50,477 nt of DNA from a virus. Position 1 is the first letter of the stretch. Each line of letters begins with the position of its first letter. Of this stretch, positions 1 to 50,477 are shown piece after piece. The translations under genes and the position numbers were made by a program. The notes beneath the pieces were generated by a model. That model saw only the letters and a list, made by a program, of their open reading frames with translations. It searched no databases and was not told where the DNA came from. The stretch lies in the IMG/VR virus record IMGVR_UViG_3300043469_002569, positions 1 through 50,477 of that record; one strand, 5' to 3'.

Positions 1-1534
1 CGTTGATCTCCTCGATCACTTGCAGCGTCTCGCGGCAAAGCGCGTTGCCGCCGTTGATGCTGCGGTCGCTGAGAATGCCGTTGTAGAGCAGATAGATCGC
101 CTTGCCACGGTGAATGCCAAGCAACGGTGTTTTCGCGGAAACGCGTTCTTTGGGCAGAGGTTCGCCGGTCTCGGTGAAATAGACATGCCGCGCCAATTCG
201 GCGAAACGCACGGTGTTCCGGATCTGACCGGTTTCGTCGAAAAGGGCATCGCCAAGCGTCACGTAGCGGAATCCACCGCCGAGAGCTTCGACCGTTTCCC
301 CCTTGACATTGGTGTGCCCTGTCGCCACTCGTGCCATCCGCTCGCGGGTGATGGTCTTGCAAACTTCAGCCTCCAATTCGATCATAATAAAGCGACGTGG
401 CTCTTCGTTAGAATTCGCCGCGTTCATCTTCGAGACGGAATGGCCGGTAGTGCCGCTGCCGCCGAAAGAATCGAGCACGAGGTCGCCGGGATTCGTTGCG
501 ATTTGTAGAATGCGTTCGATCAGGCGAGTCGGCTTTGGCGTGATAAATACCGATTCCGAATCCGCAAAATCCATGAGAGCAACCAACTCCTGTTTTGCTT
601 CTTGTGTGTGACCTACGTCTTTGTAGAACCACATCGTCTGCGGAACGACGCCCTGTTTTACATCCGTGAGGAACCGCTTGAATTGAGGAATCGAATCTCC
701 TTTGTTTCCCCACCAAATTCGGTTTTCCGAATTGAACGTCTCAAACTTGGTCTTAGAAATAGTCCAATAGCGCCCTGTCGGAGGCCCCTTTATGACCCTT
801 CCAGAAGGACAGGTGACCGGATAAAGTCCGTCGTTATATGGATTTCTAGCAGAGAGATCGCTTGTTTTCCACGGGCCGCGTGGATCATTATCGCGATTTT
901 TGTATGCGGCGTCTTGATCATCAGAACGCGCAACAAGATTCGGCCTCCAAGTATCTGCCTTTTTCGCATAGATCACCACGTAATCGTGATCTACCGAAAA
1001 GTGTTTTGCTGAATTTTTGGGTGAGTAAACCTTCTGCCACAACACCGTCGCGACAAAGTTGGATGCTCCGAAGATTTCATCCATTAGCAGACGCAATGGT
1101 CCGATTTCGTTATCATCAAGGCAGACGAATATCGCGCCATCTTCAGTCAGAAAATCCCTCAACAGCGCAATCCGAGGATACATCATGCAGAGCCACCGAT
1201 CATGCCGGTCGAGAGTTTCACCTTCCTTGCCGACAGTTTTCCCATCCAGCGCTTCCTTCAGCCACTTCTGCATTGCCGGGCTGTTGACGTTGTCGTTGTA
1301 GGCCCAGCCCTCGTTACCGGTGTTGTAAGGCGGGTCGATGCAGATGCATTTCACTTTGCCCTTGTAGTAGGGAATCAGCGCCTTGAGTGCCACGAGGTTG
1401 TCACCTTCCACGATCAGATTGCCGCTGCCGGGATCGCCGCAGGAGAGGTCAGGCACGTCCTTGAGCAGGTGAAACGGAACCTCCAGGTGATGGTTGATGA
1501 CGGCGTCCTTGCCGATCCAGTTGAGTGTGGGCAT
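1..1534 (-). CDS. Type III-style site-specific DNA adenine methyltransferase (Mod), 3' end cut by window edge
   Basis: This protein should transfer a methyl group from SAM to the N6 of adenine in a short asymmetric site. The start is ATG at 1534 (MPTLNWIGKDAVINHH), and about 511 codons are visible before the left edge. Motif IV, DPPYNTG, lies at residues 67-73. The SAM-binding motif DSFGGSGTTGHS lies near 353-364. DPPY before FxGxG is the beta-class order used by Mod subunits of type III restriction-modification systems. It is the last visible gene of a leftward operon with an XRE regulator, an ImmA protease and two unknown proteins. If the system is complete, a Res helicase-nuclease should follow beyond the window; I cannot see it, so a solitary phage-protective methyltransferase is also possible. 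Seen: motifs and operon. Inferred: type III assignment. Confidence 0.88.
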   Translation of the reverse strand, partial: MPTLNWIGKDAVINHHLEVPFHLLKDVPDLSCGDPGSGNLIVEGDNLVALKALIPYYKGKVKCICIDPPYNTGNEGWAYNDNVNSPAMQKWLKEALDGKTVGKEGETLDRHDRWLCMMYPRIALLRDFLTEDGAIFVCLDDNEIGPLRLLMDEIFGASNFVATVLWQKVYSPKNSAKHFSVDHDYVVIYAKKADTWRPNLVARSDDQDAAYKNRDNDPRGPWKTSDLSARNPYNDGLYPVTCPSGRVIKGPPTGRYWTISKTKFETFNSENRIWWGNKGDSIPQFKRFLTDVKQGVVPQTMWFYKDVGHTQEAKQELVALMDFADSESVFITPKPTRLIERILQIATNPGDLVLDSFGGSGTTGHSVSKMNAANSNEEPRRFIMIELEAEVCKTITRERMARVATGHTNVKGETVEALGGGFRYVTLGDALFDETGQIRNTVRFAELARHVYFTETGEPLPKERVSAKTPLLGIHRGKAIYLLYNGILSDRSINGGNALCRETLQVIEEIN

Positions 1535-1579
1535 GCGGGTGGATGTCTAATGGAAGATGATGGCGAATGGAATGAAAAC

Positions 1580-2677
1580 CTATGCGCGGAAGTTATGATA
1601 ACCCTCCTCGTCCGCATCGAAGACGGAGCGCGGGGCGTCGAAGCGGATTTCCTCGTCGTTGTCGTCGGCTTCCCATGCGGTGACTTGTTTGCGGGCGACG
1701 GAGCCATCGACGCGGAACTCGGCGGCCCAGCCATCGCTGCATTTTTTGAACGGATTGCCGTGGATGCCGATGAGATCGACAAGCAGCTTGCGGGCGACGG
1801 AGATTTGCTGCCTTTCCGCCTCGTCGCGGCGGCGCTGGGTGATGCGCCCGCCATTGGCCAGCATGCCAATGAGAGCCAGGGTCTTGTTGGTTTCTCCGCT
1901 GTGGATGGGTTTCATCCTGAGCTGCGCCCAGGTTTGAAAGGCATCCTCGCCCCGGATGCTGAAATTCAGGCCATCGCGGCGCATGGTGATGAGGAGGTCT
2001 TTCCACTGCCAGTCCTTCTTCGGGGTGAAGAGCTGGTTGCGGGAAGGGCTGCGCTTGCCACGCGGCGGTCGCTTGGAGGGTGCGATGGAGAGTTTTTCCA
2101 GTCCTGCCGTGGTGGCGAGCACGCGGACGTGGACATCATGCTTGGCTGCCAGTTCCGCAATGTCGGAGGTGTAGCCGATGGACACCGGTAACAACACGAT
2201 GGCGCGGGGAGTGCCACAGATCCCCGCTTTCATGACTGCCTGCCGCGAGCGGGAGTCGGGGATGAAGAGGTGGACCGGGCGCGGGTTTTCGCGTCCGCAT
2301 GGGAGAGTGCCGATTTCGTGGAGGCAGGTATCGCTCCAGCGCGGTGCTTCTGCGGCATCGAAGCCGAGTTTTCCCGAGAGCATCGCGGCGAGCGCCCGGA
2401 GATCCGGCGCGAGACGCACGCATAAGGCGCGTGATACCCGCAGTGGCGGGCGGTGTGCTGGAATGGCCGTGCTGAAGGCGATGAAGTCTCCGGTCGGTGG
2501 TTTTTCGAGTTCAAGGATTTCGCTGGGGCAGTCCGGGTCCTCGATGGAGTTCACGGTGCCGCGAGGTTGGAGGAACTCGCTCCATGTCTCAAAATCGTCG
2601 CCCAATGCCGCCTGCCATGCGGCACGGGTGGCACCGATCTTGCCGAAAAGGTCAATGGTTTGCCAAAGCTGGAGCAT
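1580..2677 (-). CDS. Unrecognised 365-aa protein of the xre-immA-mod operon
   Basis: I do not recognise a family. The product is soluble-looking with no membrane segment or signal peptide. It begins MLQLWQTIDLFGKIGATRAAW. A central stretch (about residues 130-190) reads like an alternating hydrophobic alpha/beta domain (VHLFIPD, RAIVLLPVSIGYTSD, VHVRVLATTAG). A basic linker KRPPRGKRSPSR follows. The C-terminal third is charged and contains NGGRITQRRRDEAERQQ, which could be a winged-helix-like segment. The gene overlaps the upstream gene by 26 nt and ends 45 nt before mod, so translation is probably coupled to both. Placement in the operon suggests a role in the modification/defence system or its specificity, but no catalytic motif supports a function. 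Confidence 0.75.
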   Translation of the reverse strand: MLQLWQTIDLFGKIGATRAAWQAALGDDFETWSEFLQPRGTVNSIEDPDCPSEILELEKPPTGDFIAFSTAIPAHRPPLRVSRALCVRLAPDLRALAAMLSGKLGFDAAEAPRWSDTCLHEIGTLPCGRENPRPVHLFIPDSRSRQAVMKAGICGTPRAIVLLPVSIGYTSDIAELAAKHDVHVRVLATTAGLEKLSIAPSKRPPRGKRSPSRNQLFTPKKDWQWKDLLITMRRDGLNFSIRGEDAFQTWAQLRMKPIHSGETNKTLALIGMLANGGRITQRRRDEAERQQISVARKLLVDLIGIHGNPFKKCSDGWAAEFRVDGSVARKQVTAWEADDNDEEIRFDAPRSVFDADEEGYHNFRA

Positions 2678-3803
2678 GGGAAAGGAGGTTGAACGGACAG
2701 TGGTCGAGCCATTGCCTGACGACCGGGTGATGGATGTCGCCGCGGATCATGTCCTGATCCGGGCAGATGATGACGGATGGGGATTTGCGCTCGCCTTCGA
2801 CGTCGAGAGTGAATCGGGCGCGCACGAGATGGAATGGACGGAGGAAGTCCGATCCAAGTTCTTCAAGTTCGTCGAACACGTTGTCGCCATGAATGAAGAG
2901 CGAGCGATTGACACCGCGCCGCTTGATCTGCAGCTCCCGCAACACCGGCATGGCGGAGGCGTCCAGTTCGGTGGGATTCAGGCAATCGCGCCCACGGCGG
3001 ATGGGTTCGAGGGTGAAGCGTTTGGAGGGAACCAGAACCTTCTTGTCGCCGAAGAGATGCTGCGAAAACACGCTGCGGTAAGTTTCCCTCACTCCCTCGC
3101 TGCGTCCGGAGAGCAGCACTTCGCCGGTGTGATAGACGAATGCGACGTCATGCTTGAGAAGACGCAGGGCGCGGGTGTCGCGCTTGTTTTCGTCGTCAAG
3201 AATCTCGAATCGCTTCACATGCTCGCCATGGCGGATGAGGAACGCGTGGCCGTCGTCATCGTCAAAGGAAAGCACCTCGCAGGTGGGGCTGTCGAAGAAA
3301 TCGGCGCAGGCGAATTCCAGATCCTTTTCCATCGCCCGGCAGATGGCGCGGTCGGGAGTCACGGGCCGGTGCCCCTTGCCGGGACTGAAGCATTTCATGG
3401 TGCGACCACGGTCGATGCTGAACTTGGTGTAGATGCGTTCGAGCGCGGTGCGGTCCATGAGCCAGACCTTGACGGCGATGTCTCCTGCGGAGTCGCCCTT
3501 TTCCTGCACCTTGCGCACCAGTTCACCGTCCACCATGCGGAGTTCGTCGAGGCCGGCGTTGGAACTGAGGGTGTCTAGCATGTCCACGGCATCAAGGAAT
3601 GCGCCGGGGCAGGTGCTTGGCGGCGATACGATGAGTGCGGACAATTGCTCAAGCTGGGCGTCGTTCAGTGATGCTCCGCTGAAGTCCATGCCGCGACTGC
3701 GGAAAAATTCGTCGAAGCATCGCAAGAGCTTGAGCAGCGTCTCGGGCTTGATTTCGCGGAGGAATTCGGGGTTTCCGAAGCGTTTGATTTTGGGTTTGGC
3801 CAT
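2652..3803 (-). CDS. Unrecognised 383-aa protein of the xre-immA-mod operon
   Basis: The start is ATG at 3803 (MAKPKIKRFGNPEFLREIKPETLLKLL), 27 nt after the ImmA stop, and the C-terminus overlaps the next gene. I do not recognise a family. The N-terminal part is helical (residues about 15-60) and carries SPPSTCPGAFLDAVDML. The middle is rich in acidic and basic residues (FDDDDGHAFLIRHGEHVKRFEILDDENKRD). There is no signal peptide, membrane segment or obvious nuclease motif. Its conserved-looking position between a repressor/protease pair and a methyltransferase suggests a co-transferred functional unit. Seen: intact long ORF and tight packing. Inferred: operon membership. Function unknown. 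Confidence 0.75.
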   Translation of the reverse strand: MAKPKIKRFGNPEFLREIKPETLLKLLRCFDEFFRSRGMDFSGASLNDAQLEQLSALIVSPPSTCPGAFLDAVDMLDTLSSNAGLDELRMVDGELVRKVQEKGDSAGDIAVKVWLMDRTALERIYTKFSIDRGRTMKCFSPGKGHRPVTPDRAICRAMEKDLEFACADFFDSPTCEVLSFDDDDGHAFLIRHGEHVKRFEILDDENKRDTRALRLLKHDVAFVYHTGEVLLSGRSEGVRETYRSVFSQHLFGDKKVLVPSKRFTLEPIRRGRDCLNPTELDASAMPVLRELQIKRRGVNRSLFIHGDNVFDELEELGSDFLRPFHLVRARFTLDVEGERKSPSVIICPDQDMIRGDIHHPVVRQWLDHCPFNLLSHAPALANH

Positions 3804-3830
3804 GGCTGGTTGTGGGACGGTTGGGACTGG

Positions 3831-4544
3831 TTAGAAGAGGGACGGCTGGCTGGATTGCTCGAACCACCACTTGCCAAGGCGGATCGAAACCATGCGGCGG
3901 CTGACCTTGAACAAGGCGGCCAACTCGCGCTCGGCGGCGGTCACGCGTGCCTCGAACGAGCCGGAGCCTGACAGAACACGCGGAAGATGGGCGCGGGCGG
4001 CCTCGATCACGAGTTGCTTGGGCAGCAGGATGGCGGCCATCGCGAGATTCGCCTGATATTCCCACCACTCGAATTTCGGCACCTGTGCCATTCCTGCCTC
4101 GGCGCGGCACATGAATCCCTCGCCGCTGACGCTATCGAAAATGCCGTCGCCATCGTCCAACAGTCGCGAGGTGGCGTCGCGTTCGAGTTTCTCGATGAAA
4201 AGCTGGTTGTGAAAAATGCCATGCCCGACTTCGTGGGCCAGCGTCGAGCGGACGCGGAGACGGCTTACCGGATCATCCTGTTCGGCGAGTTGTCGGTTGA
4301 CGGTGATCCGGCACAGCCCGCGCCGGGTGAACTTGGCGCATCCCATGATTTGATCCGGCAGCGTCTCGTATTCCTCCTCGAAGCCAAACAGCAGATAGAT
4401 GAGACGCTCGATGCGGATCGGGCCGGGGGTTTCGGGCAGCAAATCTACCGAGGCAAGAGCCTCGCGGCACATGCGCTCGATGTCGTTTTCGGGGATGTAG
4501 AGTCGCCGACAGAAGGGGCCGGCTGCTTGGCTTCCGGCATTCAT
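3831..4544 (-). CDS. ImmA/IrrE-family metallo-endopeptidase
   Basis: A zinc protease of the ImmA/IrrE family, whose members typically cleave or antagonise a partner XRE repressor and thereby induce a mobile element. The zinc-binding HExxH motif is present as HEVGH at residues 104-108, inside the usual context LAHEVGHGIFH. The length, 237 aa, fits the family. The start ATG overlaps the stop of the XRE gene by 4 nt, the standard arrangement for repressor/anti-repressor pairs such as ImmR-ImmA of ICEBs1. By analogy it would relieve repression at the TGTGTGAG operators upstream of the XRE gene. It may instead regulate the methyltransferase operon rather than the phage lytic genes. Confidence 0.9.
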   Translation of the reverse strand: MNAGSQAAGPFCRRLYIPENDIERMCREALASVDLLPETPGPIRIERLIYLLFGFEEEYETLPDQIMGCAKFTRRGLCRITVNRQLAEQDDPVSRLRVRSTLAHEVGHGIFHNQLFIEKLERDATSRLLDDGDGIFDSVSGEGFMCRAEAGMAQVPKFEWWEYQANLAMAAILLPKQLVIEAARAHLPRVLSGSGSFEARVTAAERELAALFKVSRRMVSIRLGKWWFEQSSQPSLF

Positions 4545-4897
4545 GTTTTTTTCGGCAACCGCTCCGAAAGATCCATGATCTCGGACGGCGGGATGTTATT
4601 CTCTCGCACCGCATCGACGAATTTGCGGAAGGCGAGGCTGTATTGGGTGTCCTGTTCGATGAGTTCCTCCATCTGCCTGGACGGCGGACGGGTGGAGTAT
4701 TGCAGCAGGTGATCGAGCTCGGTATCGAGCGCGGCGGCCATTTTCTCAAGCAGGGCTTCGGACGGACGCCGATTTCCCTGCTCGATGTCGCGGACGTGTG
4801 GAGCGGACGCGCCGACCAAGTCCCCCATCTCTCGAAAGGAAAGTCCTTTGGCGAGGCGGAGTTCCTCAAGTCGCTGACCTAGTGTCATCTCAGGCAT
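4541..4897 (-). CDS. XRE-family transcriptional regulator
   Basis: A 118-aa DNA-binding regulator with a helix-turn-helix at about residues 6-60 (LGQRLEELRLAKGLSFREMGDLVGASAPHVRDIEQGNRRPS), a canonical XRE/Cro-cI domain. The C-terminal half is a charged helical tail ending SERLPKKT. It is the first gene of the leftward operon and overlaps the ImmA gene by 4 nt. Three copies of a TGTGTGAG box, two of them palindromic, lie 66-231 nt upstream of its start and are its most likely binding sites. It probably represses its own operon and the divergent rightward early genes. A TTGACG box and the hairpin AAGCA-ACGC-TGCTT also sit just upstream of the start codon. Confidence 0.92.
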   Translation of the reverse strand: MPEMTLGQRLEELRLAKGLSFREMGDLVGASAPHVRDIEQGNRRPSEALLEKMAAALDTELDHLLQYSTRPPSRQMEELIEQDTQYSLAFRKFVDAVRENNIPPSEIMDLSERLPKKT

Positions 4898-4963
4898 GTA
4901 AGCAGCGTTGCTTCGATGCCTCGCCGCGTCAATTCTGTTTTTTCTCTTCCTGCGATTTCTGGG

Positions 4964-4976
4964 TGTGTGAGGACAC
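4964..4976 (+). promoter_or_regulatory. TGTGTGAG operator half-site
   Basis: TGTGTGAGGACAC repeats the left arm and spacer of the two palindromes further right, but the right arm is missing. It is the copy nearest the XRE gene, so it could be a low-affinity site for autoregulation. Confidence 0.5.
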
Positions 4977-4985
4977 TGGCGATGG

Positions 4986-5007
4986 ATGTGTGAGGACTCT
5001 CACACAT
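4986..5007. promoter_or_regulatory. Palindromic operator (arms ATGTGTGAG/CTCACACAT)
   Basis: Perfect 9-bp inverted repeat with a 4-bp spacer GACT. It lies between the divergent XRE gene and the rightward early genes and shares arms with the 5111-5128 palindrome. A dimeric XRE regulator is the natural binder. Confidence 0.7.
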
Positions 5008-5110
5008 GGAAATACCGGAAGTTTGAGACTGATGCAATTCCGGATATTCCGTTGAGGGCTAATGGGTTGCGATGAGGAATGACTAGGGAGGATGCGGTGC
5101 GGCGGGTGCG

Positions 5111-5128
5111 TGTGTGAGGACTCACACA
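5111..5128. promoter_or_regulatory. Palindromic operator (arms TGTGTGAG/CTCACACA)
   Basis: Perfect 8-bp inverted repeat with a 2-bp spacer GA, 46 nt before the first rightward gene. It matches the palindrome at 4986-5007 except for the shorter spacer, which suggests two related sites controlling the two divergent directions. Confidence 0.7.
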
Positions 5129-5150
5129 AAGGCGTAGCGACGGCGGTCAT

Positions 5151-5156
5151 TTGACA
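5151..5156 (+). promoter_or_regulatory. TTGAC start-associated box (TTGACA)
   Basis: 18 nt upstream of ATG 5175, Sak4-like ATPase. No Shine-Dalgarno sequence. Confidence 0.45.
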
Positions 5157-5174
5157 CCCCGCCGCACTCGCAAG

Positions 5175-6173
5175 ATGCAAACCACAACCAAATCGACCAA
5201 TCCCCTGGCCATTCGCCGGGGCAAAATCTCTCGACCGCAGAAGGTCGTCATCTATGGACCCGAAGGCGTCGGCAAATCGACGCTGGCCGGTCAAGCGCCA
5301 GAACCCGTCTTCCTCGATACCGAAGGCGGCACCCACCACCTCGACGTCGCCCGCTTGGATGCGGTGACGACTTGGGAGGAAATCATCGCCGCCGTCACCC
5401 AACTCGCGAAGGCGGATCATCCGTTCAAGACGCTGGTACTGGACACCGCCGACTGGTTAGAAAAACGGTTGGCTGAGCACTTGTGCCGGAAGTCGAACAA
5501 GGAATCCATCGAAGATTTCGGATACGGCAAAGGCTGGGTGATTCTCACCGAAGAGTTCGCCCGGTTTCTCACCTCGCTCGATGGCCTAACGGATCGCGGG
5601 ATGCACGTCGTGTTTCTCGCGCACTCAACGGTGAAGAAATTCGAGGCTCCGGATCAGGCGGGCAGTTACGACCGCTTTGAGTTAAAGCTCAGCAAGCAGA
5701 ACGCGCCTCTGCTCAAGGAGTGGGCTGATCTGGTTTTGTTCGGCAACTTCGTCACCAAGGTCGCGGAGAAGGACAACGGCAAGATGCGCGGCGTTGGCGG
5801 CAAGGAGCGTGTGCTGTTTGCAAATCACAGCGCGGCCTATGATGCGAAAAATCGTCACGGTCTTCCGGACAAACTTCCGTTCACCATCGAGGCTCTCGCC
5901 CCGGTGTTCGGCGCGGCTGCGACGGTGTCGGGGGGCACTGTCGCAGCCAAAGCGGAAGCGGCACCGACGCTGGCCGACAAGCTCCGCGAGGCATTCGGTG
6001 CTCGCGAGGCGGAAGTGATCCCATTCCTGATCGACCGTCAGCAGATCAAGGCGGGTGAAAGCTGGGATGCTGTCCCGAAGGAATACGCCGAGCGGGTGCT
6101 GAACGCACCGGATCGTTTCCTGCAGGCCGTGGAGGAATTCCATCAGGCGAGGGAGGTCGCGGCAGCATCATGA
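5175..6173 (+). CDS. Phage AAA ATPase, Sak4-like (AAA_24)
   Basis: A RecA-fold ATPase of the type found in phage recombination modules, where Sak4-like proteins help single-strand annealing together with an SSB. Walker A is GPEGVGKST at residues 28-36 and Walker B is LVLDT at 87-91; FLAHST follows as a sensor-like strand. I chose ATG at 5175 (MQTTTKSTNPLAIRRGK) over an in-frame TTG at 5151. The product is 332 aa. It is the first gene of the rightward early operon, overlaps the next gene by 4 nt, and is followed by a Cas4-like nuclease and a DUF669 protein, which supports the recombination role. A TTGACA box lies 18 nt upstream of the start and no Shine-Dalgarno sequence is visible. Confidence 0.85.
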   Translation: MQTTTKSTNPLAIRRGKISRPQKVVIYGPEGVGKSTLAGQAPEPVFLDTEGGTHHLDVARLDAVTTWEEIIAAVTQLAKADHPFKTLVLDTADWLEKRLAEHLCRKSNKESIEDFGYGKGWVILTEEFARFLTSLDGLTDRGMHVVFLAHSTVKKFEAPDQAGSYDRFELKLSKQNAPLLKEWADLVLFGNFVTKVAEKDNGKMRGVGGKERVLFANHSAAYDAKNRHGLPDKLPFTIEALAPVFGAAATVSGGTVAAKAEAAPTLADKLREAFGAREAEVIPFLIDRQQIKAGESWDAVPKEYAERVLNAPDRFLQAVEEFHQAREVAAAS

Positions 6174-7174
6174 GTGCGCTGCGTCCTTCCAACCTGCCAA
6201 AGCTGGCAGTGTGCGCCTGCTACGAGAGCAATCCCGTGGCCGGCCCCGCCGCCGAGCGCGGCACTCTGCTCGACACCGCGTTCCGCGCCGAACTGCTCGG
6301 ACTCGAAGAACGCTTCGTGATCGCCAACAAACTTACCGCCGATGAAATCGCGGCTGTTAGCTGGTCGATCTCGATGGTGCGGGCGATGTCGGGCCGCGAA
6401 CGCGTTCTTGCCCGCGAGGACGACTGCCGAGTGAAGATCCTCAATCTCACCGGCACGGCGGATGCCATCGTCCCGACCAAGCTCACCCACTTTGATCTGA
6501 AGACCGGGGCGCGGCGCAACTACCGCGAGCAGATGGCGGCTTACGCGCTCGGATTGATGGGCGCGCACTTTGCCGGCGAGTGGACAGCTCATCTCTTGTT
6601 CTGCGACCAGCGCGAGATCGAGACCCACAAGTTCACCTACGAAGAGGCACATGCCATCGTCGATCAGGTCGTCAAATCGTTCAACGATCCGGCGAAGCAG
6701 CCTAATCCCTGCGAATACTGCTCGTGGTGCGCCAAGGCGGATACCTGTCCGGCGCGGCTGGCGATGGTCGCTGAGACGCTGACCGTCACGGAACCCGGCT
6801 TCGATTTCGATGCCGTGCTGTCCGATCCAGAAAAGCTCGGACGGTTTCTAGCAGCCAGTGCGGTGGTGGAGGACTTCCGCGACCGGGCGAAGCAGATCGC
6901 GACCGAACGACTCAAGACCGGCGGGGAAGTGCCCGGTTGGAAGCTCGTCACGCGCAAAGGCAACGAGTTCGTCGATTGCGAAACCGTCGGCCACCACATC
7001 TCCGCGATGGGTTTCGGCCCGGTGCTCGCTGCCTACGGAAATTTATCCGCCGCGAAGTTCCGCGACCTGTGGAGCCAGCGGATGTCCAGCGAGAAGGCAT
7101 TCCCGGAGGAGTCGGTGAAGCACGCCGCGCCATCGACCTATCTCAAGCAATCCAAAACCAATGCGAAGTCATGA
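6170..7174 (+). CDS. PD-(D/E)XK exonuclease, Cas4/RecB-like (DUF2800-type)
   Basis: A probable DNA exonuclease for phage recombination. The catalytic core is GTAD at residues 95-98 followed by DLKTG at 109-113, the D...(D/E)XK pattern, and then QMAAYALGL, the typical QxxxY segment of RecB-type nucleases. Cysteines at 15 and 17 plus CEYCSWCAKADTC (181, 184, 187, 193) would bind an iron-sulfur cluster as in Cas4 and AddB. The length, 334 aa, fits phage DUF2800 proteins. The gene overlaps the ATPase gene upstream and the small gene downstream by 4 nt each, so the three are translated as one unit. Seen: motifs and cysteines. Inferred: exonuclease activity. Confidence 0.85.
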   Translation: MSALRPSNLPKLAVCACYESNPVAGPAAERGTLLDTAFRAELLGLEERFVIANKLTADEIAAVSWSISMVRAMSGRERVLAREDDCRVKILNLTGTADAIVPTKLTHFDLKTGARRNYREQMAAYALGLMGAHFAGEWTAHLLFCDQREIETHKFTYEEAHAIVDQVVKSFNDPAKQPNPCEYCSWCAKADTCPARLAMVAETLTVTEPGFDFDAVLSDPEKLGRFLAASAVVEDFRDRAKQIATERLKTGGEVPGWKLVTRKGNEFVDCETVGHHISAMGFGPVLAAYGNLSAAKFRDLWSQRMSSEKAFPEESVKHAAPSTYLKQSKTNAKS

Positions 7175-7401
7175 AGTCTAAAGAAAATCAAAGGCCGATT
7201 CTCAGGAAGACTACGGCGCGAGCCTATTACCTGCGGATCGCGGCGGAGTGGATGACGGGCAGGAAGCGGTTTCCATCCGCAATCCTCGCCGATGCCGAAA
7301 AGGCCGCCCGTGGCGTCCTGGCCCGTCATGCCTGCCAGCCGAAAGCACACGTCAAGCCCCCGCTCTCCGAGCGGAGCGATGAGACATTCACCAATTCATA
7401 A
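7171..7401 (+). CDS. Small basic hypothetical protein
   Basis: A 76-aa product starting at ATG 7171 (MKSKENQRPILRKTTARAYYLRIAAEWMTGRKRF), overlapping the nuclease stop by 4 nt. It is rich in Lys and Arg and probably helical, so nucleic-acid binding is possible. I do not recognise a family. Its position between the exonuclease and the DUF669 gene suggests an accessory recombination or replication role. Confidence 0.7.
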   Translation: MKSKENQRPILRKTTARAYYLRIAAEWMTGRKRFPSAILADAEKAARGVLARHACQPKAHVKPPLSERSDETFTNS

Positions 7402-7446
7402 ACATGCCATTCACCAATCTCAAACCAACCAAACAGAACTAACATC

Positions 7447-7872
7447 ATGCCATCATACACCGCATCCACCCCGACCGAACGTCCCGATTTCGTTGATCCG
7501 GGCGACTATCAGGTCGAAGTCATCGACGCCATCGAGACGGTTTCCAAAACCGGCCATGAGATGATCGAACTCAAGCTCAAGACGCTGCTTGGAAGTTACC
7601 TCTACGACTTCCTCGTCTTCATCCCGAACGCGTTCTGGAAAATCGACAGCTTCCGCGCCGCCACCGGCGAGGAGGTTTCACCGGAGCAGGAAGTCGAAAT
7701 CATCGCGGACGACCTGATCGGCCGCACCGGCAAGGCCCGCCTCACCGTCGAGGAATACAACGGCAAGAAGCGCAACAAAGTCGTCGCGTGGCTGCCCTCT
7801 AGGCCCGGCGCGTCCGCAGCACCGAAGTCCACCGCGAAACCCGCACCCCGCAATTCAAATGAACCGTTCTAA
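7447..7872 (+). CDS. DUF669-like phage protein, possible ssDNA-binding partner
   Basis: A 141-aa protein that resembles the DUF669 family, which in many phages lies beside Sak4-type ATPases and is thought to act as a single-strand DNA-binding partner. The region PGDYQVEVIDAIETVSKTGHEMIELKLKTLLGSYLYDFLVFIPNAFWKIDSFRAATGE (about residues 18-75) has the family pattern of beta strands plus the conserved aromatic tail of the fold. The C-terminus is a low-complexity Ala/Pro/Lys tail ending in NEPF, which recalls the acidic or aromatic tips of SSB proteins. It ends 14 nt inside the next gene. Confidence 0.75.
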   Translation: MPSYTASTPTERPDFVDPGDYQVEVIDAIETVSKTGHEMIELKLKTLLGSYLYDFLVFIPNAFWKIDSFRAATGEEVSPEQEVEIIADDLIGRTGKARLTVEEYNGKKRNKVVAWLPSRPGASAAPKSTAKPAPRNSNEPF

Positions 7873-8215
7873 CTCCAAGCCCAGAAACCTCGGCCGTCGG
7901 CTGGCAAAGATCGCCCGCAAGACTGAACTCAACGAGGCGGACCGGAAGACGTTGGTCCAAGCATCCCGCCTCCTTGTGGACATTCACAGCCTGCTTCATG
8001 TCCATGTTCGCCGCTTTGCGCGAGCCGCCGCCGATCCCCTCGGTGTGGAGTTTCGGCATGCATGCGGCCGGCATCCTAATGGCCCGGCTGACGCGCTCAC
8101 GCTTCTCGGCCGTGAGGCATTCCGGATCGACGCCTGCATCGGGCTCGACTGCTCGGAAAAACCACCGGTCGTGGAATTGGCCAAGTTCATTGTCTCTGAA
8201 AGGAGGTTCGTATGA
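7859..8215 (+). CDS. Hypothetical protein
   Basis: A 118-aa product (MNRSNSKPRNLGRRLAKIARKTELNEADRKTLVQASRLLVDIHSLL) with a basic, helical N-terminal half and a C-terminal half containing Cys and His (CGRHPNG, CIGLDCSEK). I do not recognise the family. It overlaps DUF669 by 14 nt and the helicase by 4 nt, so it is coexpressed with the early operon. The end of this gene carries the strong Shine-Dalgarno sequence of the helicase. Confidence 0.65.
   Translation: MNRSNSKPRNLGRRLAKIARKTELNEADRKTLVQASRLLVDIHSLLHVHVRRFARAAADPLGVEFRHACGRHPNGPADALTLLGREAFRIDACIGLDCSEKPPVVELAKFIVSERRFV
8199..8206 (+). promoter_or_regulatory. Strong Shine-Dalgarno sequence AAAGGAGG of the helicase gene
   Basis: AAAGGAGG sits 5 nt before ATG 8212. 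It is one of very few canonical ribosome-binding sites in the window; an identical core occurs before 12010. Confidence 0.85.
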
Positions 8216-9732
8216 GCGAGGCTCCGAAAATGGGCCTGCGCGCCTATCAGATGAAAGCCCGGCAGGACATCCACAAGGGTTTTGAGAATTTTGACCGACA
8301 GCTCGGCGTGCTCCCGACCGGTGGAGGCAAGACGATCCTCTTCAGCCGACTGGCTCAGGACTATCAACCGTCGCGCACGCTGATCCTCGCCCACCGCGAG
8401 GAACTCATCACCCAGGCTGTTGACAAGCTCCGCAGTTCCACGGGCCTTGAAGCCCAAGTGGAAATGGGTGAAGAGCGGGCGTCGCTCGATGCTCCGGTGG
8501 TTGTTGCCTCGGTTCAGACGCTCATGCGTGAAAAGCGCCGTGAGCGGTGGCCGCGGGATCACTTTGGACTGGTGGTCGTTGATGAAGCACACCATGCGCT
8601 CGCCGATAGCTATCTCAACACGCTGGGTCATTTCGACGATCACGCAAAGGTGTTAGGTGTCACCGCGACGCCTGACCGTGGTGACAAGAAGAACCTTGGA
8701 AAATACTTCGAGAACATCGCTTGCGAGGTGACCTTGCTGGATCTGGTCAACCAGGGATGGCTGTCACCAATCCGGGTGAAAACGGTGCCGCTCGAAATGA
8801 GCCTTCGCGGCGTTCGGACCACGGCGGGTGACTTCAGCGCCGATGACCTCGGCCACGCACTCGAACCGTATCTCGAAAAGATCGCCGACGTCTTGGTCGA
8901 GCACCGACACCGCAAGACACTCGTTTTCCTGCCATTGATCGCGGTGTCGAAACGCTTCGCGCAAATGTGTCGCGACCGTGGCTTGCTGGCCGAACACGTC
9001 GATGGCCAGACTACTGAGCGGCAGGCGGCGCTTGAGCGGTTCAAGCGGGACGAGACGCGCATCCTCACCAATGCGATGCTGCTCACTGAAGGATACGACG
9101 AACCGTCCATCGACTGTGTCGTGTGCCTGCGGCCAACCAAAATCCGTGCGCTGTATTCCCAGATCATCGGTCGTGGTACCCGTATCTGGCCTGGCAAGGA
9201 TCACCTGCTCGTGCTCGATTTCCTCTGGCAGGCCGAAGAACTCAGCCTGATGCGTCCGGCGAACCTGATCGCCGAAGACGATCTGGATGCGAAGGCGCTC
9301 ACTGACAAGCTTGGTGCCGAGGGCGACCTCGAAGAGGCACGTGAGGAGGTGAACGCGGATCGCACCCGTTCGCTCACCGAGCGGCTCAATGAGAACCGGT
9401 CCCGAAGCGGCAGCGTGCTCGATCCCCTGGAGCTCGCCGTCTCTCTCAACGAAGTGGCGTTGGCCGAATACGTCCCGACCATGGCATGGCAGGCACAGGC
9501 ACCCACTGCCAAGCAGCTCGATGTGCTGCAGAAGTTCGGCCTCAACACCATGAGTATCCTGAGCAAGGGGCACGCGTCGATGATTCTCGACCGCCTCATC
9601 TCCCGCCGCCAGCTCGGCCTGGCGACGCCGAAACAAGTCCGCGTGATGCGCCGCTACGGCCACAAGCGCCCGGAACTCGCCACGTTCGAGGAGGCAAAAC
9701 AATTCCTCGATGCCCGATTTGCCAACCGCTGA
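8212..9732 (+). CDS. Superfamily II DEAH-box DNA helicase
   Basis: An ATP-dependent helicase of the SF2 family found in phage replication modules. Walker A is PTGGGKT (residues 35-41), motif Ia is LILAHREEL (about 57-65), Walker B is DEAH (124-127), and motif III is VTATP. The C-terminal RecA lobe carries KTLVFLP, the VDGQTTERQAALERFK element, TEGYDEPSIDCVVCLRPTK and QIIGRGTR (motif VI). The total is 506 aa; beyond the core is a C-terminal extension with a Q-rich, helical segment (about 420-506). It overlaps the upstream gene by 4 nt and has a strong ribosome-binding site. It probably unwinds phage replication or recombination intermediates with the following primase-helicase. Confidence 0.93.
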   Translation: MSEAPKMGLRAYQMKARQDIHKGFENFDRQLGVLPTGGGKTILFSRLAQDYQPSRTLILAHREELITQAVDKLRSSTGLEAQVEMGEERASLDAPVVVASVQTLMREKRRERWPRDHFGLVVVDEAHHALADSYLNTLGHFDDHAKVLGVTATPDRGDKKNLGKYFENIACEVTLLDLVNQGWLSPIRVKTVPLEMSLRGVRTTAGDFSADDLGHALEPYLEKIADVLVEHRHRKTLVFLPLIAVSKRFAQMCRDRGLLAEHVDGQTTERQAALERFKRDETRILTNAMLLTEGYDEPSIDCVVCLRPTKIRALYSQIIGRGTRIWPGKDHLLVLDFLWQAEELSLMRPANLIAEDDLDAKALTDKLGAEGDLEEAREEVNADRTRSLTERLNENRSRSGSVLDPLELAVSLNEVALAEYVPTMAWQAQAPTAKQLDVLQKFGLNTMSILSKGHASMILDRLISRRQLGLATPKQVRVMRRYGHKRPELATFEEAKQFLDARFANR

Positions 9733-9747
9733 TCACTCACCCACAAG

Positions 9748-11766
9748 ATGCCAAAATACCGATCAACCGGGCTAGCTCTGCCCCGGCGCACCCTCGACTA
9801 CCTGCAACGCGGGGCAAGTGAGGGCATGCGCAATGCAGAACTCTTCGATGCAGCCTGTCAGTTTCGTGACGCCGGCCACGCGCTGGAAGATGCGGAAGGC
9901 CAACTTCTCGCCCGCGCACTGGCCGACGGGCTGACAGAATCCGAGGCGCGCCATACCATCCGCTCGGTCTATGCGCGGACCTCCAGGGAACCGCTAGGGG
10001 CGTCCGGGCCATTGCCTGCCGCATCGCCACCTGTGCCACGACGTGCCATGCCATCGCCGGTCCGGCACGAGCGGTCCACGATGGCGCTGCCGGTCACCAT
10101 CGACGATGGATTTGTTAGGCTGATCGACTCGTGCTTCCAGCCTGATGAATTCGTCGCCATCTCACCGGCGGCGGAGAACGAAGAGGGCGAGATCGTTCCG
10201 CGCCGTGGTGTCACGCTCACCACGAGCGAGTGGAAATCCAAAGTGGCAGCGAAGGGCGGCATCGACCGCGTGTTCGGCACCAAGCTCGGGTTGTTTCTCC
10301 GGATCAACCCGATGGCCAAAGGCGGGGCGAAGAACGAGGATGTGACCGCGTTCCGCCATGTGCTGGTCGAGTTCGACCGCGATGAGGCCGGCAAGCTGAT
10401 CCCCAAGGAAGAGCAATACCATGCGGTCGTTGCCAGCGGCATGCCGGTGGCCGCCTTGATCGACTCGGGCAACAAGAGCCTGCACGCGTGGATCCGGGTG
10501 GATGCTCCGGACGAGAAAGAATACAAGCGCCGGGTCGAAATCATCTGGGGCTGGTTTTCCGGGATCAACCTGGACAAGCAGAACCGGAATCCCTCACGCC
10601 TGTCGCGTTGTCCTGACGGCTGGCGCACGGTCGATGGCGATGTTCGTCGTCAGGCCTTGCTCGCGCTCGAATTCGGCGCGGAATCATGGACGGCATGGGA
10701 GGCAGCACACTCGAATTCCGACCTGCCGCCGATTCTGCCCGGTCGTGCCTTCATGGGCCAGCCGGAACCAGAGCCGCCGCAGCTCGTTGATGGTGTTCTC
10801 CATCAGGGTGCGAAGATGGTGTTAGGTGGCCCGTCCAAGGCACGCAAGAGCTGGTCGTTGATCGACCTGATGCTCTCGGTGTCCACCGGCACGCCGTGGT
10901 GGGGATTTCCGACGCGTCCCGGCCGCGCCTTGTATCTCAACTTCGAGCTGCCTGCTTTCGCGCTGCAATACCGGATTACCCGGATCGCGGCGGCGAAGGA
11001 AATCGAGGATTTCACCGGATTCGACATCTGGAACCTGCGCGGCCATGCCACCGACTTCTCTGCACTCATTCCCAAGATTCTCGGCCGTATCCGCGACACC
11101 GGGTATTCCTTGATCCTGATTGACCCTATCTACAAGGGCCTCGGCGCACGGAATGAAAACGACGCCGGCGACATCGCCAGCCTGCTCAATGAAGTCGAGC
11201 AACTCGCGGCGAAGTCCGGAGCAGCAGCCGTCTTCGGCGCGCACTTCTCCAAGGGCAACCAGGCGGGCAAGGAGTCCATCGACCGGATCGGCGGGTCAGG
11301 TGTGTTCGCCCGCGACCCCGACGTGATCCTGACCATGACGCCTCATCAGGAAGACGACGCCCATGTCATCGACCTCACGCTGCGCGCCCTGCCTCCCGTC
11401 AAGCCGTTCGTCGTCCGCTGGTGCGAGTCTATCTTCATCACCGACCGGAACGCCGACCCAGCCCAGCTCAAGGCTCCTCAGGGCAATCCCAAGAGCGAGA
11501 AGGCGAAGGCGACCTACAAGATGGGCAGCGCGGCTGACCGCTACGCCAGCGCCGTTGAAACCATGCCGCCGCTCGCCAATGGCAAGGTCCCCCAGGAATC
11601 AGCCGTGCTGGCCTATGTTTCAGACCGGATCGCTGAGATCGACGGCGACTGCACGCTCAAGGAGGCACAGAGGGTTTTCCACTGCCTCGCCAACATGCGG
11701 AAGGGATCACCCTTCGTTTTCGATAAAGCAACCCGCCTATGGAGGGGGAGTCGTCATGGAATTTGA
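9748..11766 (+). CDS. Primase / RepA-type helicase fusion protein
   Basis: A 672-aa replication protein with two parts. The N-terminal 90 residues are helical (LPRRTLDYLQRGASEGMRNAELFDAACQFRDAG), resembling the PriCT-like or primase-associated segment. Residues about 120-300 contain FRHVLVEFDRDEAGKLIPKEEQ and IDSGNKSLHAWIRVDAP, a pattern seen in prim-pol-like primase domains. The C-terminal part is a RepA/AAA_25 ATPase: a Walker A variant GGPSKARKS near 360-368, ALYLNFELP, LILIDPIYKGLG near 455 and FGAHFSKGN near 495. Such fusions prime and unwind at phage origins. The gene is followed directly by a 243-nt non-coding region dense in inverted repeats that could be the origin. Confidence 0.87.
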   Translation: MPKYRSTGLALPRRTLDYLQRGASEGMRNAELFDAACQFRDAGHALEDAEGQLLARALADGLTESEARHTIRSVYARTSREPLGASGPLPAASPPVPRRAMPSPVRHERSTMALPVTIDDGFVRLIDSCFQPDEFVAISPAAENEEGEIVPRRGVTLTTSEWKSKVAAKGGIDRVFGTKLGLFLRINPMAKGGAKNEDVTAFRHVLVEFDRDEAGKLIPKEEQYHAVVASGMPVAALIDSGNKSLHAWIRVDAPDEKEYKRRVEIIWGWFSGINLDKQNRNPSRLSRCPDGWRTVDGDVRRQALLALEFGAESWTAWEAAHSNSDLPPILPGRAFMGQPEPEPPQLVDGVLHQGAKMVLGGPSKARKSWSLIDLMLSVSTGTPWWGFPTRPGRALYLNFELPAFALQYRITRIAAAKEIEDFTGFDIWNLRGHATDFSALIPKILGRIRDTGYSLILIDPIYKGLGARNENDAGDIASLLNEVEQLAAKSGAAAVFGAHFSKGNQAGKESIDRIGGSGVFARDPDVILTMTPHQEDDAHVIDLTLRALPPVKPFVVRWCESIFITDRNADPAQLKAPQGNPKSEKAKATYKMGSAADRYASAVETMPPLANGKVPQESAVLAYVSDRIAEIDGDCTLKEAQRVFHCLANMRKGSPFVFDKATRLWRGSRHGI

Positions 11767-12009
11767 ACCCGTCATTTCAGCAGGGTTTGCACCCCGGATT
11801 CAAATTGGTTTGAACCCGTTTGAATCCGTCGTATCTAACGGAGCAGCGCGGCTTATAAGCAACAAGCTGATTAGCATGCTGATTGGCATGATGATGGTTT
11901 ACCTAAAGGTAAACAGAGCGCGAATCGGTAAACCGAGATTCGCGCGCTCTGGTTCTCCCTTTCAGGGACCAGAGCCATCAGTTTCAGATCGGCTGAAAGG
12001 AGGTTCAAA
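11767..12009 (+). other. Non-coding structured region, candidate replication origin or structured leader
   Basis: No gene is supported here. TTTGAACCCGT occurs at 11762-11772 and 11809-11819. GGATTCAAA (11796-11804) faces TTTGAATCC (11819-11827). GTTTACC-TAAA-GGTAAAC is at 11897-11914. Then follow a 12-bp hairpin built on GCGCGAATCGGT/ACCGAGATTCGCGC (11918-11945), CTGGT..CCCT/AGGG..ACCAG (11949-11972) and TTTCAG-ATCGG-CTGAAA (11982-11998), the last overlapping the ribosome-binding site of the next gene. None of the hairpins is followed by a T-tract. Position downstream of the primase-helicase favours an origin; the final hairpin favours translational control. Both remain inferences. Confidence 0.6.
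11996..12003 (+). promoter_or_regulatory. Shine-Dalgarno AAAGGAGG partly inside a hairpin
   Basis: AAAGGAGG lies 6 nt before ATG 12010. Its first three A residues pair in the hairpin TTTCAG-ATCGG-CTGAAA (11982-11998), so ribosome access could depend on folding. Confidence 0.7.
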
Positions 12010-12567
12010 ATGAACTCCAACGACTACGCCAAAAAGCAGGCGAAGAAGGATGCCGAATACGAACGTGAATACGAGACCTGGGTGAAGTCCATGACCCTCG
12101 AAGAACGTCGGGAGGCGGAGAAGCTTGGTCTGCTCAAACCCTGCCTTCAACGCCACGGCAATGGTTCGCCGGACCACGACATGGCCGAATCATCGCGAGC
12201 CAGTCACACGCCGGACATCGCAGCATTGGTCGATCACGATGAGGATGCTCAAGAGGAAGTGATCGCGGCAGGCATGGCCGAGGCGAACCGGATTCTGCGG
12301 CACCTTGTTGCCGACCTCATCGACGCGGAAAACATGCGACTCACCATCGAGTGTTTGGCGGCCTCACTCGGCCTCAGCGCCTACAATGGTGAGAGCATGA
12401 CGTCCATCGCCAAACGATGCGGAGTGACCCGTGCGGCAGTCAGCAAGCGCTGCGTTGACATCACCAAACGGCTGAAGGTTCTGCCGTCGAGAGCAATGCG
12501 CAGCGAGAAGGCACGCAAGATCTACCAGAAGGCTCAAATCAAACAGCACCTCAAAAACAATCCATGA
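12010..12567 (+). CDS. HTH protein, sigma-70 region 4-like
   Basis: A 185-aa protein. The N-terminal 40 residues are highly charged and helical (AKKQAKKDAEYEREYETW). Residues about 75-130 are helical, and the C-terminal part has a helix-turn-helix (NGESMTSIAKRCGVTRAAVSKRCVDITKRL, about 128-157) resembling sigma region 4 or transposase-type HTH. It may regulate phage transcription or bind the structured region directly upstream. The strong ribosome-binding site and preceding hairpins suggest regulated expression. It overlaps the next gene by 4 nt. The family is not identified with certainty. Confidence 0.7.
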   Translation: MNSNDYAKKQAKKDAEYEREYETWVKSMTLEERREAEKLGLLKPCLQRHGNGSPDHDMAESSRASHTPDIAALVDHDEDAQEEVIAAGMAEANRILRHLVADLIDAENMRLTIECLAASLGLSAYNGESMTSIAKRCGVTRAAVSKRCVDITKRLKVLPSRAMRSEKARKIYQKAQIKQHLKNNP

Positions 12568-13169
12568 ACACTCTCGCAATCAACGACCCGAAGTTTGCCA
12601 TCACTTCTACTGGCATCAAATTCAACGAGGAACTCAGTTTCGAAGAATGGGACGAGCTGGGCCAGAAACTTGCACCCGTTGGCAAGTCTATCGGCTTCAT
12701 TATCGGCGACTGGATCAACTATGGAGAGAATCGATGGGGCGACAAATACGAAGAAGCTTTGGGACGCACCGGAATGGCCTACCAAACTCTTGCCGACTTC
12801 GCTTATGTGGCGCGGAAAGTGCAATTTTCGTTCCGGAACGAAAAACTCGATTACACGCACCATCGAGTTGTCGCCAAGATCAAGGATCCCGAAGAACAGC
12901 GGCATTGGCTTGAGATGGCCGTGCAACACAAGCTGGGCAAACGACGACTCCAGAAGTCGATCAACTTTGGGCGACTCGCCACCGAACAGGAAGTCGCGGG
13001 TGATCCACACGATAAGCGCCATACGACCTACCTCTCGCTCTTGAACAAGATCCGCCGTTGGTGGCAGGAGCAGACTGAGACAGCCCCAGTCGATGAGTGG
13101 GACGAAGAACGTCGGCAGGCACTCAAAGAGGACTTCGAATTCGTGAAGGACATCTACGAAGCACTCTAA
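12564..13169 (+). CDS. Conserved-looking hypothetical protein
   Basis: A 201-aa product (MNTLAINDPKFAITSTGIKFNEELSFEEWDELGQKL). It is mostly helical, with aromatic-rich segments (FIIGDWINYGENRWGDKYEEAL; YQTLADFAYVARKVQFSFR; EKLDYTHHRVVAKIKDPEEQRHWLEMAV) and no catalytic motif I can name. This pattern occurs in phage and plasmid proteins of unknown function near replication genes. It overlaps the HTH gene by 4 nt and ends 5 nt before the tRNA-like sequence. Confidence 0.75.
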   Translation: MNTLAINDPKFAITSTGIKFNEELSFEEWDELGQKLAPVGKSIGFIIGDWINYGENRWGDKYEEALGRTGMAYQTLADFAYVARKVQFSFRNEKLDYTHHRVVAKIKDPEEQRHWLEMAVQHKLGKRRLQKSINFGRLATEQEVAGDPHDKRHTTYLSLLNKIRRWWQEQTETAPVDEWDEERRQALKEDFEFVKDIYEAL

Positions 13170-13174
13170 CCAAA

Positions 13175-13246
13175 CGCAGGGAGGGACGGTCCCAGGCGAG
13201 CCTCATACTCTCGCCCCTGCGGGTTCAACTCCCGCCCCTGCAACCA
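13175..13246 (+). tRNA. Initiator-like tRNA-Met(CAU) with a minimal D-arm
   Basis: A 72-nt sequence with a 7-position acceptor (13175-13181 with 13236-13242) whose first pair is C1·A72 mismatched, the hallmark of bacterial initiator tRNA. It also has T-arm GCGGG-TTCAACT-CCCGC (13219-13235), discriminator A and an encoded CCA (13244-13246). The anticodon loop CTCATAC holds CAU (13204-13206) on the stem CGAGC/TCTCG, with one mismatch next to the loop; an alternative 6-bp GGCGAG/CTCGCC stem is also possible. The D-arm is only GGA-CGG-TCC (13184-13192), far shorter than normal. It could be a functional reduced tRNA, a pseudogene or a tRNA mimic. Confidence 0.55.
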
Positions 13247-13257
13247 CTCACCCCATC

Positions 13258-13449
13258 ATGACCACACCAATCCAGCGACTTACGCGTCTCCTCAATGAAG
13301 GGGCGCGGTTCATGGTTGAACTGCCAGGGCAAACGTCCATCGACCTCACACCGGACGTGATTGCCGCGATGGCACAGGCTCAAACCTGCAACGTGCAGTG
13401 CGCCAAGATAACGATCACGATTGAAGCGAATCGAAGGGGCGAAGAGTAA
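13258..13449 (+). CDS. Small hypothetical protein
   Basis: A 63-aa product (MTTPIQRLTRLLNEGARFMVELPGQTSIDLTPDVIAAMAQAQ) with two short predicted helices and a beta-like C-terminus containing CNVQCAKITITIEA. No family is recognised. Its start follows the tRNA-like element by 11 nt without a Shine-Dalgarno sequence, and its stop overlaps the start of the HNH gene (TAATG). Confidence 0.6.
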   Translation: MTTPIQRLTRLLNEGARFMVELPGQTSIDLTPDVIAAMAQAQTCNVQCAKITITIEANRRGEE

Positions 13450-13826
13450 TGCAGATGACGTTCGACATCTTCGAAACGAAATCCCCGGGCATGGGCATTG
13501 GCGAAGAGAGCTGGAGGCCCATCACTTACGCCCCGGGATACGAGGTTTCGACGTTTGGTAAGTTTAGGCACCTAATCAGAGGTTCGCTCAAAGGGACGAA
13601 AGCTCACAACGGATACATCCACATCGGTCTGATGATCGATGGCTATCAGAAGTGGATGTTGGCACACAGGGTCGTGGCCATGGAATTTCTGGAAAATCCG
13701 AAGAGCCATCCCGTGGTCAATCACATTGACGGCAACAGGGAAAACAACCGTGTCGATAACCTTGAGTGGGCAAGCAGATCCCACAACGCCCGCGACATGT
13801 GGGCACGAAAGAAGGGGCATGTCTGA
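13449..13826 (+). CDS. NUMOD4-HNH endonuclease
   Basis: A 125-aa DNA endonuclease of the homing type. The NUMOD4 DNA-binding motif is WRPITYAPGYEVSTFGKFR (about residues 22-40). The HNH_3 core is LAHRVVAMEFLENP...VVNHIDGNRENNRVDNLEWAS, with the catalytic histidines in AHR and NHID and the Asn in DNLEW. Such free-standing endonucleases spread between phage genomes and often sit beside essential genes or tRNAs, as here. No intron or intein is visible, so it is a self-contained mobile gene. Confidence 0.93.
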   Translation: MQMTFDIFETKSPGMGIGEESWRPITYAPGYEVSTFGKFRHLIRGSLKGTKAHNGYIHIGLMIDGYQKWMLAHRVVAMEFLENPKSHPVVNHIDGNRENNRVDNLEWASRSHNARDMWARKKGHV

Positions 13827-13971
13827 GAACGGCCTGAACCGAGTAGGGAGTCTTCTAGCCGTCCAGACTGCTGGCGGGGATGTCCCGACCCTCATTGAAT
13901 TTACGTGATAAATTGTTTTCGCGTTTCCCACATAACGGACGCTCGGGACGTTGACTCCGGACGCCAGGGAA
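13827..13971. other. Intergenic stretch with inverted repeat
   Basis: Short gap with no supported gene. GTCCCGA and TCGGGAC form an inverted repeat about 60 nt apart across an A+T-rich core (TTTACGTGATAAATTGTTTT). A TTGACT box at 13951-13956 is placed 15 nt before the next start. Confidence 0.4.
13951..13956 (+). promoter_or_regulatory. TTGAC start-associated box (TTGACT)
   Basis: 15 nt upstream of ATG 13972, small PD-(D/E)XK nuclease. Confidence 0.45.
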
Positions 13972-14340
13972 ATGGCTACATCCCTCTTGGAATCAAGGTT
14001 TCTGCTACTCTGGAGGGTGGCGCAAGGTCCGCCCCTGGAGCGGGAAGTGAGGTTCCATGCTTCCCGTTTGTGGCGCGCCGACTTTGCACATGTTGCAAGC
14101 CGCACGCTGATCGAAATCGAGGGCGGGATTTTCCAGCGCGGAGCTGGTCGGCACAACCGCGGAGCGGGTTACGCCAAGGACGCCGAGAAGTATCTCGAAG
14201 CCGTGTTGGCGGGCTGGACCGTCATCCGGTTGACTGAAAAGCAGCTCGATCTCGACTTCATCGAGCGCATCGTCGCGCTGCTTCGGCAATCGTCTTCATC
14301 GGAAGAAACAGCTTTCGGACAAATCCGCCGAACGGAATGA
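13972..14340 (+). CDS. PD-(D/E)XK-type small endonuclease
   Basis: A 122-aa protein starting at ATG 13972 (MATSLLESRFLLLWRVAQGP). The segment LEREVRFHASRLWRADFAHVASRTLIEIEGGIFQRGAGRH (about 22-62) has the E...D...ExxGG pattern of small phage PD-(D/E)XK nucleases. GYAKDAEKYLEAVLAGWTVIRLT (about 67-90) is the conserved C-terminal block of VSR/DUF559-like enzymes. It may process branched or nicked phage DNA. The C-terminus overlaps the convergent GNAT gene by 83 nt. The in-frame TTG at 13951 belongs to a TTGACT box, so the ATG is preferred. Confidence 0.75.
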   Translation: MATSLLESRFLLLWRVAQGPPLEREVRFHASRLWRADFAHVASRTLIEIEGGIFQRGAGRHNRGAGYAKDAEKYLEAVLAGWTVIRLTEKQLDLDFIERIVALLRQSSSSEETAFGQIRRTE

Positions 14341-14773
14341 AGCCGTGCTTTCGATAGAAAGACTCCGCGCCATCATACTTTGCATCGACCACCACCAGAG
14401 CGGAAGCCACCTCCCGTGTGTTTACCAGAATCCGCCCAAGGGCATCGGCCAGAAGCAAACTGCCCATGCCAGGTTGGTCAACAGCCCTCGCCAGTCTGCC
14501 GATCAGCGTTGCGGGGGTGGTCGGATAGCGCGGCAGCTTTTTGGCCGTTTCATCGGGCAGTCCGCTTGTCTCGACCGCATACGAGGCAAGCGTGTAATAG
14601 CCGAGGATCGTCTTCGGTTGGTCCTCTCCGACCATGACAAACACCGCCGCCACATGACGCCGCATGTCCTGCGAGGCCTGCCGCTGCAGGTAGTTGTTCA
14701 GAGCAGCAACGCCGCACGTAAATCCCTCTCGGTCGTGGGACGGACTCAGAGATTCGGAGCGCAGACCGTTCAT
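14258..14773 (-). CDS. GNAT-family acetyltransferase toxin (TacT-like)
   Basis: A 171-aa acetyltransferase of the class whose members block translation by acetylating charged tRNA. The N-terminal FTCGVAALNNYLQRQASQDMRRHVAAVFV is typical of TacT/AtaT toxins. The acetyl-CoA loop is RAVDQPGMGSLLL (about 96-107) and the catalytic-type tyrosine is Y140 in AESFYRKHGF. The protein overlaps the DUF1778 antitoxin gene by 4 nt, antitoxin first, the normal order. In a phage it may act as an addiction or exclusion module. Seen: motifs and pairing. Inferred: tRNA target, from the family. Confidence 0.92.
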   Translation of the reverse strand: MNGLRSESLSPSHDREGFTCGVAALNNYLQRQASQDMRRHVAAVFVMVGEDQPKTILGYYTLASYAVETSGLPDETAKKLPRYPTTPATLIGRLARAVDQPGMGSLLLADALGRILVNTREVASALVVVDAKYDGAESFYRKHGFIPFGGFVRKLFLPMKTIAEAARRCAR

Positions 14774-15072
14774 CGCACGGTGACGTTTTTCCGATGGCTG
14801 GCGAACGCCTGGGTGAGTTTGCGGTTGGGTTTCGGCGGAGCGAGCATGGCTTTGGCGAATGCCGCGCTGTCCTTGACGCTGAGGTTCAAAACCTCGTGCT
14901 CGCGCACTACTTCGGCGGCGCTTTTCTGCAAGGTGGCGATGACGAAATCGGTCAGGCTCACGCCTTCAAGGGAAGCCGCACGCCCAATCAGATCCTTGAT
15001 CGGTGCGGGAACCCGGGCTTCAAGTCGCTCGGTTGTTGGCTTGGCGGGTCGTTTCGCTGTCGTGGCGCACAT
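14770..15072 (-). CDS. DUF1778-family antitoxin (TacA-like)
   Basis: A 100-aa antitoxin with an N-terminal ribbon-helix-helix (TTERLEARVPAPIKDLIGRAASLEGVSLTDFVIATLQKSAAEVVREHEV, about 13-62) and a C-terminal toxin-binding tail (LSVKDSAAFAKAMLAPPKPNRKL). I start it at ATG 15072 (MCATTAKRPAK); an upstream in-frame TTG lies inside the palindrome and is less likely. It would neutralise the GNAT toxin and bind the perfect palindrome at 15081-15101 for autorepression. Confidence 0.9.
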   Translation of the reverse strand: MCATTAKRPAKPTTERLEARVPAPIKDLIGRAASLEGVSLTDFVIATLQKSAAEVVREHEVLNLSVKDSAAFAKAMLAPPKPNRKLTQAFASHRKNVTVR

Positions 15073-15080
15073 GCCGGGAG

Positions 15081-15101
15081 TTTCCGGCAATTTGCCGGAA
15101 A
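15081..15101. promoter_or_regulatory. Palindromic operator of the toxin-antitoxin pair
   Basis: TTTCCGGCA-ATT-TGCCGGAAA, perfect 9-bp arms with a 3-bp centre, 9 nt upstream of the antitoxin start. On the minus strand it directly follows a TTGACT box. It suits a ribbon-helix-helix repressor. Confidence 0.75.
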
Positions 15102-15102
15102 G

Positions 15103-15381
15103 TCAATATTCTTCCGGGAGCATGATGCAAGTCGAGCTGCGGTCCCATTCGGTGATGATGTAGATCCGCCGGCCGCCACCGAGCTTGTAGTGGCTCAGGA
15201 TGCGGTCGCCGTGGATCAGGGCATCTTCGTTCGCCTGCTTGTCGCATTCGTCGAGGTCGCCCCAGTCGCCGCAATGATGGCGGTGCATGTAGGACGCCAG
15301 GTCGATGCCGAGTGCCATCGCGGTCGGTGTCGCGACTGTCCTTCCCAGCGGGAAGCGTGGTTCCATGATTCGGTATGCCAT
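15103..15381 (-). CDS. Plasmid/phage conserved small protein of unknown function
   Basis: A 92-aa protein of a type common on plasmids and integrative elements: FPLGRTVATPTAMALGI at the start, HHCGDWGDLDECDKQANEDAL in the middle, and GDRILSHYKLGGGRRIYIITEWDRSSTCIMLPEEY at the end. The Gly-Asp-Trp-Gly-Asp and final LPEEY blocks are the conserved features I remember for this family. Its biochemical role is unknown. It lies in the leftward block between an antitoxin and another small gene. Confidence 0.8.
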   Translation of the reverse strand: MAYRIMEPRFPLGRTVATPTAMALGIDLASYMHRHHCGDWGDLDECDKQANEDALIHGDRILSHYKLGGGRRIYIITEWDRSSTCIMLPEEY

Positions 15382-15387
15382 GGCCGT

Positions 15388-15666
15388 TCAGTCGTTGGTG
15401 GTTCCCCATTCCGGGTGGCGCTTGCCGGTGGCGATCAGGCCGGAGGCGAGCATGTCCTCGACCAGTGCCTTCGGCGGCCACGGGCGGTGAGGTTTGCCGG
15501 TCTGCATCTTGGACGCCCGTGCGGTGGCGCGGCAGTAGGATGGCAGGTCGGCTTCCGGGTTGAAGCTGTCGGCCCGCAGTTGGGTCATCAGGTCGGTGGC
15601 ATCAACGGCGGAGAAGGTCGCCCCGTCGATGGTGTGGTATTCGGTGTTCATGGTGGTCATTGTCAT
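15388..15666 (-). CDS. Hypothetical protein
   Basis: A 92-aa product (MTMTTMNTEYHTIDGATFSAVDATDLMTQLRADSF) ending WGTTND. It has a possible helical core (ALVEDMLASGLIATG) and no recognised domain. It lies 6 nt before the previous small gene and 9 nt after the amidoligase stop, so the three are one leftward unit. The precise start among several nearby ATG codons is uncertain. Confidence 0.6.
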   Translation of the reverse strand: MTMTTMNTEYHTIDGATFSAVDATDLMTQLRADSFNPEADLPSYCRATARASKMQTGKPHRPWPPKALVEDMLASGLIATGKRHPEWGTTND

Positions 15667-15675
15667 TGGTGGAAA

Positions 15676-16482
15676 TCAGGCGGCCAGTTTTTTGGCGCGG
15701 GCGGTGTAGAATTTCGTGAGGCCACGGGCGTCGATGGCTTGGAAGAACCACTTCATGCGGCTGGCTCCAACTCCGGTGTCCTCTGGCCGGTTGCGGACGG
15801 TGGTGGCGGTTTCGGCGGCGTCGAAGAGGCGGGCCATCAGTCGCACCCAGTTGGTGATCTTGGCCGGATCGGTGGTGCCCGAATGGTGACGGACTTCGAG
15901 CGTCTGGTGGCGGAAGAAGGAATGGATGTTGAGCTTGCGGTAGCGGCAGGGATAGAGCTGCTTCATTTGTTCCATGCTGCGGCAGGCGTCGATCTTGCTG
16001 AACATCTCGGAGCATTGGCCCCGGTGATTCCCGGCGTTGATGATGCCGTGGTCTAGGTTCGTGCGGCAGTAGGTGTTGGCATTCCCCCGGCGGGAGGCGG
16101 GCTGGAAGGTGTCGAGGACGTCCTCGAATTTGAGCCACATCTTGAAGAGGTTCTTCACCGCTTTCAGTGACATCGTGCGGGCGTCGAAATGGACGTGGAG
16201 TCCGCAGCGCTTGTCCACTTGGGCACCGGCGGCTTCGAGGGCGGCGGCGGCGATTCTGACTTCCTCGATACCGGCTTCACCTTCGAGAACTGGTGAGACG
16301 AGTTCCAAACCGCAGGAGCCGTCGGTGACGACCTTCCAATAGGGCGTGGTGTCGTGGGTGTAGTAGGAGGACTCGACCCGGATGCCTGCGGCTCTCAGGC
16401 TCATGACGGCTTGTTCTTTGGTGATGGTGGAGAGGAATTCGATCTCGACTCCGAAGCGGCGGGACATGGTTGGCGTTGTCAT
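15676..16482 (-). CDS. Putative amidoligase (Amidoligase_2 family)
   Basis: A predicted carboxylate-amine ligase of the ATP-grasp-related amidoligase superfamily, which forms amide bonds on peptides or cell-wall material. The start ATG at 16482 gives MTTPTMSRRFGVEIEFLS, with the family motif GVEIE at 11-15, GLELVSP at 58-64, CGLHVH at 93-98 and LEVRHHSGT near 220. These are the expected metal/ATP-binding residues. The product is 268 aa; a longer ORF start at 16584 adds unconvincing residues. Phage amidoligases are often accompanied by a glutamine amidotransferase-like peptidase, which I do not see. The substrate is unknown. Confidence 0.85.
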   Translation of the reverse strand: MTTPTMSRRFGVEIEFLSTITKEQAVMSLRAAGIRVESSYYTHDTTPYWKVVTDGSCGLELVSPVLEGEAGIEEVRIAAAALEAAGAQVDKRCGLHVHFDARTMSLKAVKNLFKMWLKFEDVLDTFQPASRRGNANTYCRTNLDHGIINAGNHRGQCSEMFSKIDACRSMEQMKQLYPCRYRKLNIHSFFRHQTLEVRHHSGTTDPAKITNWVRLMARLFDAAETATTVRNRPEDTGVGASRMKWFFQAIDARGLTKFYTARAKKLAA

Positions 16483-16742
16483 GGTTAATATCTGCCATGG
16501 TGCCACCTCACGTCCATGGCTAAGTGTAGTTAGAGGAAAAAAGACATGATTTCTCCGCATCGTTTCACTCATGAAACGTGCCAATCGAAACAGAATCGGA
16601 GTCTGCGGAATGACGCATGATTAGCACGCATCATGACGTTCATGCACCGTGCCAATTCATCATCTAACGGGCATTCAGAACGGGACGAAAAAAGACGAAA
16701 AAAGACATGGACTCAAGTTGTCAGACTGGCAGATGAGGGACG
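16483..16742. other. Divergent intergenic region with repeated motifs
   Basis: No gene supported. CATGAAACGTGCCAAT (16570-16585) and CATGCACCGTGCCAAT (16641-16656) match at 14 of 16 positions. The motif AAAAAAGACATG occurs at 16536-16547 and again in the leader at 16699-16710. Frequent CATGA/TCATG words occur between them. This divergent promoter region probably controls the amidoligase block and the rightward genes. Confidence 0.45.
16691..16740 (+). repeat. Leader repeat, copy 1
   Basis: Shares 41 of 50 positions with 18191-18240. The first 22 nt and last 13 nt are identical and a central block of 8 differs completely. It ends in GAGGGA, 2 nt before ATG 16743. It is not in frame with that gene, so conservation is at the nucleotide level. 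Confidence 0.65.
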
Positions 16743-16961
16743 ATGAAAGGGACTGCCAACGCCGGAAATGACACCGCATACGTCACCGGAATGTTAGTCC
16801 TGATCCGCCCCGAGTGGGATGGAGACGACACGCTCCATGTAGTTGCCGAATGGAGCGGCGACCGCGGATTCATCCGGCCTGTCGAATGGCCGCACGGCGG
16901 GATCATCCCGACCGAACTCGTTACCGCTGAAATGATTCAACCCGCAACCATCAATCCCTGA
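16743..16961 (+). CDS. Small hypothetical protein
   Basis: A 72-aa product (MKGTANAGNDTAYVTGMLVLIRPEWDGDDTLHVVAEWSGDRGF). It is beta-rich with many acidic residues and lacks a recognised domain. It follows the leader repeat with GAGGGA close to its start and opens a run of small rightward genes. Confidence 0.65.
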   Translation: MKGTANAGNDTAYVTGMLVLIRPEWDGDDTLHVVAEWSGDRGFIRPVEWPHGGIIPTELVTAEMIQPATINP

Positions 16962-16968
16962 AACCACC

Positions 16969-17136
16969 ATGTACACCGCCAGTGAAATAGACGCCATGAC
17001 CATCGAGGAAATCGAACAAGTCGCCGAACTGCTCACCGATGAAGCCCGCGAGGAATGGGCTGCCGCCGGATACTCCGGCGAGTCCTACTGCAATCTCGGA
17101 ATGAACGACGCCGAGAAATCTATCAACTCCCACTGA
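16969..17136 (+). CDS. Small acidic hypothetical protein
   Basis: A 55-aa product (MYTASEIDAMTIEEIEQVAELLTDEAREEWAAAGYSGESYCNLG), ending SINSH. It is a strongly acidic helical protein, 7 nt after the previous stop, with the leader ACCACC directly before ATG. Short acidic early proteins can act as DNA mimics or inhibitors, but nothing specific supports that here. Confidence 0.6.
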   Translation: MYTASEIDAMTIEEIEQVAELLTDEAREEWAAAGYSGESYCNLGMNDAEKSINSH

Positions 17137-17163
17137 ACTGACCAACCCCAACCAAACAACACC

Positions 17164-17454
17164 ATGGACATCGAATACATCAAGCAACACCGCAGCCTCA
17201 CTCTTGAATACGGACGCGGCGAAACCTACTGCTCCAACAAGCCGACGCTCTACGGTCATTCGACCTATGGACGCAGCTCGGTTCTCGCCGGTCGCCCGCG
17301 CCGGGTCTTCCTCGAAAGCTGGGATGATCTGGACACCGCCCGCGCCGAACTCAAGGCAGCGAAGATCCGCTACTCCGATCTCTGCGACACGGGCGGTTCC
17401 ACTCACATCCCGGTGGATGTCATCACCGCAGGCATCCCCGACGAAGAAATCTAA
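17164..17454 (+). CDS. Hypothetical protein
   Basis: A 96-aa product (MDIEYIKQHRSLTLEYGRGETYCSNKPTLYGHSTYGRSSVLAGRPRRVFLESWDDLDTARAELKAAKI). No family is recognised. The pattern is a small alpha/beta protein with a Gly/Tyr-rich centre. It lies in the same rightward run as the DUF2786 gene, with an AACACC leader and no Shine-Dalgarno sequence. Confidence 0.65.
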   Translation: MDIEYIKQHRSLTLEYGRGETYCSNKPTLYGHSTYGRSSVLAGRPRRVFLESWDDLDTARAELKAAKIRYSDLCDTGGSTHIPVDVITAGIPDEEI

Positions 17455-17474
17455 CTACCAACCACCAAGATCCC

Positions 17475-18176
17475 ATGAAATCCGAATCCGAAATCCTCGA
17501 AAAAATCCGCAAGCTCCTGCGCCTGGCTGACCGCTCCCGCGGTTCCACCGAGAACGAAGCGAAAGTGGCACTGGCGAAAGCGCAGGAATTGATGACCCGC
17601 CACAACATCGACTCGGCGCTGCTCCGCATGGAGCGCGGCGAATCGGGCGGCGCGGGCTTCACCGTCAACAAGGGCAAGGTCGATCTGCCGAAGACCCTCA
17701 ACCCGGCCGACCTGATGATTCTCTCGATCCTGCAGGCGCACTTCAACGTGAAGACGATCCTGATGCCCGATGGGCGGGGGACACCGGTGGACATCATTGG
17801 TGCCGCCGCCGACATCGACTTTGCCATCTATGCCTTCAACTACCTGCGGCAGACATTCTTCCGCTGTTGGAACGAGTTCAAGCGGACCCACGCCAACCCG
17901 GACAAGGCATCCTACTACCGGGGCTTGCGCGACGGCCTGAACGCCGAACTCAAAGCGGCGAAACAACGGGCCGAACAATCCTACGCCGCCGACCAGCGCC
18001 AAACATACGGACTGGTCGTCGTGGACCAGCAGGCGGTCATCACCCGATACGTCGAGGACAATTACGGCAAGCTCCGCAATCGCAACACCCGGTCGCGCCG
18101 CCTGCATTCGGGCAGTTACACCGCCGGTGAAACCAAAGGCCGCACCATCCAAATCAACCGCCCACTTCCGTCATGA
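17475..18176 (+). CDS. DUF2786 domain protein
   Basis: A 233-aa protein whose N-terminus ESEILEKIRKLLRLADRSRGSTENEAKVALAKAQELMTRHNID (about 4-46) is the DUF2786 signature. The middle contains AHFNVKTIL and AADIDFAIYAFNYLRQTFFRCWNEFK, also typical. The function of the family is unknown; it is frequent in phages and mobile elements and may bind nucleic acid. It ends at the overlap with an alternative start (ATGA at 18173) of the next gene. Confidence 0.87.
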   Translation: MKSESEILEKIRKLLRLADRSRGSTENEAKVALAKAQELMTRHNIDSALLRMERGESGGAGFTVNKGKVDLPKTLNPADLMILSILQAHFNVKTILMPDGRGTPVDIIGAAADIDFAIYAFNYLRQTFFRCWNEFKRTHANPDKASYYRGLRDGLNAELKAAKQRAEQSYAADQRQTYGLVVVDQQAVITRYVEDNYGKLRNRNTRSRRLHSGSYTAGETKGRTIQINRPLPS

Positions 18177-18190
18177 AAACTCTCCAACAG

Positions 18191-18240
18191 AAAGACGAAA
18201 AAAGACATGGACGTGCCCGATCAGACGGGCAGATGAGGGA
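18191..18240 (+). repeat. Leader repeat, copy 2
   Basis: Partner of 16691-16740. In this copy GCCCG (18215-18219) and CGGGC (18226-18230) form a hairpin with TCAGA in the loop. It ends in GAGGGA, 4 nt before ATG 18245. Confidence 0.65.
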
Positions 18241-18244
18241 TGCT

Positions 18245-18475
18245 ATGACAACAGCATCTATCACCAACAGATACCTCACCAAGGCGATGCAGCAAAGCAT
18301 CCGCAGTCTTGAACAAAACGGCTTCACCGTTCGGCGCATCCTGCCGGTCGATCCCATGGCCGGAATCCACGCCCGCGAGTTCCGGGCCAACTTCGCCAAG
18401 CAAACAAAAATCGGACTGCTGGTGTTCAGCGTCCGGATCGACACCGACGGCAACATCACCAACACCAAACCATAA
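18245..18475 (+). CDS. Small hypothetical protein
   Basis: A 76-aa product (MTTASITNRYLTKAMQQSIRSLEQNGFTVRRILPVDPMAGIHAREFRANFAKQ) with a helical N-terminus and a beta-like C-terminus (KIGLLVFSVRID). I prefer ATG 18245, behind the repeated leader with GAGGGA. An in-frame ATG at 18173, overlapping the DUF2786 stop, would add 24 residues encoded by the repeat. No family is recognised. Confidence 0.6.
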   Translation: MTTASITNRYLTKAMQQSIRSLEQNGFTVRRILPVDPMAGIHAREFRANFAKQTKIGLLVFSVRIDTDGNITNTKP

Positions 18476-18482
18476 CACCACC

Positions 18483-19001
18483 ATGAACAAACTGTATTGG
18501 ATCGTCTGCGACGACAAAGAAACCAATGTATTCGAAGGCCGCTATCAGGGCCGCACCCGAGGTGAGGCTTTGAAGTTTCTCAAGCAGTCCATCGGGCGCA
18601 AGACGCTCAACGGACTGGTTTTCACCATCACCGAAATCCCCGTGCCACTGATCCGTGAAATCGTCGCGGAAATCCTCGCCGGGGGCGACGGCAACAACGT
18701 CGCGCCCGCTGCGAATGTCGTGCCGCTCACCCGTCCGGCGACCGAGGCCAGCCCGGGACGTTACGACGCGTTCGCTGACGCGGCTGAGCCCGAACCAACG
18801 CCCGCAGAGGCCACGCCACCCAAGGCGAAGGCATCCAAGCCCGCCAAGAAGGTCGGCAATCCCGGCCACGGTGACGACCACTGGTCGCAGGTCCGGGACT
18901 ACTGGCTCGAATGCCGCAGCGTGAAGCAGACCGCCGAGCATTACGGACTGTCCCCCAACTCGATCAAGACCCGCAGTCGGAGGGAGGGGTGGGGCAAATG
19001 A
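18483..19001 (+). CDS. Hypothetical protein with C-terminal HTH
   Basis: A 172-aa product starting at ATG 18483 (MNKLYWIVCDDKETNVFEGRYQGRTRGEALKFLKQSIG). It has an N-terminal alpha/beta domain of about 65 residues, a Pro/Ala/Lys-rich linker (about 85-120) and a C-terminal helix-turn-helix (YWLECRSVKQTAEHYGLSPNSIKTRSRREGWGK) like those of small-terminase or transposase DNA-binding domains. It could bind phage DNA. It overlaps the next gene by 4 nt. Confidence 0.7.
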   Translation: MNKLYWIVCDDKETNVFEGRYQGRTRGEALKFLKQSIGRKTLNGLVFTITEIPVPLIREIVAEILAGGDGNNVAPAANVVPLTRPATEASPGRYDAFADAAEPEPTPAEATPPKAKASKPAKKVGNPGHGDDHWSQVRDYWLECRSVKQTAEHYGLSPNSIKTRSRREGWGK

Positions 19002-19333
19002 GCGCGCCCGACTGGACACCGACTGTCGGTGACGGCGCGACCGTCTGCCACTACAGCGACCGGACCGCCTGCACGGTGATCCGCGTCAGCCCCAGCGGCA
19101 AGACCATCTGGATGCAGGAGGACACCGCCGTTCTCGACGACTGGAAACCCGAGTTCATCCCTGGCGGATTCGCCGGCCACTGCGTGAACAACGCCGAACA
19201 GCGGTATGCCTATCAGTCGAATCCGCAGGGTGCGATCCATCGCGCCAGCGTCCGCAAGGATGGCAAACTCCGCACCACCAACGGCGAACGGGTTGTTTCC
19301 GGCCGCCATCACTTCCACGACTACAACTTCTGA
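18998..19333 (+). CDS. Hypothetical protein
   Basis: A 111-aa product starting at ATG 18998 (MSAPDWTPTVGDGATVCHYSDRTACTVIRVSPSGKTIWMQEDTAVLDD). It is beta-rich, with a possible SH3-like or beta-barrel start (VGDGATV...TVIRVSPSGKTIWMQED). It ends RVVSGRHHFHDYNF. No named family. Overlaps both neighbours by 1-4 nt. Confidence 0.65.
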   Translation: MSAPDWTPTVGDGATVCHYSDRTACTVIRVSPSGKTIWMQEDTAVLDDWKPEFIPGGFAGHCVNNAEQRYAYQSNPQGAIHRASVRKDGKLRTTNGERVVSGRHHFHDYNF

Positions 19334-19572
19334 TGAAGGTCGCAGTCGAAAAATACCGCAAACCCGATGGCTACGCCACGCGCTACTGGTCGGTGTGGGT
19401 GGATGGCGAATTGCTCGCCGTCACCCTCTACCGCAAGGGCGCGGAGGCCGTCGCCCGGGCCATCACCAACCCCAATCCATATCCCCATGTCACAACCCTT
19501 GAAGATCCTGCCAACCCCGCCGCCACGCCCTGCAAGCCCGCCGCTGGCCTGGCGACCTACAGAACCCGATGA
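19333..19572 (+). CDS. Small hypothetical protein overlapping the AAA+ gene
   Basis: A 79-aa product (MKVAVEKYRKPDGYATRYWSVWVDGELLAVTLYRKGAEAVARAITNPNPYP). The first 50 residues look like a real small alpha/beta domain (MKVAVEKY...WSVWVDGELLAVTLYRKGAEAV). The last 28 overlap the N-terminus of the AAA+ gene by 86 nt and are Pro/Ala-rich. Its start is coupled to the preceding stop. Confidence 0.6.
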   Translation: MKVAVEKYRKPDGYATRYWSVWVDGELLAVTLYRKGAEAVARAITNPNPYPHVTTLEDPANPAATPCKPAAGLATYRTR

Positions 19573-20152
19573 CCTTTGCGGACCCGCCGCCACGGTCGCA
19601 GCTCGCCTCGTCACTAAAGCCCGCAAGCTCCACGACGATCCTGCCGTCCCGGTGAAGATCCTGCTCTACGGCCCGCCCGGTGTCGGCAAGACCAGCATCG
19701 CCGACATGGTGGCTGACGAGTTGGCCGGCACGCGCTTCGCTGTCGAGGAGTTCAACGGCAAGCTCGTCACCGTCGAAACCGTGAAGCAATGGATGTCCAG
19801 CCTCGGCACCTGCTCGCTGTTTGGAGTCTATTCCGTTCGCATCATCAACGAAATGGATCGCTGCACGCGGGATGCACAGGACTTGATCCTGAGCTATCTC
19901 GACCGACTGCCACCGGGTCGTGCAGTGATCGGCACCAGCAATCTGCAACTCGATCTCCTAACGGAGCGGTTCCAGACACGCTTCCAGTCGATCAAGCTCG
20001 CCGCTCCGTCCACCGAGGAAATTGCAGCCATGCTCCGCCGTCACTGGCCAGTGGATGAAGCGACCTCCTTGAGGATCGCGGTTGGCAGCGGCGGATGCGT
20101 CCGGGCCGCGCTGGCCGATCTGGAATCCTGGCTGGATGCGGGCGACTGTTGA
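19487..20152 (+). CDS. AAA+ ATPase, clamp-loader-like
   Basis: A 221-aa ATPase. Walker A is LYGPPGVGKTS, the Walker B-like block is VYSVRIINEMDRCTRDAQDLILSYLDRLP, and sensor 1 is AVIGTSNLQLDLL, followed by ERFQTRFQSIKLAAPSTEEIAAMLRRHW, closely matching the RFC/DnaX-type AAA+ fold. I start it at ATG 19487 (MSQPLKILPTPPPR). It may load a replication or packaging factor. It ends 17 nt before the ParB gene, and its stop TGA lies inside the TTGACA box that precedes that gene. Confidence 0.8.
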   Translation: MSQPLKILPTPPPRPASPPLAWRPTEPDDLCGPAATVAARLVTKARKLHDDPAVPVKILLYGPPGVGKTSIADMVADELAGTRFAVEEFNGKLVTVETVKQWMSSLGTCSLFGVYSVRIINEMDRCTRDAQDLILSYLDRLPPGRAVIGTSNLQLDLLTERFQTRFQSIKLAAPSTEEIAAMLRRHWPVDEATSLRIAVGSGGCVRAALADLESWLDAGDC

Positions 20153-20154
20153 CA
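20149..20154 (+). promoter_or_regulatory. TTGAC start-associated box (TTGACA)
   Basis: 15 nt upstream of ATG 20170, first ParB gene; includes the stop TGA of the AAA+ gene. Confidence 0.5.
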
Positions 20155-20169
20155 GCGGCAGCCACGGCG

Positions 20170-20826
20170 ATGACGGATGACACCCCAAAAGCCCGCACTC
20201 TCGCCAATGGCATCGAAGTCTGGTGTAGCTTCGACAAGCTCGTGCCGGTTGGTGAACTGAAACCCAACCCGCGCAACCCGAACACCCACCCGCAGCGGCA
20301 GATTGAACTGCTCGCCAAGAACATCCGCTACTTCGGATGGCGGCAAACAATCACCGTCTCCAATCTCACCGGCCTGATCGTTTCCGGCCACGGCCGCTTG
20401 ATGGCAGCCAAGCACCTCGGCGTCGAGGTCGTGCCGGTGGACTATCAGAACTTCGCCAGCGAGAACGACGAACTTGCCGTGCTGGTGGCCGACAATCGCT
20501 TGGCCGAACTGTCCACGGTCGATCTCAACGAACTCGAAAAAATCGCCAACGAGTGGAAGGCCGCCGACTTCGATACGATTCTCGCGGGCTTCGAGCCTGC
20601 CGACATCGAGGGCCTGCTCAATCCGGGCGGCAACGACGATGACGAGGATGACGACGACCGCCACGACAAGGAACTCGACAAGAGCGATGTCACGGTTGCG
20701 GTCGGACTCTACCGGTTCCGCATCACCCAGGAGGAATTCATCGCGTGGTGTGACCGCGTGAAACAGGACGCCGGTTTCGACAAAGAAAGTGTGCTCAACG
20801 AAATCCGCAGCCGCCTCGGACTATGA
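20170..20826 (+). CDS. ParB N-terminal domain protein
   Basis: A 218-aa protein with a ParB/Srx-type domain: LVPVGELKPNPRNPNTHPQRQIELLAKNIRYFGWRQTITVSNLTGLIVSGHGRLMAAKHLGVEVVPV (about 19-85), containing NPRNPNTH and the nucleotide-binding-like SGHGR. In phages such proteins usually accompany DNA methyltransferases or packaging genes. The C-terminus has a strongly acidic stretch (NDDDEDDDDRHDKELDKSD, about 157-175) and a helical tail. Start ATG 20170 follows a TTGACA box by 15 nt. It overlaps the second ParB gene by 4 nt. Confidence 0.85.
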   Translation: MTDDTPKARTLANGIEVWCSFDKLVPVGELKPNPRNPNTHPQRQIELLAKNIRYFGWRQTITVSNLTGLIVSGHGRLMAAKHLGVEVVPVDYQNFASENDELAVLVADNRLAELSTVDLNELEKIANEWKAADFDTILAGFEPADIEGLLNPGGNDDDEDDDDRHDKELDKSDVTVAVGLYRFRITQEEFIAWCDRVKQDAGFDKESVLNEIRSRLGL

Positions 20827-22337
20827 ACATCACCCTCGAATCCATCGACGCCGTTAGACCATCGACCTACAATCCACGGTCGGCGGTTGCCGAGCGGCTT
20901 GACCTGATCGAACTGTCGCTTCGCAAGCTCGGTTTCATCGCCCCGATCTTCGCCGACTCGGACGGCGAGATTCTTTCCGGCCACCAGCGCCACCTCGTCG
21001 CATCGCGAATGGGGGCCACGCACGTCCCTGTTTCCCGGACCAAGGCGCTCGACCTCGACCAGCGCAAAGCGCTCAACATCGTGTTCAACCGGGCGACCAA
21101 CGATTTCGATTTCAACAGCACGCCTGGCAGGGTCACCAGTGAGTTGCAATCGCTGGACATTGAGGCGCTCGCTGCCTGCATCCCCGACAAGGAGGTCGGC
21201 AGCGATGGTTTCTTGCGCTGCCTCAAGCCCGCGGAAGTGAGCGTGAAGGATCTCTGCAAGGTGAACTCGGGCCGCTGGATTCAGTATGCCCGCAACCTCG
21301 CCCGCACGTTGCATCGTCACGGCATCCTCATGCCCATCGTTTGCCGCGAGGATCTGACCGTCATCAACGGAATCGGTCGTTTGGAAATGCTGGCTGAGAA
21401 AGGCGCGGCCTTCGCGCCGGTCGTGTTCGTCACCGAGCAGGAAGCTGAATTCGCCCGAGCCATGATGAATCTGCTCTCGATGGATTTCGACATCCACACG
21501 CGCTATGCCGACATGCTGCGCTTCAACTCATTTCGCCGCGCCCGCCGGGTCCGGCGCGAGCTTGGCAACGGATTCGTCTTCGCCACGCACGGCGCGAAAC
21601 CATGCAAGGACTTCGACATTGGCAAGGCATCCGACCGCACCCGCTGGACCAAGGAGCACGGGACGACGATTCTCGACTTCGGTGCCGGCCACCTGACGGA
21701 AACCTTCCTCCTGCGCCAGGCCGGGATCGACTGCACGCCGTTCGAGCCCTACCGCCTCGGCCCTGGGGGCATCAACAAAGCGGAGAGCGTGGAACTGGCA
21801 CGCGCATTTCTCGCAGAGGTGGCGGCAGGCAAGGAATGGACGAGCATCTTCATCGCAAGCGTGCTGAATTCCGTGCCGTTCCGTGAAGACCGCGAGCACA
21901 TCGCCTGCCTCTGCGCCGCTCTGTGCAAACCGTTCACCAAGGTCTATGCCTGCGCGTCCTCTGCCGGTGAGTCCGGCTGGCGGCAGGTCAATGGCAAGGC
22001 GTTCATGAACGAGAGCAACGCGGGCAACATCGCGTTCCGCCTCGACTACGAACCGGGCATCCGCATCGGCGATTTTCAGGACAAGCCCAAGGTCCAGAAG
22101 TATCACACTGTTTCGGAGTTCCGCGACCTCTTCGGCCCATTCTTCCGCTCGGTGAAAGTCGATGACTTTTCCAACAACATCAACGCGGCCTGCGCGGCGG
22201 CACGTCCCGTCGATCCAGCCCGCCTGCGTGCGGCCATCGAGTTCGAATTCAACCTGCCCTATCCGGACGGCACCCGCATGGAACTCGCGCAATGCGCCAT
22301 GGACTCTTTCTCCCAACGTCTTCAGATTACCCTATGA
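20823..22337 (+). CDS. ParB-domain protein fused to a methyltransferase-like domain
   Basis: A 504-aa multi-domain protein. Residues 1-80 form a ParB domain (YNPRS at 16-20, SGHQRH at 52-57). A second ParB-like segment, VINGIGRLEMLAEKGAAFAPVVFV, lies near 180-203. Residues about 280-400 resemble a Rossmann methyltransferase (TTILDFGAGHLTETFLLRQAGIDCTPFEPY; motif I LDFGAG at 284-289). It overlaps both neighbours by 4 nt. Together with the HAD and CmoA-like genes it forms a compact unit directly before the terminase, which suggests DNA modification, DNA marking for packaging, or nucleotide chemistry. The exact reaction is unknown. Confidence 0.8.
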   Translation: MNITLESIDAVRPSTYNPRSAVAERLDLIELSLRKLGFIAPIFADSDGEILSGHQRHLVASRMGATHVPVSRTKALDLDQRKALNIVFNRATNDFDFNSTPGRVTSELQSLDIEALAACIPDKEVGSDGFLRCLKPAEVSVKDLCKVNSGRWIQYARNLARTLHRHGILMPIVCREDLTVINGIGRLEMLAEKGAAFAPVVFVTEQEAEFARAMMNLLSMDFDIHTRYADMLRFNSFRRARRVRRELGNGFVFATHGAKPCKDFDIGKASDRTRWTKEHGTTILDFGAGHLTETFLLRQAGIDCTPFEPYRLGPGGINKAESVELARAFLAEVAAGKEWTSIFIASVLNSVPFREDREHIACLCAALCKPFTKVYACASSAGESGWRQVNGKAFMNESNAGNIAFRLDYEPGIRIGDFQDKPKVQKYHTVSEFRDLFGPFFRSVKVDDFSNNINAACAAARPVDPARLRAAIEFEFNLPYPDGTRMELAQCAMDSFSQRLQITL

Positions 22338-22786
22338 TCATCCTGCTAGACCTCAACTACACGCTGGTGGCGAACAATCCGGCACGCGGCACCACGCCCG
22401 AGCGCATGGAGAAGCGGCTCGCCAACGAGCAATACCGGCAATGGCTGGTGGAACTCGTCCGGCCTCACACCGTCGTTCTCATCACCGCCCGCCCGGAAAC
22501 CTGGACGATCAAAACGCTCGACCGCATCGAGGAGCAAACCGGCTGGCGACCACAGGACGCGTGCTTCGCGCCCAAAGGCTGGTGGAATCCTCCTGCGATC
22601 AAGGAGCATCTGCTGAAAAAAGACGTGTTCCCGATTCACGGCGATGACGCCCGCTACATCGCGATTGAGAGCAATCCTCGGACCCGCGAGATGTATGCGA
22701 AGTTCTCCATTCCCTGCTTATGGGTGACGGCGGAAGGCACCTGCCTGACAGAAGGAACGCGGATCGTCAAACGCCTGCCGCGTTGA
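22334..22786 (+). CDS. HAD-like phosphatase/kinase-phosphatase domain protein
   Basis: A 150-aa protein starting at ATG 22334 (MIILLDLNYTLVANNP), overlapping the preceding gene by 4 nt. Motif I is DLNYT: the nucleophilic Asp is kept, but the second Asp of the usual DxD is Asn. Motif II-like VLITARPE and a later HGDDARYIAIESNPRT give the rest of the HAD pattern, as in phage polynucleotide 3'-phosphatases. Loss of the general acid could slow phosphate release or change the reaction. Its stop TGA is part of the TTGACA box of the next gene. Confidence 0.75.
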   Translation: MIILLDLNYTLVANNPARGTTPERMEKRLANEQYRQWLVELVRPHTVVLITARPETWTIKTLDRIEEQTGWRPQDACFAPKGWWNPPAIKEHLLKKDVFPIHGDDARYIAIESNPRTREMYAKFSIPCLWVTAEGTCLTEGTRIVKRLPR

Positions 22787-22788
22787 CA
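22783..22788 (+). promoter_or_regulatory. TTGAC start-associated box (TTGACA)
   Basis: 14 nt upstream of ATG 22803; the inverted repeat CCGC-CAC-GCGG lies between. It includes the stop of the HAD gene. Confidence 0.55.
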
Positions 22789-22802
22789 TCCGCCACGCGG
22801 GC

Positions 22803-23525
22803 ATGAGTGAAGCCCAACGTGACGAGGTGATTCCACGCGGAGCCTGGCAGTTCGATCAGGAAGTGACCGCAGTGTTCGACGACATGCTCCAGCGGAGCAT
22901 CCCGCAATACAACGCGATGCGGATGGTGACCTTCGAAGTTGGCCGGCGATTCGTGCAACCCGGCACCGCCATCATCGACATGGGATGCTCCCGCGGCCAG
23001 GCGCTGCTGCCGTTCGTCTCAAACTTTGGCGCGGCCAACGATTACATCGGCCTGGAAATCAGCGATCCGATGATCGAGGCGGCGCGTCAGAACTTCACCT
23101 ACCACCCTCACGGCAATCGCGTCAGCATCCAGTCTGCCGACCTGCGCCACGAGTTTCCCGGTGTGACCTCCAGCCTTGTGCTCTCGGTGCTCACCCTGCA
23201 ATTCACCCCCATCGAATACCGTCAGCAGATCGTGCGACGGGTGTTCGAGTCACTGGCTCCCGGTGGAGCTTTCATCCTGGTAGAGAAGGTTCTCGGTGCC
23301 ACGGCGAAACTCGATGAGGCGTTCGTGAATCTCTTCCTCAACATCAAGCGGGAGAACGGATATTCCGAGAGCCAGATCGACCGCAAGCGGATGTCACTCG
23401 AAGGCGTGCTGGTTCCCGTCACCGCACGCTGGAACGAGGAACTTCTCCATCAGGAAGGTTTCACATCGGTCGATTGCTTCTGGCGGCATCTGAACTTCGC
23501 CGGATGGGTGGCGGTGAAGCCATGA
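22803..23525 (+). CDS. SAM-dependent methyltransferase, CmoA-like
   Basis: A 240-aa class I methyltransferase. Motif I is IIDMGCSRGQALLPF, followed by YIGLEISDPMIEAARQNF, SIQSADLRHEFP, and LVLSVLTLQFTPIEYRQQIVRRVFESLAPGGAFILVEKVLG, the typical late strand. This layout closely follows the carboxy-SAM synthase/CmoA family, found in some phages. The target could be tRNA or DNA. The gene starts 14 nt after a TTGACA box, with the inverted repeat CCGC-CAC-GCGG between, and overlaps the small terminase gene by 4 nt. Confidence 0.85.
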   Translation: MSEAQRDEVIPRGAWQFDQEVTAVFDDMLQRSIPQYNAMRMVTFEVGRRFVQPGTAIIDMGCSRGQALLPFVSNFGAANDYIGLEISDPMIEAARQNFTYHPHGNRVSIQSADLRHEFPGVTSSLVLSVLTLQFTPIEYRQQIVRRVFESLAPGGAFILVEKVLGATAKLDEAFVNLFLNIKRENGYSESQIDRKRMSLEGVLVPVTARWNEELLHQEGFTSVDCFWRHLNFAGWVAVKP

Positions 23526-24142
23526 GCAATCCACGATCTCACGACGAAGCGCGGCAAACTCTCGCCCCGGACATCGCCGAGAAGATCCTCGATGCCGATT
23601 TCCAGAACATCGTCAAGAAGGTCGCCGCTGGAAAGCCGCTCACGGTTGCCGAACGCACACGCATCGAATCCCGGGCGGCGGGCAGTGCGGAAACGCTGGC
23701 CTACACCAAGACACTCGTGGAACTCGCTGCCGTACTTGGCGTTTCCCGCCGCACGCTTTCGACTTGGCAGAAGATAGACGGCGCGCCCAAGGCTTTATCT
23801 AACGGACTCTGGCCGGTGGCCGATTGGCGCGAGTTCGTCAGGATGCGCGGATTGAATGCCGGACGCGTGCCTGTCGGCAACGAGGAGGCGCTCAAAGCCC
23901 GCAAACTATTGGCCGAAGTGGAGGAACGTGAGCTGCGCATCGCAGTGAAGAAGGGTGAATACGTCGCGCTCACCAAAGTCCGCGAGGAGTGGATCGGTCT
24001 GGTTGCCCAGGCGACATCCATCCTGCGGGCGAAATTTGAAAACGAACTCCCGCCAGTCCTATCAGGACTCGACGCCACCGGCATCCAGCGGGAATGCCGC
24101 CGTGCGATTGATGAAGTCCTGCGCTGCCTCCATGAAGGCTGA
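23522..24142 (+). CDS. Terminase small subunit-like protein
   Basis: A 206-aa protein with a winged-helix segment LVELAAVLGVSRRTLSTWQKIDGAPKALSNGLWPVADWREFVRMRG (about 65-112), close to the Nu1/TerS DNA-binding domain. A long helical C-terminus follows (EEALKARKLLAEVEERELRIAVKKGEYVAL...). Start ATG 23522 overlaps the methyltransferase stop. Position right before the GpA-type large terminase supports the call. It should recognise the packaging site. Confidence 0.87.
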   Translation: MSNPRSHDEARQTLAPDIAEKILDADFQNIVKKVAAGKPLTVAERTRIESRAAGSAETLAYTKTLVELAAVLGVSRRTLSTWQKIDGAPKALSNGLWPVADWREFVRMRGLNAGRVPVGNEEALKARKLLAEVEERELRIAVKKGEYVALTKVREEWIGLVAQATSILRAKFENELPPVLSGLDATGIQRECRRAIDEVLRCLHEG

Positions 24143-24149
24143 TGGGGTG

Positions 24150-24155
24150 TTGACG
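24150..24155 (+). promoter_or_regulatory. TTGAC start-associated box (TTGACG)
   Basis: 14 nt upstream of ATG 24170, large terminase; it lies in the spacer and not in a stop codon. Confidence 0.5.
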
Positions 24156-24169
24156 TTGGCGGCAAGGGC

Positions 24170-25990
24170 ATGAGTGTCCTTAAAGAAATCTGGCGCGAGG
24201 CGTGGCAACCGCCGGACCGTCGCCCTGCTTGGGAATGGTGTGAGGATCACATCGAGGCCATTCCCTATTCGCCCAATCCCGGACGCTTCCGGTCGGAAAA
24301 CTCGCCATGGATTCGCGAGGTCATGGAATCATTGGTCGATCCGCGCATTCGCCTGGTCTCGATCATCGCGTCCGTTCAGTCATCGAAGACCACCGCTCCC
24401 GAGCTGACGCTCTGCTACATCATTTCGAACCTGCCGGGACCCGCACTTTGGCTCGACCAAACTGACGAGGATGCCCGCGATTATTCCGAGTCGCGCCTGC
24501 AGAAGCTCTTCGACCAGTGCGAGCCGGTCGCACGGCTCATGCCCACCGGCGTTCACCGCCACAAGCGCAAGAATAACGCGATCCAGTTTACCAACGGCAT
24601 GACGCTCTGGATTCTCGGGGCGCACAACAAGACCAACCTCCAGCGCCGTTCGATCCGCTGGTTGATCGGTGATGAAACCTGGCGCTGGCCACAGGGGCAC
24701 ATGGCGGAAGCGGAGGCCCGCGTCACTGCCTTCGGCTGGCTCGGCAAGTGCATCTTCATGAGTCAGGGCGGCGAGGAAGAAGACGACACCCACCGCAAAT
24801 TCGAGATGACCGACCAGCGCGAATGGACGTTCGCCTGTCCGGAGTGCCATCACCGTCAGCCGTTCAAGTGGGAGTGCGTGGAGTGGAGCAAGTCGGCCCG
24901 CGATGAATCAGGCGAATGGGATTTCGATGAAGTCCGGCGCACCGCCGCGATGCGCTGCGAATCGTGCAACCACTACTTCAACGATGGCGAGCGCACCCGG
25001 CGCGAACTCAACGCCACCGGTGCCTTCGTCGCCAAGAATCCAAAGGCATCGAAAGAAAACGTCGGCTTTCACTGGAACGCCCTGTGCGCGATGAGCTGGG
25101 GTCAGTTGGCGGAACTCTACTTGCGGGCGAAGGCGGCGGCGCGGAAAGGTGACGTATCGTTGCTGCAACAGTTCTATCAGAAGCGCCTCGGTTTGCCGTG
25201 GCGGGAATACGTCGAGGATTACAAATTCGAAATCGTCAAATCCGGCTACAAGCGGGGCGAGACGTGGGAAGAGGAAGGCGCGATTGATCCGAAGACCGGC
25301 AAAATCCTCGCCGCGCCGCTGCCCGAGCGCGCCGGCCTCATTCCGCTGCGTTTCATCACGGTGGACTGCCAGATGGATCACCTGTTCGTCGTGGTCCGCT
25401 CGTGGTCGGCGGAGGGATCGAGCCGCCTCATGTGGAATGAGCGCATCCTGACATTCACCGACATCGACGTGTTGCAGGAGCGGTTCGAAGTGCATCCAAG
25501 TCTCGTGTTTCTCGACGCCGGCTATGCGACCTACGACGTCTATCGAGAGTGCGCCAAGCGGGGATGGGTGGCATTGATCGGCGACCGCCGCCCGGTCTAT
25601 CCGCACAAGGGACGCGACGGCAAAACCGTTCAGCGGTTCTACTCACCCAGGCGAAAGGTGGTGTTGTCGCATCGCCAACACTGCCACGTTCACTATTGGA
25701 GCAACCTCAACATCAAGGACACTCTCGCCCGTCTGCGTCGCAATCAGGATCCGGCTCAGGGGCCAACATGGGAAGTGCCCGACGACATCGACGACGACTA
25801 TCTCGCCCAACTGGAAAGCGAGCAACGCATCAAGGAAAAGGGCCAATGGATGTGGAAGCAAATCGGCTCGCGACCGAACCACTACTTCGACTGCGAGGCG
25901 GAACAAGCCGCTGCCGCGACCATGCTCAAGATCGTCGGACGGGAGTCCATCGCTGCTGCCCCGGTTGACACCCCGGACGGGGAGTTATGA
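24170..25990 (+). CDS. Terminase large subunit, GpA family
   Basis: The 606-aa DNA-packaging motor and cos or pac nuclease of the lambda GpA type. The N-terminal ATPase has an atypical Walker A, SVQSSKT (68-74), then PGPALWLDQTDEDARDYSESRL and Walker B SIRWLIGDE. A CPECHH...CESCNH zinc-binding pair lies near 225-265. The nuclease part contains RFITVDCQMDHLFVVVRSW and FLDAGYATYDVY. Start ATG 24170 follows a TTGACG box by 14 nt. Its C-terminal codons contain the TTGACA box of the next gene, which overlaps by 4 nt. Confidence 0.95.
   Translation: MSVLKEIWREAWQPPDRRPAWEWCEDHIEAIPYSPNPGRFRSENSPWIREVMESLVDPRIRLVSIIASVQSSKTTAPELTLCYIISNLPGPALWLDQTDEDARDYSESRLQKLFDQCEPVARLMPTGVHRHKRKNNAIQFTNGMTLWILGAHNKTNLQRRSIRWLIGDETWRWPQGHMAEAEARVTAFGWLGKCIFMSQGGEEEDDTHRKFEMTDQREWTFACPECHHRQPFKWECVEWSKSARDESGEWDFDEVRRTAAMRCESCNHYFNDGERTRRELNATGAFVAKNPKASKENVGFHWNALCAMSWGQLAELYLRAKAAARKGDVSLLQQFYQKRLGLPWREYVEDYKFEIVKSGYKRGETWEEEGAIDPKTGKILAAPLPERAGLIPLRFITVDCQMDHLFVVVRSWSAEGSSRLMWNERILTFTDIDVLQERFEVHPSLVFLDAGYATYDVYRECAKRGWVALIGDRRPVYPHKGRDGKTVQRFYSPRRKVVLSHRQHCHVHYWSNLNIKDTLARLRRNQDPAQGPTWEVPDDIDDDYLAQLESEQRIKEKGQWMWKQIGSRPNHYFDCEAEQAAAATMLKIVGRESIAAAPVDTPDGEL
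25965..25970 (+). promoter_or_regulatory. TTGAC start-associated box (TTGACA)
   Basis: 16 nt upstream of ATG 25987, inside the end of the terminase gene; followed by CCCCG-GA-CGGGG. Confidence 0.5.
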
Positions 25991-26364
25991 AAACCGTCAC
26001 TATCCTCCGCTTCCTCACCTTCCTTGGTTCCGGTCTCACCACAATGGCCGCGATTGACCTCTCGGGCATCGCCAACCTGCTCGACGCGGACAAGGCGCAA
26101 TACCTGCTCATCGCTGGTCCCGCCGCGCTGGCATTGAAGGAACTGGTTGTCGTTCTTGGCGACCTCTTCGACGACGGCAAGCCCAACAAATCGTTCAAGG
26201 TCGGGCTGTTCTGCTTCGCCATGGCGGTGCTGACCGTTCCGTTCCTCGCCTCGTGCGCCACGCCCCCTGCGGTCACTGGTGAATTCATCAGCAAGGACGG
26301 ACGCATCCGGGTTCATCCGGACGGTCGCGTCGAAATCGTCGTGGAACCCCTCACCGCCAAGTAA
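25987..26364 (+). CDS. Putative holin / membrane protein with an internal lipobox
   Basis: A 125-aa membrane protein with hydrophobic segments near 6-22, 40-60 and 73-89, just before the endolysin. The last hydrophobic segment ends in LASC (87-90) followed by ATPPAVTGE, a lipobox-like site, and a 35-residue hydrophilic tail. This looks like a holin-type protein joined to a lipoprotein-like end, or two overlapping functions (holin and spanin-like). Start ATG 25987 overlaps the terminase stop and follows TTGACA by 16 nt with a CCCCG-GA-CGGGG inverted repeat. Confidence 0.65.
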   Translation: MKTVTILRFLTFLGSGLTTMAAIDLSGIANLLDADKAQYLLIAGPAALALKELVVVLGDLFDDGKPNKSFKVGLFCFAMAVLTVPFLASCATPPAVTGEFISKDGRIRVHPDGRVEIVVEPLTAK

Positions 26365-26367
26365 GCC

Positions 26368-26802
26368 ATGAACTCGTTCAATGAATGGTTCGCCGCTCAG
26401 AAGTTCCGCCACTTCGGCGCGGGCGAGTTCACCAGCTACTTCGCCCGCGAGCGAAAAGGCGTGAAGAACGGCCCGCCACCGAGGCGGTTGTGGAAGAACA
26501 TCGTTCCGACACTTCGCATCGTGGACGAGCTTCGCGAATCATTCGGCAAGCCGTGTCGCATCCTGAGTTCCTATCGTGCCCCGGCTTACAACAAGACGGT
26601 CGGTGGTGCCCCGCTCAGTCAGCATCTTGAGTTTACGGCTCTCGACATCGCTTTCGACGGCATCAGCCCGCAACGCGTCTATGACCGTCTGCTTGAATGG
26701 CGCAAGGCGGGCAAGTTCACCGGCGGCCTCGGCATCTATCCATCGTCTGGCTTCGTCCACATCGACACGCGGGGACGCAACGCCACTTGGAAAGGCAACT
26801 GA
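26368..26802 (+). CDS. Endolysin, peptidase M15 family
   Basis: A 144-aa peptidoglycan peptidase. RILSSYRAPAYNKTVGGAPLSQHLEFTALDIAF gives zinc ligands H86 and D93, and GGLGIYPSSGFVHIDTRGR gives H131 and catalytic-region D133. This is the D-Ala-D-Ala carboxypeptidase/M15A pattern used by phage lysins. It lies 3 nt after the holin-like gene. Lysis genes placed between terminase and portal is an unusual but known order in some phages. Confidence 0.92.
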   Translation: MNSFNEWFAAQKFRHFGAGEFTSYFARERKGVKNGPPPRRLWKNIVPTLRIVDELRESFGKPCRILSSYRAPAYNKTVGGAPLSQHLEFTALDIAFDGISPQRVYDRLLEWRKAGKFTGGLGIYPSSGFVHIDTRGRNATWKGN

Positions 26803-26805
26803 TCC

Positions 26806-27066
26806 ATGGCCCGCGGACTCTTCATCACCGGCTTCACGATTTCCGAAGTGCTCGCGATCCAGCAGCGGGCGAAGGAATTTCTGATCGAGGGCAAAACCCT
26901 CATGACCTGGAACGAGGCGGGCAGCTCGGCATCGAAGCAGTTCACCATGCCGGTCGATCAGGTGCTTGAGGAATGCGGCCATGCGCTCCGCGTGCTTGAT
27001 CCTGCCACCTACGGCAAACCCCGTATCGCCGCTGCTTCCTTCATCTCCGGCTATCTCCCGAAATGA
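26806..27066 (+). CDS. Head-tail joining protein, gpW-like
   Basis: An 86-aa helical protein (MARGLFITGFTISEVLAIQQRAKEFLIEGKTLMTWNEAGSSASKQFTMPVDQVLEECGHALRVLDP). Size, the W-containing turn before a basic strand, and position just before the portal fit lambda gpW, which binds inside the portal after packaging. No catalytic residues. Overlaps the portal gene by 4 nt. Confidence 0.7.
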   Translation: MARGLFITGFTISEVLAIQQRAKEFLIEGKTLMTWNEAGSSASKQFTMPVDQVLEECGHALRVLDPATYGKPRIAAASFISGYLPK

Positions 27067-28499
27067 ACCGCCTCAAGCACATCGCGCACCTGCTCTTGCC
27101 ACCTATTTTCGTGCCGAAGGCATGGGGCTCACCATACGAATCGGTAAACTGGTCTCCTCGTCGCGGGAGTGTGCCGGGCGCGTCACCAACCGACGCCCGC
27201 AACGAACTCACGCCGGGCGTCCGCACGGAGTTGGTTCGCAAGTCGCGATACATGCACAAGAACAGCGGTTTCGTGCGGGAGCTTGTCGCCAACATGGCGA
27301 TCTATTCGACTGGCGACGGCATCCGCGTCCAGGCGCAATCACCCGATCCTCAGTGGAACCGTACCGCAGAAGCCTATTTCGCGATGTGGTCGCCTCGCTG
27401 TGAAGTTACGCGGCGGTTTTCTTTCGAGGAATGCCAGGCCCTGGTTTGTCGCGGCATGGACATCGACGGCGAGTATTTCATCCACAAGACCCGCGACACC
27501 CAAGGCGAACCACGCATCCAGTTGATCGAATCCCACCGCGTAGGCGACCAGTTCAGTTCACAAGAAACCATCGACGGAGTTGGCCTCGATGCGTGGGGCG
27601 CACCGGTTTTCTATCGCACATTGGAGGACAACAGCAAACACCGTGATCTGCCCGCCGCGTCGGTTCTCCATATCCACGAACCCGAGTGGGCCGGTGGTGT
27701 CCGGTCTCACCCGACGATCCAGCATTCGATCAATCATGTGCTCGATGAAATGGAATTGCTAGCTCTCGAAAAGCACGCAGTGAAGGACAATGCCGACGTG
27801 TCTCGCATCCTCAAGACGGCTCGTGGTGAGATCGACGACAACGGTGACTTCGTGGTCGGTGGCGCGGCCGGCAGTGATTCCAGCGACCCGGTTTCGTTGC
27901 AACGCATCGTCGGCGGCAAACTGGTGGCACTCAAACCCGACGAGTCTCTCGACAGCTTCCAGTCCAATCGGCCATCACCGACCTTCACCGGTTTCCTGGA
28001 ACATCTGCGGCGTGACTCCGCGCTCGGTATGATTCCCTTCGAGTTTGCAGCGGATTCCAGCAAGGTCGGTGGCGCGGGTGTTAGATTGATTGTCGCCAAG
28101 GCGGATCGCCGCTTCTCGTTCCGCCAGATGATTCTCGAAAGCCGACTCATCAAACCGATCTGGGCCTATGTGATCGGCGATGCCATTGCCCGCGGATTCC
28201 TGCCACCGGTGGCAGGCTGGTGGAAGATCAGCTCCGTTCCTCCCAAGCGCGTGACTGTGGACGCCGGACGCGAGGCGCAACAAAACCGTGCCGACGTGGA
28301 AATGGGCCTGAAAACCCTGTCGGATCATTTTAACGAACAGGGTGCCGACTTTGGCGAGGAAATCGAACGCCGCGCCAGCGATGCCAAGCTCATCCTGGAT
28401 ACAGCGGCGAAATACGGAGTGCCGGTGGACATGCTCTGGAAACCGAATGGCATGCCTGTCACTCTGCCCGAGCCGGAAGAGCCACCGCCTGGTCGTTGA
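27063..28499 (+). CDS. Portal protein, lambda GpB family
   Basis: The 478-aa dodecameric vertex protein through which DNA passes. ASPTDARNELTPGVRTELVRKSRYMHKNSGFVRELVANMAIYSTGDGI (about 40-86) is the conserved GpB N-terminus. IDGEYFIHKTRD...IQLIESHRVGDQF and HIHEPEWAGGVRSHPTIQHSINHVLDEMELLALEKHAVKDNADV follow in the normal order. The gene follows the gpW-like gene by overlap and its TGA stop lies in the TTGACA box before the protease gene. Confidence 0.94.
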   Translation: MNRLKHIAHLLLPPIFVPKAWGSPYESVNWSPRRGSVPGASPTDARNELTPGVRTELVRKSRYMHKNSGFVRELVANMAIYSTGDGIRVQAQSPDPQWNRTAEAYFAMWSPRCEVTRRFSFEECQALVCRGMDIDGEYFIHKTRDTQGEPRIQLIESHRVGDQFSSQETIDGVGLDAWGAPVFYRTLEDNSKHRDLPAASVLHIHEPEWAGGVRSHPTIQHSINHVLDEMELLALEKHAVKDNADVSRILKTARGEIDDNGDFVVGGAAGSDSSDPVSLQRIVGGKLVALKPDESLDSFQSNRPSPTFTGFLEHLRRDSALGMIPFEFAADSSKVGGAGVRLIVAKADRRFSFRQMILESRLIKPIWAYVIGDAIARGFLPPVAGWWKISSVPPKRVTVDAGREAQQNRADVEMGLKTLSDHFNEQGADFGEEIERRASDAKLILDTAAKYGVPVDMLWKPNGMPVTLPEPEEPPPGR

Positions 28500-28501
28500 C
28501 A
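28496..28501 (+). promoter_or_regulatory. TTGAC start-associated box (TTGACA)
   Basis: 13 nt upstream of GTG 28515, capsid protease; CGCC-ATCCG-GGCG between. It includes the portal stop. Confidence 0.55.
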
Positions 28502-28514
28502 CCGCCATCCGGGC

Positions 28515-29825
28515 GTGAACCCGGTAATTCAACATCGCGAGTGGCTGATCCAACCTGAAGCGCTGCAATCCATGGCCGCATCGTTGCGGGGACTGGTGGA
28601 TCGCGGCGGATTCCTCCCGAAGCAGGCATCCGAAAGCCCGCTGCTCACCATCGAGGACGGCATCGGTGTGGTCGCCATCGAAGGGCCGATCCTGCGCAAG
28701 CCCGACCTCTTTGCCCGAATCTTTTTTGGTGCCACCAGTTCCGAAGACATCGGCGAGGCTTTACGTGAGGCGGGGGAGCGCGACGACATCAAAGCGGTGT
28801 TTCTCAACATCGACTCGCCTGGCGGCACCGTGGCCGGCACGCCGGAACTCGCAGCGGCGGTGAAGGCACTCAATGGAAGCAAGCCCGTCTATGCGTTCTC
28901 GTCCGGCCTCATGTGCTCGGCGGCCTATTGGATCGCCAGCCAGGCCCGCGCCATCTACGCCACGCCATCCGCTCAAGTAGGATCCATCGGCGTGGTGCAA
29001 GCGGTGATCGACAACACCGCCGCGCTCGATAAGGCGGGGCTCAAGGTCGAGGTTTTCTCCGTCGGCAAATACAAGGCGATGGGTGCGCCCGGCACTCCGC
29101 TAACAGACGACCAGCGCGAGTTGATTCAATCGAACCTCGCCGAAATCGCCGCCGAGTTTCACGACGCCGTGCTTTCCCGTGGCCGTGCGATTCCTGCCGA
29201 GGCGATGGAAGGTCAGACATTTAGCGGCAAGCAAGCCCAACGCCACAACCTCGCGGGCATGGTTCCCGACCGCGCTGATGCGATGCGCCGCTTGCGCGTC
29301 TATCACGCGTCGGTTGACACGGGATCACGGTCGATGAAGACCATCGAAGACGAACTCGCCGAAGCCCGCACTCAGGTCGCCAACCTGCAGCGGGACCACC
29401 AAGCCCAGACAGAACTGCTCAATGAAGCATCGACCAGCGTCGATTCGCTGCGCGGCGAAGTGGAGTTGCTTGCCGCCGAAATCGACACGCTGAAAGCGGA
29501 GCGCGACGAGGCGAAAAACCAAGTCACCAATCTAATCACCGAGCGCGATTCCGCCAGCGCTCGTGTTTCCTCGATGCAAACCCGCATCACCGAGCTGGAA
29601 GCATCGCAGTCCGACTTCGACCGCAAACTTCAACTCGATGTCGCCCGCGTCGTCGCCTCCACCGGCACCACGATGCCCGCCCAAGTGACCCCTGCCGGAG
29701 ATGCCTCCCAGGCTGCGGATCTTCACGCGCGTTTTGCCGCCATCACCGATCCCGCCGAGCAGACCGCCTTCTGGCGCAAGCTCACTCCCGAACAACAAGC
29801 CCTCATCCTCAAACACCAAGCCTGA
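28515..29825 (+). CDS. S49-family capsid protease with C-terminal scaffold (gpC/Nu3-like)
   Basis: A 436-aa protein starting at GTG 28515. The protease domain has NIDSPGGTVAGTPE (98-111), the serine nucleophile S135 in MCSAAYWIAS, GSIGVVQAVID (156-166) and the catalytic-type Lys187 in FSVGKYKAMGAPGTPLT, matching SppA/gpC. Residues about 275-380 are a strong coiled coil with heptads (ELAEARTQVANLQRDHQAQTELL...), and the tail is Ala/Thr-rich. As in lambda, the C-terminal region probably scaffolds the procapsid and the protease then matures it. A separate scaffold gene is not visible. Confidence 0.92.
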   Translation: MNPVIQHREWLIQPEALQSMAASLRGLVDRGGFLPKQASESPLLTIEDGIGVVAIEGPILRKPDLFARIFFGATSSEDIGEALREAGERDDIKAVFLNIDSPGGTVAGTPELAAAVKALNGSKPVYAFSSGLMCSAAYWIASQARAIYATPSAQVGSIGVVQAVIDNTAALDKAGLKVEVFSVGKYKAMGAPGTPLTDDQRELIQSNLAEIAAEFHDAVLSRGRAIPAEAMEGQTFSGKQAQRHNLAGMVPDRADAMRRLRVYHASVDTGSRSMKTIEDELAEARTQVANLQRDHQAQTELLNEASTSVDSLRGEVELLAAEIDTLKAERDEAKNQVTNLITERDSASARVSSMQTRITELEASQSDFDRKLQLDVARVVASTGTTMPAQVTPAGDASQAADLHARFAAITDPAEQTAFWRKLTPEQQALILKHQA

Positions 29826-29834
29826 TAGAAAGCC

Positions 29835-30731
29835 ATGTCCAACACCCTCACCAACGTCAAAGACATCAAGGTCGCCCAACGGGCGCTCATGCCCTTCATG
29901 TCCAACCTGCTGCCGGTCACGGCGTTCTCCACCGACTTCAGCCCGATGCCGGCCGAAAAACTCGATACCGTGCGTGTTCCGCTCGTTGGCGCGCCCAGCA
30001 CTTCGAGCGACTTCGCAGGCGACTACGCGGCCAATGCCGACTCGACGGTTACCGTGGTTCCGGTCACGCTGAACCGTCACAAATACAAGACCGTCCACGT
30101 CACCGCCAGAGAATCCGCCGAGACCTCGCTCACGGTGCTCGAAACCCTGGTGGAAGCCGCCGCCCAACAACTCGCCCAGGATGTGCTGGTGGACATCTTC
30201 AGTTGCATCACGCTCGCCAACTTCGGCGCTCCGGGCATCGCCGCGCTCGCCGCTACCGCCTTCGATTACAAGAAGGTGCTCAGTCTGCGCGATGCCTGCG
30301 GAATTGCCAAGATGCCACCCAACCCGCGTTCACTGATTCTGGACTCCGGTTACTACACCAACATGCTCGCCGACGATGTGGTGGCCAAGAGCTTCAACCT
30401 GAACCTCAACGCCCCGGCAGTCACCGAAGGCATGGTCAAGCGGATCGCCGGATTCAACCTGCACGAGACGACCCTCATCCCGTCGGATCACGCGGAAAAG
30501 CTCGTTGGCTTCGCGGCCCACTCCAGCGCCGTCGCGGTGGCCATGCGCTACCTTCAGCCGGTGGCCGACTACCAGCAAGCCGGTGCCGTCACTGATCCTG
30601 CCACGGGCATGACCTTCGGTTACCTCCGCTTCACCGACACCCGCGCAAACAAGATCTTCGTCACCCTCGAATGTCTTTACGGCTTCGCCCCGGCCAAAAC
30701 CGACGCCCTCAAGCGGATCGTCAAACCATAA
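29835..30731 (+). CDS. Major capsid protein
   Basis: A 298-aa protein immediately after the protease/scaffold. It begins MSNTLTNVKDIKVAQRALMPFMSNLLPVTAFSTDFSPM; the beta-rich middle SPMPAEKLDTVRVPLVG and the spine helix TSLTVLETLVEAAAQQLAQDVLVDIF fit an HK97-like coat of the short, P22-coat-like type. No decoration protein is visible beside it. A Rho-independent terminator follows 28 nt after its stop, consistent with very high expression. Confidence 0.85.
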   Translation: MSNTLTNVKDIKVAQRALMPFMSNLLPVTAFSTDFSPMPAEKLDTVRVPLVGAPSTSSDFAGDYAANADSTVTVVPVTLNRHKYKTVHVTARESAETSLTVLETLVEAAAQQLAQDVLVDIFSCITLANFGAPGIAALAATAFDYKKVLSLRDACGIAKMPPNPRSLILDSGYYTNMLADDVVAKSFNLNLNAPAVTEGMVKRIAGFNLHETTLIPSDHAEKLVGFAAHSSAVAVAMRYLQPVADYQQAGAVTDPATGMTFGYLRFTDTRANKIFVTLECLYGFAPAKTDALKRIVKP

Positions 30732-30759
30732 GCTTCTTTGGAGTTCGATTGGTATCCAT

Positions 30760-30797
30760 CACCCTCTCTCGGGAAACCGGGAGGGGGTGTTTTGTTT
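30760..30797 (+). terminator. Rho-independent terminator after the capsid gene
   Basis: A 13-bp stem (two G·U pairs) with GAAA loop, arms 30760-30772 and 30777-30789, followed by TTTTGTTT. It separates the head operon from the AbiE module. Confidence 0.9.
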
Positions 30798-30813
30798 GAA
30801 ATTTGCGGCATTC

Positions 30814-30830
30814 ATCAAGCCACGCTTGAT
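30814..30830. promoter_or_regulatory. Inverted repeat 1 of the AbiE operator
   Basis: ATCAAGC-CAC-GCTTGAT, perfect 7-bp arms. It lies within a longer imperfect direct repeat (about 40 bp from 30804) shared with 30877-30917. AbiEi antitoxins bind such paired inverted repeats to autoregulate. Confidence 0.7.
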
Positions 30831-30886
30831 CTATGTTGCAAATCTCAAACATTTCCCTTGCGTCCGTTTTGAATCTGCGCCATTGT

Positions 30887-30901
30887 TCAAGCCTGACTTG
30901 A
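30887..30901. promoter_or_regulatory. Inverted repeat 2 of the AbiE operator
   Basis: TCAAG-CCTGA-CTTGA, 5-bp arms, ending 3 nt before the antitoxin start codon, in the same context as inverted repeat 1 (both followed by TCTATG). Confidence 0.65.
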
Positions 30902-30904
30902 TCT

Positions 30905-31639
30905 ATGGAGGCAAATCGAATCAAAGCCCTGCAAACCACACTGCCGCGAGGCGCTCCCCTCGACACGGCGACACTGGCCGGTCTTGGCATCTCGGCGGCG
31001 CTCGCGCACGAGTATGTGAAAGCCGGATGGCTGGAAAAACTCGGGCGGGGAGTTTTCATGTTCGCCGGGGATGAACTGCAACACAACGAAACCCTCGCGT
31101 TCTTAGAGCCCAGAATTCCAGGTCTTCATGTGGCTGCCAAAACCGCGTTGGCGTGGCACGGATTCAGGCACAACGTCGCCGTCACAGAAACGACCATCCT
31201 GTGGGGAGACCACCGGATCGACCTGCCAAGCTGGTTTCAAAACCGTTTCCCTGCACGATACAGCTCATCCAGGCTGTTCGACGATGAACTCCCCGCTGGC
31301 ACCGGCATCGCTCCGATGCCCGAATTCCCAAACGGCCCCCGGGTTTCCAGCCCGGAACGCGCATTGTTGGAGATGCTCAGCGAGGTAGGTGTCTATCAGG
31401 AATTGGAGGAGGCGCGTGCCATCATGGAGAATGTGCGGCAACTTCGCTCCCTACAACTCAGACTGCTCCTGTCTCATTGCCGCATGGTCAAGGCGGTCCG
31501 TCTTTGCGTGGCGTGGGCGAGGGAGCTCGATCTTCCCTGGGCTGGTCACGCCAGGGAAGCCGCTTCGGATCGCATGGGATCGGGTCGTTGGATCACCCGG
31601 CTCAAGAACGGCAATACCCTCATCCTGAAACCCGAATGA
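30905..31639 (+). CDS. AbiEi-type antitoxin
   Basis: A 244-aa type IV antitoxin. The N-terminal winged helix is LPRGAPLDTATLAGLGISAALAHEYVKAGWLEKLGRGVFMFAGDE (about 13-57), and the C-terminal part has LHVAAKTALAWHGFRHNV, ILWGDHRIDLPSWFQ and SSPERALLEMLSEV, typical AbiEi_3 blocks. It would counter the nucleotidyltransferase toxin and repress its own promoter at the two inverted repeats upstream. It has its own promoter region after the capsid terminator and overlaps the toxin gene by 4 nt. Confidence 0.88.
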   Translation: MEANRIKALQTTLPRGAPLDTATLAGLGISAALAHEYVKAGWLEKLGRGVFMFAGDELQHNETLAFLEPRIPGLHVAAKTALAWHGFRHNVAVTETTILWGDHRIDLPSWFQNRFPARYSSSRLFDDELPAGTGIAPMPEFPNGPRVSSPERALLEMLSEVGVYQELEEARAIMENVRQLRSLQLRLLLSHCRMVKAVRLCVAWARELDLPWAGHAREAASDRMGSGRWITRLKNGNTLILKPE

Positions 31640-32553
31640 ACCAACCCTACCTCGATGCCGTCAGACTGCTGCTGGCCGTAGCGCCATCCATTTTTCGACA
31701 ACCAGGATTCGCCCTCAAGGGAGGCACAGCGATCAACCTTTTTCTGCGGGAAATGCCTCGCCTGTCGGTGGACCTTGATTTGGTCTTTGCCGATCACCGA
31801 CCGGGGCGTGACGATGCCATGCGGATGATTTCCAGTCATCTTGAATTGATCCGGGCCGATCTCAACGAGCTTGGTATGACCTGCCATGCGGCAACCACCC
31901 AGGGTGGCGAGGAATTGAAACTCTTCATCGAGCGGAACCGCACCCGCGTCAAAGTGGAGGTGAATCACGTCTTCCGCGGAACCATCCTGCCAGTGGAGCC
32001 GCGACCGCTGACGCTTGAAGCGCAGGACACATTCTTCACCGACATCGAAATCCCGCTTCTTCATCCGGACGAACTCTACGGCAGCAAGTTGGTGGCGGCC
32101 ATGGATCGGCAACACCCCCGCGACATCTTCGACATCCTCAAGCTCTACGAAGAGGACGGGCTTACCGATGGAATCATCGATTGCTTCGTTTGCTACCTCG
32201 CCGGACACAACCGGCCGATCCATGAAGTCCTGTTCGCGAACGAGATCGACATCACGTCATCCCACGCGAACGAGTTCGTCGGCATGACGAAGGACCCGGT
32301 GCCGCTCGAAATCCTGCTGGAAACCCGCAGACGACTCTTTGCCGAGCTTCCCACCCGAATGAGCCGCAATCACCGCTCATTCCTGATGAGCCTCGCTGAG
32401 GCGCAACCCGACTGGTCGCTCATGTCCTGCCCGCATCTTGCGGAAATGCCGGCGCTTCGCTGGAAGCTCTCCAATCTCGAACGCCTTAGAAGCAGCAATT
32501 CCACCAAGTTCGCGCAGCAATCCAGGGAGCTGAAGAAGCGCTTTGGAATCTGA
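31636..32553 (+). CDS. AbiEii-type nucleotidyltransferase toxin
   Basis: A 305-aa nucleotidyltransferase. FALKGGTAINLFLREMPRLSVDLDLVFADH contains GG at 29-30 and the metal-binding D46 and D48 (SVDLD), followed by the basic motif region LKLFIERNRTRVKVEVNH and SKLVAAMDRQHPRDIFDI. Family members block growth by nucleotidyl transfer, in known cases to tRNA 3' ends. Start ATG 31636 overlaps the antitoxin stop. Within a phage it may serve as superinfection exclusion or prophage maintenance. Confidence 0.9.
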   Translation: MNQPYLDAVRLLLAVAPSIFRQPGFALKGGTAINLFLREMPRLSVDLDLVFADHRPGRDDAMRMISSHLELIRADLNELGMTCHAATTQGGEELKLFIERNRTRVKVEVNHVFRGTILPVEPRPLTLEAQDTFFTDIEIPLLHPDELYGSKLVAAMDRQHPRDIFDILKLYEEDGLTDGIIDCFVCYLAGHNRPIHEVLFANEIDITSSHANEFVGMTKDPVPLEILLETRRRLFAELPTRMSRNHRSFLMSLAEAQPDWSLMSCPHLAEMPALRWKLSNLERLRSSNSTKFAQQSRELKKRFGI

Positions 32554-32607
32554 GACGCAGATCATTTCAAATGAACAAGTAGGTTCTTTGGAAGGGTGAT
32601 AGAGCGA

Positions 32608-32613
32608 TTGACA
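32608..32613 (+). promoter_or_regulatory. TTGAC start-associated box (TTGACA)
   Basis: 13 nt upstream of GTG 32627, head completion gene; arms CACGC/GCGTG enclose the spacer and reach the GTG. Not in a stop codon. Confidence 0.55.
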
Positions 32614-32626
32614 CGCCGAATGGTGC

Positions 32627-32935
32627 GTGAACTCGATCCAAGCCGCCGCTGCCGAGGCCTTCGTTGAAATCCTGCGTGATGCGGGTGTGCCTGTGACCAT
32701 CGGAGGCAAGGACTATCAGGCGATGGTCTCGCCAAGCGGACTCGCCGTCGATCTTGAGGAAGGCGGTTTCACCCAAGACGGCGCACTCACCGTAAGGTTG
32801 CTCGTGGCGCACCTACCAACTCCACCGCCTGCCCACAACGACACGATCCTTATCGGCAGCGAACGCTACAAGATTGAGGAAATCAACCGCAAACCCGGCG
32901 CAGGCATCATCGAATATCGAGTGGCGCGCCGCTGA
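32627..32935 (+). CDS. Head completion / head-tail joining protein
   Basis: A 102-aa protein starting at GTG 32627 (VNSIQAAAAEAFVEILRDAGVPVTIGGKDYQAMVSP). It is beta-rich with ...TILIGSERYKIEEINRKPGAGIIEYRVARR, typical of gpFII-type joiners. It is the first gene of the completion module, preceded by TTGACA (32608-32613, 13 nt) with arms CACGC/GCGTG around the start. Assignment is by position, size and pattern. Confidence 0.7.
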   Translation: MNSIQAAAAEAFVEILRDAGVPVTIGGKDYQAMVSPSGLAVDLEEGGFTQDGALTVRLLVAHLPTPPPAHNDTILIGSERYKIEEINRKPGAGIIEYRVARR

Positions 32936-32946
32936 AAATCACCACC

Positions 32947-33348
32947 ATGAACCAAGCCATCGAAGATTACCTGGCCGGCCTTTTCACCTCCGCGCAGCTT
33001 GTTCCAGCGCCCGAGGTTTTCACCGGGACTTCCTCCGACATCCGCACGCCTGAATCCCACGCGATTCTCGTGCTGGCAGACTCTATTGAAAACGTGGTCG
33101 GCCCGCTACATCGGGCGACGGTGAAAATCCTCGTCTCGTCACCCACCGACAACCGGGCGCAACACGCCACTCTCGCCCATGCGGTGAAGGGCATCATGGA
33201 AGGCGTGCTACCTGCGGCGAACAGATTCACCATCGGCGGATTCAGGACGAAAGCCAACTCGACCGCCGTGACGGATGACGACCGCTGGCTCACCACTATC
33301 GAAGGGATTCTCGGTGTGGATTGGACGCCGGTTGACAACACGCCGTAA
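32947..33348 (+). CDS. Tail completion / minor tail protein (gpZ/gpU-like position)
   Basis: A 133-aa alpha/beta protein (MNQAIEDYLAGLFTSAQLVPAPEVFTGTSSDIRTPESHAILVLADSIEN). The pattern ATVKILVSSPTDNRAQHATLAHAVKGIMEGVL and WLTTIEGILGVDW is common in phage tail terminator proteins. Its last codons hold the TTGACA box of the next gene. It lacks a Shine-Dalgarno sequence and has a CACC leader. Confidence 0.65.
   Translation: MNQAIEDYLAGLFTSAQLVPAPEVFTGTSSDIRTPESHAILVLADSIENVVGPLHRATVKILVSSPTDNRAQHATLAHAVKGIMEGVLPAANRFTIGGFRTKANSTAVTDDDRWLTTIEGILGVDWTPVDNTP
33332..33337 (+). promoter_or_regulatory. TTGAC start-associated box (TTGACA)
   Basis: 16 nt upstream of ATG 33354, tail tube-like protein, inside the end of the previous gene. 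Confidence 0.5.
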
Positions 33349-33353
33349 GAGTC

Positions 33354-33668
33354 ATGCCCGCCACCTTCGGAGTCACCAACTTGCACGGACTCGCGCCCGC
33401 CACCGGCCACGCCCAGGAAGCGTCTGCGGACTCATCCATCGAAGTGGCAACGCTGCGGGATTCGCTTGGCGTGACCGTTGTGGCGAAGCCGAAGAAGCTC
33501 ATCACCCGCAGCATCACGCTATCCGGAAAAGGCACTGTGAATTTTGGAGATGTCGCCGCCGGTGCGATCACCAAGGGCGCGGCGTTCGTGACCTCCGTCA
33601 AGGTGACCGAAAGCAACGACGATTTTCCATCCTTCGAGATTCAGGCCGTCGCCTACGACGACATCTAA
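33354..33668 (+). CDS. Tail tube-like protein, paralog 1
   Basis: A 104-aa beta-rich protein (MPATFGVTNLHGLAPATGHAQEASADSSIEV) with C-terminus ITKGAAFVTSVKVTESNDDFPSFEIQAVAYDDI. That end aligns with ITGGTTIITTVKNSQTNEDYNSFELSGVNH of the next gene, so the two are probable tandem paralogs. Size and position before the chaperones suggest a small tail tube or sheath-like protein. Follows TTGACA by 16 nt. Confidence 0.6.
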   Translation: MPATFGVTNLHGLAPATGHAQEASADSSIEVATLRDSLGVTVVAKPKKLITRSITLSGKGTVNFGDVAAGAITKGAAFVTSVKVTESNDDFPSFEIQAVAYDDI

Positions 33669-33682
33669 CACTCATCACTTCC

Positions 33683-34018
33683 ATGCCCGCCGCGTTCAAC
33701 GAAATCGGAGTCAAGTGCGTCACCGCCGCCCTAGTGGAGAGCGTGGACGTGCAGAAGCAGCTTGAACACAAGATCATCAAAAAGAGCGATGGCGCGTTCG
33801 AGACGGGCAACCGCTATGACCCGTCCTTCAGTTTCTCCGTCAAGGGCCGGGGCGTCGCTGATGAATCCCTGCTGGGTGGAGCCTCCGCCGCCTACGTGCC
33901 CGAACAGATCACGGGCGGTACCACCATCATCACCACCGTCAAGAACTCCCAGACCAACGAGGATTACAACTCCTTCGAACTATCAGGAGTGAACCATCCC
34001 GCCGCAGGCGCGGCATGA
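33683..34018 (+). CDS. Tail tube-like protein, paralog 2
   Basis: A 111-aa protein starting at ATG 33683 (MPAAFNEIGVKCVTAALVESVDVQKQLEHKIIKKSDGAFETGNRYDPSFSFSVKGRG). Beta-rich, with the shared C-terminal pattern of paralog 1. Either could be the tube subunit and the other a minor form; a specific call is not supported. Confidence 0.65.
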   Translation: MPAAFNEIGVKCVTAALVESVDVQKQLEHKIIKKSDGAFETGNRYDPSFSFSVKGRGVADESLLGGASAAYVPEQITGGTTIITTVKNSQTNEDYNSFELSGVNHPAAGAA

Positions 34019-34053
34019 CGCGTCCATTTTCAACGATCACCTAAAAATCACCC

Positions 34054-34521
34054 ATGAAAGAAGGAACCACCATCAGCGTCGTGCGCGATCACGACACGAA
34101 ACCCACCGAAAGCCGCAACACCCGATTGGTTGCCGCAGCCCTCTCCAGCGGCGGCATGTTCGCCACCGAAGCCGCCTATTCCGACACGGTCGAACAGACG
34201 CCCAACGGCGCGAAACGCACCGTCACCTGGCTGATGGACGGAGCGGCCAAACTCAGCTTCGAGCCCATCGAGGTCGCGGAAAGCATCACCTTCGACGAGT
34301 TCCGCAAGCGTTATGAATCGCTCGCCTGGTGCGAGGCCAACGCCAACCACCCCATTGCCTATCTGCGGGCGATGAACGACCAGCACAACCGACTGCTCGA
34401 CAAGGTCAAGACAATGCGCCCGATGCTGCTGATCCGCAAAGGAAAGCGCATCGCCATCGTGCCGAGCGGTTCCGACGAGGCGTCGAAAGCCACCCGCGAG
34501 CAAATCCTTTCCGAATTCTAA
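34054..34521 (+). CDS. Hypothetical tail-module protein
   Basis: A 155-aa product (MKEGTTISVVRDHDTKPTESRNTRLVAAALSSGGMFATEAAYSDTVEQ). It has a beta-rich N-terminus with RTVTWLMDGAAKLSF and a helical C-terminus (FDEFRKRYESLAWCEANANHPIAYLRAMNDQHNRLLDKVKTMRPMLLIRKGKRIAIVPS). No family recognised. Position just before the chaperone pair suggests a structural or assembly role. Confidence 0.65.
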   Translation: MKEGTTISVVRDHDTKPTESRNTRLVAAALSSGGMFATEAAYSDTVEQTPNGAKRTVTWLMDGAAKLSFEPIEVAESITFDEFRKRYESLAWCEANANHPIAYLRAMNDQHNRLLDKVKTMRPMLLIRKGKRIAIVPSGSDEASKATREQILSEF

Positions 34522-34525
34522 CATC

Positions 34526-34945
34526 ATGAACGACCGCGAACTTCAACTTGCCACCGGCATGATCGACAGCGGGGAACGCCGGATCGGCAACCTCAAGCTG
34601 CGTCCATACACCATGGGCTCGATGCAACTGGCCTATCTGCTCAAGCTCACCATGTTCACCCGTGGCAAGGATGATCCACCGTTGGAGCTTGATGATTTGG
34701 AAGAGCAGCGGCAGATCATGGCATTTGCATGGATGCAGTCGGCTGATGAAGATGACATCGCGGACGCCGTCCGTGACGACACCGTGGATCGGTGTGTGCT
34801 CAAGTTCTCTCTCAATGTCACTTTCGACATGCTCCCGGGTTTGATGGCGGAAATCAACCGGATCAACGCGATGCTTGCTGCATCCAGTGTCCGCGTCGAA
34901 AGCAAGTATCCGTCCAGCGATGACGATGCGCCGGGAAAGTCCTGA
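34526..34945 (+). CDS. Tail assembly chaperone (gpG-like)
   Basis: A 139-aa protein (MNDRELQLATGMIDSGERRIGNLKLRPYTMGSMQLAYLLKLTMFTRG) that plays the lambda gpG role of holding the tape measure protein during tail assembly. Near its 3' end the heptamer GGGAAAG (34933-34939) is read G GGA AAG in this frame, the same slippery sequence used by lambda. A -1 slip leads to the gpT-like extension. The zero-frame stop is TGA at 34943-34945. Confidence 0.87.
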   Translation: MNDRELQLATGMIDSGERRIGNLKLRPYTMGSMQLAYLLKLTMFTRGKDDPPLELDDLEEQRQIMAFAWMQSADEDDIADAVRDDTVDRCVLKFSLNVTFDMLPGLMAEINRINAMLAASSVRVESKYPSSDDDAPGKS

Positions 34946-35187
34946 ACCCCGGCTGGCTGGCAAGCGCGGTGTTCACCATCGCCAAGGACACCGGTTGGAG
35001 CGAGGACTTCATCATCTGGCGACTGCCGATGGCCCGTGCCCTCCAATATTACCATTGCTCGCTCCAAGCGGCCAACCTCTGGACGCTTGAACCACCTACC
35101 GAAGAGGCGCTCCAGGCACTCGCTCCGGACGAGCTGATCGGCCTCATCGACCGCATGGTTGACGATGGCGACGATGACGATGGGTGA
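34526..35187 (+). CDS. Tail assembly chaperone gpGT-like fusion made by -1 frameshift
   Basis: Ribosomes slipping at 34933-34939 would continue into the -1 frame at VLNPGWLASAVFTIAKDTGWSEDFIIWRLPMARALQYYHC, stopping at 35187, giving about 220 aa. The extension has no convincing start of its own, and the N-P-G-W-L opening and W-R-L-P segment are typical T-domain features. Lambda-type phages need both G and GT in a fixed ratio. Seen: heptamer, frame and overlap. Inferred: actual slippage rate. Confidence 0.85.
34933..34939 (+). promoter_or_regulatory. Programmed -1 frameshift slippery site GGGAAAG
   Basis: Exact lambda G/GT heptamer, in the right frame (G GGA AAG) six nucleotides before the zero-frame stop (34943-34945). 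It couples the G-like and T-like frames. Confidence 0.88.
35159..35164 (+). promoter_or_regulatory. TTGAC start-associated box (TTGACG)
   Basis: 15 nt upstream of ATG 35180; it lies within the gpT-like frame. Confidence 0.45.
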
Positions 35188-35854
35188 TGAAGTGAAATTC
35201 AAACTGCATGTCGATGAGTTCCAGCGCGCCGCCGACCGGCTCGCCGCTTACTCGAAGCGCGACGGCGAGACGTTCATGAAGGAACAGGTCCGCGGCTTCA
35301 TCCGACACCTGTTGGATTTCACTCCGCCCAACCGTGGTAGCACGCGAGGCGTGAAGGCGAAGAAGCTCGGCGAGCAGGCGATCACCGGCGACATTCGCGC
35401 CGTGTTTCGCGGGGTGTCTGATCCGAAGCGGGCTGATGTGGATTCGTTGGCGCAAATGCGATCGATACTCAAATCACGGCGGAAGAGCGGCACCATACGC
35501 GTGGCCAAGGGCGGCAAAAAGCTGAAGGCTCCGAAGGCACTGATTGCCGAGCTGATCAAGGCGAAGAAGGCGCGTGTTGGCTATTTGGCATCGGCATGGG
35601 CGACGGCGGCGCAGAGTGTTGGAAAAATCCGTGTGCCCGCGTGGGTGTCTCGCCACGCCGCGCCCGGTAGCACCGACATCACGGTGAAGGATGGCGAGAT
35701 CAGCGCGTCGATCACCAACGCGGTGGAGTGGGCCGCCAAGGTCAATGGCCTGCGGGCGCGGGTGAATGCCGCGCTCCGGGTGCAGACCCGTTCCATGGAA
35801 AAACGGCTGCTCTATTTCTTCGCCAACGTGAAGGGGAAGTCCGGCTTCGATTGA
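35180..35854 (+). CDS. Hypothetical minor tail protein
   Basis: A 224-aa basic protein, start ATG 35180 (MGDEVKFKLHVDEFQRAADRLAAYSKRDGETFMKEQVRGFIRHLLDFTPP). A longer in-frame start TTG 35159 is less likely because it forms part of a TTGACG box. It is helical and Lys/Arg-rich, with a globular C-terminus (ISASITNAVEWAAKVNGLRARVNAALRVQTRSMEKRLLYFF). Position between chaperones and tape measure suggests a tail structural part. Function not recognised. Confidence 0.7.
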   Translation: MGDEVKFKLHVDEFQRAADRLAAYSKRDGETFMKEQVRGFIRHLLDFTPPNRGSTRGVKAKKLGEQAITGDIRAVFRGVSDPKRADVDSLAQMRSILKSRRKSGTIRVAKGGKKLKAPKALIAELIKAKKARVGYLASAWATAAQSVGKIRVPAWVSRHAAPGSTDITVKDGEISASITNAVEWAAKVNGLRARVNAALRVQTRSMEKRLLYFFANVKGKSGFD

Positions 35855-35856
35855 CA
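35851..35856 (+). promoter_or_regulatory. TTGAC start-associated box (TTGACA)
   Basis: 16 nt upstream of ATG 35873, tape measure; GCCAC-CC-GTGGC between. It includes the stop of the previous gene. Confidence 0.55.
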
Positions 35857-35872
35857 TGCCACCCGTGGCCAG

Positions 35873-37561
35873 ATGGCCAAGCTCACCGCACTGCTGACAC
35901 TCAACACGGCTGGATTCCAGTCCGCGTTGAAGACTGCCAAGTCGGAAACCAGCGGCTTGAAAAACTCGATGGCCGGCATGTCGTCGGGCGCTTCCAAGGG
36001 GTTTGCGTCGATGGGCACCGCCATGAAATCGGTCGCCAAGGGAACGGCTGTTGTCGCCGCTGGAGTGGCCGCAGCAGGAGCCGCCATCGGTGCGCTAACC
36101 TACAAGCTGATCCTGTCGGGTGAGGCAGCGAACTCTGCCGACGCCCGCGTCCGCAACATCGCCAAGTCGATGGGTCTGTTCGGCGACCAGTCCGACGCGG
36201 TGGCCGAGCGACTCAACAACCTCGCGGACAAGATCGAGTTGCAAACCGGAGTGGATGGCAATGCGATTCAAATGACCCAAGCGAAACTCCTCACCTTCAA
36301 GGACCTCGCCAACACCGCCGACGAGCTGGGCGGCAATTTTGATCGGGCCACCCAGGCGGCAGTGGACATGGCGGCGGCGGGTTTCGGCGCTGCCGAACAG
36401 AACGCCGTCCAGCTCGGCAAGGCGCTCAACGATCCGGTCAATGGCCTCGCTGCCTTGCGGCGGTCGGGCATCACCTTCACGGAAGATGAGAAAGCGAAGA
36501 TCAAGACTCTGGCCGAATCCAACCGGATGCACGAGGCGCAGGCGCTGGTTCTCGCCGCCATCGAAAAGCAGGTCGGCGGCACGGCGGCGGCGACCGCGGA
36601 CGCGTCCGTCCAGATCAAGGCCGCGCTGAATCAGGGCTTTGAAGAAGTGGGCAAACCACTGGCGGAAGCACTCGCATCCATCACGCCGCAGTTCCTTGAA
36701 TTCGTAGAAATGGCGAAGCCCAAGCTGGCGGAAGCCGGACAGTTCCTGGTGGCGATCTTCCGCAGCGGCGAGGCCCTCAACCTCGTCTGGTCGTCACTCA
36801 AGCTAGCCTTCGCACAGAGCGTGAATTTCCTGTGGGCCACACTGCGGGCGACCATCGCCGCCACCGGCCAATACATCGTCGAATATTTCAAGACAGCGGT
36901 CACCTATTTCCAAATCCTCACGACTCCCGAGTTCTGGAGCGGGATGGGCAATGCCATCATCGGGATTTTTCTATCAGCCATCAGCTTCCTTCAAAAAGGA
37001 TTCTCGGAAATCATCGAGGTGGCGCGCCCGCTGGCCGAGTTGTTCGGCAAGGAGGATGCGTTCAACGGCATCCAGAAGACGATCCGCGAAAGCGCCTCGA
37101 TCCTCGATGAAGACGCGGCGGCACGGTTCTCGAAGGCGGGCGACCTGTTGGAACCTGCCGCCCAAAAGATCGCCCAGCGTCTGGCCGAGGCCGGTGAAAA
37201 CGTGAAGACCCGTTTCAGTGAGACTTTCGCCAACACCGCGGAAGCTATCGACACGTCCGGCATGAAGCGCGAGTTCGGCGACACCGTGGAGCGCATCAAA
37301 GCGGCCATTCCTCCGGTGAAGACGGGCAAGCAAATCGGAATGGCGGCAGCGGACGAAAAACCAACGGCTCCGGCAGTCATCGCGGGCGGGTCAGGACAGT
37401 TAGGTTCTTTCGCACAATCCATGAACATGCTCTTCGGTCGCAGCGCGAATGCAGGGCTGCTAGAGGAAAACAAGCGGCAGACCGACTGGCTCAAGAAGAT
37501 CCACGACAACACCAAGAACAGGGGCAACACCACGACACCGGGGGAGGCGGTTTTCGCGTAA
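35873..37561 (+). CDS. Tail length tape measure protein
   Basis: A 562-aa helical protein. It opens MAKLTALLTLNTAGFQSALKTAKSETSGLKNSMAGMSSGASKGFASMG, with a hydrophobic stretch near 58-84 (VVAAGVAAAGAAIGALTYKLIL), then GNFDRATQAAVDMAAAGFGAAEQNAVQLGKALNDPVNGLAALRRSGITFTEDEKAKIKTLAESN, the conserved TMP_2-like block. A second hydrophobic region lies near 355-385. At about 0.15 nm per residue, the usual ratio, the tail would be near 80 nm. Its start follows TTGACA by 16 nt with the GCCAC-CC-GTGGC inverted repeat. Confidence 0.93.
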   Translation: MAKLTALLTLNTAGFQSALKTAKSETSGLKNSMAGMSSGASKGFASMGTAMKSVAKGTAVVAAGVAAAGAAIGALTYKLILSGEAANSADARVRNIAKSMGLFGDQSDAVAERLNNLADKIELQTGVDGNAIQMTQAKLLTFKDLANTADELGGNFDRATQAAVDMAAAGFGAAEQNAVQLGKALNDPVNGLAALRRSGITFTEDEKAKIKTLAESNRMHEAQALVLAAIEKQVGGTAAATADASVQIKAALNQGFEEVGKPLAEALASITPQFLEFVEMAKPKLAEAGQFLVAIFRSGEALNLVWSSLKLAFAQSVNFLWATLRATIAATGQYIVEYFKTAVTYFQILTTPEFWSGMGNAIIGIFLSAISFLQKGFSEIIEVARPLAELFGKEDAFNGIQKTIRESASILDEDAAARFSKAGDLLEPAAQKIAQRLAEAGENVKTRFSETFANTAEAIDTSGMKREFGDTVERIKAAIPPVKTGKQIGMAAADEKPTAPAVIAGGSGQLGSFAQSMNMLFGRSANAGLLEENKRQTDWLKKIHDNTKNRGNTTTPGEAVFA

Positions 37562-37564
37562 GCC

Positions 37565-38296
37565 ATGGCTGAGAACACCATTCTCGAAGGCGCAAGCGGC
37601 GGCAGGGACGAAAACATGATTTCGACATTCGCCGTGTCGTATCACGCCAAGAGCATCGCGGAGGTCACGACGGTCGGACATGCGCGTTTTCACGGGCTGG
37701 TCGAACAGGGGCGCACCTGGCAGGCGCTCAACGACGGCACCGACGGCTGGATCGTCACCGTCACCTACAAGGGATACGCCGGTGACGAGGAACCCGAACC
37801 TGCGGAAACCGAACAATGGAACCTCGGGTTTGATTTTTCTGAAGAGCCGCTGGAGTCGCATCCGAATCTCAAGGAAATCAAGGCAACCTACGGCGGCTAT
37901 TACGAGGAACCCGGCGGCCCGCTCAAGTTCCCTGAGTTCATGCCCAAGGAGTCCAAGGGCAAGGGGGGACTCGGCGGCAAGGGTAAAGCCAAGCCTGGCG
38001 AGAAGAACCCGATGTTCGGCACTTCGACCTATGCGGTGATGACCGCGCGCGTCACTCGCACCTGGTCGTCGAAAAACATCCCGAAGAACGCGATCAACGA
38101 CATCGGCAAGGTCTATTCCAGCATTCCGGGCGCTCCGGACGCGATTGCGGAAGTCGATTTCGGTAGCCGCACTTGGATGGCGATGCCGCCGAAAATCTCG
38201 CAGAACGGCGACGTGTGGCGCATCGAAAACGAATGGCTGCTCTCACCGCCGAACGGCTGGGTTGAGGAGATCTATGAGAAGGCCAGCAAGCAATGA
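37565..38296 (+). CDS. Distal tail protein, unassigned
   Basis: A 243-aa protein just after the tape measure (MAENTILEGASGGRDENMISTFAVSYHAKSIAEVTTVGHARFHGLVEQGRTWQAL). It contains an insertion of Gly/Lys (KESKGKGGLGGKGKAKPGEKNPM, about 128-150) and an aromatic C-terminus. By position it could be the first tail-tip protein. No family recognised. It overlaps the next gene by 4 nt. Confidence 0.6.
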   Translation: MAENTILEGASGGRDENMISTFAVSYHAKSIAEVTTVGHARFHGLVEQGRTWQALNDGTDGWIVTVTYKGYAGDEEPEPAETEQWNLGFDFSEEPLESHPNLKEIKATYGGYYEEPGGPLKFPEFMPKESKGKGGLGGKGKAKPGEKNPMFGTSTYAVMTARVTRTWSSKNIPKNAINDIGKVYSSIPGAPDAIAEVDFGSRTWMAMPPKISQNGDVWRIENEWLLSPPNGWVEEIYEKASKQ

Positions 38297-38973
38297 CGAC
38301 GCGTGAAATCAAAGTGCGCAAGGGCGAAAAAGTCCGCGATGCGTGGGAACGCCTCGTGCGCTGGGTCGATTCGCTGAAAATCGTCCCTGACGACGGGATC
38401 GACGTGCGTGTCACGCCTCACGGGACCATCGTGCGAGTTCGCGACCACCAGATGTTCCGACATCCGTTCCGCGTCATGGTGAGTGGATCATCGGTGCGTG
38501 TCGCGCCCGGGACCGTGAATGATCTCATCCCCGTCATCACCGAGAGCGGGCAGAAACGCCGCATCGACAACCGCGACAAGGACGGCAACCGCGAGAGCGG
38601 CAAGGACTATCCGGCGCTGAAGCTGGATCCGAAGAAGGCATCCATGGACGGGCGGATTTACATTTCGCTCAAGGTGAAGCAATCGGTGAGCGGCGGGATT
38701 TCCGGCGTGAAGGAAAACAAGGCCGGCGAGCAAGTGAGTGACAACGTCGAAATCGTTCAGACCGACTCGGCCAAGGGACCGCTCGATGGCTTCGGCTACT
38801 ATCCGCTCGCGTTCCTGCGGGCATCCAGCGACGGCGGCTCCATCGAGGAGGTCTTCCAGATCGTTCACCACAACATCCGCTACGAATTCCAAGAGCGCCG
38901 ACCGAGCGAAGCTGATCTCAAGAAAGACCCGAACGCAAAAGCAGCAGGTCGCCATCTGTTCATCCCGACATGA
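38293..38973 (+). CDS. Tail-tip module protein, unassigned
   Basis: A 226-aa beta-rich protein (MTTREIKVRKGEKVRDAWERLVRWVDSLKIVPDDGIDVRVTPHGTIVRV). Repeated turns (SGSSVRVAPGTVNDLIPVI, ISLKVKQSVSGGISGVKENK) fit a tail hub or structural protein. No named family. It overlaps the next gene by 4 nt. Confidence 0.65.
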   Translation: MTTREIKVRKGEKVRDAWERLVRWVDSLKIVPDDGIDVRVTPHGTIVRVRDHQMFRHPFRVMVSGSSVRVAPGTVNDLIPVITESGQKRRIDNRDKDGNRESGKDYPALKLDPKKASMDGRIYISLKVKQSVSGGISGVKENKAGEQVSDNVEIVQTDSAKGPLDGFGYYPLAFLRASSDGGSIEEVFQIVHHNIRYEFQERRPSEADLKKDPNAKAAGRHLFIPT

Positions 38974-40022
38974 AGCGCAAAGTTCCCATCATCAATCACA
39001 AGACATGGAACGCCATGATCGACGAGGTGTCGCGGCGATTGCCATTGCGGTTCGTGAGAACGTCGCGGCGTTGGGTGCATCCGTGGACCATCGTGCCGGA
39101 ATGGAGCGACACCGCCGAACAGTGGGTGTTCCGCATCCGCCCCGGCTTCGTTAACGGGGTGGAACCGGAAATCTCCACCCTGGCGATGCTCGCCTCGGAG
39201 CGCACGCTCGACCGGATCGAAGAGGAAACCGGATCACGCCCGGAAAAGGATCAATCGGTGGACGCGCTCATCACCGAGTCGCCGCAGATCATCGTCACGG
39301 GCACACGCATCATCGGCAAGGGAGCTGATGCCGAGTCGGTTTCGGTGTCGATGTCAGGGAACATCGCCGTTGAGTTCGAGGCAGTGCCCGAGTTCTTCAT
39401 CCAGTTTGGCGTGACGGATGAAAAGGTCGTGTTCCAGGGCAACCTCAATTCCGGCATCCAGGAGGTCCAATACGAATCGACCGACGGTTCTCCGGTGCTG
39501 CGAGCCTGCGACGTGGTGCTCTACGTGGACCGTCCCGCGGCCAGGCTGGATGTCATCAAGGGCAATCCTCTGATGGACAGCTTCAGCGCACTGCTCGTCA
39601 TCAGCTATGGGAGATCCACGACGGCACGGGAACGCCCGTGGCTGGATGTGACGTCCAAATACACGCCCCGCGTCGAGGTTGAGATGGGCAACTTGCTGGA
39701 AGGGACGGCCGACCCCGAGTTCGACGCGATCAAGATCGCCACCATCTATTTCCTTTCGCCGCCGAAGTTTTCGCCCGACCTGCCGATGGACTCCACCTGG
39801 ACTGCGTTCGTGAAGCATGACCAGTTCTGGAATCTCTGCCACGCGCCACAAAAAATCCCCGACCCGACACCCATCGAGCCCATCAGGCTCCAAACCGGAC
39901 TGGCCGCCGGAATTGCGGATCCCATCTTCAGCAGCCTTCTCGCCCCGGGCAACGATGCTTTCAATTCCGCGCTCCAAGTGCTGCGCAACCGCAATCTGGC
40001 CGGGAGGTTCTGGTCGCTATGA
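38970..40022 (+). CDS. Tail-tip module protein, unassigned
   Basis: A 350-aa protein (MKRKVPIINHKTWNAMIDEVSRRLPLRFVRTSRRWVHPWTIVPEWSDTAEQ). It has beta-rich centres (VEFEAVPEFFIQFGVTDEKVVFQGNLNSGIQEVQYESTDGSPVLRACDVVLYVD) and a Pro-rich end. It may be part of the baseplate or hub. No catalytic motif seen. Overlaps the 40019 small gene by 4 nt. Confidence 0.65.
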   Translation: MKRKVPIINHKTWNAMIDEVSRRLPLRFVRTSRRWVHPWTIVPEWSDTAEQWVFRIRPGFVNGVEPEISTLAMLASERTLDRIEEETGSRPEKDQSVDALITESPQIIVTGTRIIGKGADAESVSVSMSGNIAVEFEAVPEFFIQFGVTDEKVVFQGNLNSGIQEVQYESTDGSPVLRACDVVLYVDRPAARLDVIKGNPLMDSFSALLVISYGRSTTARERPWLDVTSKYTPRVEVEMGNLLEGTADPEFDAIKIATIYFLSPPKFSPDLPMDSTWTAFVKHDQFWNLCHAPQKIPDPTPIEPIRLQTGLAAGIADPIFSSLLAPGNDAFNSALQVLRNRNLAGRFWSL

Positions 40023-40180
40023 GCGAGGAAACCAAAGACGGCTTCGGCCTCGACAAGGAACAGCGCCTTCTCGCCAAGCGCCTCGGCAAGGAAGAGGAGG
40101 AAGCGGAGCAGGCGGCCGGGCTGGAACCGCCGTTTCCCTACGTCATGACGAAGTTCGATGCCGCTTACTTCGAGCTGTGA
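40019..40180 (+). CDS. Small acidic tail-module protein
   Basis: A 53-aa product (MSEETKDGFGLDKEQRLLAKRLGKEEEEAEQAAGLEPPFPYVMTKF), with C-terminus DAAYFEL. Its stop is at the edge of the 29-bp direct repeat, so the end of the gene may have been remade by the insertion (the second copy has CGA in place of the TGA). It overlaps the upstream gene by 4 nt. Confidence 0.65.
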   Translation: MSEETKDGFGLDKEQRLLAKRLGKEEEEAEQAAGLEPPFPYVMTKFDAAYFEL

Positions 40181-40197
40181 GTTGACGCGGCGGGCAG
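40169..40197 (+). repeat. 29-bp direct repeat, left copy, at the edge of a cargo insert
   Basis: TTCGAGCTG(T)GAGTTGACGC... to 40197, matching 42612-42640 at 28 of 29 positions. It contains the stop of the 53-aa gene and a TTGACG box with no gene directly behind it. It marks the left end of a two-gene insert. Confidence 0.85.
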
Positions 40198-40336
40198 ACG
40201 CAAGAACTCAAACCGATACCCAGGGCATCAAAAACACGCATCTGGAATTTTGGCCTTTAAAATCTTCTGCAAATCCTGATAGTAGGTCGTCTGCCAAAAA
40301 AAATGACTCCAAAACGAGAGACCCGACTTTCACTCC
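40198..40336. other. Left non-coding part of the cargo insert
   Basis: A+T-richer stretch with no supported gene, containing an A-run (CAAAAAAAATGACTCC) around 40295-40310. A 21-codon ORF from ATG 40303 overlaps the first cargo gene in another frame. It probably holds the cargo promoter, but I cannot place one. Confidence 0.4.
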
Positions 40337-41002
40337 ATGAGAAGACGCTCCTCCAAGCCAAGCCCTGAGATTGCCGGGAAATCATCAAAAAAGGGCAATG
40401 GCTGTCGGCATGGGTTCACAGGAACCCCCAAAACCCTCGCGGGCTTGGTTGCTGAATACCAGGAATCTCAGAAATACGCCGAAAAGGGATGGAATCCGCT
40501 GAGGTCCTTGATGGAAGGCTATCGAGGACTAGCCGATCTTGAGACGGCCATCAAAAGCGCAACGCTTGCCGAGGATCTTGTGGGCAAATCCTACCGAAAA
40601 GAGGAAAACGGCAAAGTCAAACGCCATGGACACCAGCGTAGAATCAAGCGCTCTGTGCTCGAAAGTGCGAGACGAGTCCTTGCATCCAAATCCAACATCG
40701 AGAAGTTGAAATCCTGCAAGTCATTCGAAGAGATTTTCGAACTCGTAGCCCGCTGCTGCGATCAGATACCTGGTACAGGACCGCTCTACATTTACGACAC
40801 GGCTCTGCGAATCGGCGCGTTCTCAAAAAGATTGCCGAAGCAGGTGCATCTGCAAGCAGGTGCCCTGTTGGGTGCCCGAGCACTGGGTCTTGATGTGAAA
40901 AACTCCCCGCTTCCGTCGAGCGTATTCCCGAAACCTTTGCAAGGTCTTGTTCCTCATGAGATCGAGAGATTTTCTCTGCATCTACAAAGACCATCTAATT
41001 AA
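40337..41002 (+). CDS. Cargo protein 1, hypothetical
   Basis: A 221-aa protein from the 2.4-kb insert. The N-terminal 30 residues are very basic and low-complexity (MRRRSSKPSPEIAGKSSKKGNG). The middle (LAGLVAEYQESQKYAEKGWNPLRSLMEGYRGLADLETAIKSA) is helical. The C-terminal half, CDQIPGTGPLYIYDTALRIGAFSKRLPKQVHLQAGALLGARALGLDVK, has a hairpin-like I-P-G-T-G-P turn that recalls helix-hairpin-helix or DNA-glycosylase-like motifs. Function unknown. Lower G+C and no phage-module fit suggest acquisition. Confidence 0.65.
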   Translation: MRRRSSKPSPEIAGKSSKKGNGCRHGFTGTPKTLAGLVAEYQESQKYAEKGWNPLRSLMEGYRGLADLETAIKSATLAEDLVGKSYRKEENGKVKRHGHQRRIKRSVLESARRVLASKSNIEKLKSCKSFEEIFELVARCCDQIPGTGPLYIYDTALRIGAFSKRLPKQVHLQAGALLGARALGLDVKNSPLPSSVFPKPLQGLVPHEIERFSLHLQRPSN

Positions 41003-41043
41003 GGTGAAAATTTGATCAATTAAACACAAGCGAATCAAAAGCC

Positions 41044-42573
41044 ATGACCCAAGAATCAGTCAAAATCGAAGGACAGCCCGCCCAAAAGAAAAAAATGAAT
41101 GGCTGCTTGATGGCGACCATGATTTTCGTGATCGTGTGTATACTCGCGGTAGGTGGCTGCTTTCTTCTAGGGGGAGCCGCTCTCGTCGGCTCGGCAAAAA
41201 AGCAAGCAGAGGAAGAATCGGAAAAACTCAAATCTTTGCCAAATGCAAGTCCTTCAGGTCTTCAGCCTACAGGGGAACTTGCTGATCTTTTTAATTTGGG
41301 TTCCGACCACACGGACATTCAACGTAAAAACAAAGAGAAAGAAATCAAAGGACAGGTTGTGGACTGGACACTATCGGTTTATGAAGTCAGCAAATCTGGA
41401 GAAAAATACAGAATACAGACCAAATCGAGCATTGGCGGTTATGGCAATGAAGTCGCCGCATTTGTAGAGCTGACGGCTCAATCTCAGGAAGAAGTCACAT
41501 TCATCGAAGGACTTAAAACCAATGATAGATTTCGCTTTAAGGGATGCATTGCCGGGATAGGCATGATGAGGACCCTGGAGATCAAGCCCGCTATCCTGCT
41601 AAATGCCGACACTGCACCCTCAAGCACGGGTATGACAGCTACCGAAAGAAAGGTAGATCAGTCGTTGGAGCAGGGTGAGCGTCAATTAAATCACGAAGTT
41701 GAGCAGGCTCTCGCGATTGGGAAAGCCGTCCGTGACGCTAAAGACTCTGCTTCCGAAAAACCCGTTCCGAATGACGTAATTCCAGGTAATACGTTGAATG
41801 ATTTGCCTGCGGAGGAAGGCGCGAATGGGTCGATAGACAATGCTGCAATCGCTCAAGCTCGTCAGGAACTAGAACTTGAAAAAGCAAAACTTGAACGCGA
41901 GCGAATTGAGTTTGAGCGAGAAAAGCTCAGAATCCAAGCATCGTCAGTTCCTAGTCCGAGTGCAAGTGAACCAACAATCGAAGATGGAGAAGTTTTTGTA
42001 ACGTCCATCACAAAAAATGACATTCATAATTCAAAAGGAGTTCGAATCACTGATCCTGTTTTGGTTTTGATGCAGGATCGAGCTAATGTGCATCGTTTCG
42101 GAAATCCTGATGGTGATGATGTTGATCAGTTCTTCAGAGAGCCCGAAAATCGCGCTAAAATCAGATCTTATCTGGAGCGTGGTTCATTTCCTCAGGACGT
42201 GAAAAATTCGATTCTCATCGGCAAGGGGGAAAAATTTAGGGTGAGAATTTACAAAAATAACGTTGGCAAAAACTGTGTCGATGTTGGTTTTCAAATAAGC
42301 CAAAAGGATTCTTCCTCGATAGAACGAGAAGATCCTTTAGAACTTCCTAGTAAGGAAGCGGATCGTAATGTCGGTAGCGTCGATCTCTACGAAATCATCG
42401 ATTCCGAAAGCAACATCCGTGAAGGTCCTGGAACAAATTACCCCATCATCCGCAAATCACGAAAGGGCGAGGTAGGCGAGCATCAATCTGTCAAGATGGG
42501 CTGGATGAAACTTCAGTTCTCCGACGATTCAATGGGGTGGGTTCACGAGCAAAACGTTAAATCGAAGAATTAG
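41044..42573 (+). CDS. Cargo protein 2: membrane protein with OB-like, coiled-coil and SH3 domains
   Basis: A 509-aa protein. One transmembrane segment near 21-49 is followed by an OB-fold-like domain (about 95-185: EKEIKGQVVDWTLSVYEVSKSGEKYRIQTKSS...), a coiled coil (about 274-305, ARQELELEKAKLERERIEFEREK) and a C-terminal bacterial SH3 domain (about 447-509, DLYEIIDSESNIREGPGTNYPIIRKSRKGEVGEHQSVKMGWMKLQF). Such layouts are host-type envelope proteins rather than phage structural parts. Nearby 60-nt stretches drop to about 35% G+C (42001-42060), against the high-G+C phage backbone. It may protect the host envelope or exclude other phages; this is speculation. Confidence 0.75.
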   Translation: MTQESVKIEGQPAQKKKMNGCLMATMIFVIVCILAVGGCFLLGGAALVGSAKKQAEEESEKLKSLPNASPSGLQPTGELADLFNLGSDHTDIQRKNKEKEIKGQVVDWTLSVYEVSKSGEKYRIQTKSSIGGYGNEVAAFVELTAQSQEEVTFIEGLKTNDRFRFKGCIAGIGMMRTLEIKPAILLNADTAPSSTGMTATERKVDQSLEQGERQLNHEVEQALAIGKAVRDAKDSASEKPVPNDVIPGNTLNDLPAEEGANGSIDNAAIAQARQELELEKAKLERERIEFEREKLRIQASSVPSPSASEPTIEDGEVFVTSITKNDIHNSKGVRITDPVLVLMQDRANVHRFGNPDGDDVDQFFREPENRAKIRSYLERGSFPQDVKNSILIGKGEKFRVRIYKNNVGKNCVDVGFQISQKDSSSIEREDPLELPSKEADRNVGSVDLYEIIDSESNIREGPGTNYPIIRKSRKGEVGEHQSVKMGWMKLQFSDDSMGWVHEQNVKSKN

Positions 42574-42611
42574 TCGCAGGAGTGGCAAAATAGACTTTTT
42601 CACGATCACAT

Positions 42612-42640
42612 TTCGAGCTGCGAGTTGACGCGGCGGGCAG
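42612..42640 (+). repeat. 29-bp direct repeat, right copy
   Basis: Matches 40169-40197 with a single difference (CGA for TGA). Here the TTGACG box (42625-42630) is followed by a real start codon at 42656, so this is probably the original context. Confidence 0.85.
42625..42630 (+). promoter_or_regulatory. TTGAC start-associated box (TTGACG)
   Basis: 25 nt upstream of ATG 42656; GGGG-CAGCACAT-CCCC lies between. Duplicated at 40182-40187 by the direct repeat. Confidence 0.45.
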
Positions 42641-42655
42641 GGGCAGCACATCCCC

Positions 42656-45007
42656 ATGCAGGCCACCGTTTACGCCAATCTCACCACTCGCAGGCTGACC
42701 ACGACGCTTGGCGGCAGCGCGGTTTCGTTCCCTGCGTTCGTCCAGGGCGACAAGGTGCGCATCGGCCTGCGTTTCGCTGAATCGCTCGAAGGTTCGCCCA
42801 TCGAGGTCCAGAAAATCGTCACCCACATTCGCGCCTCTATTGGGTTTGTGGATGTCCGCCCGACGACTGGCTTTTTTGTGCTGCGAGTGGACGGTCAAAA
42901 CACTGCGTCGATCCCACACGACGCCACGGCGGGCGCTGTGCAAACCGCTCTCGCCGCCATCGGATTGGATGACGCGGTGGTTGGCAAACAGGATGGCTCG
43001 TGGATCATTTCCACCGGCCTGCAGGAAATCGCGCTGTCCGGATACTCTGTCGGGGGACTGCTTTCCGAATTGCGGCCCGTTTCGTTCGTGAGGGTGCGCT
43101 CAATCCAAGTGGCCGGACAATACCGCCACGAGGTCCGGCTCGTGCAGGCACCGCTGGCATCCACCGCGAGCTTCGACTTGATCGTGCCACCCGCGCCCAC
43201 CGTGAGCGAGGTACAAGCAGGCGGAGCATCGGCCACCACGCTGTGGCCCGAAATCCAGGCACTCAAAATCCAGCCGACCTTCAAAGGCACCTATCAGTTA
43301 CGTCGTGGGTTCAAGAAGACCCGCGAATTGTCCGTGGATGACGGACCCGACGAAATTCAAGACGCGCTATCGGTTCTCGCCGACGACGAGGGATCGTTCT
43401 CGGTCAGCAACCCGGCGACCAACATCGCCCACATCACCTTCAACGGCTCGATGGCCGGCATTGATCAGGAGTTGATCGAAGTCGCAGTGTTTTCCGCGCC
43501 GCCGGGTGATCCGACCATCATTCTCGATCTCAACACCGCCGAGATCGCCGCCGCACTGCGCGGTGCCGCAGAGTTAAAGCCAGAGTTGGAAATTGAAGTC
43601 ACGGTTCAGGACGAAAACGATCCGGCAAAGACCTACACGCTCACTCCGTTCCGCGCACCGATCTCGTTGATTCGCGAGCTCAACTGGGAGGGACTCGAAA
43701 CAGCCGCCAACATCGACTGGCTACGCCCGCCATACGGCAGAACCTACGTGCCGTTCACGCCCGACCAGATCATCACCGGCTCGCAGCACTACGTCGCGCC
43801 CGTCGGAGACGGTGTGAACTCGGACTTCACCATCAGTCACAACCTCGGCACCCGTGACCTGCATGTCACCGTCCGTCAGAACGGCGGCAACCGCGCCATC
43901 GTCGAACCGCTGGCCGTCACGCTCGATGGCGAGGACGATCTCAGCATCACGTTTGCCGAACCGCCTGCGGTGAACGGCTACGTCGTCATCATCTCCACCG
44001 CAGGCCCAGTTTCGGCATTCCAGACGCACGGCCACACGATTGCCCAAATCGAAGGACTGCAACTGATCCTCGATGACTTAGGCGGGCGGGTCGAAGACCT
44101 TGAAGCGTTCATTCCGACCTCTCTGCCTGGTGTCTCTGGAGCCGAGCAAACCGTGATTGCCGCGTGGGAACTGCCGGAAATCTTCGAGGTGTTTCCGACG
44201 CGCCAGAAGATCGAGGCAAAGGACGTGCCGTCGATCAAACCCGCCGACCTTCCGCGAGTGGGCGGCCTGCTACCCGCCGTGCATGTCGATCCTCTCGTCT
44301 TTACCACGGCCAACGTCCTGCCGACCTCACCAGCGACAGGTGTGATTTATCAATACACCAACGCCGCCGTGCCACTGGTGATCCCCGGCTATCTCGGCCG
44401 CCGCTCGACCAAGCTCAACGCCCCGGGATTCTTCGCATGGGACGGACGCGGATTCTATCAGGTCGAACAGCTCATCACCGGCGAGAAGGTGTACTACCCA
44501 TCGGACTTTTCCCGCGAGCTGTTCCGGATTCACGTCAACGGCAAGCAACTGCGGATCGGCAAACAGCTTTCGCTCGATTTTTCGTTCGTCGCCGCCGTCT
44601 TCAACTCAAACACCCTGGTGCATTGGGGCGTGGCCATCGACATCGGCCTGCCATCGGGCAATCCACCAAGCCCGAGCAACATCGCGGATGTCACGTTCCT
44701 GCCGCCGTCGCTCGATCACAGCTTCATGCTCACAAGCATTCCTTCCTCGCATGGATTCGGCCTGCGCGTCGTTCGCAAGATTGTCGATGCGGTCGATACC
44801 TGCGTCGTGGATCGCGTGATCTACGGAGCCACGGAAGCCACGCCAACCACGATGACCACCGCAAACTTCATCGTCCGGGGCCGCCTTGTCCGCTTCGACA
44901 CCGGCGACCACCAGACCGATCCCCGCGGACTCGTCGCATTCAACGGCCTCAAGGCGACCCTCACCGGCGAAGAACCAGACAGTCTCGGCAAAGCAACCAT
45001 CCAATAA
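42656..45007 (+). CDS. Large tail-tip / fibre-like protein
   Basis: A 783-aa protein (MQATVYANLTTRRLTTTLGGSAVSFPAFVQGDKVRIGLRFAESLEG). The first 350 residues are repeated beta-type units (GTYQLRRGFKKTRELSVDDGPDEIQDALSVLADDEGSFSVSN). A central module near 380-450 is IgG-like or carbohydrate-binding-like (VGDGVNSDFTISHNLGTRDLHVTVRQNGG). A Pro-Gly linker and a C-terminal domain with GYLGRRSTKLNAPGFFAWDGRGFYQVEQLITGEKVYY follow. It likely forms the tip or fibre contacting the host. No enzyme motif seen. Confidence 0.72.
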   Translation: MQATVYANLTTRRLTTTLGGSAVSFPAFVQGDKVRIGLRFAESLEGSPIEVQKIVTHIRASIGFVDVRPTTGFFVLRVDGQNTASIPHDATAGAVQTALAAIGLDDAVVGKQDGSWIISTGLQEIALSGYSVGGLLSELRPVSFVRVRSIQVAGQYRHEVRLVQAPLASTASFDLIVPPAPTVSEVQAGGASATTLWPEIQALKIQPTFKGTYQLRRGFKKTRELSVDDGPDEIQDALSVLADDEGSFSVSNPATNIAHITFNGSMAGIDQELIEVAVFSAPPGDPTIILDLNTAEIAAALRGAAELKPELEIEVTVQDENDPAKTYTLTPFRAPISLIRELNWEGLETAANIDWLRPPYGRTYVPFTPDQIITGSQHYVAPVGDGVNSDFTISHNLGTRDLHVTVRQNGGNRAIVEPLAVTLDGEDDLSITFAEPPAVNGYVVIISTAGPVSAFQTHGHTIAQIEGLQLILDDLGGRVEDLEAFIPTSLPGVSGAEQTVIAAWELPEIFEVFPTRQKIEAKDVPSIKPADLPRVGGLLPAVHVDPLVFTTANVLPTSPATGVIYQYTNAAVPLVIPGYLGRRSTKLNAPGFFAWDGRGFYQVEQLITGEKVYYPSDFSRELFRIHVNGKQLRIGKQLSLDFSFVAAVFNSNTLVHWGVAIDIGLPSGNPPSPSNIADVTFLPPSLDHSFMLTSIPSSHGFGLRVVRKIVDAVDTCVVDRVIYGATEATPTTMTTANFIVRGRLVRFDTGDHQTDPRGLVAFNGLKATLTGEEPDSLGKATIQ

Positions 45008-45016
45008 CCAACCACC

Positions 45017-45763
45017 ATGGCCATCCCCGTCATTTCCAGCACCACCTCTGTCCTCGGCTACCGCAAGGGCCAGTATTTCGAATATCAGATGCAGGCGACC
45101 AACACGCCGATATCATGGACTGCGAACGGTCTGCCATCCGGCATGGTGATCAGTTCGTCCGGACTCATCAACGGAGCGGCGACCGCAGCGGGCGTCTATC
45201 TCGTGAAAGTCATCGCGACGAACGGCGACGGTCCTTCGGCTCCTCTGGAGGTGGCCATGGGCATCGAGGACACCAACTTCAACGACGGCATCGGCATCGA
45301 GGTGAACATCGACCTGCGGTCCGGCGCGGTTTCAGTCCCCGGCATCGCACCTTCATCGTCGCAGGCCAGCCAGGCGGTCATGTTCCTCAAATATGGCGAC
45401 AAGGTGTTCCTCGACATCGGATTCCTCAAGGGGGAGGAACTGCAGACGATGGCGATGGCGTCCATCGTCATGAACATCCGCGAGTTCGACGGCGAAACAG
45501 TGCTGGTCCAGAGCAATGGCGGCATCGAGATCATCGGCACCAGCGACCGCCCGCGCTACCGCATCCTGGTCGATCTCGAAACGCCGGATCTCGTCAACGC
45601 GCTGGGCAACTATCAGGGCGACTATCAGACGACCTTCGACGCCATCGCCGAAATCGAATGGCGCGTGGACTACCTGGAACCGGGCGCGCTGTCCGACGAA
45701 GTCATCCGCTCGTCCAAAACCTTCCGCATCGCCATCGACCGCGACCTCGTCCCGAACCCATGA
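45017..45763 (+). CDS. Tail protein with Ig-like domain
   Basis: A 248-aa protein. Residues 1-80 match the putative Ig (He_PIG) pattern: ISSTTSVLGYRKGQYFEYQMQATNTPISWTANGLPSGMVISSSGLINGAATAAGVYLVKVIATNGDG. The remaining part is beta-rich (VNIDLRSGAVSVPGIAPSSS...YGDKVFLDIGFLKGEELQ). Such domains bind carbohydrate or stabilise fibres. It overlaps the following gene by 4 nt. Confidence 0.8.
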   Translation: MAIPVISSTTSVLGYRKGQYFEYQMQATNTPISWTANGLPSGMVISSSGLINGAATAAGVYLVKVIATNGDGPSAPLEVAMGIEDTNFNDGIGIEVNIDLRSGAVSVPGIAPSSSQASQAVMFLKYGDKVFLDIGFLKGEELQTMAMASIVMNIREFDGETVLVQSNGGIEIIGTSDRPRYRILVDLETPDLVNALGNYQGDYQTTFDAIAEIEWRVDYLEPGALSDEVIRSSKTFRIAIDRDLVPNP

Positions 45764-46190
45764 TCTACGGCTCTGGCATGATCTGGCCACTGGCCACCGA
45801 ATACGCCCGTCGCGGGTGGGCGGTGCGACGTGCCGGGTGGGATGATCTTGAGTTGTTCGGCGACACGGGCCGCGCCTTGCGGTGGGTCGTCTATCAGAAC
45901 GCGTTGTTCTGGTTGCTCTACCGGCAAGTTGGCACCGGAAACAAAGTCACGCGGGTCATTCGCAACACGGATTTCGGAGTGGAGGATTTCTATGCCGAGG
46001 ATTGGACCGTGCTTTCACCAACCTGTTATGACGCGGTGAACATCACGGGGGCCGACCTCTACCAGCAGGGCAAGAAACGGTATCCGCGCCCGATTGATGT
46101 CACCCCCGTGGTCGATCCGCGCAACCCGAACTCGAAGTATGGCGCGTGCCCGGTCGTCCCGCTTTATGACTCTATCCGGAGGGTTTCACC

Positions 46191-46194
<4 letters not shown>
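45760..46194 (+). CDS. Tad2/DUF2829-like domain protein, copy 1
   Basis: A 144-aa protein. MIWPLATEYARRGWAVRRAGW (about 7-27) and VIRNTDFGVEDFYAEDWTVL (about 68-87) resemble the A-L-x(n)-G-x-x-V-x-R-x-G-W and AEDW-V ends of DUF2829, the fold of the Thoeris anti-defence protein Tad2. The rest (NITGADLYQQGKKRYPRPIDVTPVVDPRNPNSKYGACPVVPLYDSIRR) is a tail. Tandem with a second copy. Similarity is by eye, so anti-defence is a hypothesis; a structural role is equally possible. Confidence 0.6.
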
Positions 46195-47863
<1,669 letters not shown>

Positions 47864-47864
<1 letters not shown>

Positions 47865-48421
47865 TGAACAAGAAAGACCTCATCCCCTCGTGCCTCCAGG
47901 CGTTTCAGGACAATCCGCAGTTTCGCGTTTCGCTGAAATCGGCCATGCCGGTGAAATCGCACGAGGCATTCAACGCGGTGCAACGCGAAGGAATATTCCT
48001 ACCCAACGGCATGATGTCGCAGGCAGGGCACGCATTCATCAAGCAACTCAACTCGGCCTTGCCCATCGTTGAAGCGACACTCGCAGCGCTCGGTGAACCT
48101 GCGATCAGTGCCCGTGCCTCGGGCTATCGAAACGGGGTGGAGGCGAGGAAGTCGGCGCATGCCGAGACCCGCCAACCGGCGACACCGGGTTTGCTCAAGA
48201 GGGCCGGCAGCCTGGCCAAGGCGATTGGAGCGGAAACCAAGGCGATGGTTCAAGGGCAGCCGACTCTCACCACAGAAAAAGTGGCGGCGCGTCTCGCGGC
48301 ATGCGCATCATGCGACCAACTGCGGTCAAACCGGGCCTGCGCCAAGTGCGGGTGCTTCGTTGATGCCAAGGCGCGGTTCAGATCCCAGAACTGCCCGCTG
48401 CTAAAATGGCCGGTCAAGTGA
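47864..48421 (+). CDS. Tail-module protein with C-terminal Cys cluster
   Basis: A 185-aa protein starting at ATG 47864 (MNKKDLIPSCLQAFQDNPQFRVSLKSAMPVKSHEAFNAVQREGIFLPNG). Helical, with C-terminal CASCDQLRSNRACAKCGCFVDAKARFRSQNCPLLKWPVK, a probable zinc ribbon. It overlaps the previous gene by 1 nt. It may be a tail-fibre partner. Family not recognised. Confidence 0.7.
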
Positions 48422-48426
48422 TCCGG

Positions 48427-48432
48427 TTGACA
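48427..48432 (+). promoter_or_regulatory. TTGAC start-associated box (TTGACA)
   Basis: 7 nt upstream of ATG 48440, tail fibre gene; CACGC-ATGG-GCGTG places the start codon in the loop. Confidence 0.45.
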
Positions 48433-48439
48433 GGCACGC

Positions 48440-49630
48440 ATGGGCGTGAAGCTCCACGTCGATCTTGAGACCCTCCAACTCATCCAGGGACCCGGCCAGC
48501 GCAGCGCGGTTGCCGCCTTGCGCTTCAAACGTGGCGATGCCGCTCGGCTTCAGGTGGTGTTCCTCGAAAACGGCCTGACGCCAGTCGCGATTGGCAATTC
48601 CAACGCTCTGGAAATCCAAATCGGGATCAAGCCGCGCAATCAGTTCGATCGCTCTTATCTCGCGCACACCGCGGACTGGTCGATGCCATCGGAGGGCGAC
48701 GACACACCTGCCTACGAATGCGCTCTCGGTTTCAACACGCTGCAACTCAACTCGGCACTCAACCTCGGTTCCGCGACCGCCACCGAGCTTTCCGAGATCA
48801 CGCTCATGGGCGAAATCACCTGGCGGGAGGGCAGCGCGGAGCCGACCAGCACCCGCACCTTCCTCGTGATCGTCGAGAATGACGTGAATCGAGGGGACGA
48901 GGGAGTTCCTGATTCCGCCGAGCCCGCCTATCCGGTACCGGAGGGGATTGAGCTTGTCGCCCGCAAGGGCGTCGCGAACGGGTATGCCGGTCTGGATTCC
49001 GGCGGCAAGGTGCCCGCCGCCCAACTCGCCATCACCGCCGCCTCAATCTCGGATTCGACCACGACCGGCCGTGCGCTCATCAAGGCGACTTCCGCTGCAT
49101 CGGCCCGCAGCACCATCGGCGCGATGGCCAACCCGTCGCTCAGCGGGGCACCGCTCCACGGGCTGAACCAGTCAGGATCGTGGGTGGGCATCACCCAGGG
49201 GCAGCGTGCCGTGTTGTATTCGCCCTACGACTACGCCTCCTATCCGCTGCCGCAGTTCTTCAAAGGGCTGGCGCTCTACGTCCTCGCCCCGACGTATTCC
49301 TGGTATGGCTACACGCTCGCCGACCTCGTGAGCTACATGGAGTCTTACCACGGTGGGTCCGCGTTCTGGGGGCAGGTGCTAACCCAAGGAACCGGCGAAT
49401 GGACCATCCCCGGATTCGCGGTCCTGAACCTCAACGGCAGCTCGCCGATCCCGGTTGGGGCGCTTTTTTCTTGGCCCATCCTCACCAGCCAACCCGGCCG
49501 CCAGAATCCCGGCTCCGAGGTCTATCTCGACCCGAACGGCATGGCGACCTTGCGATTCCTCAACACGGGCATCGTCTCGATCCACGGCGACCTGAGCACC
49601 ACGGGAGGCGGCGGCTACGGCTCCTACTGA
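48440..49630 (+). CDS. Tail fibre / receptor-binding protein
   Basis: A 396-aa protein (MGVKLHVDLETLQLIQGPGQRSAVAALRFKRGDAARLQVVFLENG). The middle region GYAGLDSGGKVPAAQLAITAASISDSTTTGRALIKATSAASARSTIGAMANPSL is a fibre-shaft pattern (VPAAQL...ATSAASARSTIGA). The C-terminus has LFSWPILTSQPGRQNPGSEVYLDPNGMATLRFLNTG and a Gly-rich end. Start ATG 48440 is 7 nt after TTGACA and lies in the loop of CACGC-ATGG-GCGTG. Confidence 0.75.
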   Translation: MGVKLHVDLETLQLIQGPGQRSAVAALRFKRGDAARLQVVFLENGLTPVAIGNSNALEIQIGIKPRNQFDRSYLAHTADWSMPSEGDDTPAYECALGFNTLQLNSALNLGSATATELSEITLMGEITWREGSAEPTSTRTFLVIVENDVNRGDEGVPDSAEPAYPVPEGIELVARKGVANGYAGLDSGGKVPAAQLAITAASISDSTTTGRALIKATSAASARSTIGAMANPSLSGAPLHGLNQSGSWVGITQGQRAVLYSPYDYASYPLPQFFKGLALYVLAPTYSWYGYTLADLVSYMESYHGGSAFWGQVLTQGTGEWTIPGFAVLNLNGSSPIPVGALFSWPILTSQPGRQNPGSEVYLDPNGMATLRFLNTGIVSIHGDLSTTGGGGYGSY

Positions 49631-49642
49631 TCACTTCGAACC

Positions 49643-50477
49643 ATGAAACTTACCTGCTTCATCTTCACGCACGCCCCCGAGGCTCCACTGCTCGCCCGCT
49701 GCATCGCCACCGCCGGGGCAGGGAAGGGGATCCATGACGCCTCCTTCGTCGTCGTCGAGGACGGCAACGCGCCGCTTCCGCAGGCGGACCGGAACGCTCT
49801 CGCCGCCAATGGGGTGCCCGTCGTTCGCACGGTCCAGCCCCGTCGCGGCAACCTCCGGGGCGTGCGCTGGTTCACCGAGCAGATGGCCGTGATGTCGGAC
49901 CATGCGGGCGAAGCGGACATCGTCCTCAAGATCGACCCGGACACGCTCGTCCTGTCGCTCGCCAACGTGGTCAAGCCGCTGATGGACAAGCCCGGTCTGG
50001 CAGGTGCCGGTTACGGTCGGGACGACCGCTACGTCTATGGTCCGTGCTATGCGTTCCGCCGCTGGATCGTGGATTACCTGGCCGCGAAGTATGCCGTGCT
50101 GGCCGGCGTCGAGCAGGAGGAGTTGCGGGTAGCCACCGCGATCACCAACGGCGGTTCCATGGCACGGCCGGTCCACGAGGACGTGTTGCTCAGCCGCGAG
50201 GCCCTTGCCTTCGGTGAACTCGACTTCGGGCAGAAACGTGCCCGCTGGCGGCATGACAAGGACGGCCGCGAGATGGCCGCGGTGAAGGCGGGTGTCGATG
50301 TGGTGCTGTTCGGCAACCCCGGCCCGGTCTCCCACGGTGGTGGCGACATACGCCCGGTGATCTCGCGGGTGATGGATTCGTTCCTGGCCGCCGACACCAC
50401 AGCCGAGCCGCTTCCCGAGGGGCAGAAGCCCGTCGTGGTCCTCGGCCTCGGGCCCGGGCGTTCCGGCACCTCGTTCA
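49643..50477 (+). CDS. Glycosyltransferase probably fused to a sulfotransferase (right end cut)
   Basis: A protein of at least 278 aa, open at the window edge. The N-terminus MKLTCFIFTHAPEAPLLARCIATAGAGKGIHDASFVVVEDG and the DxD-type VLKIDPDTLVL (about 93-103) fit a GT-A fold glycosyltransferase. The final residues are VVVLGLGPGRSGTSF, the 5'-phosphosulfate-binding loop of PAPS sulfotransferases, so a second domain probably follows. It may modify the phage or host surface sugars, or alter receptors. Confidence 0.75.
   Translation, partial: MKLTCFIFTHAPEAPLLARCIATAGAGKGIHDASFVVVEDGNAPLPQADRNALAANGVPVVRTVQPRRGNLRGVRWFTEQMAVMSDHAGEADIVLKIDPDTLVLSLANVVKPLMDKPGLAGAGYGRDDRYVYGPCYAFRRWIVDYLAAKYAVLAGVEQEELRVATAITNGGSMARPVHEDVLLSREALAFGELDFGQKRARWRHDKDGREMAAVKAGVDVVLFGNPGPVSHGGGDIRPVISRVMDSFLAADTTAEPLPEGQKPVVVLGLGPGRSGTSF

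What the first reader, a model, noticed from the sequence alone, without database searches (positions are those of the whole stretch)
30814..32553. AbiE toxin-antitoxin pair inserted between major capsid and head-completion genes
The pair has its own operator (two inverted repeats with shared flanks) and lies behind a strong terminator, so it is uncoupled from the late operon. Carriage of an abortive-infection type module by a phage within its structural genes suggests superinfection exclusion or prophage maintenance.
Basis: partly seen in the sequence, partly recalled or inferred. Interest (0 to 1): 0.52.

Follow-up and report, generated by a model that had tools for sequence, protein, structure and literature searches.

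The report
AbiE toxin–antitoxin in phage cargo slot
A phage of freshwater Akkermansia-like bacteria carries a growth-arrest toxin and its antidote in a swappable cargo bay just behind its capsid gene, and other cargo in that bay often still sits behind the pair's DNA control site.

Summary
Window 30905-31639 encodes an AbiEi antitoxin and 31636-32553 an AbiEii toxin. All four toxin motifs are intact, the best fold match is MenT4, and the pair is under purifying selection. Two dyads, O1 and O2, precede it, 72 bp apart. The same spacing (72-73 bp) holds in 6 AbiE copies, including one in a bacterial chromosome, so the operator reading is supported. The 'insulating' terminator is not the pair's own: empty relatives carry it directly before the head-closure gene. 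The pair is not structural. Of 52 dereplicated relatives with both slot ends, 30 are bare (79-226 bp) and 22 carry cargo (585-7428 bp): AbiE, a SoFic homologue, a zeta-toxin-like protein, PP2C/kinase genes and giant secreted proteins. Six relatives are integrated prophages with integrases, five at tRNA genes; one carries AbiE. So this is an exchangeable moron in a capsid-adjacent hotspot: a known kind, new host group and position. Least expected: O1 lies in front of unrelated cargo or in bare slots in 14 loci without AbiE, half-intact in a 15th. Defence or prophage maintenance is plausible but untested.

The parts
29835..30731 (+). major capsid protein gene (left edge of the cargo slot)
   Evidence: phrog_283 E 5e-26; 80 viral and 49 genome relatives kept
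30732..32626 (.). cargo slot between MCP and Hc1 (1895 bp here; 79-7428 bp in relatives)
30760..30789 (+). intrinsic terminator of the phage backbone, also present in bare slots
30793..30851 (.). O1: 28-nt imperfect inverted repeat, 3-nt centre; presumed upstream AbiEi operator
30866..30917 (.). O2: second copy, centre 72 bp from O1, overlapping the AbiEi start codon
30905..31639 (+). AbiEi antitoxin / autorepressor, 244 aa
31636..32553 (+). AbiEii nucleotidyltransferase toxin, 305 aa; GGx15DLD, KLVAAMDR, RDIFD motifs intact
30786..32562 (+). unit shared at 92.6% nucleotide identity with a bacterial chromosome (L142)
32606..32614 (+). GATTGACAC, found (exactly or with small changes) just before Hc1 in the bare and filled slots printed; role unknown
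32627..32935 (+). head-closure protein Hc1 gene (right edge of the slot)
   Evidence: phrog_82 E 1e-4

Best explanation
The pair is a complete type IV AbiE toxin-antitoxin module carried as exchangeable cargo (a moron) in a hypervariable slot between the MCP and head-closure genes of a temperate phage family of Verrucomicrobiota. AbiEi represses the operon by binding O1 and O2, which lie about seven helical turns apart with O2 over the start codon, and it neutralises AbiEii. When AbiEi falls short, as after infection by another phage or loss of the prophage, AbiEii, a MenT-like nucleotidyltransferase probably acting on tRNA, stops growth. The carrier gains by blocking rivals or stabilising itself. 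Cargo is swapped by recombination in the conserved flanks (MCP 3' end, terminator, O1 on the left; Hc1 on the right), which stacks, replaces or deletes cargo and often leaves O1 behind. Shown by sequence: gene identity, intact motifs, operator architecture, slot variability, repeats, relics, prophage state of relatives. Inferred: binding, toxicity, trigger, benefit, recombination mechanism.
For: Families and motifs. AbiEii fold: best of 350,542 PDB chains is MenT4, E 3.5e-7, TM 0.56-0.58; MenT3 next. dN/dS 0.12-0.19 wherever computable. Slot: 30 bare and 22 filled of 52 dereplicated; control gaps protease-MCP 4-40 bp (n=93), Hc1-next gene 5-11 bp (n=32) against MCP-Hc1 84-7428 bp (n=34). Exchange: window versus L016, MCP dS 0.33 but AbiEii dS 1.76. 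Recurrence: AbiE in the same slot in the window, L003, L004, L016, L083, L100, L146. Stacking: L004's pair lies between 164-nt direct repeats of MCP 3' end plus terminator, 90% identical; L031 repeats terminator then O1 in front of a second cargo gene. Relics: L128 and L046 keep O2-like DNA and the abiEi start region fused to other cargo. Chromosomal copy L140/L142 with both operators, followed by an MCP-like fragment. Temperate kin: integrase 13-19 kb from MCP in 6 prophages, tRNA gene at 5 of 6.
Against: No expression, binding or toxicity data. No integrase in the window; it ends 1.6 kb after its homology with the L006 record stops, where the integrase lies 3.3 kb further on. No consensus promoter. 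L016 and L083 have O1 but no detectable O2. The backbone terminator and apparent lack of one after AbiEii argue against clean isolation from the late operon. AbiEi model too poor to use (pLDDT 41). AbiE is in only 2 of 52 dereplicated slots.
Confidence: 0.75

Rival explanations
1. O1 is not an AbiE operator but a recombination or attachment site of the slot, at which cargo cassettes are inserted by an unknown recombinase.
For: O1 sits 57-65 bp after the MCP stop in nearly all carriers, with AbiE, Fic-type and secreted-protein cargo, and in bare slots L015, L048, L091; L031 has it between two cargo genes; in L034 only the left half is intact.
Against: O1 and O2 travel with AbiE to a bacterial chromosome and the 72-73 bp pair recurs at AbiE outside the slot (L147) and with another dyad sequence (L146). 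Only one element copy is seen at cargo, not one at each end; stacking uses the terminator and MCP 3' end instead.
Confidence: 0.12
2. The pair mainly stabilises the prophage (addiction, or AbiEi restraining excision) rather than excluding other phages.
For: In print, AbiE stabilises plasmids (PMC3985639, passages) and AbiEi restrains excision of a Streptococcus suis ICE (PMC11062541, passages). Relatives are integrated prophages, one with AbiE.
Against: Most family members lack AbiE: 2 of 52 dereplicated slots have it. The window itself shows no integrase.
Confidence: 0.35
3. The pair is passive cargo, selected for neither defence nor maintenance.
For: Rapid turnover, relics and deletions in the slot; much other cargo has no defence match.
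Against: Purifying selection with all motifs kept across copies differing by up to 33% in protein; repeated presence in the slot.
Confidence: 0.15

Closest known systems
AbiE type IV toxin-antitoxin systems (Streptococcus agalactiae AbiEi/AbiEii; PMC3985639, PMC7319586, passages read)
   Same: Antitoxin then toxin in one operon; wHTH AbiEi families; hGGx15DhD and motifs III and IV; inverted repeats in the promoter.
   Different: S. agalactiae has two 23-bp repeats 3 bp apart; here two such pairs lie 72 bp apart, the second over the start codon. Carried inside a phage late operon.
M. tuberculosis Rv2827c-Rv2826c (MenA4-MenT4; PMC7319586, passages read)
   Same: Toxin fold: MenT4 is the top PDB match. 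Promoter with two pairs of inverted repeats (four half-sites) within 131 bp of the start.
   Different: Repeat spacing differs; sequence too far apart to be found by profile search of PDB chains. Not described there as phage cargo.
[quoted passage not shown]
   Same: Small locus of high turnover between two conserved phage genes, holding defence and other genes.
   Different: Here the slot lies between MCP and head closure in the late region of Verrucomicrobiota phages. In P2 it lies between replication gene and portal, in Vibrio prophages between cI and integrase. Much of the cargo here has no defence match.
Phage morons (definition as in PMC4378225, passages read)
   Same: Extra genes between two genes that are adjacent in relatives.
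   Different: The upstream terminator belongs to the backbone; no downstream terminator was found in the window (some relatives have one at the right end).

Membership tests
AbiE type IV TA | two-gene operon, AbiEi-family antitoxin first, AbiEii/DUF1814 toxin second | tested here: met
   ATGA overlap
AbiE type IV TA | NTase motifs I-IV of the toxin | tested here: met
   G29 G30, D46 x D48, K151/R158, R162 D163 xx D166 invariant in 6 of 6 aligned copies, compared with motifs in PMC3985639
AbiE type IV TA | toxin fold of the AbiEii/MenT class | tested here: met
   MenT4 top PDB hit, E 3.5e-7; model mean pLDDT 72.8
AbiE type IV TA | paired inverted repeats in the promoter | tested here: met
AbiE type IV TA | AbiEi binds the repeats and represses the operon | not testable with these tools
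   needs gel shift and reporter assays
AbiE type IV TA | AbiEii toxic, neutralised by AbiEi; phage resistance | not testable with these tools
   needs expression and plaque assays
phage moron | inserted between two genes adjacent in relatives | tested here: met
   30 bare of 52 dereplicated relatives; bare junctions
phage moron | own promoter | tested here: inconclusive
   0 sigma-70 consensus sites in 28000-36000; Verrucomicrobiota promoters may differ
phage moron | own terminator | tested here: not met
   upstream terminator is backbone; none on the + strand between AbiEii and Hc1
phage defence hotspot | short locus of high turnover between conserved phage genes | tested here: met
   22 filled slots of 585-7428 bp among 52; controls
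phage defence hotspot | cargo dominated by antiviral systems | tested here: inconclusive
   AbiE, SoFic (E 1e-112), PDC-M45A-like; zeta-toxin-like; many others without a defence match

The most novel reading that the evidence does not exclude
O1 is a shared control site of the slot: cargo inserted behind it comes under AbiEi control in trans, so an AbiEi-expressing prophage would silence or time the cargo of co-infecting relatives (operator capture), and selection keeps O1 after AbiE is lost. Dyad symmetry is nearly as high without AbiE (211 of 308, 69%; 11 distinct copies) as with it (122 of 168, 73%; 6 copies), and in S. suis AbiEi is reported to bind another operon's promoter (PMC11062541). 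Recent exchange would explain the same data.
Probability: 0.2. Interest if true: 0.65.

Novelty: new member of a known kind. Interest (0 to 1): 0.45.

Why it matters
It places a cargo hotspot next to the capsid gene of temperate Verrucomicrobiota phages, a group with no MCP relative among 50,697 phage records. It gives conserved anchor genes (MCP, Hc1) for mining unknown defence and lysogenic-conversion genes from metagenomes. The leftover AbiE operators are a fossil record of cargo turnover and raise a testable question: can an antitoxin from one prophage control another's cargo?

Tried and rejected
Universal or structural gene pair: rejected, 30 of 52 dereplicated slots are bare. Chance palindrome: rejected for the whole O1, not for its short core alone. 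Terminator as part of the module: rejected. O1 as a slot recombination site: I held this after and dropped it when L140, L146 and L147 showed the two-dyad architecture travelling with AbiE. attC-like (integron) site: considered from recalled consensus only and dropped. A first element scan with a wrong gap length gave 0 hits; corrected. NCBIfam gave no family. PDB sequence profiles gave none. The AbiEi structure model was unusable. The viral fold library gave no AbiE-like full-length match. AbiEii against phage records: one weak partial hit of 50,697, unannotated, not pursued. AbiEi in 13 genomes of the family of G001: only the known prophage copy.

Rows dropped before counts: of 129 MCP-recruited loci (80 of 117 kept; 49), 121 had a usable MCP 3' end, 91 had MCP identity of 75% or more, 69 of these had both slot ends, 52 after dereplication. 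The 22 without a right end include AbiE carriers L003 and L004. The window, L083, L085, L089 and L146 are outside that count because they were the query or were found by other queries.

Full report
OBSERVATION. The window is a 50,477-base virus record. At 30905-31639 and 31636-32553 it encodes AbiEi (244 aa) and AbiEii (305 aa), overlapping by ATGA. The left neighbours are the head maturation protease and major head protein; the right neighbour is a head-closure protein. No PHROG family matches either AbiE protein. Upstream lie a strong terminator (30760-30789), then O1 (30793-30851) and O2 (30866-30917), two related inverted repeats. The whole O1 dyad, 22 of 28 positions, exceeds 20,000 shuffles (maximum 18). 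The short 7-of-9 core alone is not significant.

IS IT A REAL AbiE? The toxin keeps hGGx15DhD (GGTAINLFLREMPRLSVDLD), the K/R of motif III and the RDxxD of motif IV, invariant in 6 of 6 aligned copies, as described in PMC3985639 (passages). Its AlphaFold2 model (mean pLDDT 72.8) matches MenT4 of M. tuberculosis best (E 3.5e-7, TM 0.56-0.58), then MenT3. A paper seen only as a search listing (PMC10435456) says MenT toxins extend tRNA acceptor stems, and a section title in PMC7725324 calls an AbiE toxin a predicted tRNA nucleotidyltransferase; that is the basis for proposing tRNA as target. dN/dS between copies is 0.12-0.19 wherever it could be computed; synonymous change was saturated in four of the five comparisons with L083, where no ratio could be given.

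THE SLOT. The MCP query found 117 relatives in viral contigs (80 kept) and 49 loci in genomes, all Verrucomicrobiota by record title where a group is named, mainly Akkermansiaceae and other freshwater MAGs (one record is titled only 'bacterium'). Downstream of MCP the distance to the head-closure gene is hypervariable: 52 dereplicated loci with both ends comprise 30 bare slots (79-226 bp) and 22 filled ones (585-7428 bp). Neighbouring gaps are fixed: protease-MCP 4-40 bp in 93 loci, Hc1 to next gene 5-11 bp in 32. In a related subgroup a 170-aa gene lies directly after MCP and the slot follows it. Cargo includes AbiE; a Fic protein (PADLOC SoFic, E 1e-112, tested on L097; L002, L035 and L037 cluster with it); a zeta-toxin-like protein (L012); Sel1/trypsin (L002); DnaJ and metallophosphatase genes (L038); an exonuclease (L046); DUF488, dual-OB, PP2C and kinase-FGE genes (L047); leucine-rich repeats (L096); and secreted giants with FGE, C-type lectin and TSP3 domains. 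Several tested cargo proteins matched nothing.

THE TERMINATOR IS BACKBONE. In bare slots (for example L005, L017, L018, L023, L036, L045) the same terminator follows MCP and a GATTGACAC-like motif precedes Hc1 directly. Essential head and tail genes lie downstream, so transcription presumably passes this terminator; it may tune capsid to head-closure stoichiometry (inference). No + strand terminator was found between AbiEii and Hc1. The claim that the pair is uncoupled from the late operon is thus not shown.

THE OPERATORS. A profile of O1 from six AbiE-bearing copies, searched over 137 loci (1.65 Mb), hits only the slot or DNA beside AbiE. A pattern scan of all viral contigs gave 12 stretches; 9 are loci or copies of loci already seen with O1 in the slot, and the 3 new ones (L083, L085, L089) lie in it too. 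O1 and O2 centres are 72 bp apart in the window, L004, L140, L100 and L147 and 73 bp in L146, whose dyads have another sequence (AACT-ATG-AGTT); the start codon lies 11 nt past the O2 centre in 5 of 6. L147 is outside the slot and L140 is chromosomal. So the architecture belongs to the AbiE module. Two copies, L016 and L083, have O1 but no O2 that I could find. In print, S. agalactiae AbiEi binds two 23-bp repeats 3 bp apart, and Rv2827c binds two pairs (PMC7319586, passages); the arrangement here, two pairs with 3-nt centres, is closest to the latter.

RELICS AND EXCHANGE. O1 also occurs without AbiE in L002, L015, L026 (contig ends just after it), L031, L033, L035, L037, L038, L039, L042, L048, L085, L089 and L091, and as a left half in L034. 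L015 and L048 have O1 and no cargo; L091 keeps O1 plus what looks like the Fic leader. L046 and L128 keep O2-like DNA and the abiEi start region fused to other cargo. L010 ends inside O2 and is probably an AbiE carrier. In L004 the pair lies between 164-nt direct repeats (90% identical) of the MCP 3' end and terminator, 1932 bp apart, followed by another cargo gene. L031 repeats terminator and O1 before a second cargo gene; L007, L008, L009, L014 and L051 have a second terminator at the right end. Window and L016 have close MCPs (dS 0.33) but distant toxins (dS 1.76), so AbiE was replaced in one of them. Together this favours recombination in conserved flanks rather than a dedicated recombinase; that is inference.

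CHROMOSOMAL COPY. An Akkermansiaceae MAG (G005) carries AbiE at 93% and 94% protein identity beside a recO-like gene (gene name from recalled sequence features; no family search was run on it), aligned to window 30786-32562 at 92.6%, including the last bases of the phage terminator and both operators. It is followed by a fragment resembling the MCP 3' end, the same junction as in L004 (88.8% over 134 nt), then by genes like slot cargo. This suggests movement from phage to chromosome; a misassembled MAG contig cannot be excluded.

LYSOGENY. The window has no tyrosine integrase or resolvase match. Six relatives in large MAG contigs have an integrase 13-19 kb from MCP, with a tRNA gene at its start region in 5 of 6; one, L100 in G001, carries AbiE. 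In a virus record with 97% MCP identity (L006) the integrase lies 3.3 kb beyond the point where homology with the window stops, and the window ends 1.6 kb beyond it, so its absence says little. Of 12 virus records searched, the window among them, 7 have the integrase.

FUNCTION. Best reading: AbiEi autorepresses through O1/O2 and neutralises AbiEii; loss of AbiEi frees a nucleotidyltransferase that arrests growth. In print AbiE gives phage resistance and plasmid stability (PMC3985639, abstract in passages) and stabilises an ICE (PMC11062541). Which benefit counts here is open. I put exclusion of rivals slightly ahead because the slot also holds other putative defence genes.

NOVELTY. AbiE is known, morons are known (PMC4378225) and prophage hotspots of defence genes are known (PMC9122126; its passages name P2 replication-portal, Vibrio cI-integrase and Bacillus sites). 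The present slot, capsid-adjacent in Verrucomicrobiota phages, was not found in my paper searches (open-licence papers only; mostly titles and abstract starts). I file it as a new member of a known kind. The reuse or survival of O1 in front of other cargo is the least expected part.

Noticed in passing
L010, L013, L018-L020, L025-L029, L034, L035, L040, L041, L043, L045, L054 and others, between portal and protease: A second hypervariable slot: gap over 250 bp in 11 of 45 measured loci, up to 3704 bp.
   Followed up: partly
L054:1683-3103: bAvd-like protein (PF22296) followed by a reverse transcriptase (PF00078) in the portal-protease slot; FGE/C-type-lectin genes are common cargo in this family, so a diversity-generating retroelement is possible.
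   Followed up: partly
L120:4252-5091: Response-regulator plus CAP12/Pycsar TIR domain (PF10137) protein in the portal-protease slot.
   Followed up: no
L018:4824-6568: Overlapping two-gene pair (324 and 259 aa) with no Pfam match; the second looks nucleotidyltransferase-like by eye, perhaps another TA pair.
   Followed up: no
window 32606-32614 and relatives: TTGACA-containing motif a short distance before the head-closure gene in bare and filled slots, also in distant relatives with MCP identity near 64%.
   Followed up: no
L004 contig end (9394-9480): Fragment of the family integrase (29 aa, 76% identity) shortly after the second cargo gene; the order of genes there is odd.
   Followed up: no
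L028, L034, L040, L041, L042, L044: Very large ORFs (up to 2062 aa) as slot cargo; L044 has FGE-sulfatase, three C-type lectin stretches and TSP3 repeats.
   Followed up: partly
window 41001-42000: G+C drops to 46% against about 60% elsewhere, near an amidase-like gene.
   Followed up: no
L052-L054, L056-L059, L096-L100, L103-L105, L130, after MCP: A 170-aa gene directly after MCP in one subgroup, perhaps a capsid decoration protein.
   Followed up: no
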